Below, one piece after another: positions 1-64,000 of a DNA stretch of 64,000 nt. Source of the stretch: Sediminibacter sp. Hel_I_10 (GTDB lineage Bacteria; Bacteroidota; Bacteroidia; Flavobacteriales; Flavobacteriaceae). The DNA lies in contig NZ_JHZX01000001.1 of NCBI RefSeq assembly GCF_000688335.1, forward strand, positions 2,976,001 through 3,040,000, read 5' to 3'. The position numbers and the translations under genes are program-made. How positions within the stretch are numbered: position 1 is the first letter of the stretch; each line of letters opens with the position of its first letter. Below the pieces are notes generated by a model. It was not told the origin of the DNA. It saw only the letters and a program-made list of their open reading frames with translations, and did no database searches.

Positions 1-1157
1 GTAAACCTATTCTTTTTAACATTACCAATACCGACTCTCTTCAAATAAATGAAGTAGAGACAATGTTCTTACGAGGTCTCGGGGGAGGTGAGTCAGTAAG
101 AGCATTAAAATCTAGGAACAATTTCTTTAAAATTGGAGATGCTGTTAATGTCAACCAAGATATTTTTGTGATTTTTGATCAAGGTATCAATTTTACACCC
201 AGATTGGGAGTCCCTGTTCACGGTATTATTGGTTTTGATCTTTTTAAAAATTTTATTGTAGAGATTAACTACAAATCAAAATTTTTAAAACTGCACAAGC
301 CAGAGTTGTATACGTATCGTAACTGCAGAAGATGTGAAACCTTTAATTTGACCTTTTATAACGATAAGCCTTATATTGATGGTCAAGTTGAAATTGAAGG
401 AAAAACACAATCGGTAAAGTTGCTAATAGATTCTGGCAGTACAGATGCTCTGTGGTTATTTGAAAACGACAGCTTAGGGTTAATGCCTGTTAAAACACTA
501 CAGTTTGATGATTTTCTGGGAAGAGGCCTTAGTGGTAATGTCTACGGTAAGCGCTCAAAGGTTGATGCGTTTAGCTTGGGTGGCTTTCGACTAGAGAATG
601 TAAACGCTGCTTTTCCAGATTCGACGTCAATTAGTTTTGCTAGAAAATTTGAGGAACGTAGTGGCAGTCTTTCTGCAGAAATTTTAAAACGATTCCATGT
701 CGTTATGGATTATCCCAATGCTAAAATTACATTAAGGAAAAATGGCAATTTTAAGTCTGAGTTCCGGTATGATCGTAGTGGGATTGTTTTGGAGCAAAGA
801 GGAATGCGCGTTGTGAGAGAGAAGTATGAAAAGCAGACTTTTGACAGTTACGGAAGGAAAAATGATGATAATCTTACGGTGTCAACTTCAGAATCATATC
901 GTTTTAAGTTAGAGCCAGCTTATAAAATTGTTGAGTTACGATCAGGATCACCTGCAGAACGAGCGGGTTTAATTGTCAATGATATCGTCTTGGCTATTAA
1001 TGGAAAGTCTACGCACACCATGTCTTTGCAAGAAGCCATGGAATATTTTCAAAGAGACATTGGAAAGACCATTAATTTGAACATCGAAAGAGAGCAGACG
1101 TTCTTGAAAATTCAATTCAAATTAGAAGACCCTTTTAAACAAAAAAAACTCCCATAA
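1..1157 (+). CDS. Retropepsin-like aspartyl protease with C-terminal PDZ domain (5' end outside window)
   Basis: The frame is open from base 3 to the stop at 1155-1157, so the gene starts upstream; the first ATG inside the window (63) is probably not the start. A clan AA aspartic-protease fold is suggested by a beta-rich region ending in GIIGFDLFKNF and by the motif IDSGSTDALW (Asp codon 429-431), a DSG version of the catalytic D-T/S-G. A PDZ domain follows (about 920-1120) with the carboxylate-loop and core pattern SGSPAERAGL..NDIVLAINGK. Such proteins are usually exported and envelope-associated, but the signal peptide would lie outside the window. The catalytic competence of the first half cannot be judged. 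The terminator overlapping its last codons is shared with the convergent DUF1573 gene. Confidence 0.8.
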   Translation, partial: KPILFNITNTDSLQINEVETMFLRGLGGGESVRALKSRNNFFKIGDAVNVNQDIFVIFDQGINFTPRLGVPVHGIIGFDLFKNFIVEINYKSKFLKLHKPELYTYRNCRRCETFNLTFYNDKPYIDGQVEIEGKTQSVKLLIDSGSTDALWLFENDSLGLMPVKTLQFDDFLGRGLSGNVYGKRSKVDAFSLGGFRLENVNAAFPDSTSISFARKFEERSGSLSAEILKRFHVVMDYPNAKITLRKNGNFKSEFRYDRSGIVLEQRGMRVVREKYEKQTFDSYGRKNDDNLTVSTSESYRFKLEPAYKIVELRSGSPAERAGLIVNDIVLAINGKSTHTMSLQEAMEYFQRDIGKTINLNIEREQTFLKIQFKLEDPFKQKKLP

Positions 1158-1168
1158 TAGGGAGTTTT
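1145..1168. terminator. Bidirectional intrinsic terminator
   Basis: Perfect 9-bp inverted repeat AAAACTCCC / GGGAGTTTT around a 6-nt ATAATA loop, with A- and T-rich flanks on the two sides. It overlaps the stop of the plus-strand protease gene and lies 23 bp past the stop of the minus-strand DUF1573 gene, so it can serve both convergent genes. Confidence 0.85.
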
Positions 1169-1190
1169 ATATAGATGTGCTTTAGAACGA

Positions 1191-1619
1191 CTATTGTTCC
1201 ATAACACTTTTATCCTTTTTTTCAAGAACGCTGGTTTTGTTTGAATCTACTACCAAACCTTTAATTTTTAAAGCAACGGTTGGAGTTTCAGCATTTGATG
1301 TTACCGTAATTGTCTTTCTTATAGGATTAACACGATTTGTGTCATACTTTACAGAAATCTCGCCAGTTTTTCCAGGCATAATCGGATCTTTTGGCTTTTG
1401 AGGCACGGTACATCCGCAAGTTGATTTCACATTAGATATAATTAAAGGCGCATTGCCAGTATTTGTAAATTCGAAAACTCGAACGCCATCTGCTCCTTTT
1501 TCAATTGTTCCGTAGTCAATGACATCGGTTTTAAATTCAATTTTTGCAACTTTTTCTTGTGCGTAAGTACTTAAACTAAAGAGCGCTACACATAAAATTA
1601 GGGCTAATTTTTTCATCAT
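1191..1619 (-). CDS. DUF1573 domain secreted protein
   Basis: The 142-residue protein opens with a type I signal peptide (KKLALILCVALFSLSTYAQ, about residues 3-21). A DUF1573 domain fills most of the rest, recognised from the pattern DYGTIEKG, then F.FTNTGNAPLIISNV, then the conserved STCGCTVP near residue 70. This Ig-like, ASPM/SPD-2/Hydin-related fold is abundant in Bacteroidota periplasmic and surface proteins; no enzymatic role is known. It is a single-gene unit with its own consensus promoter upstream and a shared bidirectional terminator. The Lys/Glu-rich C-terminus (about 20 residues) lies outside the domain. Confidence 0.85.
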   Translation of the reverse strand: MMKKLALILCVALFSLSTYAQEKVAKIEFKTDVIDYGTIEKGADGVRVFEFTNTGNAPLIISNVKSTCGCTVPQKPKDPIMPGKTGEISVKYDTNRVNPIRKTITVTSNAETPTVALKIKGLVVDSNKTSVLEKKDKSVMEQ

Positions 1620-1639
1620 TCTAGATTTAAATTGATTAT

Positions 1640-1669
1640 CAAAATTACTTACTTTTTGCGATTTTCCAA
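1640..1669 (-). promoter_or_regulatory. Bacteroidota-type promoter for the DUF1573 gene
   Basis: Read on the minus strand, TTG is followed after 19 nt by TAATTTTG, matching the -33 TTG / -7 TANNTTTG consensus of the Bacteroidota primary sigma factor. The -7 element ends about 20 nt before the start codon. Confidence 0.7.
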
Positions 1670-1760
1670 AATTATTTAGATATATGGGTTAACATTAACA
1701 TCAATAATGATATCTGCGATATAATGTTAGTCTATAATTTCAGTAAAAAAGAATTATAAG

Positions 1761-1768
1761 TACTTTTG
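1761..1768 (+). promoter_or_regulatory. Probable -7 promoter element of valS
   Basis: TACTTTTG is a perfect TANNTTTG box 28 nt before the valS ATG. The -33 position holds only a TTC at 19-nt spacing, so the assignment rests on the -7 box and its place. Confidence 0.45.
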
Positions 1769-1796
1769 TACAATATAGCAATAACCTTACCAAAGC

Positions 1797-4445
1797 ATGG
1801 AAATTCCTTCAAAATATTCAGCATCAACAGTAGAAAACAAATGGTATGACTACTGGATGGAGCATAATTTCTTTCATTCTGAACCAGATGAAAGAGAGCC
1901 TTATACCATTGTAATCCCACCGCCAAATGTCACAGGTGTTCTGCATATGGGGCATATGCTCAATAATACCATACAAGATGTGTTAATACGTCGGGCGCGT
2001 TTACAAGGAAAAAATGCGTGTTGGGTACCAGGTACAGATCATGCGTCCATTGCTACAGAAGCAAAAGTTGTAGCAAAACTAAGAGCAGAAGGTATCGATA
2101 AAAACGATTTGTCTCGAGAAGAATTTTTAAAACATGCTTGGGATTGGACCGAAGAATACGGTGGCGTGATTTTAGAGCAGCTTAAAAAATTGGGCTGTTC
2201 TTGTGACTGGGAGCGCACTAAGTTTACGATGGATGATGACATGAGCGAAGCCGTTATCAAAGTATTTATAGATCTATACAATAAAGGACTTATTTATAGA
2301 GGTTTCCGTATGGTAAACTGGGACCCTGAGGCTAAGACCACATTATCTGATGAAGAGGTGATCCACGTGGAGCGTACGGATAAATTATACTATGTAAAGT
2401 ATAAAATTCAGGATGATGATGGTTATGTTACTATAGCAACAACACGGCCAGAAACCATTCTGGGGGATACTGCTATTTGCGTAAATCCCGAAGATGAGCG
2501 TTATGCACATCTCAAAGGAAAACATGTTATTGTACCTATTTGTAATAGAGTTGTACCAATTATTCAAGATGATTATGTGGATATTGAGTTTGGTACTGGC
2601 TGTTTAAAAATTACACCAGCTCACGATGTTAATGATAAAGAAATCGGAGATCGCCATAATTTGGAGGTTATTGATATTCTAAATGATGATGCCACTTTAA
2701 ATAGCTTCGGAATGCATCATGAAGGAAAAGATAGAGTTGCAGCCCGCATGGCAATTGCCAAAGAATTAGAGGAGATGTCTATTTTGGTTAAAACTGAAGA
2801 CATCACCCATAAGGTGGGAACCTCAGAACGTACAAAGGCAGTTATTGAGCCAAGATTGTCTGATCAGTGGTTTCTTAAAATGAAGGAACTCGCAGAACCT
2901 GCTATTAAGGCTGTTTTAGAAGATGAAGAGGTGAAATTATTTCCAAAACGATTTAATAACACCTATAGACATTGGATGGAAAATATTCGCGATTGGAACA
3001 TCTCCAGACAGTTACTCTGGGGGCAACAAATCCCGGCTTATTATTATGGTGATGGTAAAGATGATGTTGTGGTAGCTGAAACTATCGAGGAAGCAGTGAC
3101 ATTGGCCAACCAAAAACAATCAGCGAAAATAGGGAATCAAAATAGGCTTTTGACTGCTGAAGATTTGACCCAAGATAAAGATGCCCTAGATACTTGGTTC
3201 TCATCATGGCTTTGGCCAATGAGTGTTTTTGATGGTATAAGACATCCAGACAATGAAGAAATCAACTATTATTACCCTACCAATGATTTAGTGACTGGGC
3301 CAGATATTTTATTTTTCTGGGTAGCACGTATGATTGTAGCTGGTTACGAGTACAGAGACGAAAAACCGTTTGAGAATGTCTATTTAACCGGGTTGGTTCG
3401 CGACAAGCAACGTCGAAAAATGTCCAAATCACTAGGGAATTCGCCAGACGCCTTAGAATTAATTGAGAATTATGGTGCAGATGGTGTGCGAGTTGGTCTA
3501 TTATTAAGTTCGGCAGCAGGTAATGACCTGATGTTTGATGAAGATTTATGTAATCAAGGTAAAGGTTTTGCCAATAAAATATGGAATGCTTTCAGACTTG
3601 TTCAGGGTTGGGAAGTTGCTGATATTGAGCAACCAGAATCGTCTCAAATTGCTCTAGAATGGTATGAGCATAAGTTTCAAAGCGCCTTAGCCGAAATTGA
3701 AGATCATTATAGTAAATACCGACTCTCAGATGTGCTGATGACCGCTTATAAATTGGTTTGGGATGATTTCTGTTCGTGGTTGTTAGAAATGATCAAGCCC
3801 GCTTATCAACAACCTATTGATAAAAAATCATTTGAAAGTATCATTGCCATCTTTGAGAACAACTTAAAGATATTGCATCCGTTCATGCCGTTCTTAACTG
3901 AAGAAATTTGGCATTTTATCAAAGAGCGTACCCCTGAAAATGCATTGATTGTTTCTCAATATCCAAAACTAACGACTTTTGATGCGGCACTTATTTCAGA
4001 TTTTGAAACAGTTAAAGCTATTGTTTCAGGAATTAGGACCGTTAGAAAAGAAAAGAATATTGCGTTTAAGGATGCCATTGAATTGATGGTGTTAAACAAT
4101 GAAAACCTCGATGATAAGTACAATTCGGTAATTTCTAAACTAGGTAACATATCAAATTTGACTGTAGTTTCAGAGCCTGTTGATGGCGCTTTAACCTTCA
4201 GGGTAATGTCTAATGAATATTTTATACCCATTTCTGGAGCCATTGATGTTGAGGCTGAAATAGAGAAGCTATCTGAAGAATTAAAATATACCCAAGGATT
4301 TTTAAAATCGGTTCAAGGAAAACTCAAAAATGAACGTTTTGTCAATAACGCACCAGATCAAGTGGTAGAAGCAGAGCGTAAAAAGGAAGCCGATGCAAAG
4401 GCTAAGATTGAAACATTACAGGCTAGTTTAAATAGTTTAAAATAG
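1797..4445 (+). CDS. valS: Valyl-tRNA synthetase
   Basis: Charges tRNA(Val) with valine in the cytoplasm. The 882-residue length is usual for bacterial ValRS. Class I signatures are present: the HIGH-type motif HMGH in PPPNVTGVLHMGH (about residues 41-53) and KMSKS at about residue 541. The CP1 editing domain carries TTRPETILGDTA, and the anticodon-binding region follows the catalytic core. The last 65 residues are a charged coiled coil (EIEKLSEELKYTQGFLKSV onward), the ValRS tRNA-binding arm. It stands alone between the minus-strand DUF1573 gene and the convergent rodA, with a bidirectional hairpin terminator at its end. Confidence 0.98.
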   Translation: MEIPSKYSASTVENKWYDYWMEHNFFHSEPDEREPYTIVIPPPNVTGVLHMGHMLNNTIQDVLIRRARLQGKNACWVPGTDHASIATEAKVVAKLRAEGIDKNDLSREEFLKHAWDWTEEYGGVILEQLKKLGCSCDWERTKFTMDDDMSEAVIKVFIDLYNKGLIYRGFRMVNWDPEAKTTLSDEEVIHVERTDKLYYVKYKIQDDDGYVTIATTRPETILGDTAICVNPEDERYAHLKGKHVIVPICNRVVPIIQDDYVDIEFGTGCLKITPAHDVNDKEIGDRHNLEVIDILNDDATLNSFGMHHEGKDRVAARMAIAKELEEMSILVKTEDITHKVGTSERTKAVIEPRLSDQWFLKMKELAEPAIKAVLEDEEVKLFPKRFNNTYRHWMENIRDWNISRQLLWGQQIPAYYYGDGKDDVVVAETIEEAVTLANQKQSAKIGNQNRLLTAEDLTQDKDALDTWFSSWLWPMSVFDGIRHPDNEEINYYYPTNDLVTGPDILFFWVARMIVAGYEYRDEKPFENVYLTGLVRDKQRRKMSKSLGNSPDALELIENYGADGVRVGLLLSSAAGNDLMFDEDLCNQGKGFANKIWNAFRLVQGWEVADIEQPESSQIALEWYEHKFQSALAEIEDHYSKYRLSDVLMTAYKLVWDDFCSWLLEMIKPAYQQPIDKKSFESIIAIFENNLKILHPFMPFLTEEIWHFIKERTPENALIVSQYPKLTTFDAALISDFETVKAIVSGIRTVRKEKNIAFKDAIELMVLNNENLDDKYNSVISKLGNISNLTVVSEPVDGALTFRVMSNEYFIPISGAIDVEAEIEKLSEELKYTQGFLKSVQGKLKNERFVNNAPDQVVEAERKKEADAKAKIETLQASLNSLK

Positions 4446-4453
4446 ATGGAAAA

Positions 4454-4488
4454 ATCAAGTTTGAGAGGTGTTGCTTCTCAAACTTGAT
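4454..4488. terminator. Bidirectional hairpin terminator between valS and rodA
   Basis: Perfect 13-bp inverted repeat ATCAAGTTTGAGA / TCTCAAACTTGAT with a 9-nt loop, just past the valS stop and 40 bp past the rodA stop. Flanks are A-rich on the left and T-rich on the right. Confidence 0.8.
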
Positions 4489-4528
4489 CTCTATTTCAAG
4501 TAACAAAGCATTCCTATTGATTTAAAAG

Positions 4529-5809
4529 TTACCACTCATTAATCTTATTGCTATCCAACTTTACAAAAATAAACAGTAAAATGGTAAAGCCCCAGAGTCC
4601 TGAGCCGCCATAACTAAAAAAGGGAAGAGGGATACCAACCGTTGGGATTAATCCCATGACCATTCCAGTATTGATCGTAAAATGTATAAATAATATAGAA
4701 GCCACGGCGTAGCCATACACTCGGCTAAATTGCGATTTTTGACTTTCAGCAAGAAAAAGGACTCTTATAATCAAGGTCATAAATAATACCACTACCAAGG
4801 CGCTACCTAAAAAGCCCCATTCTTCTCCAACGGTACTAAATATATAATCGGTGTGCTGTTCTGGTACAAACTTTCCAGTGGTTCGTGTGCCTTCTAAAAA
4901 CCCTTTGCCAGAAAATCCACCGGAGCTGATGGCCTTTTCAGATTGAATGAGGTTATAAGCCTCTTCCTTTTTCATTAGCTCTAATTTCAACGGATCTTTC
5001 TCTAAACGCAACCATAGGCTAATTCGGTTTTGTTGATGAGGTTTAAGTCCATTTTCGTAAAATAATTTTACACTATAAGCAAAACTGACGGAAACGATGA
5101 GGAGCAAAATGCTGTGTAATAATGCTTGTCTTTTTTTTCTTCTATATAAGTAGATGCAAAAGAGTACAATAAAGGCCATTGCGGCGGTCACTAAAATTCC
5201 AAATTTTAACGCTACAATAGCTAAAATAATTATAGATATCGCAATGCTCAAATAGATTTGCTGAAGGCCTTCTCTGTAGAATACAAAAAAGAAGGCGGCG
5301 TAAACCAATGTTGAGCCAGCATCATTTTGAAGTAAAATCAATGCGGCAGGTAGTATGATAAGACCCACGGCTTTAAGCTGATCTTTCATGGTGGACATAT
5401 TGGTCTGTAGATCGCTCATATATTTAGCTACAGCCAAGGCCGTAGCAAATTTGGCAAACTCGCTAGGTTGAATGGTCATGCTGCCTATGCCATACCAAGA
5501 GCGGGCGCCGTTCACATCTTTTCCAAAGATAAATAGCCCCACTAAAGACAACATGGCTACGATGTAGATAATACTGGCAAAGCGTTCATAAAATTTAGCT
5601 TCTACAGATAGAATTAAAACAATCAAAATAACCGTGAGACCTATAAACATGAGGTGTTTGCCATAGAGTTGATTGAGGTCAAAGTAACTCGTAACCTCTC
5701 CAACGTGCGAAGCCGACAATATGTTAACATACCCAAAGCCAACGAGCAATAAGAATAAAATAATGGTCAGCCAATCAAATCGAAATCCTCTATCTGTTTC
5801 TCTTAGCAT
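4529..5809 (-). CDS. rodA: RodA, SEDS peptidoglycan glycosyltransferase of the elongasome
   Basis: SEDS-family polytopic membrane protein that polymerises lipid II glycan chains with its partner PBP2 during cylindrical growth. The 426-residue product has about ten hydrophobic segments. The family regions KDVNGARSW and QPSEFAKF precede a large extracellular loop carrying KAISSGGFSGKGF and PEQHTDYIFSTVGEEWGF; the C-terminal segment contains TVGIPLPFFSYGGSG. It lies 2 bp downstream of the PBP2 gene at the end of the mreBCD-PBP2-rodA operon, so it is surely co-expressed. The distinction from FtsW rests on this neighbourhood. Confidence 0.96.
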   Translation of the reverse strand: MLRETDRGFRFDWLTIILFLLLVGFGYVNILSASHVGEVTSYFDLNQLYGKHLMFIGLTVILIVLILSVEAKFYERFASIIYIVAMLSLVGLFIFGKDVNGARSWYGIGSMTIQPSEFAKFATALAVAKYMSDLQTNMSTMKDQLKAVGLIILPAALILLQNDAGSTLVYAAFFFVFYREGLQQIYLSIAISIIILAIVALKFGILVTAAMAFIVLFCIYLYRRKKRQALLHSILLLIVSVSFAYSVKLFYENGLKPHQQNRISLWLRLEKDPLKLELMKKEEAYNLIQSEKAISSGGFSGKGFLEGTRTTGKFVPEQHTDYIFSTVGEEWGFLGSALVVVLFMTLIIRVLFLAESQKSQFSRVYGYAVASILFIHFTINTGMVMGLIPTVGIPLPFFSYGGSGLWGFTILLFIFVKLDSNKINEW

Positions 5810-5811
5810 AA

Positions 5812-7758
5812 TTAGCTATCTGGGGTATTTGAACCTAAAGGTATGGATGTATTCGGGTCAAGGTTGCTTTTAACATTAGGGACCACCTGTAATTGGGTTT
5901 GACCATTAATGTTAAACGGTTGACCAGAGTAAGGTTTGGCGTACTCATTTTCTAGACTGTGGGTTAAAATCCAATCTTCCATATCGGTTCTGGTGATGTA
6001 GCCCTTGATGTATTTTTCAATCATTAAACTCGCCATACGCCCGGCAAATCGACTGCCCCAATAACCGTTTTCAACAAAAACGGCAATGGCTATTTTTGGA
6101 TTATCTTTAGGGGCAAAGGCCACAAAAATAGAATGATCTGTCAATTGTGTTTTTACGCTATCAATTTTAACAAAGTTCTCTGCCGTTCCTGTTTTTCCGC
6201 AAATGTCTATTCCTGGAATTTGTAGAAATGTAGCGGTTCCTTTATTGTAAACATCAAACATGCCTTGAACAACAGGTTCAAAATGACGTTTCTCTATAGT
6301 GGTATATCTCGGTTTAGTATATTTACTATCAATAGTGTCTCCCTCTATGGATTTTATGATATGTGGCGTATAAAAATAACCTCTATTACCTATGGCCGCC
6401 GCCATATTTGCTAGTTGAATAGGTGTTGTTTCAACTTCACCCTGCCCAATGGCATTAGATACAATGTAGGTGGAGCCCCACCGATTATCACCGTAAGCAC
6501 GGTCATAATAATCACCGTCGGGAATACGACCCTTTCTACCAATCTTTAAATCATAGCCTAAATAATTACCAAGTCCAAAACTCTTGGCATGGTCGCTCCA
6601 TACGTTCATGCCTTTACCGGCGTCATCATATTTATCAATGATTCTTCGGTAGACGTTTACAAAGTACGCATTACATGATTGGGCAATACCGGCATTCATG
6701 TTAACCGGACTTGGGTGATGGTGACAACCTGTAAGGCGTCTGCCATTATAATAATAACCTTGTCTGCAAACAAAACGCTCCTCTGTGTCTACAACACCTT
6801 CTTGTAACCCAATAAGAGCATTCATGACTTTAAATGGTGATCCTGGAGGATACTGCGCTAATAAAGTTCTATCATATAACGGTTTGGCAATGGTGTCAAA
6901 ATGTAATTTGGTGTAGTTTTTAGAACGGCTTCTACCCACTAATAAGTTAGGATCATAACTAGGCCCAGAGACCATGGCTAAAATCTCTCCTGAGCTCGGA
7001 TCTATAGCAATGATTCCGCCTCTTTTATTAGTCATGAGTAACTCACCATATTCTTGCAACTTGGCATCAATAGTAATGGTAATGTCCTTTCCTGGCTGGG
7101 GTAACGTATCATAAATGCCTTCTTTATAAGGGCCAATGTTCTTATTAAAACGGTCTTTTTGAATAAATTTGACGCCTTTAACACCGCGTAAGATGGTCTC
7201 ATAAGACGTTTCAACACCTTGTTTGCCTATGAGGTCACCTAAGTTATAATAAGGTTGCTCTTGGATGGTACGTTGATTGACCTCCCCTAAATCACCAAGC
7301 ACGTTGGCGCCAATAGAGGTCTGGTAATCTCTAAGCGAACGCTTTTGGATGTAAAATCCTTCGAATTTTCGCATTTTTTCTTGAAGCGCCGCATAATCTT
7401 TTTTAGAAAGTTGAGGTACAAAAGGAGAGGGCAACCATGGAGAGTAGTGGTAAGCTCGTTCATAGATACGTTTAAAATCGGCTTTTGTGATTTTTAATAA
7501 TCTGCAGAATTCTAAGGTATCTAAAGGTTGTACTTCTTGCGGTATCACCATGACATCGTAAGAGGGCTGATTGGCGACTAACAGCTCTCCGTTTCTGTCA
7601 TAGACATACCCTCGCTTAGGATAGTCATAAACCTTTCTAATGGCATTATCCTCGTAAAGACTGTTTACTGGCTCTATATAGACCTGAAGGTAGAACAATC
7701 TTGCTATAAACACGATGCCTACAGTAAGAACGGTAATTAAGAGTAAAAGTTTTCTCAT
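5812..7758 (-). CDS. mrdA: Penicillin-binding protein 2, elongasome transpeptidase
   Basis: Class B PBP that cross-links peptidoglycan in partnership with RodA. An N-terminal signal anchor (residues about 3-24) precedes the PBP dimerisation/pedestal domain and the transpeptidase domain. Active-site motifs visible are SxxK as SPFK within PPGSPFK (about residue 306), SxN as SCN (about 361) and KTG within CGKTGTAEN (about 520). At 648 residues it is of normal length, with a roughly 50-residue Pro/Asn-rich cytoplasm-distal tail after the last conserved block. The start overlaps the end of mreD by 4 bp and rodA follows after 2 bp, indicating translational coupling. Confidence 0.96.
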   Translation of the reverse strand: MRKLLLLITVLTVGIVFIARLFYLQVYIEPVNSLYEDNAIRKVYDYPKRGYVYDRNGELLVANQPSYDVMVIPQEVQPLDTLEFCRLLKITKADFKRIYERAYHYSPWLPSPFVPQLSKKDYAALQEKMRKFEGFYIQKRSLRDYQTSIGANVLGDLGEVNQRTIQEQPYYNLGDLIGKQGVETSYETILRGVKGVKFIQKDRFNKNIGPYKEGIYDTLPQPGKDITITIDAKLQEYGELLMTNKRGGIIAIDPSSGEILAMVSGPSYDPNLLVGRSRSKNYTKLHFDTIAKPLYDRTLLAQYPPGSPFKVMNALIGLQEGVVDTEERFVCRQGYYYNGRRLTGCHHHPSPVNMNAGIAQSCNAYFVNVYRRIIDKYDDAGKGMNVWSDHAKSFGLGNYLGYDLKIGRKGRIPDGDYYDRAYGDNRWGSTYIVSNAIGQGEVETTPIQLANMAAAIGNRGYFYTPHIIKSIEGDTIDSKYTKPRYTTIEKRHFEPVVQGMFDVYNKGTATFLQIPGIDICGKTGTAENFVKIDSVKTQLTDHSIFVAFAPKDNPKIAIAVFVENGYWGSRFAGRMASLMIEKYIKGYITRTDMEDWILTHSLENEYAKPYSGQPFNINGQTQLQVVPNVKSNLDPNTSIPLGSNTPDS

Positions 7759-8261
7759 CGTTGTTTGCTACTAAATAGTATTGAAATCAATACACAAAGT
7801 ATGATAGTAAAAATACTTGAGAATAACGTTTTTTGGAGAATTAAAATTATATCAGAAACGTTAAATATTTCTAAGAAAAACATCAGGAAATGATGTACGA
7901 TTATAAGGGCCGAAAAGTAGACTAATCGGTTACTAAGATCAGTATTGCTGAACTTTATATTTTGATATTCGTAAACGGTTCCGAAGGAAAATTTAAGCAT
8001 GGGCGGCCTAATAAAAGCCATGGCAACACTTGCGGCTGCATGTACACCTCCAGAATCTGAAAACAGATCAACCATAAGACCTAACATAAAGCTTAAGAAC
8101 ACAAAAAGTGTTCTATCGTTTTTAACAGGATAGAGAAGAATAAACAGCACGTAAGGATAGGGATTCACGCTTCCCATAAAGTTAACGTGATTAAATACGA
8201 TGGCCTGTGCTAAGATCAACACAACAAACCTGAAGATGCTATTGAGATTTAGGCTATTCAT
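7755..8261 (-). CDS. mreD: Rod shape-determining protein MreD
   Basis: Small inner-membrane protein (168 residues) of the elongasome. It has about five hydrophobic segments and charged loops, with a central GLMVDLFSDSGGVHAAASV segment resembling MreD proteins of the phylum. MreD sequences are poorly conserved, so position is the main evidence: it overlaps mreC by 8 bp upstream and the PBP2 gene by 4 bp downstream. Such overlaps suggest translational coupling across the cluster. Confidence 0.9.
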   Translation of the reverse strand: MNSLNLNSIFRFVVLILAQAIVFNHVNFMGSVNPYPYVLFILLYPVKNDRTLFVFLSFMLGLMVDLFSDSGGVHAAASVAMAFIRPPMLKFSFGTVYEYQNIKFSNTDLSNRLVYFSALIIVHHFLMFFLEIFNVSDIILILQKTLFSSIFTIILCVLISILFSSKQR

Positions 8262-9081
8262 CTATCGGGTTTTCAAGTTGTCTAATTTCCGCAGCGTCTA
8301 TGTTCTTAATCACATACGCATGTGCTAGACTCGTCATGTCGTTAAAAAGACTTACGGTAATTGTGTAGGTGTCTCCTCCAGGATCTAAAACAAAACTATC
8401 AATTTTTCCTATGGGAATTCCTTTTGGAAAAATGGCAGATTGTCCGCCTGTAGTAATGGTATCTCCTTGTTTTACAGGTGCAAATTTTGAAACGTCAATC
8501 ATTTGAACCACTTGTGGCGACTTACCGTTCCAAGTCAGGGAACCAATATGATCGGTTGATTTTAGTTGGGCATTGATCTTGCTTTTGGTATTGAGAACAG
8601 ACAGTACTCGCGCATAGTTTTTGGAGGTATTGTCAATAATTCCCACAATGCCTTTTGAGGTAATCACCCCAAGATCTTCGGTAACGCTATCGTTTTTGCC
8701 AACATTTATAGTCAAATAATTTTTGGTATTACTATAGTTGTTGTTGATGACACGGGCGCTTCTAAACTCATATACGCCACTATAAGAGGTGCTGTCTAAA
8801 AAGGCGGTGTTCTCTTCTAGAGAATCGTTATTGTTATAAAGTTGCTGGCGTAACCGACTGTTTTCTTCAACTAAGATGTCATTTTGTTCTCTTAGATTAA
8901 AATAGCCTGTAATGTCATCTGCACTTTCATAAACACCGCCAGTTAAAAAGTTAGCGGAGTTAATAAATTTGCTTTTATGATAGGAGTGTGACTGGATTGT
9001 CAAACCTAGAGAAATCCCAAACAACAGCAGAAACAGAAGGAATACTTTGTTTCTAATTACAAAATTGATGATTTGTTGCAT
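8254..9081 (-). CDS. mreC: Rod shape-determining protein MreC
   Basis: Bitopic periplasmic scaffold of the elongasome that activates PBP2. The 275-residue protein starts with a short cytoplasmic part and one transmembrane helix (about residues 12-28). A coiled-coil stretch follows (LREQNDILVEENSRLRQQL), then the beta-barrel MreC core with GVITSKGIVGIIDNTSKNYA and VKQGDTITTGGQSAIFPKGIP, both typical of the family. It lies 27 bp after mreB and overlaps mreD by 8 bp. Confidence 0.95.
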   Translation of the reverse strand: MQQIINFVIRNKVFLLFLLLFGISLGLTIQSHSYHKSKFINSANFLTGGVYESADDITGYFNLREQNDILVEENSRLRQQLYNNNDSLEENTAFLDSTSYSGVYEFRSARVINNNYSNTKNYLTINVGKNDSVTEDLGVITSKGIVGIIDNTSKNYARVLSVLNTKSKINAQLKSTDHIGSLTWNGKSPQVVQMIDVSKFAPVKQGDTITTGGQSAIFPKGIPIGKIDSFVLDPGGDTYTITVSLFNDMTSLAHAYVIKNIDAAEIRQLENPIDE

Positions 9082-9108
9082 GTTTTATGCGGGTCTTCTT
9101 TCTTGAGT

Positions 9109-10137
9109 TTATTTAATCAATACACTCTTAAATTTAGGAAGGTTTTTAAGTGTAATACCAGTACCTCTAACTACGGCTCTTAATGGATCTTCGGCAATAT
9201 AGACCGGGAGATCAGTTTTTTGGGATAAACGCTTATCAAGACCTCTTAGCATAGACCCTCCACCTGCAAGATAAATACCTGTATTATAGATATCGGCAGC
9301 AAGTTCTGGGGGCGTCTGGGATAGGGTTTCCATCACAGAGTCCTCAATTCTTAAAATAGATTTATCTAAGGCCTTGGCAATCTCACGGTAGGAGATTTGT
9401 ACTTGTTTTGGCTTACCTGTTAAAAGGTCACGCCCTTGAACACTCATATCTTCTGGAGGAAGATCTAAATCTTCGGTAGCAGCACCAATTTGAATTTTTA
9501 TTTTTTCAGCAGTGCGATCTCCTACATACAAATTATGTTGGGTACGCATGTAGTAAATAATATCATTGGTAAAGACGTCTCCAGCAACTTTTACAGACTT
9601 GTCGCAGACAATACCTCCTAAGGCAATTACTGCAATTTCAGTAGTACCACCACCTATATCAACAATCATGTTTCCCTTTGGTTGCATAATGTCAATACCA
9701 ATACCAATTGCCGCAGCCATTGGCTCATGTATCAAGTAAACCTCTTTGCCATTAACACGCTCACAAGATTCTTTTACTGCGCGCATTTCAACCTCTGTAA
9801 TTCCTGAAGGAATACAAACAACCATTCGTAATGCAGGGGTAAATAATTTCTTTTTTAAAGCAGGAATATTCTTGATAAACATACTGATCATTTGCTCAGA
9901 AGCATCAAAGTCTGCAATAACACCATCTTTTAAAGGGCGGATGGTTTTGATGTTTTCGTGGGTTTTACCCTGCATCATGTTTGCCTCCTTCCCGACGGCT
10001 ATAATTTTACCTGAAATTCTATCTCTTGCAACTATAGATGGACTATCAACGACCACCTTGTCATTATGAATAATAAGTGTATTTGCTGTTCCTAAATCTA
10101 TGGCTATTTCTTCAGTTAAGAAATCAAAAAATCCCAT
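9109..10137 (-). CDS. mreB: Rod shape-determining protein MreB, bacterial actin
   Basis: Cytoplasmic actin homologue that forms membrane-bound filaments directing lateral wall synthesis. The 342-residue length is standard. The ATPase signatures of the actin/Hsp70 superfamily are present: DLGTAN (14-19, phosphate 1), DIGGGTTEI (160-168, phosphate 2) and the adenosine motif GIYLAGGGSML near 290. The N-terminal MGFFDFLTEEIA can supply the membrane-binding amphipathic helix. It is the first gene of the minus-strand elongasome cluster. The 260 bp separating it from purH should hold the operon promoter, but I found no full -33/-7 match there. Confidence 0.98.
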   Translation of the reverse strand: MGFFDFLTEEIAIDLGTANTLIIHNDKVVVDSPSIVARDRISGKIIAVGKEANMMQGKTHENIKTIRPLKDGVIADFDASEQMISMFIKNIPALKKKLFTPALRMVVCIPSGITEVEMRAVKESCERVNGKEVYLIHEPMAAAIGIGIDIMQPKGNMIVDIGGGTTEIAVIALGGIVCDKSVKVAGDVFTNDIIYYMRTQHNLYVGDRTAEKIKIQIGAATEDLDLPPEDMSVQGRDLLTGKPKQVQISYREIAKALDKSILRIEDSVMETLSQTPPELAADIYNTGIYLAGGGSMLRGLDKRLSQKTDLPVYIAEDPLRAVVRGTGITLKNLPKFKSVLIK

Positions 10138-10397
10138 ATGTTATGCGAGTATTGTGAGGTTGTTATTTGGCTAGTTGTAAATGTAGTAAAACTAAATAAA
10201 TATTTATTGAATTATTATTTAAACTCTAATTTAATAATAGGATTAAAATTTCTAAAACAGAAATATAAAAAACCACATCAATTAGCGCTCAAGACTTAAA
10301 CGTTTACATCTCGAATTTGGATGTTTTAAATTCAAAATTTTGCGTTAATTCTTGTAAAATAAGAAGCAATTCAATCTCTATTTGTGCTTTTAGTCTT

Positions 10398-11930
10398 TTA
10401 GTGTTTGAAATGACGTGTACCGGTCATCACCATAGACACATTGTTAGCATTACAATAGTCAATACTTAATTGATCTTTGATAGAGCCTCCTGGTTGAATA
10501 ACAGAAGAAATTCCCGCATTTTTAGCGATTTCAACACAATCAGGAAACGGAAAAAAGGCATCACTCGCCATAACAGCTCCTTTTAAATCAAATTTAAAAG
10601 ATTCTGCTTTATGGATGGCTTGGTTCAAAGCATCTACTCGGCTGGTTTGCCCTGTGCCACTAGCGCATAATTGTTTATTTTTTGCCAAAACAATCGTGTT
10701 TGATTTGGTATGCTTGCAAATTTTAGAGGCAAAAAGCAGGTCTTCTAATTCTCGCTCGCTCGGTTTTCCAGTCGTAGCATAAGTTAAATCCTCTACACGA
10801 TCTGTTTTATGATCTTTGTCCTGAACGAGGATACCGTTTAGACAAGTTCTTACCGTTGTTTCTGCCAGCGGCGTGTCTTTCAATATTAAAAGAATTCTGT
10901 TTTTCTTTCCTTTTAAAACCTCTAAAGCTGCTTCTGAAAATTTAGGGGCAATCACCACCTCGCAAAACAAGCTATGAATTTCAGTAGCGGTAGCTTCATC
11001 AATTTCGGTATTCGCAATAAGAATACCCCCAAAGGCAGATACAGGATCACCTGCTAAAGCGTCTACATAAGCTTGGTGTATGGTTGTACGTTGGGCGAAG
11101 CCACAGGCGTTATTGTGTTTTAAGATAGCAAAAGTTGGATCTTCGCCTTTAAATTCATTGATGAGGTTAACAGCAGCATCTACATCTAACAAGTTATTGT
11201 AGCTAAGTTCTTTACCGTGAAGTTTGGTGAAGATCTCATCAAAATTTCCGAAGAAGAATCCTTTTTGGTGAGGGTTTTCACCATAGCGCAAGGTCTTACC
11301 ATTATGTTCACTTATTTTTAGTGAAGCGATCTCATGGTTGGCATTAAAATAATTGAATATTGCAGCATCATAATGAGAAGACACATTGAACGATTTTGCA
11401 GCAAATTGCTTGCGATCTTCTTCTGAAGTTTCACCGTTTTTACTGGTAAGCAATTCTAAAAACGCGCTGTAGTCTTCAACTGATGACACACAAACTACAT
11501 CGGCATAATTTTTAGCGGCTGCTCTAATAAGAGAAATACCTCCAATATCAATTTTTTCAATAATATCTTGATTGGATGCACCAGATGCTACCGTTTTTTC
11601 AAACGGGTATAAGTCTACAATGACCAAATCAATTTGTGGAATGTCAAACTCCTCCAATTCTTTCGCGTCACTTGCATTGTTGCCTCGGTTTAAAATACCG
11701 CCAAAAACTTTTGGGTGTAAGGTTTTAACACGACCTCCTAAGATAGAAGGATAAGATGTGATATCTTCTACAGCAACAACATCAATTCCTAAGTCTTTAA
11801 TAAATTTCTCGGTGCCACCGGTGGAATATATGGTGACGTTTTGATCGTGAAGGGCCTTGACAGTTGGTTCAAGTCCATCTTTACTGAATACCGAAATTAA
11901 TGCAGATTTAATAGTTTTGTTGTTGCTCAT
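10398..11930 (-). CDS. purH: Bifunctional AICAR transformylase/IMP cyclohydrolase
   Basis: Catalyses the last two steps of de novo purine synthesis: formylation of AICAR to FAICAR using 10-formyl-tetrahydrofolate, then ring closure to IMP. The 510-residue length is normal. The N-terminal MGS-like IMP cyclohydrolase domain (about 1-200) shows IYSTGGTEKFI and SILGGRVKTLHPKVFGGIL; the C-terminal AICARFT domain carries AILKHNNACGFA, DPVSAFGGI and MASDAFFPFPD. It stands apart from the mre cluster by 260 bp. A TATTTTTG -7-like box lies on the minus strand at 11966-11973, about 36 nt before the start. Confidence 0.98.
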   Translation of the reverse strand: MSNNKTIKSALISVFSKDGLEPTVKALHDQNVTIYSTGGTEKFIKDLGIDVVAVEDITSYPSILGGRVKTLHPKVFGGILNRGNNASDAKELEEFDIPQIDLVIVDLYPFEKTVASGASNQDIIEKIDIGGISLIRAAAKNYADVVCVSSVEDYSAFLELLTSKNGETSEEDRKQFAAKSFNVSSHYDAAIFNYFNANHEIASLKISEHNGKTLRYGENPHQKGFFFGNFDEIFTKLHGKELSYNNLLDVDAAVNLINEFKGEDPTFAILKHNNACGFAQRTTIHQAYVDALAGDPVSAFGGILIANTEIDEATATEIHSLFCEVVIAPKFSEAALEVLKGKKNRILLILKDTPLAETTVRTCLNGILVQDKDHKTDRVEDLTYATTGKPSERELEDLLFASKICKHTKSNTIVLAKNKQLCASGTGQTSRVDALNQAIHKAESFKFDLKGAVMASDAFFPFPDCVEIAKNAGISSVIQPGGSIKDQLSIDYCNANNVSMVMTGTRHFKH

Positions 11931-12085
11931 GGTGTTGTTTTGTAGTTGTGTGCTTTAGTGAATTGCAAAAATACATATTATCATAGAGTTTGAGGGAGCA
12001 TGAAATGCAGTTTATTTGTCTTTTTTTGTAACAATAAAGTGTTGAAAACGTCCTATCTTTATTCTGTTAAATCTTAAAAATTTCC

Positions 12086-13339
12086 ATGCTTGTTTATCTA
12101 CGGTTATTTTCTGAAAGCTTTTCGTTTGCAATCAATGCGTTACGCACTAATAAGTTGCGTACGTTTTTATCGCTTTTAGGCATTACCATCGGGATTTTTT
12201 CAATTATTGCGGTTTTGGCCGCTGTTGATTCCTTAGATAAAAGCATCAAGGGGCAACTGAGCGGCTTAGATTCAAATACGATGTACTTGGCCAAGTTTTC
12301 TTTTGGACCTACAGAGGTGCCACGCTGGAAACGCTTACAATTTCCTGAAGTCTCTTATAATGAATACAAATACCTCAAGTCTAATCTCAATGATGTAGAG
12401 CATGTGGCATTTCAAATTTTTGCCAGACGTGAAAACATCACTTTTGAGTCTAAATCAGTCAACAGCGTGAATACGGTGGTGGTTAGTCAGGAATTTGAAG
12501 ATATCCAAGCGCTTAAATTTTCCGAAGGTCGATTTTATAATGAATCAGAGTCGGTTTCAGGCAAACCGGTAGTGGTAATTGGCTCTGAAATTGCCAATCA
12601 ATTGTTCGGGGCTTTAAATCCGCTAGGTAAAAAAGTGCGATTATATGGTCAGAAATTTTCGGTGATTGGCGTGGTTAAAAAAGAGGGCTCAGGGTTATTT
12701 GGTGATAGTAACGACATATCTGTGTTTTTACCAGCCAATTATGTTAGAAATCGCTTTGGGGACAATAATAAGAATATGAATAACATTGTCATCATTAAAC
12801 CTGCCGAAGATGCCGATGTAGATGAGCTCAAGGCAGAGGTAACGCAGTTGATGAGAAATCAACGAGGATTAAAGCCAGATGATATGGATTCTTTTTTTAT
12901 AAGCATCATTTCTGGATTGCAAGATGCCATTGACGGCATTATCTCAACGCTAAATGGAATAGGCTGGGTCATCAGCGGATTTTCGCTTTTGGTCGGCGGA
13001 TTTGGTATAGCGAATATTATGTTTGTTAGTGTAAAGGAACGTACTGCGCTTATTGGGATTCAAAAATCTCTGGGTGCCAAGAATAAATTCATCTTGTTTC
13101 AATTCTTGTTTGAGGCTGTTATTTTAGCAGTATTGGGAGGCATTGTTGGCGTGTTATTGGTTTGGTTTGTGTCTTTGGCTGCTAACGCGTTGGTAGAGGA
13201 TTTTACCTTTGTGCTATCCTTTTTCAATATCTTTTTAGGCTTTGCGCTTTCTTCAGGCATAGGCCTTATTTCGGGCGTTATTCCTGCAATTTCTGCATCA
13301 AAATTAGACCCTGTAGAAGCCATAAGAACTGGGATGTAG
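12086..13339 (+). CDS. ABC transporter permease of the MacB/FtsX family
   Basis: A 417-residue integral membrane protein with the MacB layout. TM1 (about 28-50) is preceded by the conserved INALRTNKLRTFLSLLGITIG; a periplasmic MacB_PCD domain of about 220 residues follows; three C-terminal TM helices contain the FtsX-type block ANIMFVSVKERTALIGIQKS. These permeases work mechanically with an ABC ATPase and usually an adaptor, but neither gene is adjacent here, so the ATPase must be encoded elsewhere. Export of a peptide, lipid or lipoprotein is possible; the substrate cannot be told. The next gene starts 100 bp downstream behind its own -7 box. Confidence 0.88.
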   Translation: MLVYLRLFSESFSFAINALRTNKLRTFLSLLGITIGIFSIIAVLAAVDSLDKSIKGQLSGLDSNTMYLAKFSFGPTEVPRWKRLQFPEVSYNEYKYLKSNLNDVEHVAFQIFARRENITFESKSVNSVNTVVVSQEFEDIQALKFSEGRFYNESESVSGKPVVVIGSEIANQLFGALNPLGKKVRLYGQKFSVIGVVKKEGSGLFGDSNDISVFLPANYVRNRFGDNNKNMNNIVIIKPAEDADVDELKAEVTQLMRNQRGLKPDDMDSFFISIISGLQDAIDGIISTLNGIGWVISGFSLLVGGFGIANIMFVSVKERTALIGIQKSLGAKNKFILFQFLFEAVILAVLGGIVGVLLVWFVSLAANALVEDFTFVLSFFNIFLGFALSSGIGLISGVIPAISASKLDPVEAIRTGM

Positions 13340-13410
13340 GTTTTTGCGGAAACTTCAATAATTGACCTCATAATTAATTCCTAATTTTTTCGTTATGCTT
13401 AGAGATAAAT

Positions 13411-13418
13411 TATCTTTG
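13411..13418 (+). promoter_or_regulatory. Probable -7 element before the large TPR gene
   Basis: TATCTTTG matches TANNTTTG exactly and lies 24 nt before the ATG of the TPR gene, in the 102-bp gap after the permease gene. The -33 position is only TTC at 19-nt spacing. Confidence 0.4.
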
Positions 13419-13441
13419 GCTCCAATTAAATATTCCTCTTA

Positions 13442-16400
13442 ATGGCTAGTAAACAAATCCTCATTGTATGGTGTTTCTTTATGCTGAATTTTTTCGGCGA
13501 AGCCCAACAATCGGCGACATATACCAATGACTTGGTTGACTATCAAAAAGCGCTCACGCTTTATAATAATAAGCAATACCAAGCCGCGCAATCCCGTTTT
13601 GAAACACTTAAAGAAGATGCGCCCGCCGAAACTTTAGAATCAGATTGTGCATATTACATCGCTAACTGTGCGGTGCGTTTGAACCAGCCCAATGCAGACC
13701 AACTTATCGAGGAGTTTGTAGAAGAGTATCCAACAAGTACCAAACGAAATTCTGCTTTTTTAGATGTGGCTAATTACTATTTCTCTAACGGCAAATATGC
13801 CTATGCCAGAAAGTGGTATGATAAGGTAGATGAAAATAGTGTTGCTAGATCAGAGCGTGATAAATTTAACTTTAACTATGGTTACAGTTTATACGAAACT
13901 AAGGATGAAGCCGGAGCACAAAAGCATCTCAATAGAGTATTGACCTCTAAAGAATATGGCTCTCAGGCCAAATACTATATTGGTTTCATGGCCTATGAAG
14001 GTGATGATTATGATACCGCCAATACTTATTTTGATCAAGTAAGTGACCAAGAAAAATACAAAGAAAAGCTCTCGTATTATCAGGCAGACCTCAATTTTAA
14101 ATTAGGAAAATTTGAAGAAGCTATCAAATTAGCAAAAGCGCAATTGCCTAAAAGTAATGCACAAGAAACTTCAGAGTTATCTAAGATTATTGGAGAAAGT
14201 TATTTCAACTTAGAAAATTATAATGAGGCCATTCCTTATTTGAAAGCGTACAAGGGTAAAAAAGGGAAATGGAACAACACCGACTATTATCAGCTGGGTT
14301 ATGCTTATTACAAACAAAATGATTTTGAAAAAGCCGTTTCCGAATTCAATAAAATTATTGGTGGTGATAATAGTGTAGCCCAAAATGCGTATTACCACTT
14401 GGGCGAGAGTTATATCAACTTAGATAAAAAACAAGAAGCGCTTAATGCCTTCCGAAATGCTTCTCAAATGGATTTTGACCTGAAGATCCAAGAAGATGCA
14501 TGGTTAAATTATGCGAAGATCAGTTACGAAATTGGAAACCCGTATCAATCTGTGCCGCAAGTTTTGACAAGTTACCTAGAGAAGTATTCTAAGTCTTCTT
14601 ATCAAAATGAGGTGGAGACCTTATTAATTGATTCTTACATTACCTCTAAAAACTACAAAGAGGCCCTTAAACTATTGGACGGCAAGAGTAGTTTTGAGAA
14701 TAGGGTAGCCTATCAAAAGGTTGCATTTTACAGAGGCGTAGAACTTTATAATGAAAATGCTTACCAAGAGGCAAGAGATTTGTTTGAGAAATCGATTAAA
14801 GAAGGTAAAACGCCAAGATTTACAGCGAAGGCTATTTTTTGGAATGCAGAAACAGATTACATCTTAAGTGATTTTGATGAAGCCCTTATAGGATACAAGC
14901 AATTTTTACAACAAAGTGAGATTTCTAAATTAGAAGAATATAGCAACATCCACTATAATTTAGGCTATACCTATTTTAAACTGAAAAACTACGGTAAGGC
15001 CACAGAGCACTTTAAGACTTTTATAGATCAATCTAAAGCTGGTAAGCTCCGTCTTAATGATGCTTACTTAAGATTAGGGGATGGCTATTTTGTATCTAGT
15101 AATTATGACGATGCCATTGCTGCCTATAAAAAGGCGATAGCGTTGGGTGAGGTAGAGACCGATTATCCCACATTTCAAAAAGCCATGAGCTACGGCTATA
15201 TTGGGCAAGGTGATACAAAAATGAAAGAGCTCAATGCATTTATCAATAATTTTCCAAAGTCGGCTTTACGTGATGATGCGATGTATGAATTAGCAAACTC
15301 TTACGTTAAATCAAACCAATCTGAGAAGGCCATGGCGATGTATGACCAACTGGCCTCAGAATATAACACCAGCATTTTTGTGCCTAAAGCTTTATTGAGA
15401 CAAGGGTTAGCGTATTACAGTAAAAACGATAATGAGCGTGCCTTAACTAAGTTTAAAAAAGTAGCTGGTGATTTTCCCAATACAGAAGAGGCTTCACAGG
15501 CCGTGGCGACTGCTCGTCTTATTTATATTGATTTAGGTCGTGTAGATGATTATGCAACTTGGGTAAGAACATTAGACTATATGGAGGTTACTGATGTGGA
15601 GTTGGATAATACCGCCTATCTCGCAGCCGAAAAGCAATATTTAGAGACCAATACAGATGCTGCAATTAAACAATTCAATAAATATTTAGCGACGTTTCCT
15701 AATGGGATTCATGCCTTGAAATCGCACTTCTATTTGGCTGAGCTGTATGCTAAAAAGCAGTTGCCAGAAAATGCTAAGCCGCACTATGAATTTGTCGTAG
15801 ATAAACAAAAGGGAGAATTTACAGAACAATCATTGGTTAAGCTCTCTGAAATTTATTTGAATAATTCTGATTGGGAAGCGTCCATTCCATTACTCAAACG
15901 TTTAGAAGTAGAGGCAGATTACCCTCAGAACAAGGTTTATGCCCAATCTAATTTAATGAATGCTTATTATCAGAAGCAGAATTATAAAGAAGCAGAACGT
16001 TATGCTGAAAAGACACTCCAAAATTCTAAAATAGATAAAAAAGTGGAAAGTGATGCGCACATCATTATCGCACGATCTGCTATAAAAACTGGAGATGAGT
16101 CTAAGGCAAAAGAGGCTTATGCCAAAGTTCAAAAAATAGCAACGGGTTCTCTGGCTGCAGAGGCTTTATATTATGACGCTTATTTTAAAAATCAGGCAGG
16201 ACAGTATGAGCCATCAAATACCGTTGTGCAAAAATTGGCTAAAGATTACAGCAGTTACAAATTGTTCAGCGCCAAAGGGCTCGTTATTATGGCGAAAAAC
16301 TTTTATGCGCTTAATGATGCCTTTCAGGCCACTTATATTTTAGAAAGTGTGATTTCTAATTTCCCTGATTTCATAGATGTGGTGGAAGAAGCTCAGCAAG

Positions 16401-16462
16401 AACTCAACACAATTAAAGCAGAAGAGGCCAAAACCAACGCATCGATACAAACCGAAGATTAA
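13442..16462 (+). CDS. Large secreted TPR-repeat protein
   Basis: A 1006-residue protein with an N-terminal signal peptide (about residues 1-22, ending GEAQQ), then near-continuous tetratricopeptide repeats over its whole length. The repeats show as recurring A/Y/F patterns such as YNEAIPYLKAYKGKKG, LGYAYYKQNDFEKAVSEFNK and LRLGDGYFVSSNYDDAIAAY. TPR solenoids are protein-binding scaffolds; a periplasmic location is inferred. It is followed after 52 bp by a lipoprotein gene and then an outer-membrane beta-barrel gene, suggesting a role in envelope assembly or a surface complex. The several YbgF-like tracts recall proteins that assist outer-membrane biogenesis. No catalytic domain is visible. 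Confidence 0.88.
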   Translation: MASKQILIVWCFFMLNFFGEAQQSATYTNDLVDYQKALTLYNNKQYQAAQSRFETLKEDAPAETLESDCAYYIANCAVRLNQPNADQLIEEFVEEYPTSTKRNSAFLDVANYYFSNGKYAYARKWYDKVDENSVARSERDKFNFNYGYSLYETKDEAGAQKHLNRVLTSKEYGSQAKYYIGFMAYEGDDYDTANTYFDQVSDQEKYKEKLSYYQADLNFKLGKFEEAIKLAKAQLPKSNAQETSELSKIIGESYFNLENYNEAIPYLKAYKGKKGKWNNTDYYQLGYAYYKQNDFEKAVSEFNKIIGGDNSVAQNAYYHLGESYINLDKKQEALNAFRNASQMDFDLKIQEDAWLNYAKISYEIGNPYQSVPQVLTSYLEKYSKSSYQNEVETLLIDSYITSKNYKEALKLLDGKSSFENRVAYQKVAFYRGVELYNENAYQEARDLFEKSIKEGKTPRFTAKAIFWNAETDYILSDFDEALIGYKQFLQQSEISKLEEYSNIHYNLGYTYFKLKNYGKATEHFKTFIDQSKAGKLRLNDAYLRLGDGYFVSSNYDDAIAAYKKAIALGEVETDYPTFQKAMSYGYIGQGDTKMKELNAFINNFPKSALRDDAMYELANSYVKSNQSEKAMAMYDQLASEYNTSIFVPKALLRQGLAYYSKNDNERALTKFKKVAGDFPNTEEASQAVATARLIYIDLGRVDDYATWVRTLDYMEVTDVELDNTAYLAAEKQYLETNTDAAIKQFNKYLATFPNGIHALKSHFYLAELYAKKQLPENAKPHYEFVVDKQKGEFTEQSLVKLSEIYLNNSDWEASIPLLKRLEVEADYPQNKVYAQSNLMNAYYQKQNYKEAERYAEKTLQNSKIDKKVESDAHIIIARSAIKTGDESKAKEAYAKVQKIATGSLAAEALYYDAYFKNQAGQYEPSNTVVQKLAKDYSSYKLFSAKGLVIMAKNFYALNDAFQATYILESVISNFPDFIDVVEEAQQELNTIKAEEAKTNASIQTED

Positions 16463-16514
16463 GCGCAAGTCAAGACCTCTTAGCACTCAATAGAATTATA
16501 AAGGATTAAAATCA

Positions 16515-17048
16515 ATGCTAAAGCAAATAAAATATTTAGGAATTATCTTCTGTTTTATAACCCTGAGCTCTTGTGGCGACGATGATCGTGATCAATTAGA
16601 TGAAGTTCAAGATGTGTTCGAAGACTGTTGTTCTCCAGACCCTGTTTATGGTCCTAATGTAGATAATTTAGATCAATCTGCCGGGGAGATCGCTGTTGAT
16701 AATTTATTTACTCCGAATGGTGATGGCTATCAGGATTATCTGGGTATCGAAAATATCGAATTATACGATAATCATACCGTCTCGATTTTTGATTTTGAAG
16801 ATAATTTGATTTTTGAGAATGCCGCATATGGAACTGATGGAGAACTTTTTCCTATAGAAGCTCAAAATCAATCCCTGCCATATCCTGATGGAACCTATAA
16901 GTATAAAATTATAGTAGAAAATGAGCAGACGTTTTTAAAGTCAGGAACGTTTTGTTTGTTTACCAATAACCCTGTTCTTGAAGAGCAGAATTTTAGTGAA
17001 TGTGATCCATTAGACGATGGATTTGACCCTATTATTACTGGCCTTTAA
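16515..17048 (+). CDS. Lipoprotein with gliding-motility C-terminal (CHU_C)-like domain
   Basis: A 177-residue predicted lipoprotein: a hydrophobic signal ends in the lipobox LSSC (Cys about residue 20), followed by Asp-rich residues. The middle (about 65-145) matches the gliding-motility-associated C-terminal domain: DNLFTPNGDGYQDYLGIENI, then VSIFDFEDNLIFENA and PYPDGTYKYKIIV. In large T9SS cargo this domain is at the C-terminus of long proteins; here it is the core of a small lipoprotein, with about 30 further residues containing two Cys. Cys pairs near residues 38-39 and in the tail may form disulfides. It is probably co-transcribed with the TPR and beta-barrel genes; its function is unknown. 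Confidence 0.75.
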   Translation: MLKQIKYLGIIFCFITLSSCGDDDRDQLDEVQDVFEDCCSPDPVYGPNVDNLDQSAGEIAVDNLFTPNGDGYQDYLGIENIELYDNHTVSIFDFEDNLIFENAAYGTDGELFPIEAQNQSLPYPDGTYKYKIIVENEQTFLKSGTFCLFTNNPVLEEQNFSECDPLDDGFDPIITGL

Positions 17049-17088
17049 GATTGTAATTTTAAAATTTAAAACTTAGAATTAAACGTAC

Positions 17089-18813
17089 ATGCAAAAAATA
17101 TTCAATTATATACTCATCACTGTGTTTACCTTAAGCGCTAGCGCAATTATGGCCCAAGAACGGGATAAGGACACTATTGGTACAGACGTTGTAAACGTTG
17201 TAAAAGCGTATACGCCTACTATTGCCGATGCCTTTAAAATCAAAGAAACACCTAACTTAAACGATTCTACAAATCTTCAAAAAAAGGAGATTAAATACAA
17301 TATCTTTTCTATCCCAGTAGCATCTACGTTTGCACCCGCTAAAGGACGAGCGGCTACGGTTAATAAAGAGAAGCCAGTTAAATTATATGATAATTACGCG
17401 TCTTTGGGCGTAGGATCTTATACCACCGTTTTAGGAGAGGTCTATCTCAATCATGAATTAAGCAGAGATGAGCGTGTAGGTGGTTATTTTAGCCACCACT
17501 CTTCTCAAGGCGAAATTGAAGATGTTAATTTTGATAATAATTTTTCTGAAACAGGCCTCAATGCCCATTACATCAAAAATGAACGTGATTTCAACTGGAA
17601 GGTAGAAGGTGGGTTTCAACTCCAAGCTTATAATTGGTATGGTTTACCAGATCAAGACGTAGAAACATTTGACGTAGATCATTCGTTTTACACGGCTAAT
17701 ATTGGCGGTAATATCAATTTTGAAGATGCTATATTTAAGAAAGCTAGCGTGCTTTATCGACGTTTTGGAGACAATCAAGATTCTGGTGAGAACCGATTCT
17801 TGTTAAAGAGTGGTTTTGATGTTCCTGTAAATGGTCAAGAAATTGACACCAAGCTTACCATAGATTATCTTGGAGGTAATTTTGATCGATCCATAATTAT
17901 TGATGAGGCCCTTAACTACGGAAATTTTAATGTAGGCCTAGCACCAACCTATCAGTTTATTCAAGATGATTTAACCTTAAACCTAGGTGTTAATTTGGTG
18001 TATTTTAATGATACCGAAGCTAGTGATAGCAAATTCTTTATTTATCCCAATATTACAGCGAGTTATCGTTTGGTGGATGATGTCATGATCGCTTTCGGTG
18101 GAATTCAAGGCGAGTTGATTCAGAATTCTTATTACGATTTTGCTCAGGCCAACCCATTTGTGTCACCAACCCTGTATATAACACCTACAGATCAAGCTTA
18201 TAACGTTTCCGCAGGTATTAAAGGGAAACTATCTAATGCAATGAGTTATAGTATTAGCGGTAAATATCAATCAGATAATAACCGCGCCCTCTTTAAGTCT
18301 AATCCAAGTTTTAGTACAGCACCAGAGTCCTATCAATTTGGAAACTCCTTTGGTGTGGTTTATGACGATTTAAAAACCTTTTCTATTGGTGGTGCTCTAA
18401 ATGTGGATTTGAATCGCAATCTTAAGGTGGGCCTAAAAGCTGATTATTTTACTTACAATTCTGACGTAGAAGCCGAAGCATGGAACTTACCTGATATTGA
18501 AGCCTCGGCATTTGTTGATTATCAAATTGACCAACATTGGTTTGCTGGTGCAACCGTGTTCTATATGGGTGAGCGTAAAGATCAACTAACTGTAGGTTCT
18601 GGCCTGGTAACTCCTCAAACTTTTACTTTTGAAACGGTTACTTTAGATAGCTATTTTGATGCGAATGCTCATGTAGGCTACAAAATAAACGATAGGCTCT
18701 CTGCTTACATCAAAGGGAATAATTTAGCCGGTAAAAATTACAACCGTTGGTTGAATTATCCTGTTCAAGGCATTCAGTTTCTAGCTGGAGCGACTTACCA
18801 ATTTGATTTTTAG
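17089..18813 (+). CDS. Outer-membrane beta-barrel protein, TonB-receptor-like without a plug
   Basis: A 574-residue protein with a signal peptide (about 1-23, ending IMAQ), a 75-residue N-terminal segment, then alternating beta-strand sequence through the C-terminus. The last residues GATYQFDF end in the aromatic Phe typical of outer-membrane barrels. Close matches in the phylum are often called TonB-dependent receptors, but I see neither a TonB box nor a plug domain, and the length is too short for plug plus 22 strands. The last strands (VGYKINDRLSAYIKGNNLAG) do resemble TonB-receptor barrels. The gene lies 40 bp behind the CHU_C-like lipoprotein gene, so a lipoprotein-barrel pair is likely. 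Confidence 0.8.
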   Translation: MQKIFNYILITVFTLSASAIMAQERDKDTIGTDVVNVVKAYTPTIADAFKIKETPNLNDSTNLQKKEIKYNIFSIPVASTFAPAKGRAATVNKEKPVKLYDNYASLGVGSYTTVLGEVYLNHELSRDERVGGYFSHHSSQGEIEDVNFDNNFSETGLNAHYIKNERDFNWKVEGGFQLQAYNWYGLPDQDVETFDVDHSFYTANIGGNINFEDAIFKKASVLYRRFGDNQDSGENRFLLKSGFDVPVNGQEIDTKLTIDYLGGNFDRSIIIDEALNYGNFNVGLAPTYQFIQDDLTLNLGVNLVYFNDTEASDSKFFIYPNITASYRLVDDVMIAFGGIQGELIQNSYYDFAQANPFVSPTLYITPTDQAYNVSAGIKGKLSNAMSYSISGKYQSDNNRALFKSNPSFSTAPESYQFGNSFGVVYDDLKTFSIGGALNVDLNRNLKVGLKADYFTYNSDVEAEAWNLPDIEASAFVDYQIDQHWFAGATVFYMGERKDQLTVGSGLVTPQTFTFETVTLDSYFDANAHVGYKINDRLSAYIKGNNLAGKNYNRWLNYPVQGIQFLAGATYQFDF

Positions 18814-18957
18814 AACATATCTGAAGTATATAGCCGATTAAAAATTGAATTTTAAGTTTTAATTGTTCGTGATCTTATTTGATCAATAGTGTGATGTTTC
18901 GGGTTGTGACAAAAAACTAAATTTAGAAGTTTGAGTCGCTTTGCATACTTTTACATT

Positions 18958-20592
18958 ATGAATAAACTAACCATCCTATTCTTATTGGTGCTTACGGTTT
19001 CTTGTACCGAAGAAAAACCTGCTGTAGATAGCATTGTCTTTAATGCTAATATTTATACTGTAAACAACACTTTTGATAAGGCCGAAGCTTTCGCAGTTAA
19101 AGACGGAAAGTTTCTAGAAATTGGAACTTCCGAAGCCTTAAAAAAGAAATACCAAGCAGATACACTTATTGATGCGAACGGACAAACCATTTTGCCTGGA
19201 CTTATTGATGCACACTGTCATTTTTTAACCTTGGGCCAACTGCAACAACAGGTCAATCTAGTGGGCACCACAAGCTTTGATGATATGATCAAACGTGTGT
19301 TGGATTTTCAGAATAAACATAATTTACCAGAGATCAAAGGCCGTGGCTGGGATCAAAATGATTGGGAAGATAAAACAATGCCCTCTAAGATCCTTTTGGA
19401 TAAACTTTTTCCCGATACGCCCGTTGCCTTAACAAGAATTGATGGTCATGCATCCTATTGCAATCAAGCTGCGCTTGATCTAGGAAATGTCACGGTAGAT
19501 ACTAAAATAGATGGCGGAGAGGTTGAAGTGAAAGATGGAAAGCTCACCGGTATTTTAGTAGATAATGCTGAGCAGCTCGTGATGGACCATTGGCCAAAAC
19601 CGAGTAAAGCACAAACTATAGATGCATTGCTAAAAGCGCAAAGCATATGTTTTGATAATGGGCTCACATCCCTTTCTGATGCGGGACCAGACATCTTTAC
19701 ATCGCCATGGATAGAAACTATTGAGCTTATCGATAGTTTACAGCAATCTGGAGACCTAAAAATAAGATTGTATATGATGGTGCCAGGGATTGCCTCAAAT
19801 TTAGATTACTACCTTAACAAGGGCACCTATAAAACAGACCGATTGAACGTGCGTTCTTTTAAGTTTTACGCAGATGGAGCGTTAGGTTCTCGTGGCGCAT
19901 TGCTTAGAGAGCCGTATACTGATCAACCAAACGCGCACGGCATTCCTGTAATGTCTCTAAAAACATTAGAAGAAGGCGCTAAGCGTATCGCCAATTCAGA
20001 GTTTCAGATGAATACACATGCTATTGGTGATTCTTCAAACCACCAAGTGCTTAAGACCTATGAGAAGGTGCTAAACGGCAAGACAGATAGACGTTGGCGT
20101 ATTGAGCACGCACAAGTGGTTTCTCCAAATGATTTTGAGCTATTTAAAAATGTGTTGCCATCCATCCAGCCTACACACGCTACAAGTGATATGTATTGGG
20201 CCGAAGATCGTTTGGGCGAAGAGCGAATTGAAAGTGCTTATGCCTATAAACAGCTTTTGGATGTTTATGGAAAAGTAGCCTTGGGTACCGATTTTCCTGT
20301 GGAGCAGGTCAATCCGTTTTTAACCTTTTATGCCGCCGTGGCACGACAAGATTTAAAACAATTTCCTAAAGATGGATTTCAAAAGGACAACAGTTTAAGT
20401 AGAGAAGAAGCTTTAAAAGGGATGACGATCTGGGCAGCCTATTCCAATTTTGAAGAACAGGAAAAAGGAAGTATTGAGGTTGGTAAGTTTGCTGATTTTG
20501 TGATTTTAGATAAGGATATCATGTCCGTTGATATCCATCAAGTGCCATCTACCAAAGTACAAGGAACTTACGTTGGAGGTGAACCGCAATAG
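18958..20592 (+). CDS. Amidohydrolase of the YtcJ type, lipoprotein
   Basis: Metal-dependent hydrolase of the amidohydrolase superfamily, about 544 residues from the ATG at 18958. I prefer this start to an upstream in-frame TTG (18931) because it gives a clean lipoprotein signal, ILFLLVLTVSC. Superfamily motifs visible: LPGLIDAHCHF (metal site I), RIDGHASYCN, the region with NTHAIGDS (metal His), RIEHAQVV, and ALGTDFPVE (catalytic Asp) followed by LSREEALKGMTIWAAY and GKFADFVILDKD. YtcJ-type enzymes have varied or unknown substrates, so only hydrolysis of an amide or cyclic C-N bond in the periplasm is inferred. It is a single gene convergent with the methyltransferase gene. Confidence 0.88.
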   Translation: MNKLTILFLLVLTVSCTEEKPAVDSIVFNANIYTVNNTFDKAEAFAVKDGKFLEIGTSEALKKKYQADTLIDANGQTILPGLIDAHCHFLTLGQLQQQVNLVGTTSFDDMIKRVLDFQNKHNLPEIKGRGWDQNDWEDKTMPSKILLDKLFPDTPVALTRIDGHASYCNQAALDLGNVTVDTKIDGGEVEVKDGKLTGILVDNAEQLVMDHWPKPSKAQTIDALLKAQSICFDNGLTSLSDAGPDIFTSPWIETIELIDSLQQSGDLKIRLYMMVPGIASNLDYYLNKGTYKTDRLNVRSFKFYADGALGSRGALLREPYTDQPNAHGIPVMSLKTLEEGAKRIANSEFQMNTHAIGDSSNHQVLKTYEKVLNGKTDRRWRIEHAQVVSPNDFELFKNVLPSIQPTHATSDMYWAEDRLGEERIESAYAYKQLLDVYGKVALGTDFPVEQVNPFLTFYAAVARQDLKQFPKDGFQKDNSLSREEALKGMTIWAAYSNFEEQEKGSIEVGKFADFVILDKDIMSVDIHQVPSTKVQGTYVGGEPQ

Positions 20593-20641
20593 TCTTAATT
20601 AGGATGAGACAGGACCAATCTGTGCCTTTACGTAAAATAGC

Positions 20642-21346
20642 TTAATTATTGACAGTGATTCTTGCCAAGTAATCAAAATGCTCGCCATCCATTACTTTCT
20701 CGCAGGTTAATCCTAAGGTTTCACAGGCTAGTTGTAATTTTTCAAAATCAAGATAGAGCCATTTCATAGGGTCTTCCTCTTGATCTTTATAACTTAGAAA
20801 ATAGTCGAGCTCACCATAATAATTAGCATTGGTGTCTATCCAGAGTCCGCCGTCATCATCCTCATACATGTACTCAATATCTGAGGAATCAATCAAAAGT
20901 TGACCGTGAGATTTTAAAAGCGATTTTAAATGTTTGAGATATTTTGAGACTTCAGACAGTTCTTGAAATATGCCCGTACCATTCATAAGCAGTAGTATGG
21001 TGTCAAAGGTCTTAGTTTCTTCTAAAAGGTCTTTGTGCTCCACATGCTTTACACCACGTTGTTTAGAAACTTCAACAGCACCTTTTGAGATATCAATGGC
21101 TTTTACTGAGAGGCCTTGGTTTTGTAGGTACAGGCTATGGCTTCCGGCACCGCAACCAACATCTAGTACATCACCTTTTGCCATATTGAGCGCTCGCTGT
21201 TCGAGTTTAGGCATTTCAGAATAACTTCGGAAAAGATAAGGTAAGGGCAAATCATCTTCGCCAGAAATATTGGTAGAAGTCACCAAATCTTCGGTATAAT
21301 TATTGTTGAAATAATCGAGCAAAGCAGTTCCAAAAAGATCTTTCAT
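20642..21346 (-). CDS. Class I SAM-dependent methyltransferase
   Basis: A 234-residue cytoplasmic protein with a Rossmann methyltransferase fold. Motif I is LDVGCGAGSHSLYL (residues 61-74), followed by VKAIDISKGAVEVSK (motif II acidic residue), and LLLMNGTGIF as the motif IV region. The fold is Methyltransf_25/11-like. The substrate cannot be read from sequence and the neighbours give no clue: the amidohydrolase gene is convergent and the YkgJ-type gene divergent. The C-terminal 80 residues (YMYEDDDGGLWIDTNANYYG onward) are specific to this subgroup in Bacteroidota. Confidence 0.85.
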   Translation of the reverse strand: MKDLFGTALLDYFNNNYTEDLVTSTNISGEDDLPLPYLFRSYSEMPKLEQRALNMAKGDVLDVGCGAGSHSLYLQNQGLSVKAIDISKGAVEVSKQRGVKHVEHKDLLEETKTFDTILLLMNGTGIFQELSEVSKYLKHLKSLLKSHGQLLIDSSDIEYMYEDDDGGLWIDTNANYYGELDYFLSYKDQEEDPMKWLYLDFEKLQLACETLGLTCEKVMDGEHFDYLARITVNN

Positions 21347-21484
21347 AAGAGAATATGAGCTGTTAATGCCTTGAAATTTTAAGGCCTTACGTTTCCGCGA
21401 TAGCGAAAATAAAATAATTTCAGATTTATATCGCGTTCTTAAGTACTTGTTCTTTCGTTATTTTTGTAAAACAAAACATAGATT

Positions 21485-21985
21485 GTGAGTGTCGACCCTA
21501 ATTTAGAACAATTGCCGCAGCTTGCTAAAGACAAGCACAAGGAAAATAAAGCTTTTTTTGCAAAACTAAAAAAGAAGCCACCCAAGCATTTGGATTATAC
21601 CATGCAGGAACTACATGAAGCCGAATTTGAACGTACCGATTGTTTAGAATGTGCCAATTGCTGTAAAACCACCGGACCTCTATTTACCGATAAGGATATT
21701 GAACGAATAGCGAAGTTTTTTAAATTAAGACCGCAACAATTTATAGATACTTATTTAAGAGTTGATGAGGATAAGGATTATGTGCTTCAGGAGGTCCCTT
21801 GTGCCTTTTTGGGAGCAGATAATTATTGCTCCATCTATGAGGTGCGACCAAAGGCATGTAGAGAATTTCCACATACCGATAGAAAAAAGTTTCAGCAGAT
21901 TTCAAATCTAACCATCAAGAATGTGGCCATTTGTCCTGCCGCTTACAATATTGTTGAAGAGATGAAGCGTAGAATAAATTTATAA
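21485..21985 (+). CDS. YkgJ family Cys-cluster protein (putative Fe/Zn-binding)
   Basis: A 166-residue cytoplasmic protein with the YkgJ/Fli-like CxxCxxCC pattern: CLECANCCKTTGP, then PCAFLGADNYCSIYEVRPKACREFP and a last Cys in NVAICPAAY. Together these Cys residues are thought to hold a metal, probably an Fe-S cluster or zinc; the family's biochemical role is not established. The start is GTG, the first possible codon of a well-conserved N-terminus. A perfect TATTTTTG box at 21459-21466 lies 18 nt upstream. It is followed after 12 bp by a thioredoxin-like secreted protein gene, so the two are likely co-transcribed. Confidence 0.85.
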   Translation: MSVDPNLEQLPQLAKDKHKENKAFFAKLKKKPPKHLDYTMQELHEAEFERTDCLECANCCKTTGPLFTDKDIERIAKFFKLRPQQFIDTYLRVDEDKDYVLQEVPCAFLGADNYCSIYEVRPKACREFPHTDRKKFQQISNLTIKNVAICPAAYNIVEEMKRRINL

Positions 21986-21997
21986 ACCCAACAGAAA

Positions 21998-22900
21998 ATG
22001 AAGAGATATCTTATAATAGTTTTGTTGATCTGTATGCCCTTCTCGAGCTCAATGGCTCAAGAGTGGATGACAAGTCTAGATATTGCCAAACGCTTGGCCT
22101 TAACTCAAAATAAGATGGTGTTTATGATGTGGGAGGAAGCCACGTACTATCCATTACCTGTAATTTTTAAAGATGAAACCGGTAAAAGTTTTGCTTCTGA
22201 TAATCTCTTTGGAAATGAAACGATTAATACCATTTTGTGGGAGTATTTTGTGCCTGTGGTGGTCAGTGAAAATCAATATTTGGAGTTATATAAAGACATT
22301 AAAGGAAAGAGGAACATAAGTTATATTGAGCGCTTTAATGATGATTTTGTGAAGATTTTGGATCCCGCCGGGACCATTATCAATAAAAATGGAAATTTTG
22401 GGTCCTATCTCTATCTTAATGATATTATTGAAAGATATGCTTTGAACACCTCATATTTAAAACAGGAACTCACGAACTACAGTAAAGAGAAAGATTTTTA
22501 CAGTGCCTATTTTTTGGCATCTAGATATATGGATTTTGCTATTTTTAATAATCAGCCAGTTAGAGATGATATACTCAATCTCTCTAAAATTTATTTGAAA
22601 AACGCCAGAGTTTATCTCGTTAATAATTCGCTTGAGAATGAGCCAATCTTAGCACAGCGTACTGATTTATTGGAACTGAAATCATTTCTAATTTCTAATC
22701 GGCCAAGAAAGGTGCTTCGAAAATTGAATAGACTTGAAGAGACAGAAATTGAGGAGACCAATGTTTCTATGATAGCATTCTTATACTACGCGGCTTATCA
22801 ATTATTAGATGATCAAGAGGGGATGGCCGAGTGGAAAGAAAAGGTAGGGTCTCTTAACATCCAAAAGGCACAAATGATAGTCAATATCAATCAAAATTAG
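21998..22900 (+). CDS. Secreted protein, probable degenerate thioredoxin fold
   Basis: A 300-residue protein with a signal peptide (residues 1-20, ending SMAQ). The first 130 residues resemble thioredoxin-related proteins: a helix (SLDIAKRLALTQNKMVFMMW), a beta strand followed by WEEATYYPLPVIF where CxxC would be expected, and DPAGTIINKNGNF near the cis-Pro region. No CxxC is present; no Cys remains in the mature part I can see. The C-terminal half (about 150-300) is helical and may be TPR-like. A redox role is therefore unlikely; a scaffold or chaperone role is possible. It follows the YkgJ-type gene by 12 bp. Confidence 0.6.
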   Translation: MKRYLIIVLLICMPFSSSMAQEWMTSLDIAKRLALTQNKMVFMMWEEATYYPLPVIFKDETGKSFASDNLFGNETINTILWEYFVPVVVSENQYLELYKDIKGKRNISYIERFNDDFVKILDPAGTIINKNGNFGSYLYLNDIIERYALNTSYLKQELTNYSKEKDFYSAYFLASRYMDFAIFNNQPVRDDILNLSKIYLKNARVYLVNNSLENEPILAQRTDLLELKSFLISNRPRKVLRKLNRLEETEIEETNVSMIAFLYYAAYQLLDDQEGMAEWKEKVGSLNIQKAQMIVNINQN

Positions 22901-22952
22901 GTATTTTAGCTTATAACCTATTGAGGTGTGGTGTTTAAGAAAGCCATCAACT

Positions 22953-22981
22953 TTGCTTATATTTATAAAAAAATACTTTGG
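22953..22981 (+). promoter_or_regulatory. Promoter-like sequence overlapping the start of the sterol desaturase gene
   Basis: TTG (22953-22955), 18 nt, then TACTTTGG (one mismatch to TANNTTTG). The -7 element covers the TTG start codon at 22978-22980, so a transcript started here would lack that codon or be leaderless from just after it. The match may be chance. Confidence 0.35.
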
Positions 22982-23820
22982 AAACGCTCATCAATTACTT
23001 TGAAACCATCCCATCGCTTCACAGAAGTCTCATTCTGGTTGGAGGGCTTACTTTTTTTTGGGTATTGGAAGGCACATTACCATTATTCAACTTTACTTAT
23101 AAGAAATGGCAACATGCTTTACCAAATATCTTTTTTACCCTAACCACCATTGTTGTCAACTTTTCTTTAGCCTTCTTACTGGTGAAAACTGCGGATTGGG
23201 TAAAGGCTTCCGAATTTGGAATTATTAACTGGATTCCTAATTTACCGCTTTGGGCCTATGTGCTGTTGGGCGTTCTATTATTGGATTTCTTTGGGGCCTA
23301 TTTGGCTCATTATGTAGAGCATAAAGTCAAACCACTTTGGATGGTGCATTTGGTGCACCATACCGATCATAACGTAGATACTACAACCGCTAACCGTCAC
23401 CATCCTTTAGAGAGCATCATTCGGTTTGCATTTACATTAGCAGGTGTTTTTATAGTTGGTACGCCAATTGCCATTGTGTTTTTATATCAATCTTTGTCTT
23501 TAGTTGCCACTCAATTTACGCATGCCAATATTAAATTGCCTAAAAAATTAGATCAAGCCCTGAGTTATGTTTTAGTGTCACCAGACATGCACAAAGTCCA
23601 CCACCATTATGTTTTGCCTTATACAGATTCTAACTACGGAAATATCTTTTCTATTTGGGATCGGCTCTTTGGGACATTCATGTCCCTGGACCGAGAGACC
23701 ATTGTGTATGGCGTAGATACATTTCCAGATGAAGTGGCTAATGGAAAAATAGGAGATTTATTGAAGCAGCCTTTTCATAAGTACCGGAAGCCAACCACTT
23801 TTAACCATCTAGATTCATGA
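22978..23820 (+). CDS. Sterol desaturase / fatty acid hydroxylase family membrane protein
   Basis: A 280-residue integral membrane protein of the non-haem di-iron hydroxylase superfamily (FA_hydroxylase). Three to four TM segments surround the His boxes HYVEH (about residue 113), HLVHHTDH (about 127) and HKVHHH (about 204), plus NRHHP, which ligate the two irons. It probably hydroxylates or desaturates a lipid; the actual substrate is unknown because bacteria of this group do not generally make sterols. The start is TTG at 22978, chosen because the N-terminus METLINYFETIPSLHR looks family-like and no in-frame ATG is near. Its stop overlaps the next gene's ATG (ATGA), so it is coupled to the GDPD gene. 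Confidence 0.85.
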   Translation: METLINYFETIPSLHRSLILVGGLTFFWVLEGTLPLFNFTYKKWQHALPNIFFTLTTIVVNFSLAFLLVKTADWVKASEFGIINWIPNLPLWAYVLLGVLLLDFFGAYLAHYVEHKVKPLWMVHLVHHTDHNVDTTTANRHHPLESIIRFAFTLAGVFIVGTPIAIVFLYQSLSLVATQFTHANIKLPKKLDQALSYVLVSPDMHKVHHHYVLPYTDSNYGNIFSIWDRLFGTFMSLDRETIVYGVDTFPDEVANGKIGDLLKQPFHKYRKPTTFNHLDS

Positions 23821-24695
23821 AATGTCTACTCATGATAAGCCTTCTGTTTTGTATGGCATGTAACACTAACAATAATATGGATATTCAAGGACACCGCGGC
23901 TGCAGAGGCCTATTACCCGAAAACTCGATACCAGCCTTTCAAAAAGCCATAGATCTTGGAGTCACAACCTTAGAACTTGATGTTGTGGTCTCAAAGGATA
24001 TGGAGATTGCTGTGTCTCACGAACCATTTATGAATCATGAGATTGCTCTAGATCTCTTCGGAAATAAGATTTCAGAAGCTGATGAAATGTCATATAATTT
24101 GTACAGCATGCCTTATGATAGCATCAAATTATACGACTGTGGAAGTAAGCCACATCCTCGATTTCTGGATCAGAAAAAAATAAAGGTGGCGAAGCCCTTA
24201 TTATCTGAAGTCATCGACATGGCTGAAAGCGCTTCAGAACATCAGATCCATTACAATATCGAAATTAAAAGTTCACAAGAATACGACAAGGTTTATACCC
24301 CAGAAGTTTCAGAATATGTAAGATTGGTGATTGCTCTTATTTCAAAAAAAGCGATTGTGAATAGAACGACGCTTCAATCTTTTGACCTTCGTGCCCTAGA
24401 AGCAATTCACCATCAAAATACCGGCATTAAAACGGCTTTATTGGTTGATGAAAATGAATCGATTACATCAAAACTTAAAGAATTGTCCTTTAAACCAGAG
24501 ATCATAAGTCCGTATTTTGAACTCATTGATGCAATTCAGGTATCAGACTTGCAGAAGCAGGGATTTAAGGTAATTCCTTGGACGGTCAATGCTACAGAAG
24601 ATATTAACCTAATGATAGAGTGGAAGGTTGATGGTATTATTTCAGATTATCCAGATCGAGTTTTAGAGCATTATAAAGGTATGACCTCACTTTAA
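23817..24695 (+). CDS. Glycerophosphodiester phosphodiesterase family lipoprotein
   Basis: A 292-residue GDPD-fold protein. It begins with a lipoprotein signal whose lipobox Cys is residue 15 (FCMAC). The TIM-barrel catalytic residues are visible: GHRGCRGLLPENS (H26, R27, E33), LELDVVVSKD (the E/D metal pair), and SHEPF (second catalytic His). Near the C-terminus, VIPWTVN and DGIISDYPD are typical. It likely hydrolyses glycerophosphodiesters to glycerol-3-phosphate plus an alcohol in the periplasm. Its start overlaps the sterol-desaturase-like gene by 4 bp, which hints at a shared lipid-related function, though this is only contextual. Confidence 0.92.
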   Translation: MKCLLMISLLFCMACNTNNNMDIQGHRGCRGLLPENSIPAFQKAIDLGVTTLELDVVVSKDMEIAVSHEPFMNHEIALDLFGNKISEADEMSYNLYSMPYDSIKLYDCGSKPHPRFLDQKKIKVAKPLLSEVIDMAESASEHQIHYNIEIKSSQEYDKVYTPEVSEYVRLVIALISKKAIVNRTTLQSFDLRALEAIHHQNTGIKTALLVDENESITSKLKELSFKPEIISPYFELIDAIQVSDLQKQGFKVIPWTVNATEDINLMIEWKVDGIISDYPDRVLEHYKGMTSL

Positions 24696-24888
24696 AAAGA
24701 GCATTGCCATCTTATATGTTGAATATCAATGGGTTTTGTAATAGTTCTGCTTTGTTGCTTCATCGGTGATAGTCATGATTTAAGCTAAAATATTTGTTTT
24801 CTACGCATTACACTCGTATTTTAGCGTATAGTAGACTTTAAAATGCCCCCAAATCATGTTTTATAGTTCTCCTTTTAACCTAAACCCC

Positions 24889-25590
24889 ATGCGACTTCTA
24901 GTCTTACTTGTTGTTTTATGTTGCTGTAGTGCCAAAGGCATTGCACAGAGAGAGGTGACCTATAATGAACTTGAGAAAAATGTCAACACCTTGGCAGAAG
25001 GGCTAAAACAGGATTTATCAGTTTCAAGAGATTCTTTAGTTCTCAAAAACGATAAGTTGTTTAGTAAAATTGACTTTTTCAACGAAAATTTTCAAAAAAC
25101 GTTTTATTTCAAACCCGCGGTTACCGAAGGAAAGATTTCTTTGCAAGAATTACCTTTGGGGAGCTATAGTGTCATGTTTTATCAAACCGATAAGATCATT
25201 GTTTTTAGAATAAACCGAAAATCTAAGTTTGAAAATACCATACAGGCCTTAGCCTCAAGTATGGACGCTGAATCTGCAGATGAGCTATCTAACGAGGTGA
25301 GTTTAAAATCTGATATTCCTAACAATGTAGATATGGCCTTTGCCTCTAATGGTCCTAGTATCATTGATGATTCAGAAGGTAATAAGGACCACTCGGTGAA
25401 GCGTAATGGAAACGTAGAGAGTGACTATTCTAAAAGCAATGTGCGTTTCAACAGTAAAGCGAAAAGCACGTACTTAGAAGAAGAGGGCATATATTCCTAC
25501 AACCTTTCAAACTTGAAGAGAGATCATGTGCAAACTAGAGAAGAATATCGTAGTACGCACCTAAGACCTAACGGAAAACCTTACGATTAG
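24889..25590 (+). CDS. Hypothetical secreted protein
   Basis: I do not recognise a family. The best start is the ATG at 24889, giving 233 residues with a signal peptide (MRLLVLLVVLCCCSAKGIAQ); an in-frame ATG 33 bp upstream would put ten polar residues before it. The mature protein has a helical/charged N-terminal region, a central beta-rich block with LPLGSYSVMFYQTDKIIVFR that recalls small beta-sandwich carboxypeptidase-regulatory-like modules, and a low-complexity Ser/Asn/Lys-rich C-terminal half. Unusually, four Cys cluster in and beside the signal sequence. It is monocistronic and convergent with the namZ gene, sharing a hairpin terminator. Confidence 0.6.
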   Translation: MRLLVLLVVLCCCSAKGIAQREVTYNELEKNVNTLAEGLKQDLSVSRDSLVLKNDKLFSKIDFFNENFQKTFYFKPAVTEGKISLQELPLGSYSVMFYQTDKIIVFRINRKSKFENTIQALASSMDAESADELSNEVSLKSDIPNNVDMAFASNGPSIIDDSEGNKDHSVKRNGNVESDYSKSNVRFNSKAKSTYLEEEGIYSYNLSNLKRDHVQTREEYRSTHLRPNGKPYD

Positions 25591-25604
25591 CACATTAATC
25601 GTAA
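25581..25604. terminator. Hairpin between convergent genes, overlapping both stop regions
   Basis: Inverted repeat TTACGATTA / TAATCGTAA with a 6-nt loop. The left arm covers the stop of the plus-strand hypothetical gene and the right arm codes the last residues of the minus-strand DUF1343 gene (LLYD). Poly-T tracts are weak. Confidence 0.5.
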
Positions 25605-26893
25605 AGTAAATAAGCGGCTCTTTTCTGCTTAAAATCTGTTAGACCAGCCTGCCAAGAAGCCTTAATATCTTTTTCAGAAAGTCCTTGCTCAATTTGTTGC
25701 CTCAATTTTTTGGTTCCTGCCAATTTGGTGAAGAAATCATTAAAAAACGATGCTTGATCAACACTGTTGTTGTAAGCTTTAATGAGGTAACTTAATCTTA
25801 AAGATTCTAACCGATCCGTCTTTGTCAAATTTTCTCCAAAACAGAGTTGTCCATTATATTTTGGATGTTTAGCGCCTAAGTTAGGCGTAGGGGTAAATTT
25901 GAAGTTATAAACGTTTTTATTCAAATAAGGACTTCCATAAACTTGAAACTGTGTAGGGGTTCCTCTTCCCGCACTCACATTTGTACCTTCAAAGAAACAA
26001 AGACTAGGATAAAGGTTTATGGCCTGGTCATTAGGCAAGTTAGGAGAGGGGTTAATTGGTAAACTATACGATAAATTGTGGTTGTAATGTTGCATATCAA
26101 TAATTGAAAGTTTACAGCTCACACCGTTAAGCAGCCATTGTTCTCCATTGATCATTTGTGCATATTCAGCAATGGTCATACCGTGAACAATAGGTATAGG
26201 GTGCATGCCTACAAAACTCTTGTGTTCTTTTTCCAATATGGGACCATCCACAAAATGTCCGTTTGGATTTGGTCTGTCTAAAATAAGTAGGGGAATGTTG
26301 GCTTCGGCACAAGCTTCCATCACATAATGCAAGCTGGAGATATAGGTGTAAAATCGGGCACCAACATCTTGAATATCAAAAATCATGATATCAATGTTTT
26401 TTAATTGCTCGGGTTTTGGTTTTTTATTATTTCCGTAGAGAGAAATAATGGGTAAATTAGTTTTGACGTCTACTCCGTCTTTAATGCTTTCTCCAGCGTC
26501 TGCAGTACCTCTAAAGCCATGCTCAGGAGCAAATACCGCTTTAATATCGATATCTAATGCCAATAAAGAGTCTACTAAATGCGTAAACTCTTGTGTCTTG
26601 TCTTGACTTCCATTGTCATGAGATTTTTCTTTGATTTTATCATGAAAAATCACCGTAGTTTGGTTGGCTACAATACCAACGCGCTGGCCTTTTAAAATTG
26701 GCAGGTACATTTCGGTTCTATTGGCACCAACAACAATGTCCTTTTTTAAAGGAGGCTTGTCTTTTGATATGACTGCTAGATGATCTTCAGAAAGACCGCT
26801 CTTGGATGCTGTATTGTTACCGCAGGAAATCAATAGGATTACAAAAGTTGAAATTACGGGGAAAAGCCTATTTTTGAACATCAATAAACGCAT
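25595..26893 (-). CDS. namZ: DUF1343 protein, NamZ-type exo-beta-N-acetylmuramidase, lipoprotein
   Basis: About 432 residues when started at 26893 (ATG) or 428 from 26881. The longer open frame up to 27202 is rejected because it covers the opposite-strand permease gene and would bury the lipoprotein signal (FPVISTFVILLISC). DUF1343 landmarks include VGIVANQTT, FAPEHGFRG.ADAGE, SLYGNNKKP, FDIQDVGARFYTYISSL, LDRPNPNGH, VHGMTIAEYAQMINGE and GRGTPTQFQVYGSP. Characterised NamZ enzymes release N-acetylmuramic acid from muropeptide glycans during peptidoglycan recycling. The start codon is only 9 bp from the divergent permease gene, so its promoter must lie inside that gene. Confidence 0.9.
   Translation of the reverse strand: MRLLMFKNRLFPVISTFVILLISCGNNTASKSGLSEDHLAVISKDKPPLKKDIVVGANRTEMYLPILKGQRVGIVANQTTVIFHDKIKEKSHDNGSQDKTQEFTHLVDSLLALDIDIKAVFAPEHGFRGTADAGESIKDGVDVKTNLPIISLYGNNKKPKPEQLKNIDIMIFDIQDVGARFYTYISSLHYVMEACAEANIPLLILDRPNPNGHFVDGPILEKEHKSFVGMHPIPIVHGMTIAEYAQMINGEQWLLNGVSCKLSIIDMQHYNHNLSYSLPINPSPNLPNDQAINLYPSLCFFEGTNVSAGRGTPTQFQVYGSPYLNKNVYNFKFTPTPNLGAKHPKYNGQLCFGENLTKTDRLESLRLSYLIKAYNNSVDQASFFNDFFTKLAGTKKLRQQIEQGLSEKDIKASWQAGLTDFKQKRAAYLLYD
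26848..26876 (+). promoter_or_regulatory. Promoter of the LolC/E-type permease gene, inside the namZ coding region
   Basis: TTG (26848-26850), exactly 18 nt, then TATTTTTG (26869-26876), a full match to the Bacteroidota consensus. It lies within the first codons of the opposite-strand DUF1343 gene, 27 nt before the permease TTG start. Confidence 0.7.
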
Positions 26894-26902
26894 ATTTAAA
26901 TT

Positions 26903-28144
26903 TTGAATTACGAGTTTTTTATAGCCAAACGTATTATTGGCAGCAAAACGTATAAAAGTAGTGTTTCGGCACCGATTATAAAAATCGGGATTACAGCAAT
27001 TGCTATTGGTATGATCGTGATGCTTATTGCCATAGCAACGGGACTCGGTCTTCAAAAAAAGGTTAGGGAAAAAGTCGTGGCGTTTAACGGGCACATTACA
27101 ATTTCTAATTACGATGGGAATGTGTCCAATGAATCTCTGGTGCCCATTTCGACCAATCAAGATTTTTATCCGCAGTTTAACTCGGTAGAAGGTGTTAAGC
27201 ATATTCAGTCAGTAGCCACAAAGTTTGGCGTGATTAGAACCGAAACCGATTTTGAGGGCATAGTTCTTAAAGGCGTTGGTGCACATTATGATTGGAGCTA
27301 CGTTAAAGATTTTTTAGTGGAAGGTACTGTTCCCAAGTTTTCTAAAGACAATACCAGCAATGAGGTTGTGATCTCAAGTTACTTAGCCAACCGTCTTCAG
27401 TTTAAGTTAGGGGATACGTTTCAAACGGTTTTTGGTAAAGAGAGTATTGAAGAAATTCCTTTTCAAAGACAGTTTAAGATCGTAGGTATTTTTAATTCAG
27501 GTTTTCAAGAAATAGACAAGACCTTTATGGTGGGCGATATTGCCCACATCAAGCGAATGAACCGTTGGGAAGCTGATCAAATTGGTAATTTTGAAATCTT
27601 TCTTGATGATTTCAGCAAATTAAGAGAAAAGGAAACCGAAATTAGAAACGCGATACCTTCCTTACTGAACACTCAAAATATCGAAGAAAAATTTTATACC
27701 ACCTTCGAGTGGATCAAGATTTTTGACAACAATACCTACGGCATTATCGCGATCATGATTATTGTGGCAGGCATCAACATGATTACGGCATTATTGGTGC
27801 TTATTTTAGAACGTACTCAAATGATAGGCATCTTAAAAGCCTTGGGAAGTAATAATTGGAGCATTCGTAAAATGTTTTTATACAACGCTACGTATTTGAT
27901 TGGTCTAGGGATGTTTTGGGGTAATCTCATTGGCCTCTCCCTGCTATTGGCCCAACAGGTTTTTGAATTGCTCAAGTTCCCAGACCCAGAACAATACTAC
28001 GTCTCCGTGATTCCTGTTCATATTGGCTTAGACTATATTCTGCTGCTCAATGTTGGCACGTTTGTAGCGTGTATGTTAATGATGTTGATTCCGTCATACA
28101 TCATTACCAAAATTTCTCCAGTAAAGGCCATGCGCTTTAAGTAG
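26903..28144 (+). CDS. ABC transporter permease, LolC/LolE-FtsX type
   Basis: A 413-residue permease with TM1 at about 23-48 (IIKIGITAIAIGMIVMLIAI), a periplasmic MacB_PCD-like domain of about 200 residues, and three C-terminal TM helices carrying the FtsX block MITALLVLILERTQMIGILK. The N-terminal FIAKRIIGSK pattern and overall order match lipoprotein-releasing LolC/E-type proteins. Flavobacteria generally use such permeases for lipoprotein sorting, but this role is inferred. The start is TTG at 26903: an in-frame stop lies six bases upstream and no ATG is suitable. A consensus promoter sits 27 nt upstream, within namZ. The partner ATPase is not adjacent. Confidence 0.88.
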   Translation: MNYEFFIAKRIIGSKTYKSSVSAPIIKIGITAIAIGMIVMLIAIATGLGLQKKVREKVVAFNGHITISNYDGNVSNESLVPISTNQDFYPQFNSVEGVKHIQSVATKFGVIRTETDFEGIVLKGVGAHYDWSYVKDFLVEGTVPKFSKDNTSNEVVISSYLANRLQFKLGDTFQTVFGKESIEEIPFQRQFKIVGIFNSGFQEIDKTFMVGDIAHIKRMNRWEADQIGNFEIFLDDFSKLREKETEIRNAIPSLLNTQNIEEKFYTTFEWIKIFDNNTYGIIAIMIIVAGINMITALLVLILERTQMIGILKALGSNNWSIRKMFLYNATYLIGLGMFWGNLIGLSLLLAQQVFELLKFPDPEQYYVSVIPVHIGLDYILLLNVGTFVACMLMMLIPSYIITKISPVKAMRFK

Positions 28145-28154
28145 ATTTAGTATT

Positions 28155-28283
28155 GCGTTTTGGGCGTTACCCTTCATCACTTCCCTGTGCTGAAAGGTCG
28201 GGCTGTTCGCTTTATCTTTTTTATGGCAAATGTCGCTACGTTCCATTTGCCATAAAAAAGGATGCCGCTGCCATCCCTAACGC
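28155..28283. repeat. Intergenic element with nested inverted repeats (Bacteroidota dispersed-repeat type)
   Basis: The 129-bp element is bounded by GCGTTA (28164-28169, preceded by a further GCGTT at 28155) and TAACGC (28278-28283). Inside lies a perfect 16-bp inverted repeat: TTTTTTATGGCAAATG (28217-28232) and CATTTGCCATAAAAAA (28244-28259) with an 11-nt loop, followed by GGATGCCGCTGCCATCC. From memory, similar blocks (GGGCGTTACCC...CCCTAACGC) recur between genes in many flavobacterial genomes. I see one copy in this window. A 68-codon frame through it is not a credible gene. Confidence 0.7.
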
Positions 28284-28332
28284 AACAACTCGAAAATTTT
28301 CACATTTTATAGTCCAAACTTTAGGTTTTAAG

Positions 28333-28340
28333 TATTTTTG
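28333..28340 (+). promoter_or_regulatory. Probable -7 element before the PLP-synthase gene
   Basis: TATTTTTG, an exact TANNTTTG match, 52 nt before the ATG and just after the intergenic repeat. No TTG at the expected -33 distance. Confidence 0.35.
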
Positions 28341-28392
28341 CAAGAGTAATTTCAACTAAAACTGTTTAGTTTAAACTAACGCGATTTGTAAG

Positions 28393-29373
28393 ATGACCTA
28401 CGCCGAAAATATATTAGAAACCATTGGTAACACACCCTTGGTAAAGCTCAATAAATTAACTAAGGATCTACCATGCTTGGTACTTTCAAAATATGAGACC
28501 TTTAATCCTGGTAACTCTGTAAAAGACCGTATGGCGCTCAAAATGGTAGAGGATGCAGAGGCCGACGGGCGTTTACAACCTGGCGGAACCATTATTGAAG
28601 GCACCTCAGGAAACACGGGAATGGGTTTAGCACTAGCAGCTATTGTAAAAGGCTACAAATGTATTTTTGTGATGAGCGATAAACAATCTAAAGAGAAGAT
28701 GGACATTCTACGTGCCGTTGGAGCTGAGGTTGTCGTTTGCCCTACAGATGTAGAGCCAACAGACCCAAGAAGTTATTACTCTGTATCCAAACGTTTGGGA
28801 GATGAAACGCCAAACTCTTGGTACGTCAACCAATACGATAATCCTAGTAACTGCAAGGCACATTTTGAAAGTACAGGTCCAGAGATTTGGGAACAGACCG
28901 ACGGTAAGATTACCCATTTTGTGGTAGGTGTTGGTACTGGTGGTACGATTTCTGGAGTTGCGAGTTATCTTAAAATGAAAAACCCCAACGTGAAGATTTG
29001 GGGAGTAGATACTTATGGTTCGGTATTTAAGAAGTATCACGAAACCGGCATTTTTGATGAAAAGGAAATCTACCCATATGTAACCGAAGGGATTGGTGAA
29101 GATATTTTGCCTCTAAATGTCAATTTTGATTTGATTGATGGGTTTACAAAAGTAACCGATAAAGACGCGGCTGTATATACGCAGTTATTGGCTAGGGAAG
29201 AAGGCATGTTTTTAGGTAATAGCGCAGGTGCAGCTATTAAAGGGGTGTTGCAATTAAAAGAGCATTTTACAAAAGATGACGTTGTGGTCGTATTGTTCCA
29301 TGATCATGGCAGCCGTTATGTAGGTAAGATGTTCAATAATGATTGGATGCGAGAAAAAGGATACATTGATTAA
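28393..29373 (+). CDS. PLP-dependent cysteine synthase / cystathionine beta-synthase family protein
   Basis: A fold-type II PLP enzyme of 326 residues. Lys44 in NPGNSVKDR is the Schiff-base lysine, TSGNTG (about 75-80) binds substrate carboxylate, and GVGTGGTISG (about 177-186) binds the PLP phosphate. It could make cysteine from O-acetylserine and sulfide, or cystathionine from serine and homocysteine. The sequence around VVCPTDVEPTDPRSYYSVS and the DNPSNCKAH segment look closer to the CBS subgroup, but the C-terminal CBS (Bateman) domain is absent. I therefore leave the reaction open. It is monocistronic, facing the convergent CIA30 gene 10 bp downstream. Confidence 0.85.
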   Translation: MTYAENILETIGNTPLVKLNKLTKDLPCLVLSKYETFNPGNSVKDRMALKMVEDAEADGRLQPGGTIIEGTSGNTGMGLALAAIVKGYKCIFVMSDKQSKEKMDILRAVGAEVVVCPTDVEPTDPRSYYSVSKRLGDETPNSWYVNQYDNPSNCKAHFESTGPEIWEQTDGKITHFVVGVGTGGTISGVASYLKMKNPNVKIWGVDTYGSVFKKYHETGIFDEKEIYPYVTEGIGEDILPLNVNFDLIDGFTKVTDKDAAVYTQLLAREEGMFLGNSAGAAIKGVLQLKEHFTKDDVVVVLFHDHGSRYVGKMFNNDWMREKGYID

Positions 29374-29383
29374 GCAAAGCTTA

Positions 29384-29911
29384 CTACTTTAGCTCAATAT
29401 GGTCTATGAGTAATTTAAAGGTTTCTTCTTTTTTATTACCAACCAAAAACGTAATCTGTTGCATGGTTTTACCTTGATAGTGAGGTTGGTCTAATTTTCT
29501 GCCTCTAAATTGTGGAGCCATGTCTTTAAAAGGGACTTCTATAGTCATCCAGTCTTCTGTTGTTTTAAATTCATAAACATAAGAAGCATTGTCATTCACG
29601 CTATTTTTTACTCGAAACTGATATGTCTTTCCATCTCCCTTAATCCTCAAAACAGCTTTGGAGTAGGCGGCAACTTGGAGTGTCTTCATTTGGTGTTGTA
29701 ACGAAGAGAAACCGCCATTGTTTTCTAAAGAGATCTTACCGCTAAATTCGCCATAACCCTCTTTATTAATTTTAAAATTTCCGTTAGAGCGACCTCCCAT
29801 GACCACATCGTCAACAATTTTCCAATTAGAGATGTCACTGTTGTTATTGAAATCAAAAATAGTAAGGGTAGTGCTCATAGACATAAGAATCACTGTAATT
29901 ATAGTCTTCAT
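29384..29911 (-). CDS. CIA30 family secreted protein
   Basis: A 175-residue protein with an N-terminal hydrophobic signal (residues 1-18) and a CIA30 / galactose-binding-like beta-sandwich: FDFNNNSDISNWKIVDDVVM, GGRSNGNF, GEFSGKISLENNGGFSS, then DWMTIEVPFKDM and QITFLVGNKKEETF. CIA30 was named from a mitochondrial complex I assembly factor; bacterial members have no established role, and a carbohydrate or protein-binding function is plausible. It is monocistronic, ending 10 bp from the convergent PLP-synthase gene; its promoter would be in the 100-bp divergent gap with the DUF2851 gene. Confidence 0.85.
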   Translation of the reverse strand: MKTIITVILMSMSTTLTIFDFNNNSDISNWKIVDDVVMGGRSNGNFKINKEGYGEFSGKISLENNGGFSSLQHQMKTLQVAAYSKAVLRIKGDGKTYQFRVKNSVNDNASYVYEFKTTEDWMTIEVPFKDMAPQFRGRKLDQPHYQGKTMQQITFLVGNKKEETFKLLIDHIELK

Positions 29912-30011
29912 TTGTTTTTCTTATAAGATACAAATGCCACGTTAATTAGATTCTAAAATATAAGTTAAAGCTTTAAGTATCTTCGCTTTAAACTTTTCAG
30001 TACATTTAGAT

Positions 30012-31283
30012 ATGCAAGAAGATGTGCTGCACTATATCTGGAAACATAAAAAACTTGATGTATTAAGTTTAAGGACCACCCAAGACGAGGTGGTTGAAAT
30101 CATTTCAGTGGGGCGACATAATTTTAATTCTGGTCCAGATTTTTTCAATGCGCAACTCAAAATCGGAAATCAGTTATGGGCGGGAAACGTAGAAATTCAT
30201 ATCAAGTCCAGTGATTGGTATGTACACAATCATGAGCAGGACGTGGCATATGATAATGTTATCTTACACGTGGTACATGAGCATGATACCGATGTTTTCA
30301 GAAAAAATAATACGGTGATTCCTACTCTTGAGCTGAAAAACGTGATTAATCCCCAAGTTCTTGCTAATTATGATCGTCTATTTTCTAAAGGTCATAAGTG
30401 GATTAATTGTGAAGCCGATATTCAGGACATTGATAATTTTGTTGTTTCTAATTGGTTGCAACGCTTGTTTATTGAACGTCTTGAGCGAAAGTCAAAATTA
30501 ATAGAGGAGCTATTGAAGCAATCAAAAAATGACTGGGAGGCGGTTTTGTTTAAAATGCTGACTAAAAGTTTTGGGCTTAAAGTAAATGGAGAGGCCTTTT
30601 TGAGCATCGCTAATTCCATTGATTTTTCAGTAATTAGAAAAGTACAATCTAACCAAGAGCAGTTGGAAAGTTTGCTCTTCGGTCAATCAGGATTATTAGA
30701 TACTCCAAATAGTGAGCCTTACTATCACATGCTTAAAAGTAATTATGAGTTTTTAAGCCAGAAATTTCAGTTAGAGAATACCCATCTCACCCCACTGCAG
30801 TTTTTTAGACTAAGACCTCCAAATTTTCCAACCATTAGGTTGTCGCAATTGGCAACTCTCTATGCTCAAGAGCCAAATTTGTTCTCAAAAGTGATTGAAA
30901 TTAATTCGGTAGAAGAGTTCTATAAGGTGTTTCGGGTAGGGACTTCTAATTTTTGGAAGTCACATTATACTTTTGATAAAATCTCCAAAACTTCCGAAAA
31001 AAGATTGACAACAGCTTTTGTAGATTTGATACTCATCAACACCATCTTACCGCTTAAGTTTTGTTACGCTAAACATCAAGGTATGGGCTTAGGAGATGAG
31101 ATTTCAGAGCTTATGGGCCAAATTAAGCCCGAGGTGAATGGAATCACTAAAGGCTTTGAGCGTCTAAAAGTAAAGACTGATAGTGCCTTGGATAGTCAGG
31201 CGCTTATTCAATTAAAATCAGAATATTGTGATAAAAATCGCTGTTTGCAATGTGCTATAGGCAATTCACTTTTGGGCAAATAA
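30012..31283 (+). CDS. DUF2851 family protein
   Basis: A 423-residue cytoplasmic protein of the Bacteroidota-specific family DUF2851, recognised from the N-terminal MQEDVLHYIWKHKKLD, followed by GRHNFNSGPDFFNAQLKIG and WAGNVEIHIKSSDWYVHNH, and the Cys-ending tail YCDKNRCLQCAIGNSLL. The middle block with D/E and K around GPDFFNAQ...EIHIKSSDW resembles a restriction-endonuclease-like core (D-x(n)-E-x-K pattern: EIHIK), so a nuclease-related fold is possible, but no activity is known. It begins an apparent operon with the PspC-like and K+ channel genes. Confidence 0.8.
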   Translation: MQEDVLHYIWKHKKLDVLSLRTTQDEVVEIISVGRHNFNSGPDFFNAQLKIGNQLWAGNVEIHIKSSDWYVHNHEQDVAYDNVILHVVHEHDTDVFRKNNTVIPTLELKNVINPQVLANYDRLFSKGHKWINCEADIQDIDNFVVSNWLQRLFIERLERKSKLIEELLKQSKNDWEAVLFKMLTKSFGLKVNGEAFLSIANSIDFSVIRKVQSNQEQLESLLFGQSGLLDTPNSEPYYHMLKSNYEFLSQKFQLENTHLTPLQFFRLRPPNFPTIRLSQLATLYAQEPNLFSKVIEINSVEEFYKVFRVGTSNFWKSHYTFDKISKTSEKRLTTAFVDLILINTILPLKFCYAKHQGMGLGDEISELMGQIKPEVNGITKGFERLKVKTDSALDSQALIQLKSEYCDKNRCLQCAIGNSLLGK

Positions 31284-31319
31284 GTTTTTAAAGCATTAAT
31301 CTAAACGCTAAATTGCGGG

Positions 31320-31547
31320 ATGAATTTTTTTTATCGCATCTTATATTACTTCCAAAAGCGTGGGTATTACGTTTGTCAACGTATTGCAGATCGACTCGGG
31401 ATACGAGCAAAAGTGGTACGTACATCTTTTATGTACCTCACCTTTGCGACTTTAGGATTTGGTTTTGCACTCTATTTGTTTTTCGCATTCTGGATGCGCA
31501 TCAAAGACATTGTTTACACTAAGAGAACCTCTGTGTTTGACCTTTAA
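31320..31547 (+). CDS. Small PspC-domain membrane protein
   Basis: A 75-residue protein resembling a single PspC domain: KRGYYVCQRIADRLGIRAK, then VRTSFMYLTFATLGFG and a TM helix (about 40-62). The family pattern GVCxGIAxxLGI..xxVR..F is visible, with Gly replaced by Tyr. PspC proteins take part in phage-shock envelope stress responses; the role of tiny Bacteroidota versions is unknown. It lies 36 bp after DUF2851 and 3 bp before the K+ channel gene, so the three are probably one transcript. Confidence 0.7.
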   Translation: MNFFYRILYYFQKRGYYVCQRIADRLGIRAKVVRTSFMYLTFATLGFGFALYLFFAFWMRIKDIVYTKRTSVFDL

Positions 31548-31550
31548 ACT

Positions 31551-32567
31551 ATGAATCCGTTAATAAAATTTTTTAGGGTTAGAATCTATACCGCAGTATT
31601 TTTACTGTGCATGCTCTTATTTATAGGGGTTTTAGGTTTTAAAATCATGTCAGATTATAGTTGGGTAGATGCCATTTATATGACGGTCATCACCATTACC
31701 ACCGTAGGTTTTGGTGAAGTACAACCATTAGATGACCAGTCCAAAATATTCACGATATTTTTGATTCTAGCGAGTGTCGTCATTTTGGGTTACGCCATTA
31801 CCGTCATCACAGAATATATTTTAAGCAAGAATGATTTAGAGGAATTAAAACAGAAAAAAATGCAAAAGAAAATAGATGCTTTTTCAGGACACATTATTAT
31901 ATGCGGTTATGGGAGAAACGGCAAACAGGCTGCAAAAAAGCTATTGGCTTATAACAAGCCTTTTGTGGTGATTGAAAGAGACCGTGATGTCATCGATAAG
32001 TTTCAAACAGATGAGGTGCCTTTTGTATTTGGCAATGCTAACGAAGACGAGATATTGGTGCAGGCTGGGATTGCTCGTGCCACGACACTTATTTGTGCGC
32101 TCCCAAATGATGCAGATAACCTTTTTGTGGTGCTCTCTGCGAGACAGATCAATGCTAAGTTGTGCATCATAAGTCGTGCATCCCAGGAAACCTCTTATCA
32201 AAAATTAAAACTTGCCGGAGCCAATAACGTCATCCTGCCAGACCGTATTGGTGGAGATCACATGGCCTCTTTAGTGGTGGTTCCAGATTTAATTGAGTTT
32301 ATAGATAATCTTTCTATAGTTGGAAAATCTAATATTAATATCGAAGAGATTTCAATCGAGAAACTCTATAATGCTTCGGAAATCAAAACGATCAAAGATT
32401 TGGATCTTCGAAGAAAAACAGGCTGTACGGTGATAGGATTTAAGGATGGACATGGTGAATATGTCGTTAATCCCGAAGCTGATCAACGACTAGTACCAAA
32501 TTCTAAAATCATTGTTTTAGGAAGGCCAGAACAAATACAAAAGCTTAATTCTATATATGACATCTAG
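31551..32567 (+). CDS. Potassium channel with RCK (TrkA-N/C) domains
   Basis: A 338-residue two-TM ligand-gated K+ channel subunit. TM1 spans about 12-33, the pore helix and selectivity filter TVGFGE are residues 51-56, and TM2 spans about 67-92. A cytoplasmic RCK_N domain follows with the Rossmann motif HIIICGYGRNG (114-124) and the acidic residue VVIERD, then an RCK_C domain (about 250-335). The architecture matches the MthK/Kch type, which tetramerises and gates in response to Ca2+ or nucleotides. It is last in the DUF2851-PspC-channel operon. Confidence 0.92.
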   Translation: MNPLIKFFRVRIYTAVFLLCMLLFIGVLGFKIMSDYSWVDAIYMTVITITTVGFGEVQPLDDQSKIFTIFLILASVVILGYAITVITEYILSKNDLEELKQKKMQKKIDAFSGHIIICGYGRNGKQAAKKLLAYNKPFVVIERDRDVIDKFQTDEVPFVFGNANEDEILVQAGIARATTLICALPNDADNLFVVLSARQINAKLCIISRASQETSYQKLKLAGANNVILPDRIGGDHMASLVVVPDLIEFIDNLSIVGKSNINIEEISIEKLYNASEIKTIKDLDLRRKTGCTVIGFKDGHGEYVVNPEADQRLVPNSKIIVLGRPEQIQKLNSIYDI

Positions 32568-32678
32568 TCTTAAGGTTTCTTTTTAACAATTGAATTTTTT
32601 ATAAATTCATTTTTTTTTAGCATCTTGTAAACTTTATCAAAAATTAACATAACTAACTTATCTAAACTAAGAATTCAC

Positions 32679-34301
32679 ATGAAGAAATATATTTTCTCAT
32701 TGTTTGCTGCTTTATTACCAATACTAACCTTTGCTCAAGAGACCACATCAGAAAAAATAGACCAAGTCTTTAAAGATTATACAGGCTGGTTCGTGGATCT
32801 TATTTTCTACGAAATTCCATTTTCAGAGACCTACCAGATTCCTTGGGTACTCATCGTATTGATTGGAGGCGCCTTATTTTTTACCATCTATTTTAGATTT
32901 ATTAACATCACTGGCTTTAGAACCGCCATTAAAGTGGTGAGGGGGCAATATGAAGATATTGAGAAGCACGGTGCAGATACATTATATGGGGATTCAACAC
33001 CAAACGAAGGAGAAAATATTATAGAGACTATAAAAGATGATGGTGCCGACGGTGAGGTATCGCATTTTCAAGCACTAACTGCTGCGCTATCTGCAACGGT
33101 TGGTTTAGGAAACATTGCAGGTGTAGCCGTAGCTTTATCTATTGGTGGCCCTGGTGCTACCTTTTGGATGATTGTTGCCGGTCTTCTTGGGATGGCCTCA
33201 AAATTTGCAGAGTGTACGCTTGGTGTTAAATATAGGGATGTAGGAGAAGATGGTACCGTTTACGGTGGGCCAATGTATTATTTAACCAAAGGGCTTAAAG
33301 ATAAAGGCATGGGAGGCTTTGGTAAAGTCCTAGCCGTATTATTTGCGATTTTTGTAATCGGTGGATCTTTCGGTGGAGGAAACATGTTTCAGGCCAATCA
33401 AGCAGCTGCACAGTTTGTAAAGCTTTTTGATCTAGAAGGTGGTAATGCAGGCTTGTACTTTGGACTTGTGATGGCTGTTTTAGTAGCTATCGTTATCATT
33501 GGAGGTATTAAGAGAATTGCTAAAGTCACAGAAAAAGTAGTGCCTTTTATGGCAGGAATCTATGTCTTGGCAGCGTTGATCATCCTAGGGGCTAATTTCT
33601 CCTTAATTGATGATGCCTTTGCACTTATCTATCATGGAGCATTCTCTGGTTTGGGCATTGCAGGTGGACTTGTTGGTGTGATGATTCAAGGGATTCGTCG
33701 TGGTGCGTTTTCTAATGAGGCCGGGGTAGGGTCTGCAGCTATTGCACACTCGGCAGTAAGAACCAAATATCCAGCAAGTGAAGGTATTGTAGCTTTACTT
33801 GAACCTTTTGTGGATACTGTGGTTATTTGTACAATGACAGCTTTAGTGATAGTAATCACAAATTTTGATGGTGGTTTCATGGAGTATGGTGTAGAAATTA
33901 CAGAAGGGGTGGAAATCACCGCTCAAGCATTTGATTCGGTCATACCACACTTTTCAATTGTTTTAACCATTGCGGTCATCTTATTTGCCTTCTCAACCAT
34001 GATTTCTTGGTCTTACTATGGTATGCAAGGATGGATTTATCTTTTCGGAAAAGGAAAAATTACCGATTTGGTCTATAAATTATTATTCTTAATCTTTGTA
34101 GTAATTGGTGCTTCAATTAGTTTGGGAGCAGTAATTAATTTCTCAGATGCGATGATTTTTGCAATGGTCGTTCCTAATATTATAGGTGTTGTTTTGTTAT
34201 CCCCAATAATTAACAGAGAGTTGAAAAAATACTATAAGGCAATCAATGTTAAGAAAGAAGCTATGGACGAAGGTGCTGAAGATTTGAACAAGCATCTTTA
34301 A
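32679..34301 (+). CDS. Amino acid carrier protein, alanine:Na+ symporter (AGCS) family
   Basis: A 540-residue polytopic transporter with AGCS signatures: FQALTAALSATVGLGNIAGV, GPGATFWMIVAGLLGM, KFAECTLGVKYRD, YGGPMYYLTKGL and GIRRGAFSNEAGVGSA. It imports alanine or glycine with Na+. An N-terminal Sec-type signal-like segment (MKKYIFSLFAALLPILTFAQ) precedes the canonical first TM; many Bacteroidota AGCS proteins have such an extension. An insert of about 30 acidic residues (about 95-125) precedes the first conserved block. The gene's only terminator lies in the first codons of the next gene (see 34320-34366). Confidence 0.93.
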   Translation: MKKYIFSLFAALLPILTFAQETTSEKIDQVFKDYTGWFVDLIFYEIPFSETYQIPWVLIVLIGGALFFTIYFRFINITGFRTAIKVVRGQYEDIEKHGADTLYGDSTPNEGENIIETIKDDGADGEVSHFQALTAALSATVGLGNIAGVAVALSIGGPGATFWMIVAGLLGMASKFAECTLGVKYRDVGEDGTVYGGPMYYLTKGLKDKGMGGFGKVLAVLFAIFVIGGSFGGGNMFQANQAAAQFVKLFDLEGGNAGLYFGLVMAVLVAIVIIGGIKRIAKVTEKVVPFMAGIYVLAALIILGANFSLIDDAFALIYHGAFSGLGIAGGLVGVMIQGIRRGAFSNEAGVGSAAIAHSAVRTKYPASEGIVALLEPFVDTVVICTMTALVIVITNFDGGFMEYGVEITEGVEITAQAFDSVIPHFSIVLTIAVILFAFSTMISWSYYGMQGWIYLFGKGKITDLVYKLLFLIFVVIGASISLGAVINFSDAMIFAMVVPNIIGVVLLSPIINRELKKYYKAINVKKEAMDEGAEDLNKHL

Positions 34302-34316
34302 TAAAAATGATTATAA

Positions 34317-35186
34317 ATGAAATCCCACTTCCAGTTTACTAGAAAACAACGAAGTGGGATTTTTTTATTGCTATTGCTCATCGTTCTGTTTCAATTGGGA
34401 TATGTGCTTATTGATTTTTCCTCGGAAAACGTCTCTGTAGATCAAAAGCAGTTAGATCAATTTCAAGCGGAAATCGATTCTTTGAAATTGATTAAGCAAG
34501 AAGCATCCCAACCCAAACTTTATCCATTTAACCCCAATTATATTACAGATTATAAAGGTTATGTGTTAGGGATGACCATGATTGAAATTGATAGACTTCA
34601 TCAATTCCGAAGTACAAATCAATGGGTCAACTCCGCCGAAGACTTCCAAAGTGTAACTCAGGTGTCAGATTCTTTATTAAATGTAATTTCTCCTTATTTT
34701 AAGTTTCCTGAGTGGGTGACCAATCCCAAATCAACCGATAAGAACGTCTTTTCAAAACCCACTATTCAGAAAACATTTGAGCAAAAAACAGACTTAAATA
34801 CCGCAACGGCAGATGAGCTGAGAGCTGTAAATGGTATTGGAGCAAAACTATCCCAACGCATTGTAGATTATAGAAGAAAGAATGGTGGCAGCTTTGTTGC
34901 CGACGTTCAGCTTAAAGAAGTATATGGCTTATCTCCAGAAGTGATAGCGCGTGTTCTCGAGCAGTTCACGGTTAAAAGCGGTGCGCCTATAAAAACGATT
35001 AATCTAAATACCGCAACCATTGACCAGTTGGTGACGATTAAGTACATTGATTATGAAATAGCGCATCATATTGTAGAAGCCAGGATTTTGCGAGAAGGGT
35101 TTTCTTCGATAGATGATTTAAAGAAAGTTAAGGACTTTCCTCTCGATAAAATAGAGATAATTAGGTTATATTTGACCATAGATTAA
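34317..35186 (+). CDS. Helix-hairpin-helix protein, ComEA-like, membrane-anchored
   Basis: A 289-residue protein with one N-terminal TM helix (about 14-31) and helix-hairpin-helix modules. Two copies are obvious: TDLNTATADELRAVNGIGAK (about 160-180) and INLNTATIDQLVTIKYIDYE (about 234-253); a third degenerate one lies at about 60-115 (DYKGYVLGMTMIEIDRL). ComEA proteins bind incoming DNA in competence; family members in Bacteroidota are common, but their role is not shown. The first 17 codons form an intrinsic terminator for the upstream symporter gene, yet the frame is unbroken and the N-terminus MKSHFQF..(R/K)QRSGIFLLLL looks conserved. It ends 19 bp before the acyl-CoA dehydrogenase ATG. 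Confidence 0.87.
   Translation: MKSHFQFTRKQRSGIFLLLLLIVLFQLGYVLIDFSSENVSVDQKQLDQFQAEIDSLKLIKQEASQPKLYPFNPNYITDYKGYVLGMTMIEIDRLHQFRSTNQWVNSAEDFQSVTQVSDSLLNVISPYFKFPEWVTNPKSTDKNVFSKPTIQKTFEQKTDLNTATADELRAVNGIGAKLSQRIVDYRRKNGGSFVADVQLKEVYGLSPEVIARVLEQFTVKSGAPIKTINLNTATIDQLVTIKYIDYEIAHHIVEARILREGFSSIDDLKKVKDFPLDKIEIIRLYLTID
34320..34366 (+). terminator. Intrinsic terminator embedded in the 5' coding region of the HhH gene
   Basis: AAATCCCACTTC (34320-34331) and GAAGTGGGATTT (34351-34362) form a perfect 12-bp stem with a 19-nt loop, followed by a run of seven T (34360-34366). It begins 18 bp after the symporter stop and starts at the last base of codon 1 plus one of the HhH gene, so terminator and coding sequence coincide. 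Confidence 0.85.
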
Positions 35187-35205
35187 AAACAAAAAATTGC
35201 AAGGT

Positions 35206-36372
35206 ATGAACAGTATGTACTTCACCGAAGAACATCAATTATTTAGACAGAGTTTAAAAGATTTCTTACAGAAAGAGGTCGTTCCTCATATTGATAAATG
35301 GGAAAAAACAGGACAGATTGATCGCTTCATCTGGGAAAAATTTGGAGAAATGGGCTTTTTTGGCCTAGCTTATCCAGAAGAATACGGCGGATTGGGACTT
35401 GACCTTTTTTACACCGTTATTTTTTTAGAAGAACTTCAAAAAGTGAATTCTGGCGGATTTGCGGCAGCCATTTGGGCGCACGCTTATTTAGCCATGACGC
35501 ATGTTAATAAAGAAGGAGATCATGACATTAAAGAAAAATATCTAACGCCGAGTATTGCAGGAGAGAAAATAGGTTGTCTTTGTATCACAGAGCCTTTTGG
35601 CGGTAGTGATGTAGCAGGGATGAGAACAACTGCTGTTAAAAAAGGAGATACTTATGTTTTAAATGGTTCAAAAACCTTTATTACTAATGGTGTTTATAGC
35701 GATTACTTAGTAGTTGCGGCTAAAACATCTCCAGAACTAGGGAACAAAGGCATCAGCATTTTTATTATGGATCGTGATACCGCTGGGATCTCGGCTACCA
35801 AGCTTGATAAATTGGGTTGGCGTGCTTCAGATACTGGTGAAATTGCATTTGATAACGTCACTATTCCCGCTTCTAATTTGATGGGAGAAGAGAATATGGG
35901 CTTTCCTTACATCATGCAGCATTTTGCACTTGAACGTTTGATTATGGGAATTAATGCACATGCTAGAGCAGAATTTGCTTTAGAGTATGCCTTAGATTAT
36001 ATGAAAACCAGAGAGGCTTTTGGAAGAACAATTGATAAATTTCAGGCATTACGCCATAAGGTTGCTGATTTGTATACCGAAATGGAAATATGCAAGGAGT
36101 TCAATTATTCTGTAGCATACAGATTGAATAAAGGTGAGTATGTGGTTAAAGAAGCTACAATGTCTAAGTTGCAGTGTACTAAAATGGCCGATGAAGTTAT
36201 CTATCAGTGTTTACAATTTTTAGGAGGTTATGGTTATATGGAAGAATATCCGCTGGCTAGACTCTCTAGAGATAGCAGATTAGGACCTATTGGTGGCGGC
36301 ACTTCTGAAATTTTGAGAGAAATTATCGCCAAAATGGTGATTGACAACAAAGACTACAAACCAGCGACATAG
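35206..36372 (+). CDS. Acyl-CoA dehydrogenase
   Basis: FAD-dependent dehydrogenase of about 388 residues. Signatures: CITEPFGGSDVAGM in the N/middle domain (ACADS_1-like), KTFITNGVYSDYLVVAAK, and in the C-terminal helical domain QFLGGYGYMEEYPLARLSRD.RLGPIGGGTSEI (written in parts), with the catalytic Glu probable in this region. The start is the ATG at 35206; a TTG nine bases upstream is less likely. The acyl chain length cannot be told. It lies 19 bp behind the HhH gene. The 3' end is remarkable: a diverged second copy of the last 16 codons and stop lies 34 bp after its own stop. Confidence 0.92.
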   Translation: MNSMYFTEEHQLFRQSLKDFLQKEVVPHIDKWEKTGQIDRFIWEKFGEMGFFGLAYPEEYGGLGLDLFYTVIFLEELQKVNSGGFAAAIWAHAYLAMTHVNKEGDHDIKEKYLTPSIAGEKIGCLCITEPFGGSDVAGMRTTAVKKGDTYVLNGSKTFITNGVYSDYLVVAAKTSPELGNKGISIFIMDRDTAGISATKLDKLGWRASDTGEIAFDNVTIPASNLMGEENMGFPYIMQHFALERLIMGINAHARAEFALEYALDYMKTREAFGRTIDKFQALRHKVADLYTEMEICKEFNYSVAYRLNKGEYVVKEATMSKLQCTKMADEVIYQCLQFLGGYGYMEEYPLARLSRDSRLGPIGGGTSEILREIIAKMVIDNKDYKPAT

Positions 36373-36405
36373 GCAGTCTGTAGCCGTTTTGGCGAAAATT
36401 CCACA

Positions 36406-36458
36406 AAATTATCGCCAAAATGGTGATTGATAATAAAGATTACAAACCAGCGGAATAG
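36406..36458 (+). pseudogene. Orphan 3' tail of an acyl-CoA dehydrogenase allele
   Basis: 53 bp aligned without gaps to 36320-36372, the end of the intact gene. In frame it reads IIAKMVIDNKDYKPAE-stop against IIAKMVIDNKDYKPAT-stop: three synonymous changes (GAC/GAT, AAC/AAT, GAC/GAT) and one replaced codon (ACA/GAA). The following 40 bp also align weakly with the flank of the first copy (shared AGTC.GTA, CGTTTT, AAAAT). It has no start codon or upstream part. Confidence 0.9.
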
Positions 36459-36537
36459 ATAGTCAGTAAGCGTTTTAGATAAAATCGCATAGAATTTTCT
36501 AAAATAGTTCTTGACGATAGCGTTGATAATTCAAAAT

Positions 36538-36572
36538 AAAATACCCGTAACATTATGTTTCGGGTATTTTGC
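36538..36572 (+). terminator. Intrinsic terminator after the acyl-CoA dehydrogenase region
   Basis: AAAATACCCG (36538-36547) and CGGGTATTTT (36561-36570) pair perfectly over 10 bp with a 13-nt loop that can itself pair. It lies after the orphan tail, not directly after the intact gene. Confidence 0.8.
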
Positions 36573-36657
36573 ATATATTGAGTTCGATGTTTTTTAAATT
36601 TAAACCCTGTAATCTGGACCAGAATACATCATTAACCTACAATTAAACCACTAATCT

Positions 36658-38091
36658 ATGACCCCTACTTATCTGTTTATAAAACGAATTTTCGGTATTG
36701 CCTTATTTTTATTTAGTAGCATTGCCTTTTCTCAAATTGAAATCAAAAATAAGATTGTTGACTTTTCAACGCTTGTGCCTATTGAAAGTGCAAGTATTTA
36801 TGTTCAAGAAACCACCATTGGTACAGTCAGTAATGCCGATGGTAAATTTGTGCTTCAGGTACCAGAGACTTATGAGAAAGATACTTTGGTGGTATCATCC
36901 ATTGGGTATAAAAGTTATAAAGTGCCCGTTAATGAGTTCGACAATTCTTTTGAGGTGTATTTGGAAGAAGACGTTGCATCTTTAGATGAAATTGTACTTG
37001 TGGCAGAAACCCGCCCAAAAACAGGAAATGACATTGTATTAAAGGCCATTGAGCGGCTGCCAGAAAATCTCCCAGATTCGGCTTACATTCAAAAAGGGTT
37101 CTTGAGACATAAAGAGCGTAATAAGTTAGAGTTTAAATGGCTTATCGAAAGTGCAATTACGGTTTATGATTCTGGTTACGGTTCAAAAAGTGCCGACTAT
37201 TTAAAAATCAATGTAGATCAAAATCGTAAGAGTTACGATTTGCGTGATGTGGATAGTATTTTTTCTTACGTGTCTTACACCAATCAAACCTCTAGAAGAA
37301 GTAACTTAAAGCCTAAAGATGTCAACAGAAGGCAACTCAGCAAAGACCAATTGATCAAGTCTATAAAATGGAACGATGAGCGGGTCAATGGTCTTCAAAA
37401 TTTATTTCAAGGAAAATTGAATCTCGTGAGAAATGCGCAGGACTCTAAAGCATTATTTGGGGAAAACGTACTAGAGAAACATCACTTTGAGCTCGATACC
37501 ATTTTGGTGGATAACGACCGAAAGCTCTATAAAATTAAAATTTCCGAAGGTGAAGACTACGTAGGTCTAGACACCAAAGGAATTTTTAATGAAGGCTATC
37601 AAGCTAAAGGCTGGCTCTATATTTATTATGATAATTATGCCATAAAAAAAATAGAATATGAGCTTGAAGCCGCCTCTCCCGCGCAAAAAGTAAGAAGTAA
37701 ACGCTTATTTGATACTACGGTCAATCATAAGTTAGTGATCACGTATATAGAATATGATGATAAAATGTACCCCAACTATATCTATTATGAAACACCAAAA
37801 CTGGTCAATGTAGGTTTTAAGACAGATCAAAAAGTGAGCGACGAAGAAAAGGAACGTTACAATAAAGAAGAGCGTTATTATTATACAGTTCAGGAAATAT
37901 TATTTTCTGAAATTGTATTGGATAAGGAGGAGATTAGCGCAGCATTGGAGAAAACATGGGATGCTGATATTTTTTCACCAAAGCCTTATGACGAAGCCTT
38001 CTGGAAAAGCTACAATGTACTTCTTGAAAGTGAGGAAGATGAGCAGCTCATTAGGGATTTGAGTAAACGAGCTTCCCTTTTTAAGCAATAA
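36658..38091 (+). CDS. Secreted protein with carboxypeptidase-regulatory-like (CarboxypepD_reg-like) domain
   Basis: A 477-residue protein with a signal peptide (residues about 1-26, ending FSQ). The N-terminal beta-sandwich (about 28-110) is the CarboxypepD_reg-like type: KIVDFSTLVPIESASIYV, GTVSNADGKFVL, DTLVVSSIGYKSYKV. The remaining 360 residues contain a large beta-rich region with the recurring pattern KLYKIKISEG, GWLYIYYDNYAIKKIEYEL. The same layout is found in Bacteroidota outer-membrane-associated proteins, with no established function. It is monocistronic; its upstream gap holds the orphan tail and terminator. Confidence 0.8.
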   Translation: MTPTYLFIKRIFGIALFLFSSIAFSQIEIKNKIVDFSTLVPIESASIYVQETTIGTVSNADGKFVLQVPETYEKDTLVVSSIGYKSYKVPVNEFDNSFEVYLEEDVASLDEIVLVAETRPKTGNDIVLKAIERLPENLPDSAYIQKGFLRHKERNKLEFKWLIESAITVYDSGYGSKSADYLKINVDQNRKSYDLRDVDSIFSYVSYTNQTSRRSNLKPKDVNRRQLSKDQLIKSIKWNDERVNGLQNLFQGKLNLVRNAQDSKALFGENVLEKHHFELDTILVDNDRKLYKIKISEGEDYVGLDTKGIFNEGYQAKGWLYIYYDNYAIKKIEYELEAASPAQKVRSKRLFDTTVNHKLVITYIEYDDKMYPNYIYYETPKLVNVGFKTDQKVSDEEKERYNKEERYYYTVQEILFSEIVLDKEEISAALEKTWDADIFSPKPYDEAFWKSYNVLLESEEDEQLIRDLSKRASLFKQ

Positions 38092-38159
38092 AATCAGTCT
38101 CAAGGAACGCAGTGCAACTTGCATTAATTTATTTAAAAGCGAAATATTAATTTTTTGTT

Positions 38160-38188
38160 TTGAAAATTTAAATTCCTTTTTATATTTG
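38160..38188 (+). promoter_or_regulatory. Consensus promoter of rpsU
   Basis: TTG (38160-38162), exactly 18 nt, then TATATTTG (38181-38188), a perfect match to the Bacteroidota consensus. A start site near 38195 would give a leader of about 33 nt carrying the Shine-Dalgarno sequence. Confidence 0.85.
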
Positions 38189-38207
38189 CAGCCTTAAAAA
38201 TTCTAAA

Positions 38208-38218
38208 AGAGAGGAGGT
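38208..38218 (+). promoter_or_regulatory. Extended Shine-Dalgarno sequence of rpsU
   Basis: AGAGAGGAGGT can pair with the 16S 3' end (ACCUCCUUUCU) over 11 nt with one G-U pair; spacing from GGAGG to the ATG is 10 nt. None of the other ribosomal or polymerase genes in this window has a comparable sequence; their leaders are A-rich. Confidence 0.85.
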
Positions 38219-38227
38219 TAAGACACT

Positions 38228-38422
38228 ATGTTAATAATTCCAATTAAAGAAGGAGAAAATATAGACCGAGCACTAAAGCGTTACAAACGTAAGTTTGATA
38301 AAACGGGAGTGAAGCGTTCTTTAAATTCACGTAAGGAATTTACTAAACCTTCAATCGTTAAGAGAGCACAAGTTCAAAAAGCACAGTATGTTCAAGGTTT
38401 AAGAGACCAAGAAGCTATCTAA
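38228..38422 (+). CDS. rpsU: 30S ribosomal protein bS21
   Basis: A 64-residue, strongly basic protein matching bS21: MLIIPIKEGENIDRALKRYK, then RKFDKTGVKRSLNSRKEF. In Flavobacteriales, bS21 with bS18 and bS6 holds the 16S 3' tail so that most mRNAs are translated without Shine-Dalgarno pairing. rpsU mRNA itself keeps a strong Shine-Dalgarno, and ribosomes lacking bS21 translate it preferentially, giving autoregulation (published for Flavobacterium johnsoniae). The leader here has exactly that arrangement. A terminator lies 20 bp past the stop. Confidence 0.97.
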   Translation: MLIIPIKEGENIDRALKRYKRKFDKTGVKRSLNSRKEFTKPSIVKRAQVQKAQYVQGLRDQEAI

Positions 38423-38441
38423 GCTTTACAGATCGATAAAG

Positions 38442-38470
38442 AAATCCCGCTAGAAATAGCGGGATTTTTT
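38442..38470 (+). terminator. Intrinsic terminator of rpsU
   Basis: AAATCCCGCTA (38442-38452) / TAGCGGGATTT (38457-38467), 11-bp perfect stem with a GAAA tetraloop and a T run. It makes rpsU a monocistronic unit. Confidence 0.9.
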
Positions 38471-38597
38471 GTTTATAGCAGTCCAATTTTCTAAAAACTA
38501 TCTGTAGTGTTCTTCTTGACAGCATTCTCTATTTTCAAGATTAAAGTATCGTAGATAGGTAAAAGTTTGTAATTTGGAAGTTCAATACTTGAACAAC

Positions 38598-39488
38598 ATG
38601 TCTATCGCAGCATTTTCAGATTATCTTCTACTCGAAAAAAACTATTCTGAGCTCACTCTTAAAGCCTATCTCAACGATCTTAAGGGGTTTTCGGCATTTA
38701 TTGCTTCGGAATATGAAACAGACGATTGCAAAACGGCTAATTATTCTCAAATTAGGTCATGGATTGTGAGTATGGTAGAAGCTGGGATTTCTAATAGAAG
38801 CATCAACCGTAAAGTTTCCTCGTTGAATACGTATTATAAATTTTTGCTCAAGGTCGGGGACGTTAAAATAAATCCGTTAAGCAAGCATAAAGTTCTTAAG
38901 ACCAATAAAAAAATACAAGTGCCATTTTCAGAAAAGGAAATGAAAACAGTACTTGAACTTCTTAAAGTAGATAACGATTTTGAAGGTGTAAGAAATCGAT
39001 TAATGATTGAGTTATTTTACGCCACAGGAATCAGGCGCATTGAAATGGTAAATCTTAAAATCAATGATGTAGATCAAAGCAACGGAACATTAAAAGTATT
39101 AGGAAAGCGCAATAAAGAGCGTATCATTCCGCTCATACCTTCAGTTCAAAATACAGTTAAGGACTATATCAACGTCAGGAAGAACTTAGAACATTTGGAA
39201 GATCATACCTATTTGCTTTTAACAAAAAAGGGGGTTAAAATTTATGAAAATCTTGTTTACAGAATTATAAATGATTACTTTAGTAAGGTGTCTTCTAAGG
39301 TAAAGAAGAGTCCGCATATATTGAGGCACTCATTCGCGACTCACTTACTTAATCAAGGCGCAAATTTAAATGCTGTTAAAGAACTTCTTGGCCATTCGAG
39401 TTTGGCAGCAACGCAAGTCTATACCCATAATAGTATAGCCGAGCTTAAAAATGTTTATGCTAAAGCGCATCCAAGAAGTGAAAATTAA
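38598..39488 (+). CDS. xerC: Tyrosine recombinase XerC
   Basis: About 296 residues from the ATG at 38598; an in-frame TTG at 38574 is less likely. The N-terminal SAM-like core-binding domain (FSDYLLLEKNYSELTLKAYL) is followed by the catalytic domain with the R-K-H-R-H-Y set: ATGIRRIEM (Arg I), KRNKERIIPL (Lys), HILRHSFATHLL (His-x-x-Arg), LGHSSLAATQVYTH (second His and nucleophile Tyr). It resolves chromosome dimers at dif together with XerD. The position between rpsU and hpf is usual in flavobacteria, which favours a housekeeping role over an integrase. Confidence 0.93.
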   Translation: MSIAAFSDYLLLEKNYSELTLKAYLNDLKGFSAFIASEYETDDCKTANYSQIRSWIVSMVEAGISNRSINRKVSSLNTYYKFLLKVGDVKINPLSKHKVLKTNKKIQVPFSEKEMKTVLELLKVDNDFEGVRNRLMIELFYATGIRRIEMVNLKINDVDQSNGTLKVLGKRNKERIIPLIPSVQNTVKDYINVRKNLEHLEDHTYLLLTKKGVKIYENLVYRIINDYFSKVSSKVKKSPHILRHSFATHLLNQGANLNAVKELLGHSSLAATQVYTHNSIAELKNVYAKAHPRSEN

Positions 39489-39515
39489 TATTGTCTAACC
39501 AATAAAATAATGATT

Positions 39516-39818
39516 ATGAAGGTAAACACACAATCTGTGAATTTTAATGCAGATAAAAAGCTAATCGATTTCGTGCAGAAGCGCATGGACAAGTTGGATT
39601 TGTTTTACGATAAGATCATACAGTCTGATGTTTATTTAAAAGTAGAAAACACTAGCGACAAAGAGAACAAAATTTTTGAGGCCAGAGTAAAAGTTCCTGG
39701 TGATAGTTTTGTAGTAAAAAAACAGTGCAAAACCTTTGAAGAGGGCGCAGATATGGCGGTTTCCTCTTTAGAGCGACAATTGAAAAAAAGAAAAGAAAAG
39801 CTCAGAGCACACATTTAG
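39516..39818 (+). CDS. hpf: Ribosome hibernation-promoting factor, HPF/RaiA family
   Basis: A 100-residue short HPF: MKVNTQSVNFNADKKLIDFV, then KLDLFYDKIIQSDVYLKVEN and the alpha-helical LERQLKKRKEKLR tail. It binds the 30S decoding centre in stationary phase and blocks translation. Because it lacks the C-terminal dimerisation domain of long HPF, it is the short form. The ATG at 39516 is preferred over 39510 because the family begins MKV. It lies 27 bp after xerC and may share its transcript. Confidence 0.92.
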   Translation: MKVNTQSVNFNADKKLIDFVQKRMDKLDLFYDKIIQSDVYLKVENTSDKENKIFEARVKVPGDSFVVKKQCKTFEEGADMAVSSLERQLKKRKEKLRAHI

Positions 39819-39852
39819 ATAAAATTTAAAGAAAAATAATTTAAATTTTCTT

Positions 39853-39881
39853 TTGAATAATTAAATAAATCTATACATTTG
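39853..39881 (+). promoter_or_regulatory. Consensus promoter ahead of the tRNA-tuf operon
   Basis: TTG (39853-39855), 18 nt, TACATTTG (39874-39881), full consensus. The predicted start site (about 39884-39888) falls on the first stem arm of the hairpin that follows immediately. Confidence 0.8.
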
Positions 39882-39882
39882 C

Positions 39883-39910
39883 AGTCCGTTAGAAATAGCG
39901 GACTTTTTTT
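39883..39910 (+). terminator. Terminator-like hairpin directly downstream of the tRNA promoter
   Basis: AGTCCGTTA (39883-39891), GAAA loop, TAGCGGACT (39896-39904, one G-U pair), then seven T to 39910. It could terminate hpf transcripts; for the tRNA-tuf promoter it would form the very 5' end of the RNA. Confidence 0.75.
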
Positions 39911-39931
39911 GCTCACAAATTAAGTTTAAAA

Positions 39932-40005
39932 GCCGATGTAGCTCAGCTGGCTAGAGCAGCTGATTTGTAATCAGCAGGTCGTGGGTTCGAGTCCCTCCAT
40001 CGGCT
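39932..40005 (+). tRNA. tRNA-Thr (anticodon TGT)
   Basis: 74 nt cloverleaf: acceptor GCCGATG/CATCGGC, D arm with AGCTCAGCTGG, anticodon stem CTGAT/ATCAG with loop TTTGTAA, T arm GTGGGTTCGAGTCCC. CCA is not encoded. Confidence 0.97.
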
Positions 40006-40071
40006 CTTTAAAACATCAAAATCAAATGAAGGATTTTGAGGTTTGAATTTGAAATATTGAAAATAAGTTTT

Positions 40072-40153
<82 letters not shown>

Positions 40154-40189
40154 CAATAACCAACAAAGAATCCTTGATTCTTTATTAAT

Positions 40190-40262
40190 GCGAAAGTAGC
40201 TCAGTTGGTAGAGCGTCAGCCTTCCAAGCTGAATGTCGCCGGTTCGAACCCGGTCTTTCGCT
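40190..40262 (+). tRNA. tRNA-Gly (anticodon TCC)
   Basis: 73 nt: acceptor GCGAAAG/CTTTCGC, D arm AGCTCAGTTGGTAGAGC, anticodon loop CTTCCAA, T arm CCGGTTCGAACCCGG. Confidence 0.97.
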
Positions 40263-40403
40263 CAACAAAAAGTGAAGCATTTACATTAAATCTCACTTTA
40301 GCTCTGGATTTAAGCATCTAGTGATGCTGTCCGCTCAGAATAATGAGTTTAATGCCTTCAATCTAGACGCTTGAGAATTAAACTCTAAACCTGTAACCAA
40401 TAA

Positions 40404-40475
40404 GCCGGTGTAGCTCAGGGGTAGAGCGTTTCCTTGGTAAGGAAGAGGTCACGAGTTCAAATCTCGTCATTGGCT
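40404..40475 (+). tRNA. tRNA-Thr (anticodon GGT)
   Basis: 72 nt: acceptor GCCGGTG/CATTGGC with two G-U pairs, D arm AGCTCAGGGGTAGAGC, anticodon loop TTGGTAA, T arm ACGAGTTCAAATCTCGT. It lies 62 bp before tuf. Confidence 0.96.
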
Positions 40476-40537
40476 CTTTTTTTTCGCTTAGAATTGAAAT
40501 TGAACACTAATATAAATTAAGATTAAATAAATAAAAC

Positions 40538-41725
40538 ATGGCAAAGGCAACTTTCGATCGTTCAAAACCGCACCTTAACATAGGTACTATTGGACACGTA
40601 GATCACGGTAAAACAACTTTAACTGCTGCTATTACTAAAGTATTAGCTGATGCAGGTTTATCTGAAGCAAGATCATTTGATCAAATTGATAACGCTCCGG
40701 AAGAAAAAGAAAGAGGTATCACAATTAATACATCGCACGTTGAATATGCAACTGCTAACCGTCACTACGCTCACGTTGACTGTCCTGGTCACGCGGATTA
40801 CGTAAAAAACATGGTTACTGGTGCTGCTCAAATGGATGGTGCTATTCTTGTTGTTGCTGCTACTGATGGTCCAATGCCACAAACTCGTGAGCACATCCTT
40901 TTAGGACGTCAGGTTGGTATTCCTCGTATCGTTGTATTCATGAATAAAGTGGATATGGTTGATGACGAAGAGCTTTTAGAGCTTGTTGAAATGGAAATTA
41001 GAGACTTATTGTCTTTCTATGAATATGATGGTGATAATGGCCCTGTAATTGCTGGTTCTGCACTTGGTGCTTTGAACGGTGAGCAAAAATGGGTGGATAC
41101 TGTTATGGAGTTGATGGAAGCTGTTGATAACTGGATTGAAGAGCCAGTGAGAGATATGGATAAGCCATTCTTGATGCCTATTGAAGATGTTTTCTCTATT
41201 ACTGGTCGTGGTACTGTTGCGACAGGACGTATCGAAACTGGTGTTGCTAAAACAGGAGATCCTGTTGAAATCATTGGTATGGGTGCAGAGAAATTAAACT
41301 CTACTATTACTGGTATTGAAATGTTCCGTCAAATCCTAGATAGAGGAGAAGCTGGAGATAACGCAGGTATTCTTTTAAGAGGTATTGAGAAATCTCAAAT
41401 CTCTAGAGGTATGGTTATTACTAAACCAGGTTCAGTAACACCACACTCTAAATTTAAAGCTGAGGTTTACGTACTTAAGAAAGAAGAAGGTGGACGTCAC
41501 ACGCCATTCCATAATAACTACCGTCCACAGTTTTACGTACGTACAACTGACGTAACTGGAAACATTATGCTTCCTGATGGTGTTGAAATGGTAATGCCAG
41601 GTGATAACCTTACTATTACTGTAGAATTGATTCAGCCAATTGCAATGAACATTGGTCTACGTTTCGCTATCCGTGAAGGTGGTAGAACTGTAGGTGCTGG
41701 TCAGGTTACTGAGATTTTAGACTAA
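40538..41725 (+). CDS. tuf: Elongation factor Tu
   Basis: GTPase that brings aminoacyl-tRNA to the ribosome. The 395-residue length is standard. G motifs are G1 GHVDHGKT (19-26), the switch-I region [13 protein letters not shown]3 DCPGHADY and G4 NKVD; domains 2 and 3 follow with [11 protein letters not shown] and [16 protein letters not shown]. The leader is A-rich without a Shine-Dalgarno. It sits between tRNA-Thr and tRNA-Trp genes, so tRNA processing probably separates its mRNA. Third-position T bias and a narrow codon set show high expression. Confidence 0.99.
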
Positions 41726-41747
41726 GTATTTAGAATATAATATAGTT

Positions 41748-41777
41748 AAGGTGTCATGCTTCTAAGCGTGACGCCTT
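41748..41777 (+). terminator. Hairpin after tuf
   Basis: AAGGTGTCATGC / GCGTGACGCCTT, 12 paired positions including two or three G-U, with a 6-nt loop, followed by a weak T-rich tract. It may end part of the tuf transcripts before tRNA-Trp. Confidence 0.6.
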
Positions 41778-41878
41778 GATTTATATTTATGGGTTTGCTT
41801 GCTTCATTTGTTATGAATAACTTATACTGAAGTATGTAAATTAAATGGTTGAGATTTTTTTTAGAAAACCTCAATTAT

Positions 41879-41951
41879 ACGGGTTTAGCTCAGTTGGTAG
41901 AGCACTGGTCTCCAAAACCAGGTGTCGTGAGTTCGAGTCTCTCAACCCGTG
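41879..41951 (+). tRNA. tRNA-Trp (anticodon CCA)
   Basis: 73 nt: acceptor ACGGGTT/AACCCGT, D arm AGCTCAGTTGGTAGAGC, anticodon stem CTGGT/ACCAG around CTCCAAA, T arm GTGAGTTCGAGTCTCTC. Its place between tuf and secE is conserved in Bacteroidota. Confidence 0.97.
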
Positions 41952-42025
41952 CGACAAAAAAAAGATATTATTGTTTAAGCTAAAGCATTAGGTTCAGTTT
42001 AAACATCTATTTAAATAGTTATAAA

Positions 42026-42217
42026 ATGGCTGGATTAGCAAATTACGTTAAGGAATCTTTTAATGAATTGAAGAATAACGTGTCATGGCCAACGTGGCCA
42101 GAAGCACAACGCCTCACAATTCTGGTAGCTGTGTTTTCAATAATATTCTCCTTGGCTATTTGGGGAATTGATACAGTGTTCAGTAGAGTGATAAAAGCGT
42201 ATTTCAACTTGATGTAA
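42026..42217 (+). CDS. secE: Preprotein translocase subunit SecE
   Basis: A 63-residue inner-membrane protein with an amphipathic N-terminal helix carrying the family motif ELKNNVSWPTWPEAQ and one TM helix (about 32-54). It clamps SecY in the SecYEG channel. It is followed by nusG 24 bp downstream, as in most bacteria. Confidence 0.97.
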   Translation: MAGLANYVKESFNELKNNVSWPTWPEAQRLTILVAVFSIIFSLAIWGIDTVFSRVIKAYFNLM

Positions 42218-42241
42218 TTAATCAAAAAAGATTTTTAGACA

Positions 42242-42799
42242 ATGTCTGAGACAAATGTAAATAAGAAGTGGTACGTCGTTAGAGCAGTTAGCGGTCAAGA
42301 GAATAAGATCAAAGCTTATATAGAGAATGAAATCACTAGGTTAAGTTTAGAAGATTTTATTGATCAGGTTCTAGTGCCTACTGAAAAGGTCATCCAAATT
42401 AGAAATGGAAAGAAAATAAATAAAGAACGTGTTTATTTTCCTGGTTACATTATGATTCAGGCTAATTTAAGTGGTGAAATTCCTCACATAATTAAGTCGA
42501 TCACAAATGTTATCGGATTTTTAGGAGAAACCAAAGGTGGAGATCCTGTGCCATTGAGACAGTCTGAGGTCAATAGAATGTTAGGTAAGGTAGATGAGTT
42601 AACTGTAGATGCAGATGCTAATGTTGCAATTCCTTACACCATTGGTGAGACTATAAAAGTTATTGATGGACCGTTTAACGGATTTGACGGTACGGTAGAA
42701 AAAATCAATGAAGACAAGCGTAAACTTGAAGTAATGGTTAAGATTTTTGGAAGAAAAACACCATTGGAATTAAGTTATATGCAAGTAGATAAAGTATAA
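42242..42799 (+). CDS. nusG: Transcription termination/antitermination protein NusG
   Basis: A 185-residue protein with an NGN domain (KKWYVVRAVSGQENKIKAYI; RVYFPGYIMIQ) and a C-terminal KOW domain (GETIKVIDGPFNGFDGTVEK). NusG binds RNA polymerase and links it to Rho or the ribosome. It is encoded between secE and rplK; a strong hairpin lies in the gap to rplK. Confidence 0.98.
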   Translation: MSETNVNKKWYVVRAVSGQENKIKAYIENEITRLSLEDFIDQVLVPTEKVIQIRNGKKINKERVYFPGYIMIQANLSGEIPHIIKSITNVIGFLGETKGGDPVPLRQSEVNRMLGKVDELTVDADANVAIPYTIGETIKVIDGPFNGFDGTVEKINEDKRKLEVMVKIFGRKTPLELSYMQVDKV

Positions 42800-42820
42800 T
42801 AATTGTTACATACATAGAGC

Positions 42821-42853
42821 GTATGTCTTTTTGCTTCCATTAAAAAGACATGC
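42821..42853 (+). promoter_or_regulatory. Hairpin in the rplK leader, candidate r-protein autoregulatory site
   Basis: GTATGTCTTTTT (42821-42832) and AAAAAGACATGC (42842-42853) form a 12-bp stem with one G-U and a 9-nt loop, 18 nt before the rplK ATG. No T-run follows, so it is not a normal terminator. Confidence 0.55.
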
Positions 42854-42871
42854 ACAACTAAAATTTTCAAA

Positions 42872-43312
42872 ATGGCAAAAGAATTAGGTAAAGTAGTTAA
42901 GTTACAAGTTCGGGGAGGTGCTGCGAATCCGTCGCCACCGGTTGGACCCGCTTTAGGTGCTGCTGGAGTTAATATCATGGAGTTTTGTAAGCAATTTAAC
43001 GCAAGAACTCAGGACAAGGCCGGTAAGGTACTTCCTGTTGTTATTTCTGTTTACAAAGATAAATCCTTTGATTTCGTTATTAAAACACCTCCGGCTGCAG
43101 TACAATTATTAGAAGCGGCCAAAGTAAAAAAAGGATCTGGAGAACCGAACAGAAAGAAAATAGCAAAAGTAACTTGGGATCAAGTGAAAGCTATCGCAGA
43201 GGACAAAATGCAAGATTTAAATGCATTTAACATTAACGCAGCCATGAAAATGGTAGCGGGTACTGCAAGATCAATGGGAATAACAGTTAGAGGCGGAGAA
43301 GCTCCTAACTAA
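42872..43312 (+). CDS. rplK: 50S ribosomal protein uL11
   Basis: A 146-residue protein of the GTPase-associated centre: [20 protein letters not shown] in the N-terminal domain, and the C-terminal RNA-binding region ending [14 protein letters not shown]. First gene of rplKAJL. The leader has a stable hairpin. Confidence 0.98.
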
Positions 43313-43324
43313 AAAATTTTTGAA

Positions 43325-44011
43325 ATGGCAATTACAAAAAAACAAAAAGAGGCAAGAGCCAAAGTAGAGAAGAATAAATTATATTCTCTTGAAGAGGCTT
43401 CAGCGTTATTAAAGGATATCACTTACACTAAGTTTGACGCTTCTGTTGATTTAGCAGTAAGATTAGGTGTAGATCCTCGTAAAGCAAATCAAATGGTAAG
43501 AGGTGTTGTATCTCTTCCACATGGTACAGGTAAAGACATGAAAGTGTTGGCTTTGGTGACTCCAGATAAAGAGGAGGAAGCTAAAGCAGCTGGTGCTGAT
43601 TACGTTGGACTAGACGAGTATCTTGATAAAATTAAAGGTGGTTGGACAGATGTTGACGTTATCGTTACCATGCCAGCTATTATGGGTAAATTGGGACCTT
43701 TGGGTAGAATTTTAGGCCCTAGAGGTTTAATGCCTAACCCAAAAACAGGTACTGTTACTATGGATGTGGCTAAAGCAGTTGCAGAAGTAAAAGCAGGTAA
43801 AATTGACTTTAAAGTGGATAAAACCGGTATTGTTCATGCTCCAATTGGTAAAGCATCTTTTAGTGCTGACAAGTTGCAGGAAAATGCGATGGAATTATTA
43901 ACCACCTTAAACAAATTGAAACCTACAGCGGCTAAGGGTGTTTATATGAAAAGTATCTTCATGTCTAGTACAATGAGCCCTAGTATCGCAGTAGACCCAA
44001 AATTTAGTTAA
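43325..44011 (+). CDS. rplA: 50S ribosomal protein uL1
   Basis: A 228-residue L1-stalk protein with conserved [20 protein letters not shown], then [20 protein letters not shown]. Besides its ribosomal role, uL1 represses rplKA translation in E. coli by binding the leader. It begins 12 bp after rplK, so the two are translationally linked. Confidence 0.98.
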
Positions 44012-44031
44012 GTAGTTAAATCTTTATTATT

Positions 44032-44553
44032 ATGACAAGAGAAGAAAAATCACAAGTAATTGAAGAGTTGACTGCGCAATTAGCAGATAATCCAAACATA
44101 TATCTAGCGGATATTTCAGGATTAAATGCAGGAAACACTTCAGACCTACGTCGCGCATGCTACAAAGCAAATGTGCAATTAAGCGTAGTTAAAAATACAT
44201 TATTGTCTAAAGCTATGGAAGCTTCTGAAAAAGATTTCGGGAACTTACCATCAGTACTTAAGGGTAATACCTCAGTAATGTATTCTGAAACTGGAAATGC
44301 TCCAGCTAAAGTAATTAAAAACTTTCGTAAAAAATCTGATAAGCCTTTGCTTAAAGGAGCTTTTATTGAAGAGGCAATTTACATTGGTGATGAGCAATTA
44401 GATATGTTGGTTGATATCAAATCTAAAGAAGAAGTTATTGGAGATATCATCGGCTTATTACAATCACCAGCTAAAAATGTTATATCAGCACTTAAATCAA
44501 GTGGTGGGAAACTTGCTGGAATTATTAAAACCTTATCCGAGAAAGAAGGATAA
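44032..44553 (+). CDS. rplJ: 50S ribosomal protein uL10
   Basis: A 173-residue stalk base protein that anchors bL12 dimers: N-terminal TREEKSQVIEELTAQLADNP, the RNA-binding segment LRRACYKANVQLSVVKNTLL, and the helical C-terminal region. It begins 20 bp after rplA. Confidence 0.97.
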   Translation: MTREEKSQVIEELTAQLADNPNIYLADISGLNAGNTSDLRRACYKANVQLSVVKNTLLSKAMEASEKDFGNLPSVLKGNTSVMYSETGNAPAKVIKNFRKKSDKPLLKGAFIEEAIYIGDEQLDMLVDIKSKEEVIGDIIGLLQSPAKNVISALKSSGGKLAGIIKTLSEKEG

Positions 44554-44610
44554 GTCAATTAAGTACGCACTTAAAACAATTATATTTACAAATTATTAAA
44601 ACGGTAGAAA

Positions 44611-44985
44611 ATGGCAGATTTAAAAGACTTTGCAGAGCAATTAGTTAACTTAACAGTAAAAGAAGTAAACGAATTAGCTACAATTTTAAAAGACGAATAC
44701 GGAATTGAACCAGCAGCTGCAGCAGTAGCTATGGCGGGTCCAGCTCAAGGTGGTGGCGAAGCTGCTGAAGAGCAAACAGAATTTGACGTAATCCTTAAGG
44801 CAGCAGGTGGTTCTAAACTTGCAGTTGTGAAATTAGTTAAAGAATTAACTGGTTTAGGATTAAAAGAAGCAAAAGGTTTAGTTGACGACGCACCATCTCC
44901 AATCAAGGAAGGTATTGCTAAGGATGAAGCAGAAGCTCTTAAAGCTCAATTAGAAGAGGCTGGAGCAGAGGTTGAGCTTAAATAA
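44611..44985 (+). CDS. rplL: 50S ribosomal protein bL12
   Basis: A 124-residue stalk protein: N-terminal dimerisation domain, Ala/Gly-rich hinge ([20 protein letters not shown]) and the C-terminal factor-binding domain with [20 protein letters not shown] and [14 protein letters not shown]. The 57-bp gap after rplJ contains a small TTAAGT/ACTTAA hairpin. A strong hairpin follows before rpoB. Confidence 0.98.
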
Positions 44986-45007
44986 GCTTAACTAACCTAC
45001 AAATTAT

Positions 45008-45050
45008 GGTTTAGGTCTTCCGAATTACTCGGAACGACCTAAACCCTTTT
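45008..45050 (+). terminator. Terminator/attenuator between rplL and rpoB
   Basis: GGTTTAGGTC (45008-45017) pairs with GACCTAAACC (45036-45045); inside, TTCCGA pairs with TCGGAA across a 5-nt loop with one bulged C, giving a 16-bp stem followed by CTTTT. It can reduce read-through from the ribosomal genes into rpoBC. Confidence 0.75.
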
Positions 45051-45109
45051 GTGTATATAAAAAGTACATAAATAAATTCATTATTTTTTAATCAAAATCT
45101 CGTTCATCG

Positions 45110-48100
45110 ATGTTAGCAAATACAGCTGAAAGATTAAATTTCTCTTCCATTATAAACAAAACGGATTATCCAGACTTCTTGGATATCCAAATAAAATCCT
45201 TTCAGGATTTTTTCCAGTTAGAGACAAAATCAGAAGAAAGAGGAAACGAAGGGCTCTACAATACCTTCATGGAAAACTTCCCAATTACAGATACGCGTAA
45301 TCAATTTGTATTGGAATTCTTGGATTATTTTATTGATCCTCCACGCTACTCTATAGAGGAGTGTATCGAAAGAGGTCTTACTTACAGCGTGCCTCTTAAG
45401 GCTAGATTAAAGTTGTATTGTACAGATCCTGAGCATGAGGATTTTGAAACTATCGTTCAAGATGTCTATTTAGGAACGATTCCTTACATGACACCAAGTG
45501 GTACTTTTTGTATCAATGGTGCAGAGCGTGTTGTGGTATCTCAGTTACACCGTTCGCCTGGTGTATTCTTTAGCCAATCATTTCATGCTAACGGTACTAA
45601 ATTATATTCTGCCAGAGTTATCCCGTTTAAAGGGTCTTGGATAGAATTCGCTACCGATATCAACCAAGTGATGTATGCTTACATTGATAGAAAGAAAAAA
45701 TTACCAGTTACTACATTGTTCAGAGCTATTGGTTTTGAACGTGATAAAGACATTCTAGAGATTTTTGACCTTGCAGAAGAAGTGAAGGTTTCAAAATCTG
45801 GATTGAAAAAAGTAATCGATCGTAAGCTTGCTGCACGTGTATTAAATACATGGCACGAGGATTTCGTAGATGAAGATACTGGAGAAGTGGTATCTATCGA
45901 GCGTAATGAAATTGTTTTAGATCGTGATACTGTTATCGACAAAGATAATATTGAAGAAATTCTTGAAGCTGGCGTAAAAACAATTCTGTTGCATAAGGAA
46001 ACTGCACAACAGGGTGATTATGCTATCATTCACAATACGTTACAAAAAGATCCAACAAACTCAGAAAAAGAGGCTGTTGAACATATTTACCGTCAATTAC
46101 GTAACGCTGAGCCGCCAGATGAGGAGACTGCACGTGGTATTATTGACAAATTATTCTTTTCAGACCAACGTTACTCTTTAGGTGAAGTAGGTCGTTATAG
46201 AATGAACAAGAAATTACAGTTGGATATCGGTATGGATAAGCAAGTGCTTACCAAAGAAGATATCATAACGATTATAAAATATTTAATTGAGTTGATTAAC
46301 TCTAAGGCAGAGATTGATGATATCGATCACTTGTCTAACCGTCGTGTTAGAACTGTTGGAGAACAATTATCATCTCAATTTGGTGTTGGTTTGGCACGTA
46401 TGGCCCGTACCATTCGTGAGCGTATGAACGTTCGTGATAACGAGGTCTTTACTCCAATCGATTTGATTAACGCGAAGACTTTGTCTTCAGTAATCAACTC
46501 ATTCTTTGGAACCAACCAATTATCTCAATTTATGGACCAAACCAATCCTTTGGCAGAGATCACGCACAAGCGTCGTCTTTCAGCTCTTGGACCAGGTGGT
46601 TTGTCAAGAGAAAGAGCAGGGTTTGAGGTACGTGACGTTCACTATACGCACTACGGAAGACTTTGCCCTATTGAAACTCCAGAGGGTCCAAACATTGGTT
46701 TAATTTCATCTTTATCTGTTTTTGCTAAGGTAAACCCAATGGGCTTCATTGAAACACCTTATAGAAAAGCAGAAAATGGTGTTGTTGATATCAAGAACGC
46801 GCCAGTTTATTTAAGTGCAGAGGAAGAGGAAGACATGTTGATTGCGCAAGCAAACATTAAGGTTGACGATGACGGTAAAATTCTTGAGGAAAAAATTATT
46901 GCACGTCAAGAAGGTGATTTCCCAGTTATTGATCCTGTTAATGTACATTATACAGATGTAGCGCCTAATCAAATTGCTTCAATCTCAGCATCCTTAATTC
47001 CATTCTTGGAACATGATGATGCCAACCGTGCTTTGATGGGCTCAAACATGATGCGTCAGGCCGTACCATTGTTACGTCCGCAAGCACCAATTGTAGGTAC
47101 AGGTTTAGAGCGTCAAGTTGCTTCAGACTCTAGAGTATTGATTAATGCAGAAGGTGATGGTGTTGTAGAATATGTTGATGCTAATGAAATCACTATAAAA
47201 TACGAGCGTTCTGAAGAGGCTGCTATGGTTAGCTTTGAAAGTGATACCAAAACATATCCTTTAGTTAAGTTTAGAAAGACCAACCAAGGGACGTCTATTA
47301 ACTTAAAGCCAATTGTTACAAGAGGCGACAAGGTTAGAAGAGGTCAAGTACTTTGTGAAGGTTATGCTACTGAAAAAGGAGAGCTAGCTTTAGGTCGTAA
47401 CATGAAAGTGGCCTTTATGCCATGGAAAGGTTACAACTTTGAGGATGCGATTGTAATTTCAGAAAAAGTAGTTCGTGATGATATTTTCACGTCCATTCAT
47501 ATTGATGAATATTCATTAGAAGTTAGAGATACCAAATTAGGTAACGAAGAATTGACTAATGATATTCCTAACGTTTCAGAAGAGGCTACTAAAGACTTAG
47601 ATGAAAACGGTATGATTCGTATTGGTGCAGAAATTAAGCCAGGCGATATTCTTATTGGTAAGATTACTCCAAAAGGAGAATCTGATCCAACTCCAGAAGA
47701 AAAATTATTACGTGCCATCTTTGGTGATAAAGCTGGTGATGTTAAGGATGCATCTTTAAAAGCATCTCCTTCATTACATGGTGTTGTTATTGAGAAGAAA
47801 TTATTCTCAAGAGCAATCAAAGACAAACGTAAGAGAGCTAAAGATAAAGAGGATATTGAAGCATTAGAGAATATCTATTACAAGAAGTTTGATGATTTAA
47901 AAGACGTCTTAGTCGATAAATTATTTGCACTTGTTAATGGTAAAACTGCTCAAGGTATCTATAATGATCTTAGCGAGGAAATCATTCCTAAAGGGAAGAA
48001 GTACACGCTTAAGATGTTAAATGCAGTTGATGATTATACGCATTTAACTTCTGGTACTTGGACTACAGATGATCACTTAAACTCTTTAGTTGCAGATTTA

Positions 48101-48922
48101 ATTCACAACTACAAGATCAAAGAAAATGATCTTCAAGGTTCTTTACGTCGTGAGAAGTTTACAATTTCTGTTGGTGATGAGTTACCAGCGGGAATCATCA
48201 AACTAGCTAAGGTTTATGTTGCTAAGAAACGTAAACTTAAAGTTGGTGATAAAATGGCGGGTCGTCACGGTAACAAAGGTATTGTTGCTCGTATTGTTCG
48301 TCAAGAGGACATGCCATTCTTAGAAGATGGAACTCCTGTTGATATTGTATTGAACCCTCTTGGTGTACCTTCTCGTATGAATATTGGTCAAATCTATGAA
48401 ACTGTTCTAGGTTGGGCTGGTCAAAAACTAGGTCGTACGTATGCAACACCAATTTTTGATGGTGCTACACTTGATCAAATCAACGAGTTTACTGATGAAG
48501 CTGGCGTGCCAAGATTTGGTCATACCTACCTTTATGATGGTGGAACTGGTGATCGTTTTGACCAACCGGCAACTGTTGGTGTCATTTACATGATCAAACT
48601 AGGTCACATGATTGATGATAAGATGCACGCGCGTTCTATCGGGCCATACTCATTGATTACGCAACAACCATTGGGTGGTAAAGCTCAGTTTGGTGGACAG
48701 CGTTTTGGTGAGATGGAGGTTTGGGCACTTGAGGCCTATGGCGCATCGAGTACTTTGCGTGAGATCTTAACCGTGAAATCTGATGACGTTATTGGTAGAG
48801 CCAAAACTTACGAAGCAATCGTAAAAGGTGAACCAATGCCAGAACCAGGACTACCTGAATCTTTCAACGTACTTATGCACGAATTGAAAGGATTAGGATT
48901 AGATATTAGATTAGAGGAATAA
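45110..48922 (+). CDS. rpoB: DNA-directed RNA polymerase beta subunit
   Basis: A 1270-residue beta subunit. Landmarks: the rifampicin/fork region [20 protein letters not shown], then [20 protein letters not shown] and [17 protein letters not shown]; the [16 protein letters not shown] block ([19 protein letters not shown]); and the C-terminal [20 protein letters not shown]. Rif-region residues look wild type. It starts 64 bp after the rplL-rpoB hairpin and is followed by rpoC after 71 bp. Confidence 0.99.
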
Positions 48923-48932
48923 AAATAGTAGG

Positions 48933-48984
48933 CAGTCTTCAGTAAGCAGCATGTATTGCTTACTGAAGATTGAAGACTGAAGAC
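48933..48984 (+). repeat. Palindrome with tandem heptamers in the rpoB-rpoC spacer
   Basis: CAGTCTTCAGTAAGCA (48933-48948) pairs with TGCTTACTGAAGATTG (48957-48972) over 16 bp with one G-U and an 8-nt loop. The right part continues as three tandem heptamers TGAAGAT, TGAAGAC, TGAAGAC (48964-48984), and the left arm is the complement of the same unit. It ends 9 bp before the rpoC ATG and has no T-run. Confidence 0.75.
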
Positions 48985-48993
48985 TATAGAAAA

Positions 48994-51900
48994 ATGGCAA
49001 GAAGACAAGATAAGAATACAGTACAGAAATTCAACAAGATTTCTATTGGTTTAGCATCTCCAGAATCTGTTTTGGCAGCATCTCGTGGTGAGGTTTTAAA
49101 ACCAGAAACTATTAATTATCGAACACACAAACCAGAACGTGACGGTTTGTTCTGTGAGCGTATTTTTGGTCCTGTTAAGGATTTTGAATGTGCTTGTGGT
49201 AAATATAAAAGAATTCGCTACAAAGGTATTGTTTGTGACCGTTGTGGTGTAGAGGTAACAGAGAAGAAAGTACGTCGTGATCGTGTTGGCCACATCAATT
49301 TGGTGGTGCCAGTGGCGCACATTTGGTATTTCCGTTCTTTACCAAATAAAATAGGATATTTATTAGGGTTACCATCTAAGCGTTTAGATATGATTATATA
49401 TTACGAACGTTATGTGGTCATTCAACCTGGTGATGCTAAAAACATTGAAGGAGAGCCATTACAAAAAATGGACTTCTTAACAGAAGAGGAGTATCTAAAT
49501 ATCATGGAGACCCTTCCGCAAGAAAACAGACATTTGGATGATAGTGATCCAAACAAGTTTATTGCAAAAATGGGTGCAGAGTGTTTAATTGATTTGTTAG
49601 CGCGAATTGATTTGAACGAATTATCGTTTGAATTACGTCACAAAGCAAACACAGAAACCTCTAAACAACGTAAAACGGAAGCTTTAAAACGTCTACAGGT
49701 TGTTGAAGCCTTTAGAGATTCTAACGCTAATCGTGAGAATAAGCCAGAATGGATGATCATGAAGGCTATTCCAATCATTCCGCCAGAATTAAGACCTTTA
49801 GTGCCTTTAGATGGTGGTCGTTTTGCAACTTCAGATTTAAATGATCTTTATCGTCGTGTGATTATTCGTAATAATCGTTTAAAGCGATTGGTTGAGATTA
49901 AAGCACCTGAGGTGATTTTGCGTAATGAGAAACGTATGTTACAAGAATCTGTAGATTCATTGTTTGATAATACACGTAAATCTTCCGCAGTAAAAACAGA
50001 TTCTAACAGACCATTAAAATCATTATCAGATTCACTTAAAGGTAAGCAAGGACGTTTCCGTCAAAACTTACTTGGTAAGCGTGTTGATTATTCTGCACGT
50101 TCTGTAATTGTTGTTGGACCAGAATTAAAATTATTTGAATGTGGATTGCCTAAAAACATGGCTGCCGAACTTTACAAACCTTTCATCATTAGAAAACTGA
50201 TAGAGAGAGGAATTGTAAAAACGGTAAAATCTGCTAAGAAAATTATAGATCGTAAAGAGCCTGTGGTTTGGGATATCTTGGAGAACGTTCTTAAAGGACA
50301 TCCAGTATTGCTAAACCGTGCGCCTACTTTGCACAGATTGGGTATTCAAGCTTTTCAACCTAAATTAATTGAAGGTAAAGCGATCCAATTACACCCATTA
50401 GTATGTACAGCCTTTAATGCCGATTTTGATGGTGATCAAATGGCGGTGCACTTACCACTTGGACCAGAAGCAATTTTAGAAGCGCAATTATTGATGTTGG
50501 CTTCTCATAATATATTGAATCCTGCAAATGGATCTCCAGTAACTGTACCTTCTCAGGATATGGTTCTTGGATTATATTATATGACCAAATTGCGTAAAAC
50601 AGATGAAAATTACACCGTTAAAGGTGAAAATTTAACTTTTTATTCTCCAGAAGAAGTAACAATTGCTTACAACGAGAAGAAAGTAGATTTGAACGCTGGT
50701 ATCAAGGTAAGAACTCAAGATTTTAATGAAGAAGGCGTATTAACTACTCAAATTATAGAAACCACTGTAGGACGTGTATTGTTTAACGAAACCGTTCCTG
50801 CTGCTGCTGGTTATATTAATGACGTATTGACCAAAAAATCTTTGAGAGAAATTATTCACGGTATCTTGAAAGCGACAAGCGTTCCTGAAACTGCAGAATT
50901 CTTAGATGAGATTAAAACATTAGGATATAAGTTTGCCTTCCAAGGTGGTTTGTCTTTTAGTTTAGGTGATATTATTATCCCTGCTGAAAAACAAAGCATG
51001 ATCGATAAAGCCAATACATTGGTAGAAGGGATCATGGGCAACTATAACATGGGATTAATTACCAATAACGAACGTTATAACCAAGTTATTGATATCTGGA
51101 CGTCTACAAATGCTGAATTAACTGAGCTTTCCATGAAACGTATCCGTGAGGATCAACAAGGGTTTAACTCAGTGTTTATGATGCTTGACTCTGGAGCTCG
51201 TGGATCTAAAGAACAGATTCGTCAGTTAACAGGTATGCGTGGTTTGATGGCCAAGCCTAAGAAATCTAATGCAGGTGGAGGTGAGATTATTGAAAACCCG
51301 ATTCTATCTAACTTTAAGGAAGGTCTTTCAATTTTAGAATACTTTATCTCTACTCACGGTGCTCGTAAAGGTCTTGCCGATACCGCCCTTAAAACAGCCG
51401 ATGCTGGTTACTTAACCCGTCGTTTGGTAGATGTATCTCAAGATGTTATTGTATACAGTGAAGATTGTGGTACATTAAGAGGTATTGAGGTAAATCCTTT
51501 GAAGAAAAACGAAGAGATTATCGAAACCTTAGAAGCAAGAATTGTTGGTCGTACGTCACTTAATGATGTTTATGATCCAATTACCGAAGAACTATTGGTA
51601 GAAGCTGGTGGTCACATTTATGATCCTATTGCGAAACGTATCGGTCAATCTGCATTAGATTCCATCGAAGTGCGTTCTCCATTAACTTGTGAAGCTAAAA
51701 AAGGAATTTGTTCTAAATGTTACGGTCGTAATTTAGCGACAGGTAAAATGGTACAACGTGGTGAAGCCGTTGGTGTTGTGGCAGCACAATCTATTGGTGA
51801 GCCAGGAACCCAGTTAACCTTGCGTACTTTCCACGTGGGTGGTATTGCCGGTAACATTTCCGAAGAAAATAAATTAACCGTTAAGTTTGACGGGGTTGCA

Positions 51901-53295
51901 GAAATCGAAGATTTAAAAACCGTTAAAACTAAAGATAATGAAGGTAAGGATGTTGACGTGGTCATCTCTAGAACTTCAGAATTGAAATTGGTAGATGCTA
52001 AAACAGGCATTACCTTAAGTACAAACAACATTCCTTACGGATCATTCATCTACGTTGAACCAGGTGATAAAGTGAAGAAAGGTCAAGTGATTTGTGCTTG
52101 GGATCCATATAACGGTGTGATTATTTCAGAATTTGCCGGTAAGGTGAAGTATGAAAATATTGATCAAGGGGTTACGTATCAAGTGGAAATTGATGAACAA
52201 ACAGGTTTCCAAGAGAAAGTAATTTCTGAATCTAGAAACAAGAAACTCATCCCAACACTTCATATTGAAGATGCTAAAGGTGAAACCATACGTTCTTACA
52301 ACCTACCAGTTGGAGCTCACTTGATGATTGATGATGGTGAGAAAATTAAAGTCGGTAAGATTTTAGTTAAGATACCTCGTAAGTCTGCCAAAGCAGGTGA
52401 TATTACAGGGGGTCTTCCACGTGTAACGGAGTTGTTCGAGGCGCGTAATCCATCTAATCCAGCTGTAGTTAGTGAAATTGATGGTGTGGTATCCTTCGGA
52501 AAAATCAAGAGAGGTAACCGTGAGATCATTATTGAATCTAAACTTGGTGAAGTCAAGAAATATTTGGTAAAATTGTCTAATCAAATCTTAGTACAAGAGA
52601 ATGATTACGTTAAAGCAGGTATGCCATTATCTGATGGTTCTATCACACCAAATGACATCTTGAACATTAAAGGCCCTGCTGCTGTACAACAGTACTTGGT
52701 TAATGAAGTTCAAGAAGTCTACCGATTACAAGGGGTAAAGATTAATGATAAGCACTTTGAGGTTGTTGTAAGACAAATGATGCGTAAAGTTAGAATCATT
52801 GATTCTGGTGATACCATTTTCTTAGAAGATCAATTAGCACACAAAGCAGACTTTATTGAAGAAAATGATAAGATTTTCGGAATGAAGGTTGTTGAAGATG
52901 CTGGTGACTCTACAACTTTAAAACCTGGACAGATTTTGAGCTCAAGAGAATTGAGAGATGAAAACTCTGTATTGAGAAGAGAAGACAAAGCATTGGTGAC
53001 TGCTAGAGATGCACAACCTGCTACAGCAACTCCTATCTTACAAGGAATTACTAGAGCGTCCTTACAGACCAAATCATTTATATCTGCGGCTTCTTTCCAA
53101 GAAACCACTAAAGTATTGAATGAGGCAGCTGTAAATGCAAAAGTAGATGATCTTGAAGGCTTGAAAGAGAATGTTATTGTTGGTCATAGAATTCCAGCAG
53201 GAACCGGTGTTAGAAAATTTGATAACATCATTGTAGGTTCTAAGGAGGAATTCAATGAGATGATGAAAGCTAAAGAAGAGATGAACTTTAACTAA
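48994..53295 (+). CDS. rpoC: DNA-directed RNA polymerase beta' subunit
   Basis: A 1433-residue beta' subunit from the ATG at 48994; an upstream in-frame ATG (48970) is rejected because it lies in the palindromic spacer and the family starts with MARRQDK. Key parts: zinc-binding [20 protein letters not shown], the active-site loop [12 protein letters not shown] (three Asp bind Mg2+), [20 protein letters not shown] of the bridge helix region, second zinc site with [16 protein letters not shown], and the trigger-loop region [20 protein letters not shown]. An intrinsic terminator ends the operon. Confidence 0.99.
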
Positions 53296-53385
53296 ATGAG
53301 ACTTGGGTTTTAAAAGCCAAAGGCCTAATGAAGACCTAAAGTCAAATTTAATTTAAGATGAGTTTAAACTTCTTTTAAATAATAG

Positions 53386-53415
53386 AAAAGTCCTACTTTT
53401 ACAGTAGGACTTTTT
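53386..53415 (+). terminator. Intrinsic terminator of the rpoBC operon
   Basis: AAAAGTCCTAC (53386-53396) / GTAGGACTTTT (53404-53414), 11-bp perfect stem, 7-nt loop and T-run, 90 bp after the rpoC stop. Confidence 0.9.
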
Positions 53416-53492
53416 ATTTAAAAATTATATTAATTGGATTTTCGTTACTAATTGTCGGTAGACAGGTCTTCGGAAACTAAAACAAATGAAAC

Positions 53493-53807
53493 ATGGCAGA
53501 AGAGAAAAAACCTAATAAAAAGGGAATAAACATAGAGCTAGATGAAAAGATAGCAGAAGGCACTTATTCTAACTTAGCAATCATTAACCACTCAGTTTCT
53601 GAGTTTGTTGTTGACTTTGTAAGTATCATGCCCGGTACACCAAAAAGTAAGGTTAAGTCTAGAATTATATTGACACCACAACATGCGAAGCGATTATTAA
53701 AAGCTTTAGGAGACAATGTCAATCGATTTGAAAAGGCTCATGGTGAAATTAAAGATTACGAACAGCCGCCAATCCCACTCAATTTCGGACCAACAGGACA
53801 GGCGTAA
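53493..53807 (+). CDS. DUF3467 family protein
   Basis: A 104-residue soluble protein of family DUF3467: ELDEKIAEGTYSNLAIINHS, then EFVVDFVSIMPGTPKSKVKS, RIILTPQHAKRLLKAL and DNVNRFEKAHG. The family is widespread in bacteria and some archaea; its function is unknown. It follows the rpoC terminator by 78 bp. The last 15 codons (EQPPIPLNFGPTGQA) are repeated with different codons 56 bp past its stop. Confidence 0.9.
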   Translation: MAEEKKPNKKGINIELDEKIAEGTYSNLAIINHSVSEFVVDFVSIMPGTPKSKVKSRIILTPQHAKRLLKALGDNVNRFEKAHGEIKDYEQPPIPLNFGPTGQA

Positions 53808-53862
53808 TCGATAAGAACCATAAAATTACAATGCTTAGATTGGCTGTTCGAATTGTTTTAGT

Positions 53863-53911
53863 CGAACAGCCACCGATTCCGTTAAATTTCGGGCCAACAG
53901 GACAGGCGTAA
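53863..53911 (+). pseudogene. Orphan 3' tail of a DUF3467 allele
   Basis: Aligns without gaps with 53759-53807. In frame it encodes exactly the same 15 residues EQPPIPLNFGPTGQA plus stop, using different codons at six of them (CCG/CCA, CCA/CCG, ATC/ATT, CCA/CCG, CTC/TTA, GGA/GGG): seven substitutions, all synonymous. No start or upstream domain is present. An intrinsic terminator begins 6 bp after its stop. Confidence 0.92.
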
Positions 53912-53917
53912 TATATT

Positions 53918-53949
53918 AAAGCTCTCGAAATTATCGAGGGCTTTTTTTT
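53918..53949 (+). terminator. Intrinsic terminator after the DUF3467 orphan tail
   Basis: AAAGCTCTCGA (53918-53928) / TCGAGGGCTTT (53934-53944), 11 paired positions with one G-U, 5-nt loop and a T-run of eight. The only terminator visible after DUF3467. The rest of the gap up to 54142 holds a TACCTTTG box (54080-54087), a possible -7 element of the helicase gene. Confidence 0.88.
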
Positions 53950-54142
53950 AGTGCGAAGAACGCTAGAGGTTTATGCTTATTCGAGCTATGGTTTTTAAAT
54001 TTTCAACGATCAATTTGGCCTTGATTTTAAGTTTATTCCACAAAGTCAGGGATTTAAAGGCTATCGAAGAAATTAGCCGTACCTTTGCACGAACTTAAAA
54101 GAAGTGACCTAATAACTAGTGTTTGCTTCCTAAACACAATAT

Positions 54143-55426
54143 ATGTCATTTCAATCATTAGGCTTATCCCAAGCCTTGCTAAAAGCTATTAGCAAAAAGG
54201 GATACACTACGCCAAGTCCTATTCAGGCAAAGGCAATTCCACCAATTTTAGAAGGTAACGATGTTTTAGCATCAGCACAAACAGGAACAGGTAAAACCGC
54301 TGGTTTTACACTCCCAATGTTGCACTTATTGGCAGAAAAAGAAACACTAAGACACCGACCAGTTCGTGCTCTTATTTTAACACCAACTCGAGAATTGGCA
54401 GCTCAGGTATTTGCCAATGTCAAAGAGTATTCTGAATTTTTAGATTTAAGAAGTGCCGTTATTTTTGGTGGTGTAAATCAAAATCCACAAGTTACAAAAT
54501 TACGTCAAGGCGTTGATATTTTGGTAGCTACGCCAGGACGACTTATCGATTTGGCCAACCAAGGCGAGTTATCGCTATCTAAGATCGACTTTTTCGTTTT
54601 AGATGAAGCAGACCGTATGTTAGATATGGGCTTCCTTAGGGATATTGAACGCATCATGAAAATGTTACCAAGCAAACGTCAAAATTTGATGTTTTCGGCC
54701 ACGTTTTCAAAAGATATTAAAAAATTAGCACAGGGGATTCTTAATCATCCCGTGCATGTTGAGGCAACTCCAGAAAACACCACAGTAGAGGCTATTAGTC
54801 AAAAGGTGTATCGTGTTGCAAAAGCCAAAAAGACCGGACTTATTATTAAGCTCATTTCCGAAGGAAATTGGAAACAGGTATTGGTTTTTACCCGCACAAA
54901 ACACGGTGCTAATAAATTGACTAAAACAATGATTAGCTCTGGTATTACTGCCGCGGCCATTCATGGTAATAAAAGTCAAGGCGCGAGAACAAAAGCTTTG
55001 GCCGGATTTAAAAATGGTCGCGTTACCGTATTAGTTGCCACAGATATTGCGGCTCGTGGATTAGACATTCCATTATTACCTCATGTCATCAATTTTGAAT
55101 TGCCTAATATTTCCGAAGATTATGTGCACAGAATTGGTAGAACAGGTAGAGCAGGGGCAGACGGTCAAGCATTATCTTTAGTAAGTGCAGATGAAACCTC
55201 TTATTTAACGGGAATTGAAAAATTGATAGGAGAACGTATTGACGTCGAAATTGTAGAAGGTTTTGAGCCAGATCCCAATGCCTCTACAGAACCAATCAAA
55301 CAAGGTCAAGGCGGAAGAAATAGAGGACAAGGTCGAGGTGGAAACGCTAAACCGAGTTCAAAATCGTCTGGTGGGCAAAAGTCTAATCGCCGAAATGCTA
55401 GAAAATCTAACGCCAATAGAAATTAA
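54143..55426 (+). CDS. DEAD-box RNA helicase, RhlE-like
   Basis: ATP-dependent RNA helicase of 427 residues. Motifs in order: Q motif ([22 protein letters not shown]), motif I AQTGTGKT, Ia [10 protein letters not shown], Ib TPGRL, II DEAD, III SAT, then IV-VI with [11 protein letters not shown] and HRIGRTGR. A Gly/Arg/Asn/Ser-rich basic tail of about 60 residues ([14 protein letters not shown] onward) gives nonspecific RNA binding. RhlE-type enzymes act in ribosome assembly or mRNA decay. VF530 follows 23 bp downstream. Confidence 0.95.
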
Positions 55427-55449
55427 TACGAGTTTATTAACGTTCTAAA

Positions 55450-55680
55450 ATGGAAACCCAAAAGAATAATCCACTTCACGGTAAGACTTTAGAATCTATA
55501 GTTACAGAGCTAGAAGCACATTACGGTTGGGAGTATATGGGACATCAAATCAACATACGTTGCTTCACCCAAGACCCTTCTGTAAAGTCCAGTCTTAAGT
55601 TTTTAAGACGCACGCCTTGGGCAAGATCTAAGGTAGAAGCGATGTATGTGAATATGTTGAAAAAGCAGTCGGAAAATTAA
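55450..55680 (+). CDS. VF530 family (DUF2132) DNA-binding protein
   Basis: A 76-residue protein matching VF530/DUF2132: [20 protein letters not shown], then [20 protein letters not shown] and [15 protein letters not shown] structure of the family shows a compact alpha-helical fold with proposed DNA binding; its role is unknown. It is likely co-transcribed with the helicase gene, and a terminator overlaps its end. Confidence 0.9.
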
Positions 55681-55700
55681 TTTTTTCGACTGCTTTTTTT
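55660..55700 (+). terminator. Intrinsic terminator overlapping the VF530 3' end
   Basis: AAAAAGCAGTCG (55660-55671) / CGACTGCTTTTT (55687-55698), 12-bp perfect stem with a 15-nt loop and T-run. The left arm encodes the last residues (KKQS). Confidence 0.88.
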
Positions 55701-55719
55701 ATGGTGTTTTTTTTCAGTT

Positions 55720-56472
55720 TTAAAACGAATACAAAATCCCATTGGTCAACTCATATTGTGTATTAGGGATGTTTGTACTCACTGGATAAGCATCATAATT
55801 GAAGTTGAAGTTTACCTTAAATGCAAGATTGTCTAAAATAGTGAATAGAACAGAGGTGTTGCTAGACAATCTATAGTCTCCAAACTTATCTAATCGTGGT
55901 TGATAGTAACTGGTGCTCACAATACTTATGGTTGGAGAGGGATATAGGCTAAAGGACAAATAGGTACTTGCTCTAAAATCTCTTCTAATCCTGTCTTCAA
56001 TAATGTTGGAGGCCTCCTCATACTCGTACATAAATAAGGTGCCTAAATAGAACCTGTAGTTGTCTGATTGACTCAGTTTAAATCTTGGTCCGGTTCCTAG
56101 TAACCCTCTAAAATCAATTTCAGAAATCGCATCGTACTGAGCTTGTCCAAAAACTTCCCATTTTAAGCGTTCTCCTAATTTTCGATTATATCGTAAATGT
56201 TGGGTTCCACGGTTGACCAAAGAGTTTCCTTCTATTTTCTGAAAATTGAGATCATTGATAAACAACCAGAGGTTGGTTTTGTCATTGTATTGAATGTGCG
56301 CCTTATTGGCTATTCTAAAGATGTCATTTGTGTTTTTAATAAGCGATACATCCAAACTTGCCGATCCAGACCATTTTGAAGAATCTGCAGATTTCCGAAG
56401 CGATTCCACATTGATCACTTGAGAAAAGCAAGAGCTAGATGAAAGTAAAAGAAAGAAAACTATAAAACGCAT
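55720..56472 (-). CDS. DUF481 family outer-membrane protein
   Basis: A 250-residue protein with a signal peptide (residues 1-17, ending CFSQ) and a DUF481-type beta-rich body: WSGSASLDVSLIKNTNDIFR, then NKTNLWLFINDLNFQK, LRYNRKLGERLKWEVFGQAQ, LLGTGPRFKL and LGTLFMYEYEE. It ends in YELTNGILYSF with a terminal Phe, consistent with an outer-membrane barrel. Function unknown. It is divergent from gltA across a 207-bp gap. Confidence 0.82.
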   Translation of the reverse strand: MRFIVFFLLLSSSSCFSQVINVESLRKSADSSKWSGSASLDVSLIKNTNDIFRIANKAHIQYNDKTNLWLFINDLNFQKIEGNSLVNRGTQHLRYNRKLGERLKWEVFGQAQYDAISEIDFRGLLGTGPRFKLSQSDNYRFYLGTLFMYEYEEASNIIEDRIRRDFRASTYLSFSLYPSPTISIVSTSYYQPRLDKFGDYRLSSNTSVLFTILDNLAFKVNFNFNYDAYPVSTNIPNTQYELTNGILYSF

Positions 56473-56679
56473 GCTGAAATTTTTTGCAAAAGTATACTAT
56501 CTATTCAATAAAACGATATTGAAGACCATTTGCTTTATTGAAATGTGAACAGTTGTTTTAGAGCAAATAGAAGCCTCAAAGTGGGCTATAAGTGTTAAAT
56601 ACCTTATAAATTCACTTTAGAAGTCTTCACGAATTTTGTACCTTAGCAGTTCTCATAAACTAATAAAACTACAGTATAG

Positions 56680-57966
56680 ATGTCAGATAAAGCTACTTTA
56701 GAAATCAACGGTCAAAAACATGAATTTCCTTTAATTACAGGAACCGAAAATGAGACTGCAATTGATATAAAAACCCTTAGAAGTGTCACGGGAGGTGTTA
56801 CTACTATAGATCCAGGTTTTAAAAATACAGGATCTTGTGAAAGTGCCATTACCTTTCTTGATGGGGAAAAAGGGATTTTGAGATATAGAGGCTACTCGAT
56901 TGAAGATTTAGCTGAGAAGGCAGATTTTCTAGAGGTGGCTTATTTATTGATTTTTGGAGAGTTACCAGATGCAGAGCGTTTGGCAAAATTCCATTCAGAT
57001 ATCAAAAAGAATTCTGTTTTAGATGATGACGTTAAAAAAATATTAGACGCTTTTCCTAAATCAGCACATCCAATGGGTGTATTGGCCTCTTTAACCAGTG
57101 CATTAACCGCATTTAATCCATCATCTGTAAATATAGATTCAGAAGAGGATATGTATAATGCCATTGTTAAGATTTTAGGGAAATTCCCAATTTTGGTAGC
57201 TTGGACTATGCGTAAGAAAAATGGATTGCCATTGGATTACGGAAAATCCAGCTTAGGGTATGTAGAGAACATTTTACATATGATGTTTAAGCAACCTAAT
57301 GAGGATTACGAACAAAATCCTGTATTAGTAAATGCTTTGGATAAATTATTAATTCTTCATGCAGATCATGAGCAAAATTGTTCTACCTCTACAGTAAGAA
57401 TGGTAGGTTCATCTCACGCCGGTTTATTTGCTTCGCTTTCTGCTGGTATTTCAGCATTATGGGGACCACTTCATGGTGGTGCTAATCAAGCGGTTCTAGA
57501 AATGCTTGAAGGAATCAAAGCAGATGGTGGCGACACTAAAAAATACATGGCTAAGGCCAAGGATAAAGATGATGCTTTCAGATTAATGGGCTTTGGTCAC
57601 AGAGTTTATAAAAACTTTGATCCTAGAGCAAAAATCATCAAAAAAGCAGCTGATGATGTGTTAGGAGAGTTAGGTATTGAAGATCCTATTCTAGACATCG
57701 CTAAAGGCCTAGAAAAAGAAGCTTTGGAAGACAGCTACTTTGTAGATAGAAAATTATATCCTAATGTCGATTTCTATTCAGGAATCATATACCGAGGCAT
57801 GGGAATCCCAACAGAAATGTTTACCGTAATGTTTGCTATGGGACGTTTACCAGGTTGGATAGCACAGTGGCGCGAAATGCGTTTACGTAAGGAGCCTATT
57901 GGTCGTCCAAGACAAATCTACATTGGAGAGACTCACAGAGAGTTTAAAGAAATTAGCAAAAGATAA
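56680..57966 (+). CDS. gltA: Citrate synthase
   Basis: Condenses acetyl-CoA and oxaloacetate into citrate (TCA cycle). The 428-residue length is that of the type II, NADH-regulated hexameric form of many bacteria. Catalytic blocks: HADHEQNCSTSTVRMVGSSH, GPLHGGANQAVLEML (active His), GFGHRVYKNFDPRAKI (second His and Arg) and the aspartate-bearing VDFYSGIIYRGMGIP. A weak TACCTTAG -7-like box lies at 56639-56646. A very long hairpin terminator follows. Confidence 0.98.
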   Translation: MSDKATLEINGQKHEFPLITGTENETAIDIKTLRSVTGGVTTIDPGFKNTGSCESAITFLDGEKGILRYRGYSIEDLAEKADFLEVAYLLIFGELPDAERLAKFHSDIKKNSVLDDDVKKILDAFPKSAHPMGVLASLTSALTAFNPSSVNIDSEEDMYNAIVKILGKFPILVAWTMRKKNGLPLDYGKSSLGYVENILHMMFKQPNEDYEQNPVLVNALDKLLILHADHEQNCSTSTVRMVGSSHAGLFASLSAGISALWGPLHGGANQAVLEMLEGIKADGGDTKKYMAKAKDKDDAFRLMGFGHRVYKNFDPRAKIIKKAADDVLGELGIEDPILDIAKGLEKEALEDSYFVDRKLYPNVDFYSGIIYRGMGIPTEMFTVMFAMGRLPGWIAQWREMRLRKEPIGRPRQIYIGETHREFKEISKR

Positions 57967-57987
57967 TTACAACATTTAAAATATTAG

Positions 57988-58056
57988 AACTGCCTAAGGT
58001 TAGTAGAATACCACGTTATGTGGTCAAGTTCAACACTAACTTTAGGCAGTTTTTTA
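57988..58056 (+). terminator. Long hairpin terminator after gltA
   Basis: AACTGCCTAAGGTTAGT (57988-58004) pairs with ACTAACTTTAGGCAGTT (58035-58051) over 17 positions with one G-U. The 30-nt loop contains a smaller CCAC/GTGG hairpin, and a T-run ends at 58055. It lies 10 bp before the next ATG. Confidence 0.88.
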
Positions 58057-58066
58057 TAGATTACAT

Positions 58067-58981
58067 ATGATCCAACTCCACGTAACAAACGAAACGTCTC
58101 GACTTAGGGCCGTAGTATTAGGTACCGCTAAAAGTAACGGGCCAACACCATCAATAGAAGATGCGTACGATCCAAAATCATTAGAGCATATCAAAGCAGG
58201 TACTTATCCTGTAGAAGCAGATATGGTTGAGGAAATGGAAGCTGTAGCAGCGATTTTTGAGAAATATGATGTCAAGGTGTACAGACCAGAGCTTATCGAG
58301 AATTGTAATCAAATCTTTTCAAGAGACATTGCTTTCGTGATTGACGATGTGTTTGTAAAAGCCAATATTCTTCCTAATAGAGAAGAAGAGCTGGATGCCA
58401 TTCAATACGTTATTGACCAGATAAACAAGAACAAGGTGATAAGACCACCAGAAGAAGCCCACATTGAGGGCGGTGATGTCATCGTTTGGAACGATTATGT
58501 TTTTGTTGGAACCTACTTAGGAAGCGATTATTCCGATTATATTGTGGCAAGAACAAATACAGCTGGGGTTAATTTTATCAAAGAAAATTTTCCGCATAAA
58601 AAAGTAAAAAGTTTTGACTTGGTCAAATCCCAAGTAAATCCTAGAGATAACGCTTTACATCTCGACTGTTGTTTTCAACCTATCGGCACCAATAAAGCCA
58701 TCCTTCACAAAGAAGGATTTAGAAATGTTGAGGAATTTGAGTGGCTTTTAAATTACTTCGGAAAAGAGCACTGTTTTGTCATATCAAAACAAGAAATGTA
58801 TGAGATGAATAGCAATGTGTTTTCCATTTCGGAGGAGGTTATCATTTCAGAAAAAAACTTTACCAGACTCAACACCTGGTTAAGGGAAAAAGGATTTACG
58901 GTAGAAGAAGTACCTTATGCCGAAATTTCTAAGCAAGAGGGCCTTTTGCGTTGTAGCACTTTGCCGTTAATTAGAGATTAA
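58067..58981 (+). CDS. Amidinotransferase/dimethylarginine dimethylaminohydrolase-family hydrolase
   Basis: A 304-residue guanidine-modifying superfamily protein with a penteine fold. Expected catalytic residues: R86-D87 in IFSRDIAF, the Glu-Gly-Gly-Asp block EGGDV (134-138), H198 in NALHLDCCFQP and nucleophile C296 in LLRCSTLPL at the C-terminus. Related enzymes act on arginine, methylarginines or agmatine, yielding citrulline or similar. Which substrate applies cannot be told from sequence. It starts 10 bp after the gltA terminator stem, so it is likely transcribed separately or by read-through. Confidence 0.85.
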   Translation: MIQLHVTNETSRLRAVVLGTAKSNGPTPSIEDAYDPKSLEHIKAGTYPVEADMVEEMEAVAAIFEKYDVKVYRPELIENCNQIFSRDIAFVIDDVFVKANILPNREEELDAIQYVIDQINKNKVIRPPEEAHIEGGDVIVWNDYVFVGTYLGSDYSDYIVARTNTAGVNFIKENFPHKKVKSFDLVKSQVNPRDNALHLDCCFQPIGTNKAILHKEGFRNVEEFEWLLNYFGKEHCFVISKQEMYEMNSNVFSISEEVIISEKNFTRLNTWLREKGFTVEEVPYAEISKQEGLLRCSTLPLIRD

Positions 58982-59024
58982 TTACAGTTGATGTTGATTA
59001 TAAAAGCGGAAAAGAACAACGTAC

Positions 59025-60185
59025 TTACTTAACGATAATTGTCTTAAAAAAGCGTTGGTTGCCACGGCTGAAAACGGCCAGGTATTGAGCAGAAGATAAG
59101 TTGTCAACACGGATGTTTTGTTCTTGATGCTCTAATGTGGTTTCTAAAACAGTTTTGCCCAAGAGGTCTACTAATTTAAAGGCGTAGGAAGAGTTTAGAG
59201 GAGCGTCAAAGATCACGTTGATATAACTTTCTGCCGGATTAGGAGAAATGCTTACGGCGCTTTCTAATTGTTTCTGGGCATCTGTACTTAGGGTTTCATA
59301 AGCTACAGCAAATTCCATTGCAGCACCCAAGGCTCCCTTAGTTACTTCAAAAAAATAATCGGTATCCATATGTTCTAAAGTATCATTTGTGGTATGGGCA
59401 TAGGGCGACTCGTTCTGTTCAAAAAGCCCTGTTATGATGTAACCATTATTTTCAAAAGGGACATAATCTGAAGCGTAGGCATTAGAGATCTCTGTTTCTA
59501 AACTGGAATAGAGTTGCATGCAAGTGGCTAAACTATTTGTAAAACTATTTGATGCGGCATTATTTGATGAGGGATTAGATAGATCGCGCTCGCAAATAAT
59601 GGTATCATTGGTCATGTCACTAACGCCGCCTACTTCGTCAATATTAAACACCAAACGAAGGTCTAAATTTTCAGGAACTACCGTATTGTTCACATAATAA
59701 TTACTGCCAATTAGACCATCTTCCTCACCAGAAAAATGAATGAATTTAATAGAATATTCAGTATCTACATCTTTGAGCAGTCGGGCTAATTCCAATAAAA
59801 GTACCGTGCCAGAACCATTGTCATTAGTGCCTGTGCCATTTATAGTGTCATAATGTGCATCTATAATCAAAAAGGTATTGGGATAAACAGAGCCTGTTTT
59901 GGTAACGATAATGTTGTTACTGGTACCTGCCGAATAACTAAAAGGCTGTAACGTGACGTCGGTATAGCCAAGGTCATTATAGCGCGCAGTAATCCAATTT
60001 TCTGCGGAAGTCAACGCGGCAGATCCTACCTCTTTAACACCAAAATTCTCAAAGGTGGTTAAATCGTTTATCAAATTGGTTTGAGAGGTGTTGGCAACGG
60101 TGTTGCCATAAAAAGAATTAAAGTTTTGGGCGGATAATAGGGAAGTGGTAATGGCTAAAATAAGGACAAGTAATATCTGTTTCAT
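59025..60185 (-). CDS. Secreted M28 metallopeptidase with type IX secretion sorting domain
   Basis: A 386-residue protein with a signal peptide (residues 1-20, ending LLSAQ). The M28 zinc-aminopeptidase domain shows IDAHYDT (H111), GTNDNGSGTVLLLELARLL (D122, bridging Asp), HFSGEEDGLIGS (E154/E155, catalytic and metal), and the late metal ligands in NESPYAHTTNDT. A C-terminal type A T9SS sorting domain of about 75 residues follows: VSISPNPAESYINV, LVDLLGKTV and the final QYLAVFSRGNQRFFKTIIVK. The protein is predicted to be secreted or attached to the surface by T9SS. It is monocistronic. Confidence 0.93.
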   Translation of the reverse strand: MKQILLVLILAITTSLLSAQNFNSFYGNTVANTSQTNLINDLTTFENFGVKEVGSAALTSAENWITARYNDLGYTDVTLQPFSYSAGTSNNIIVTKTGSVYPNTFLIIDAHYDTINGTGTNDNGSGTVLLLELARLLKDVDTEYSIKFIHFSGEEDGLIGSNYYVNNTVVPENLDLRLVFNIDEVGGVSDMTNDTIICERDLSNPSSNNAASNSFTNSLATCMQLYSSLETEISNAYASDYVPFENNGYIITGLFEQNESPYAHTTNDTLEHMDTDYFFEVTKGALGAAMEFAVAYETLSTDAQKQLESAVSISPNPAESYINVIFDAPLNSSYAFKLVDLLGKTVLETTLEHQEQNIRVDNLSSAQYLAVFSRGNQRFFKTIIVK

Positions 60186-60241
60186 AGGGGTGTTTTTGTA
60201 ATGAGTTATGTGAATAACTATTTGAATTTCAAAAAACTGAG

Positions 60242-60823
60242 TTATCCATGTATGGTTTCATTCTTTCCGTAGCTTTTGATCAGTTCGCCTTCAAACGCTA
60301 CCAATTCCTGCCAACGTTTATCTACGTCAATATCTTTTCCATATTTTCTGGCAAAACTAATGAATGTGGTATAGTGTCCCGCCTCACTTACCATAAGATC
60401 ATAATAAAATTGAGACAGTTCTGTGTCTTTAATACGTTGGGAGAGCAGTTTAAAGCGTTCGCAACTACGTGCCTCAATCATGGCAGAGAACAGTAATCGG
60501 TCTACCATACTTTGCAAATGACTTCCGCCTTTATTCATAAATTTATAGAGTTCATTGACATAGCTGTCTTTTCGTTCTCTACCTAAGGTGTAACCGCGTG
60601 TTTTGATAATCTCATGTACCATTTGAAAATGTTCAAGCTCTTCTTTAGCTAGCTCCAACAAGTCTGTGACCATATCTTGGTATTGCGGATTAAGCGTAAT
60701 AATGGTGATGGCATTTGTGGCGGCCTTTTGTTCACACCAAGCGTGATCGGTAAGGATTTCTTCTATATTACTCTCTACAATGTTGACCCAGCGCGGGTCG
60801 GTCTCTAATTTAAGGTGTAGCAT
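60242..60823 (-). CDS. miaE: tRNA-(ms2io6A37) hydroxylase, MiaE
   Basis: A 193-residue ferritin-like di-iron enzyme that hydroxylates the isopentenyl group of ms2i6A37 in tRNA. The metal ligands appear in two helix pairs: EELEHFQMVHE (E61-H70 region) and EARSCER (E117), followed by SEAGHYTTFIS (E147, H150). It needs MiaA/MiaB products elsewhere. It is 59 bp downstream of an ATP-grasp gene on the same strand. Confidence 0.92.
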   Translation of the reverse strand: MLHLKLETDPRWVNIVESNIEEILTDHAWCEQKAATNAITIITLNPQYQDMVTDLLELAKEELEHFQMVHEIIKTRGYTLGRERKDSYVNELYKFMNKGGSHLQSMVDRLLFSAMIEARSCERFKLLSQRIKDTELSQFYYDLMVSEAGHYTTFISFARKYGKDIDVDKRWQELVAFEGELIKSYGKNETIHG

Positions 60824-60882
60824 TTGGTCTGCAGTTTGTGGTGTGTTGTTTTGTAGTTCTTTCGTCTTGCAAAGATACTATT

Positions 60883-61827
60883 TTATGGGTTATGGCTCAT
60901 GTCGCCTAAAGATCGTATACGCTCTAAAACCCCTTGGGCAAGAAGCATGGCAGCTTCCTTATGAAGTCTAAACCATAATTCGGGCTCAATAAGCTCGAGC
61001 TCAGAAAGGGTGGTTTTACCATTATTGTCCTCAAACATATCTACTCTGGCATAAATTGGTATTTCTGGGCATGCGCTCACTGCACGTTCAGAAAACTTAA
61101 TTTCTTCTTCTGAAGGCGTATAATGAGAGACACTTCCTCCAAAATCATCTTGGACTCTAAATTCTCCTGCTTTGGCTGTCTTTAATACGGCATGAGAAAA
61201 ATGACCGTTAAAAACCATCATTGAGATTTCTCCCTTGTTCACAATATTATGCTGAAAGGGCTGTAGCAGCATGGCCTCTTTTTTGATTAGTTCTTGAAAG
61301 ATAGCCTCATGCTCCTCTAATGTTTCCGAAGTTAATTTATAAGTATGTCTGGCTGCACCAGAGATACAGGGCTTTAAAACGGTGAGTTTCCAATTTAAAA
61401 TGTCATGTATTTGGGCCAAGGTGGTTTTTGCTCCTTTTTCAATAAAATGGCTTTCGGCAATATGAATTCCTTTTTGGTCTAAATCCAATAGGTAATGTTT
61501 GTCGATGTTCCAGCGAATGAGCGTTTCCGAATTCAATAAAAGTGTTTGGTCTGAGACCTGTTCCAACCAATCTGAAAATTCATCAAAACGATCAAAATAA
61601 TCCCAAGTGCTTCGGAATAAAATGGCTTTGGTAGACGACCAATCAAAAAACATATCGTCCCAGGGAAGCCGCAAAGTTTTAAGCCCGATTTGCTCTAAAG
61701 CGTGATACACCAATCGATCTTCGTAATAGACATTGTGTTTGTAATGATCTATTTTAGAATCGTTGAGATAACGAACGTCGGTTAAGATCACCACATCATA
61801 CAGTGTTTTACTTGAAGCTCTAGACAT
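60883..61827 (-). CDS. ATP-grasp domain protein
   Basis: A 314-residue cytoplasmic enzyme with ATP-grasp fold, similar to glutathione-synthetase/RimK-like ligases: ILFRSTWDYFDRFDEFSDWL, LNSETLIRWNIDKHYLLDLD, then the ATP-grasp core LKPCISGAARHTY, LLQPFQHNI, GEISMMVFNGHFSHAVLK and the metal-binding ELELIEPELWFR. It would ligate a carboxylate to an amine or thiol; the substrate is unknown. Its start codon overlaps the stop of the upstream membrane-protein gene (TAATG), indicating tight coupling. Confidence 0.85.
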   Translation of the reverse strand: MSRASSKTLYDVVILTDVRYLNDSKIDHYKHNVYYEDRLVYHALEQIGLKTLRLPWDDMFFDWSSTKAILFRSTWDYFDRFDEFSDWLEQVSDQTLLLNSETLIRWNIDKHYLLDLDQKGIHIAESHFIEKGAKTTLAQIHDILNWKLTVLKPCISGAARHTYKLTSETLEEHEAIFQELIKKEAMLLQPFQHNIVNKGEISMMVFNGHFSHAVLKTAKAGEFRVQDDFGGSVSHYTPSEEEIKFSERAVSACPEIPIYARVDMFEDNNGKTTLSELELIEPELWFRLHKEAAMLLAQGVLERIRSLGDMSHNP

Positions 61828-62249
61828 TAGCCTTTTGGTTTTAAGGCCATGGCCAATTTACCACCAAGGTAAGCCATGGGGATATAAGCAAAAACAACAT
61901 CTACGATGGTAAACCAAATAGGTGAGGGTAGCATGACACTATTGGCAATGCCACCAACTAAAAAAAAGAGTCCAATACCTAGCGCTGCTTTCATATCATG
62001 ATTTTTTGCAATTATAGCTGCTATCATGGCACCAACCAAAGTACCGAGGGCATGCGCTAAAAAGGGCATGATAAAGTGTTTCGCATCAAAAAGGGGTAAG
62101 GCTTCTTTTAAACCTTCCATGGTAGTGGTGTCTGCGCCCTCAGGAGGCGGTATGATACTCCCGCTTATCATAATGATGCCCATATTGACGATGCTGCCAA
62201 TAATGAGTCCCAATATAACAGCAATAATGAGTCTTAATGTTGAATTCAT
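61827..62249 (-). CDS. Small polytopic membrane protein, unknown
   Basis: A 140-residue protein with about four TM helices: residues 5-28, about 55-77 (HFIMPFLAHALGTLVGAMIA), 88-108 and 111-130. The sequence resembles Bacteroidota-only conserved hypothetical membrane proteins; I recognise no named family. The short Gly/Pro-rich loop PPPEGADTTTMEG follows TM1. Its stop codon and the ATG of the ATP-grasp gene overlap by one base, so the two proteins probably function together. The promoter should be in the 39-bp gap to the ACP phosphodiesterase gene, or the whole minus-strand run may be one transcript. Confidence 0.7.
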   Translation of the reverse strand: MNSTLRLIIAVILGLIIGSIVNMGIIMISGSIIPPPEGADTTTMEGLKEALPLFDAKHFIMPFLAHALGTLVGAMIAAIIAKNHDMKAALGIGLFFLVGGIANSVMLPSPIWFTIVDVVFAYIPMAYLGGKLAMALKPKG

Positions 62250-62288
62250 GATTGGATTGGTTTAGGTTAAAGTTAATGAAATGCAGAT

Positions 62289-62888
62289 TTAGTCAAAACT
62301 GTTTTCAATCTCTAAAAGCGTATGTTTTGAAAACTGCATCAACTCTTTAAAAAAGCTTTCAAACTCCATCTCAAACTCTGTATAGTATTGCAACAGTTCT
62401 ACCGTTGCAGTATTCATACCAGATCTGTTTTTGGTTCGGCGATTCATCCCATTAAGCACTTTTTGAATGCCTTCTATTTTGGCATAACTCAATAGCCAAT
62501 TATCGGCAATCATGTGAGGCATCATTTTTTGAATACGCGAAGGAAGTGTATCAAAATGTTCGCCCAATAAATCATAAAAATTATCAACGTAGGTCTCTAA
62601 GGGAATATTGGAATAGGTGCTCCAGTTTTTGGCCAAAAAATGATCATAAAGAATGTCTACAATTACACCGCTATAATGGCTGTAATTTTGATGTAAGCGT
62701 TTGGTACTTAGTCTTACGGTGGGATGTGCATCGGTGTAAGTATCTATTTGACGGTGCAACAAGATGCCTTTTTGAATCCCAACAGGATACTTGGTGTAAC
62801 GTTTTCCTCGAATGCCATCTGCGATAAAATTACCAATAGTAACTTGATCATCACCAGCAGATAGATAAATGTGCGCCAGAAAATTCAT
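62289..62888 (-). CDS. acpH: Acyl carrier protein phosphodiesterase, AcpH-like
   Basis: A 199-residue protein resembling AcpH: MNFLAHIYLS, GNFIADGIRG, QKGILLHRQIDTYTDAHP, HYSGVIVDILYDHFLAKNW. Conserved His/Asp residues form an HD-superfamily-like metal site. AcpH removes the phosphopantetheine arm from ACP. It is the first gene of a minus-strand run with the membrane-protein, ATP-grasp and MiaE genes, and is divergent from glmM. Confidence 0.88.
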   Translation of the reverse strand: MNFLAHIYLSAGDDQVTIGNFIADGIRGKRYTKYPVGIQKGILLHRQIDTYTDAHPTVRLSTKRLHQNYSHYSGVIVDILYDHFLAKNWSTYSNIPLETYVDNFYDLLGEHFDTLPSRIQKMMPHMIADNWLLSYAKIEGIQKVLNGMNRRTKNRSGMNTATVELLQYYTEFEMEFESFFKELMQFSKHTLLEIENSFD

Positions 62889-62935
62889 AGGTGGAATTTA
62901 CAAATTCCCCTTCAAGAATAACAATTTTGTAATTG

Positions 62936-62943
62936 TATATTTG
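62936..62943 (+). promoter_or_regulatory. Probable -7 element of glmM
   Basis: TATATTTG, an exact TANNTTTG match, 22 nt before the glmM ATG in the 77-bp divergent gap. No TTG at 18-19 nt upstream. Confidence 0.45.
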
Positions 62944-62965
62944 TGTTTTAATCTAAAAAGAAGAC

Positions 62966-64000
62966 ATGACACTTATAAAATCAATATCAGGAATTAGAGG
63001 CACTATTGGCGGTAATGTTGGCGACAACTTAACTCCTATTGATGCTGTAAAATTTGCATCGGCCTATGGCACATGGATTAGACAACAACGTCAAAAGGAA
63101 AATTACAGGGTTGTTGTTGGTCGTGATGCACGTATCTCTGGAGAAATGATTCAGAATTTAGTCATGAATACACTGATAGGTTTGGGAATTGATGTGATAG
63201 ATTTAGGCCTGTCTACAACCCCAACAGTAGAAATTGCGGTGCCGATGGAGCATGCAGATGGCGGAATTATATTAACAGCCAGCCATAACCCAAAACAATG
63301 GAACGCGCTTAAATTATTAGATAACAAAGGTGAGTTTTTAAATGCAGCCGAAGGTGCCAAAATATTGGATATCGCAGAATCTAATGATATGCCTTTTGCT
63401 GAGGTGGATGACTTAGGTCAAATACACGTCAATGATGCCTATATTGATATTCATATCGATGAGGTATTGGATATGGAGCTGGTCAATACAGAAGCAATTG
63501 AAAAGGCTAACTTTAAAGTGGTTGTTGATGGGGTAAATTCTACCGGAGGTATTGCCATACCGTTGTTATTAGAACGATTGGGAGTGGAGGCCGTAAAGTT
63601 GTATTGTGAACCCAATGGTCATTTTCCGCATAATCCAGAGCCCTTAAAAGAGCATTTGACAGATTTGTCTGAAGCGGTTGTGAAACATCATGCCGACTTT
63701 GGTATTGTTGTAGACCCAGACGTAGATCGTTTGGCTTTTATGGACGAGAAAGGCGAGATGTTTGGCGAAGAATATACATTAGTGGCTTGTGCCGATTATG
63801 TGTTGAGCAAAACAAACGGCAACACCGTGAGTAACATGAGCTCTACTAGAGCATTGCGCGACGTTACCGAAAAACACGGTGGAAGTTATGAGGCGAGTGC
63901 TGTTGGAGAGGTGAACGTCGTGAATTTGATGAAAAAGAATAACGCCGTCATCGGTGGTGAAGGTAATGGGGGCATCATTTATCCAGAATCGCACTACGGG
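62966..64000 (+). CDS. glmM: Phosphoglucosamine mutase, 3' end outside window
   Basis: The frame is open from the ATG at 62966 to the window end (345 codons), so the gene is truncated here by the window only. It belongs to the alpha-D-phosphohexomutase family: SISGIRGTIGG at the N-terminus, the phosphoserine loop TASHNP (S106), the Mg2+ loop DPDVDR (D250, D252, D254), and a third-domain motif EGNGGII near the cut. Flavobacterial proteins of this type are annotated GlmM, interconverting glucosamine-6-P and -1-P for peptidoglycan. ManB/PGM activity cannot be excluded. Confidence 0.9.
   Translation, partial: MTLIKSISGIRGTIGGNVGDNLTPIDAVKFASAYGTWIRQQRQKENYRVVVGRDARISGEMIQNLVMNTLIGLGIDVIDLGLSTTPTVEIAVPMEHADGGIILTASHNPKQWNALKLLDNKGEFLNAAEGAKILDIAESNDMPFAEVDDLGQIHVNDAYIDIHIDEVLDMELVNTEAIEKANFKVVVDGVNSTGGIAIPLLLERLGVEAVKLYCEPNGHFPHNPEPLKEHLTDLSEAVVKHHADFGIVVDPDVDRLAFMDEKGEMFGEEYTLVACADYVLSKTNGNTVSNMSSTRALRDVTEKHGGSYEASAVGEVNVVNLMKKNNAVIGGEGNGGIIYPESHYG

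Follow-up and report, generated by a model that had tools for sequence, protein, structure and literature searches.

Minisatellites that overlap coding ends and carry an internal inverted copy at two genes in Flavobacteriaceae

The ends of two genes in the window, a 64,000-nucleotide stretch of the Sediminibacter sp. Hel_I_10 genome, are the first units of coding-overlapping minisatellites, in which each unit consists of a gene tail with its stop codon and a spacer that holds an inverted copy from the same gene. The structure is real and recurrent, and it is both larger and older than a preliminary description of this DNA had it. These tail arrays have a common anatomy, recur at corresponding loci, are homogenised within genomes, keep an inverted arm that tracks its own gene and decay in their distal copies. 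We think that they are probably best explained by template switching, followed by turnover of the units and occasional exchange between lineages.

The first array starts in the gene of a DUF3467 protein, whose product matches PF11950 with an E-value of 4e-33 (Table 1). As had been proposed, codons 90–104 and the stop recur 104 bp downstream; the two tails are identical at 41 of 48 positions (50 nt at 86%), and their seven base differences, distributed over six codons and including CTC versus TTA, are all synonymous. Under neutral change, the chance of seeing no amino-acid change among seven differences was below 1 in 4,000 simulations. The only terminator-like site on the gene strand past the DUF3467 gene lies beyond the second copy, again as originally reported. 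Absent from that report was the inverted gene copy in the spacer (GATTGGCTGTTCGAATTGTTT), which pairs with the beginning of the second tail in a hairpin of 11 bp. Taken singly, this copy had a p-value of 0.03, and the pattern is general across loci. Within it, GATTGG (CCAATC when reversed) agrees with the functional tail, whereas the orphan tail has CCGATT. Judged by these six bases of the inverted copy, the functional tail and the spacer would share a history distinct from that of the orphan.

Table 1. Features of the two tail arrays, in positions of the window; negative numbers count from the stop.
Feature	Position	Strand	Remark
DUF3467 protein gene (PF11950)	53493..53807	+	104 aa; last 16 codons are array unit 1
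Functional tail, EQPPIPLNFGPTGQA-stop, direct copy 1	53760..53807	+	
Spacer, DUF3467 stop to second tail	53808..53863	+	
Inverted copy of DUF3467 gene segment ~-33 to -57	53838..53858	-	3-nt gap; left hairpin arm
Orphan tail, direct copy 2, DUF3467	53864..53911	+	7 synonymous differences
Intrinsic terminator past DUF3467 array	53918..53944	+	
Acyl-CoA dehydrogenase-like gene	35197..36372	+	second array opens with its last ~17 codons as unit 1
Inverted copy of acyl-CoA dehydrogenase segment ~-35 to -52	36384..36400	-	15/17 identical
Orphan tail, acyl-CoA dehydrogenase gene	36406..36458	+	48/53 bases
Third, decayed unit of second array	36459..36540	+	by eye; arms GTTTTAGA / TCTAAAAT still paired

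The second array belongs to a gene labelled acyl-CoA dehydrogenase-like from its sequence, not by family search; the hairpin of its third unit is weak. When the tails of 1,056 ORFs (1.26 Mb) were compared with their downstream sequence, this gene and the DUF3467 gene gave the two top scores, 43 and 35, the next score being 18 and the highest control 21. This upholds the earlier statement that two genes about 17 kb apart share one signature. A direct-repeat scan of 2.06 Mb, half of the 4.1-Mb genome, found no third gene-tail case; the repeats at 112374, 1110878 and 2021613 were rejected, being either repeats of terminators or coding-like repeats of a different type. Two regions of the same genome outside the window carry repeats of their own. 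One intergenic region (2021613–2021986) holds two nearly identical blocks of ~66 bp, each a terminator with its flank and 307 bp from the other, which are unrelated to gene tails, and 129-bp direct repeats spanning ~470 bp at 3101679–3102286 keep codon phase and probably encode a repeat protein.

Wherever a further tail occurs in either array, it is preceded by a spacer that derives, as a degraded inverted copy, from the gene itself at about -20 to -65 relative to the stop. Reverse-complemented neighbouring sequence thus sits between direct repeats, a known signature of short-range template switches. Local alignment of the spacer to the reversed gene gave p ≤ 0.01 at all six acyl-CoA dehydrogenase loci and p < 0.05 at most of 30 DUF3467 loci, all p-values being guides since the species are related and not independent; alignment in the direct orientation was at chance level for both loci. 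The copy is clearest in L010 (46 columns), L057 (30 nt with no gaps) and L178 (nearly the whole spacer). Spacers also fit their own gene better than the genes of other species (sum 389.5 versus 351 ± 9 when permuted, reached in 0 of 5,000 permutations). Covariation of the hairpin arms exceeded that of shuffles at both loci, with arms picked by hand around a placeholder loop, a choice that biases toward pairing and of which the permutation test is independent. For instance, an Ala codon near the acyl-CoA dehydrogenase tail start that reads GCC, GCA or GCT appears as GGC, TGC or AGC in the inverted copy. At two Winogradskyella loci (L044 and L045), the first codon of the orphan has gone from GAG to TGT, the inverted arm has changed too, and pairing is partly kept.

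The inverted arm pairs with the beginning of the orphan tail in a bulged hairpin, which could instead be a functional 3'-UTR element, acting in RNA stability, processing or attenuation, with the tails carried along. The hairpins are indeed stable (z of -7.7, -8.4, -5.9 and -6.6), their arms covary, their GAAAT..TTTC apex is conserved across genera, and both L014 and the third acyl-CoA dehydrogenase unit keep the arms while the tail decays. However, the same covariation would be expected if arms were corrected by template switching, and 67 of the 99 DUF3467 loci compared have no array next to an intact gene. No known structured RNA was recognised at the arrays (no Rfam family at its gathering score), and hairpins with a GAAA apex are not enriched in the genome (87 versus 86 in the control, 2.06 Mb), a count by which we also rejected a dispersed hairpin element. 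We consider a functional hairpin unlikely, and favour template switching with arm correction as the source of the paired arms.

The DUF3467 array was present at 32 of the 99 flavobacterial loci, with 0 to 6 extra copies in a comparison of one genome per species. Among 22 loci from Psychroserpens, the group that includes our genome, 15 have an extra tail (13 clear and two decayed, the latter scored by eye) and seven have none; arrays also occur in Winogradskyella, Seonamhaeicola, Aestuariivivens, Snuella, Tamlana, Gaetbulibacter, Mangrovimonas, Algibacter and further relatives. What had been described as a scar is not a recent one-off event but an old multi-copy array, which occupies a corresponding site across the genus and in several genera, and duplicated gene ends alone should not be taken as marks of recent transfer. 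On a tree of the 99 loci the array requires 20 gains or losses, at least 14 of them on well-supported branches; carriers are slightly clustered (20 changes versus 27 expected), and all 32 fall within one clade. This pattern suggests that the DUF3467 array is either old and frequently lost or repeatedly gained. The acyl-CoA dehydrogenase array was found in 6 of 23 Psychroserpens genomes and at none of nine readable loci of other genera, and therefore probably has a separate, younger origin. Its largest example (L178, G021:C50, 2621–3261) comprises 7.6 units of 85 bp and begins inside the gene, as does an array of 6.4 units of 106 bp; a distal unit of L178 matches the functional tail over 46 bases. 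Contig ends fall inside arrays at L018 (G007:C9 start and C18) and L183 (G014), so draft assemblies probably undercount the copies. One contig labelled as a Colwelliaceae MAG (L102) has a flavobacterial DUF3467 locus nested inside Flavobacteriaceae, and its label is likely a binning error.

Tails and spacers are shared between the units of one genome. Between a first orphan and the functional tail of its own gene there are a median of 2 differences in 45 bases, compared with 4 to the nearest other functional tail and 5 to the nearest foreign orphan, and functional tails differ among themselves by a median of 8. Such sharing is concerted evolution. Stops, frameshifts or amino-acid changes have entered the last copy in many cases, and thus no peptide function is indicated; stops or frameshifts are present in 3/3 later copies of L004, 2/2 of L005 and 2/2 of L011. 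We likewise rejected a translated orphan peptide, as unit lengths are often not multiples of three, there is no consistent start and distal copies contain stops; the reading frame is not conserved in all copies, as such a peptide would require. The last copy of L072 is fully synonymous, and that of L064 differs from that state only in its first codon. The preliminary description had held that its model would suffer if no further cases turned up in the genome, or if both tails were conserved across the genus, the latter suggesting a function. Both are found in part, since the half of the genome scanned gave no further case and both tails are conserved across Psychroserpens. This conservation does not show function, because distal copies acquire stops and frameshifts.

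Several orphans have diverged from their functional tail by synonymous changes only. With the first codon left out, synonymous and nonsynonymous differences number 7/0 in our genome, 10/0 in Seonamhaeicola, 9/0 in Tamlana and 6/0 in Aestuariivivens. Such counts would be unexpected for a non-coding copy drifting in place; they imply that the tails diverged while functional, and exchange between lineages is therefore likely. In L108, unit 4 is identical to the functional tail at 48/48 bases, with a further copy of spacer 1 behind it; L105 has a similar block. These blocks fit recombination in a shifted register, which would place a functional tail, sometimes from a diverged lineage, in an orphan position.

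The preliminary description had read the duplicated tails as the product of a recurring process, namely allelic replacement by foreign DNA whose illegitimate right-hand junction left the old tail behind. The recurrence stands, in that two genes are involved, the synonymous excess extends to other genera and exchange is likely. The strength of that excess, together with the inverted copy that matches the functional tail and sets it and the spacer apart from the orphan, would suit allelic replacement. The illegitimate junction is not supported: the spacer is an inverted gene copy, and the exchange resembles homologous recombination in shifted register. Allelic replacement also accounts neither for the inverted copy and the multi-copy arrays nor for the homogenised spacers and the recurrence of one junction in many genera, and we regard it as quite improbable.

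Integrative elements classically use gene 3' ends as attachment sites, the tails they carry differ synonymously, and their integration at such an end would displace the native tail toward the terminator. All of this would suit scars of elements that brought a tail of their own, in the manner of phage 21 and e14 at icd, but we consider such scars most improbable: exact degenerate patterns gave no tail match in 2.9 million viral contigs, every further tail in 22 Psychroserpens genomes lies within ~110 nt of the previous one, bar one at a contig end, neither set yielded an element with the same tail as its attachment site or a large insert between tails, the spacer is derived from the gene and not from an element, and two different genes would need two integrases.

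We infer a template-switch origin, as well as the recombination route and a donor lineage, along the following lines. A replicating strand would pass the stop codon, switch to the other strand near -20 and copy backward to about -65. It would then return to its own template at about -48 and copy the tail again; with the return point upstream of the switch point, the product would be a direct tail, an inverted segment and a direct tail. Short-range template switches leave this direct-plus-inverted pattern (PMC7954356); the species compared here, with and without the array, stand too far apart to display a single such event. The resulting unit of tail, stop and spacer with inverted copy would act as a small minisatellite with a coding first unit, slippage or unequal recombination multiplying and deleting units and copies within a genome being homogenised. 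Repeated arm correction at the quasi-palindrome, a process described in E. coli (PMC7202029) and yeast (PMC8604942), would keep the inverted arm matched to the gene. Occasional exchange with a diverged lineage in shifted register would put a former functional tail in the orphan position, and only synonymous differences would therefore remain. Three points tell against this explanation. With about 20 gains or losses on the tree, a model of mutation only has to invoke frequent loss or repeated origin at one gene; two unrelated genes have the same tail length (46–48 nt) and a similar loop (GAAAT..TTTC), which template switching does not predict; and two cases 17 kb apart with none elsewhere in half the genome are odd for a general mutational process. 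A biased or dedicated process in Flavobacteriaceae might repeatedly turn the last ~48 bases of certain genes into direct-inverted-direct units, providing spare, exchangeable 3' coding ends with the bulged hairpin as a recombination or processing site. We think this rather unlikely, and retain template switching with later turnover.

Our literature searches returned one unrelated paper on DUF3467 and nothing matching on tandem repeats at stop codons. The tail arrays can be set beside several systems of similar make-up. Phage 21 and e14 at icd are integrative elements that restore the gene 3' end and duplicate the tail with synonymous differences; here, by contrast, there is no element, integrase or attachment-site donor, and the spacer is gene-derived. 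Like bacterial VNTRs or minisatellites, the tail arrays consist of tandem, head-to-tail units of 80–110 bp that vary in copy number between genomes, are homogenised and have decayed end units, but here unit 1 is a conserved gene end including the stop, and each unit comes with an inverted copy of its own start. Copying of one arm from the other also keeps the inverted arms of quasipalindromes matched during template-switch mutation and arm homogenisation (PMC7202029, PMC8604942), whereas here one arm is coding, its partner lies in the 3' spacer and many species are involved. Short-range template switches likewise copy an inverted fragment from adjacent sequence; those are young events in great-ape genomes (PMC7954356), while the tail arrays are bacterial, old, multiplied and overlap a coding end. 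A minisatellite with a conserved gene end as its first unit and a backwards copy of that end as its spacer is documented across many genera. Through it, template switching and the correction of inverted arms can be followed over long times in bacteria, and its spare tails record exchange between lineages through their synonymous-only differences. Altogether, we see in the tail arrays not a novel class of system but a new form of mutational products already known.
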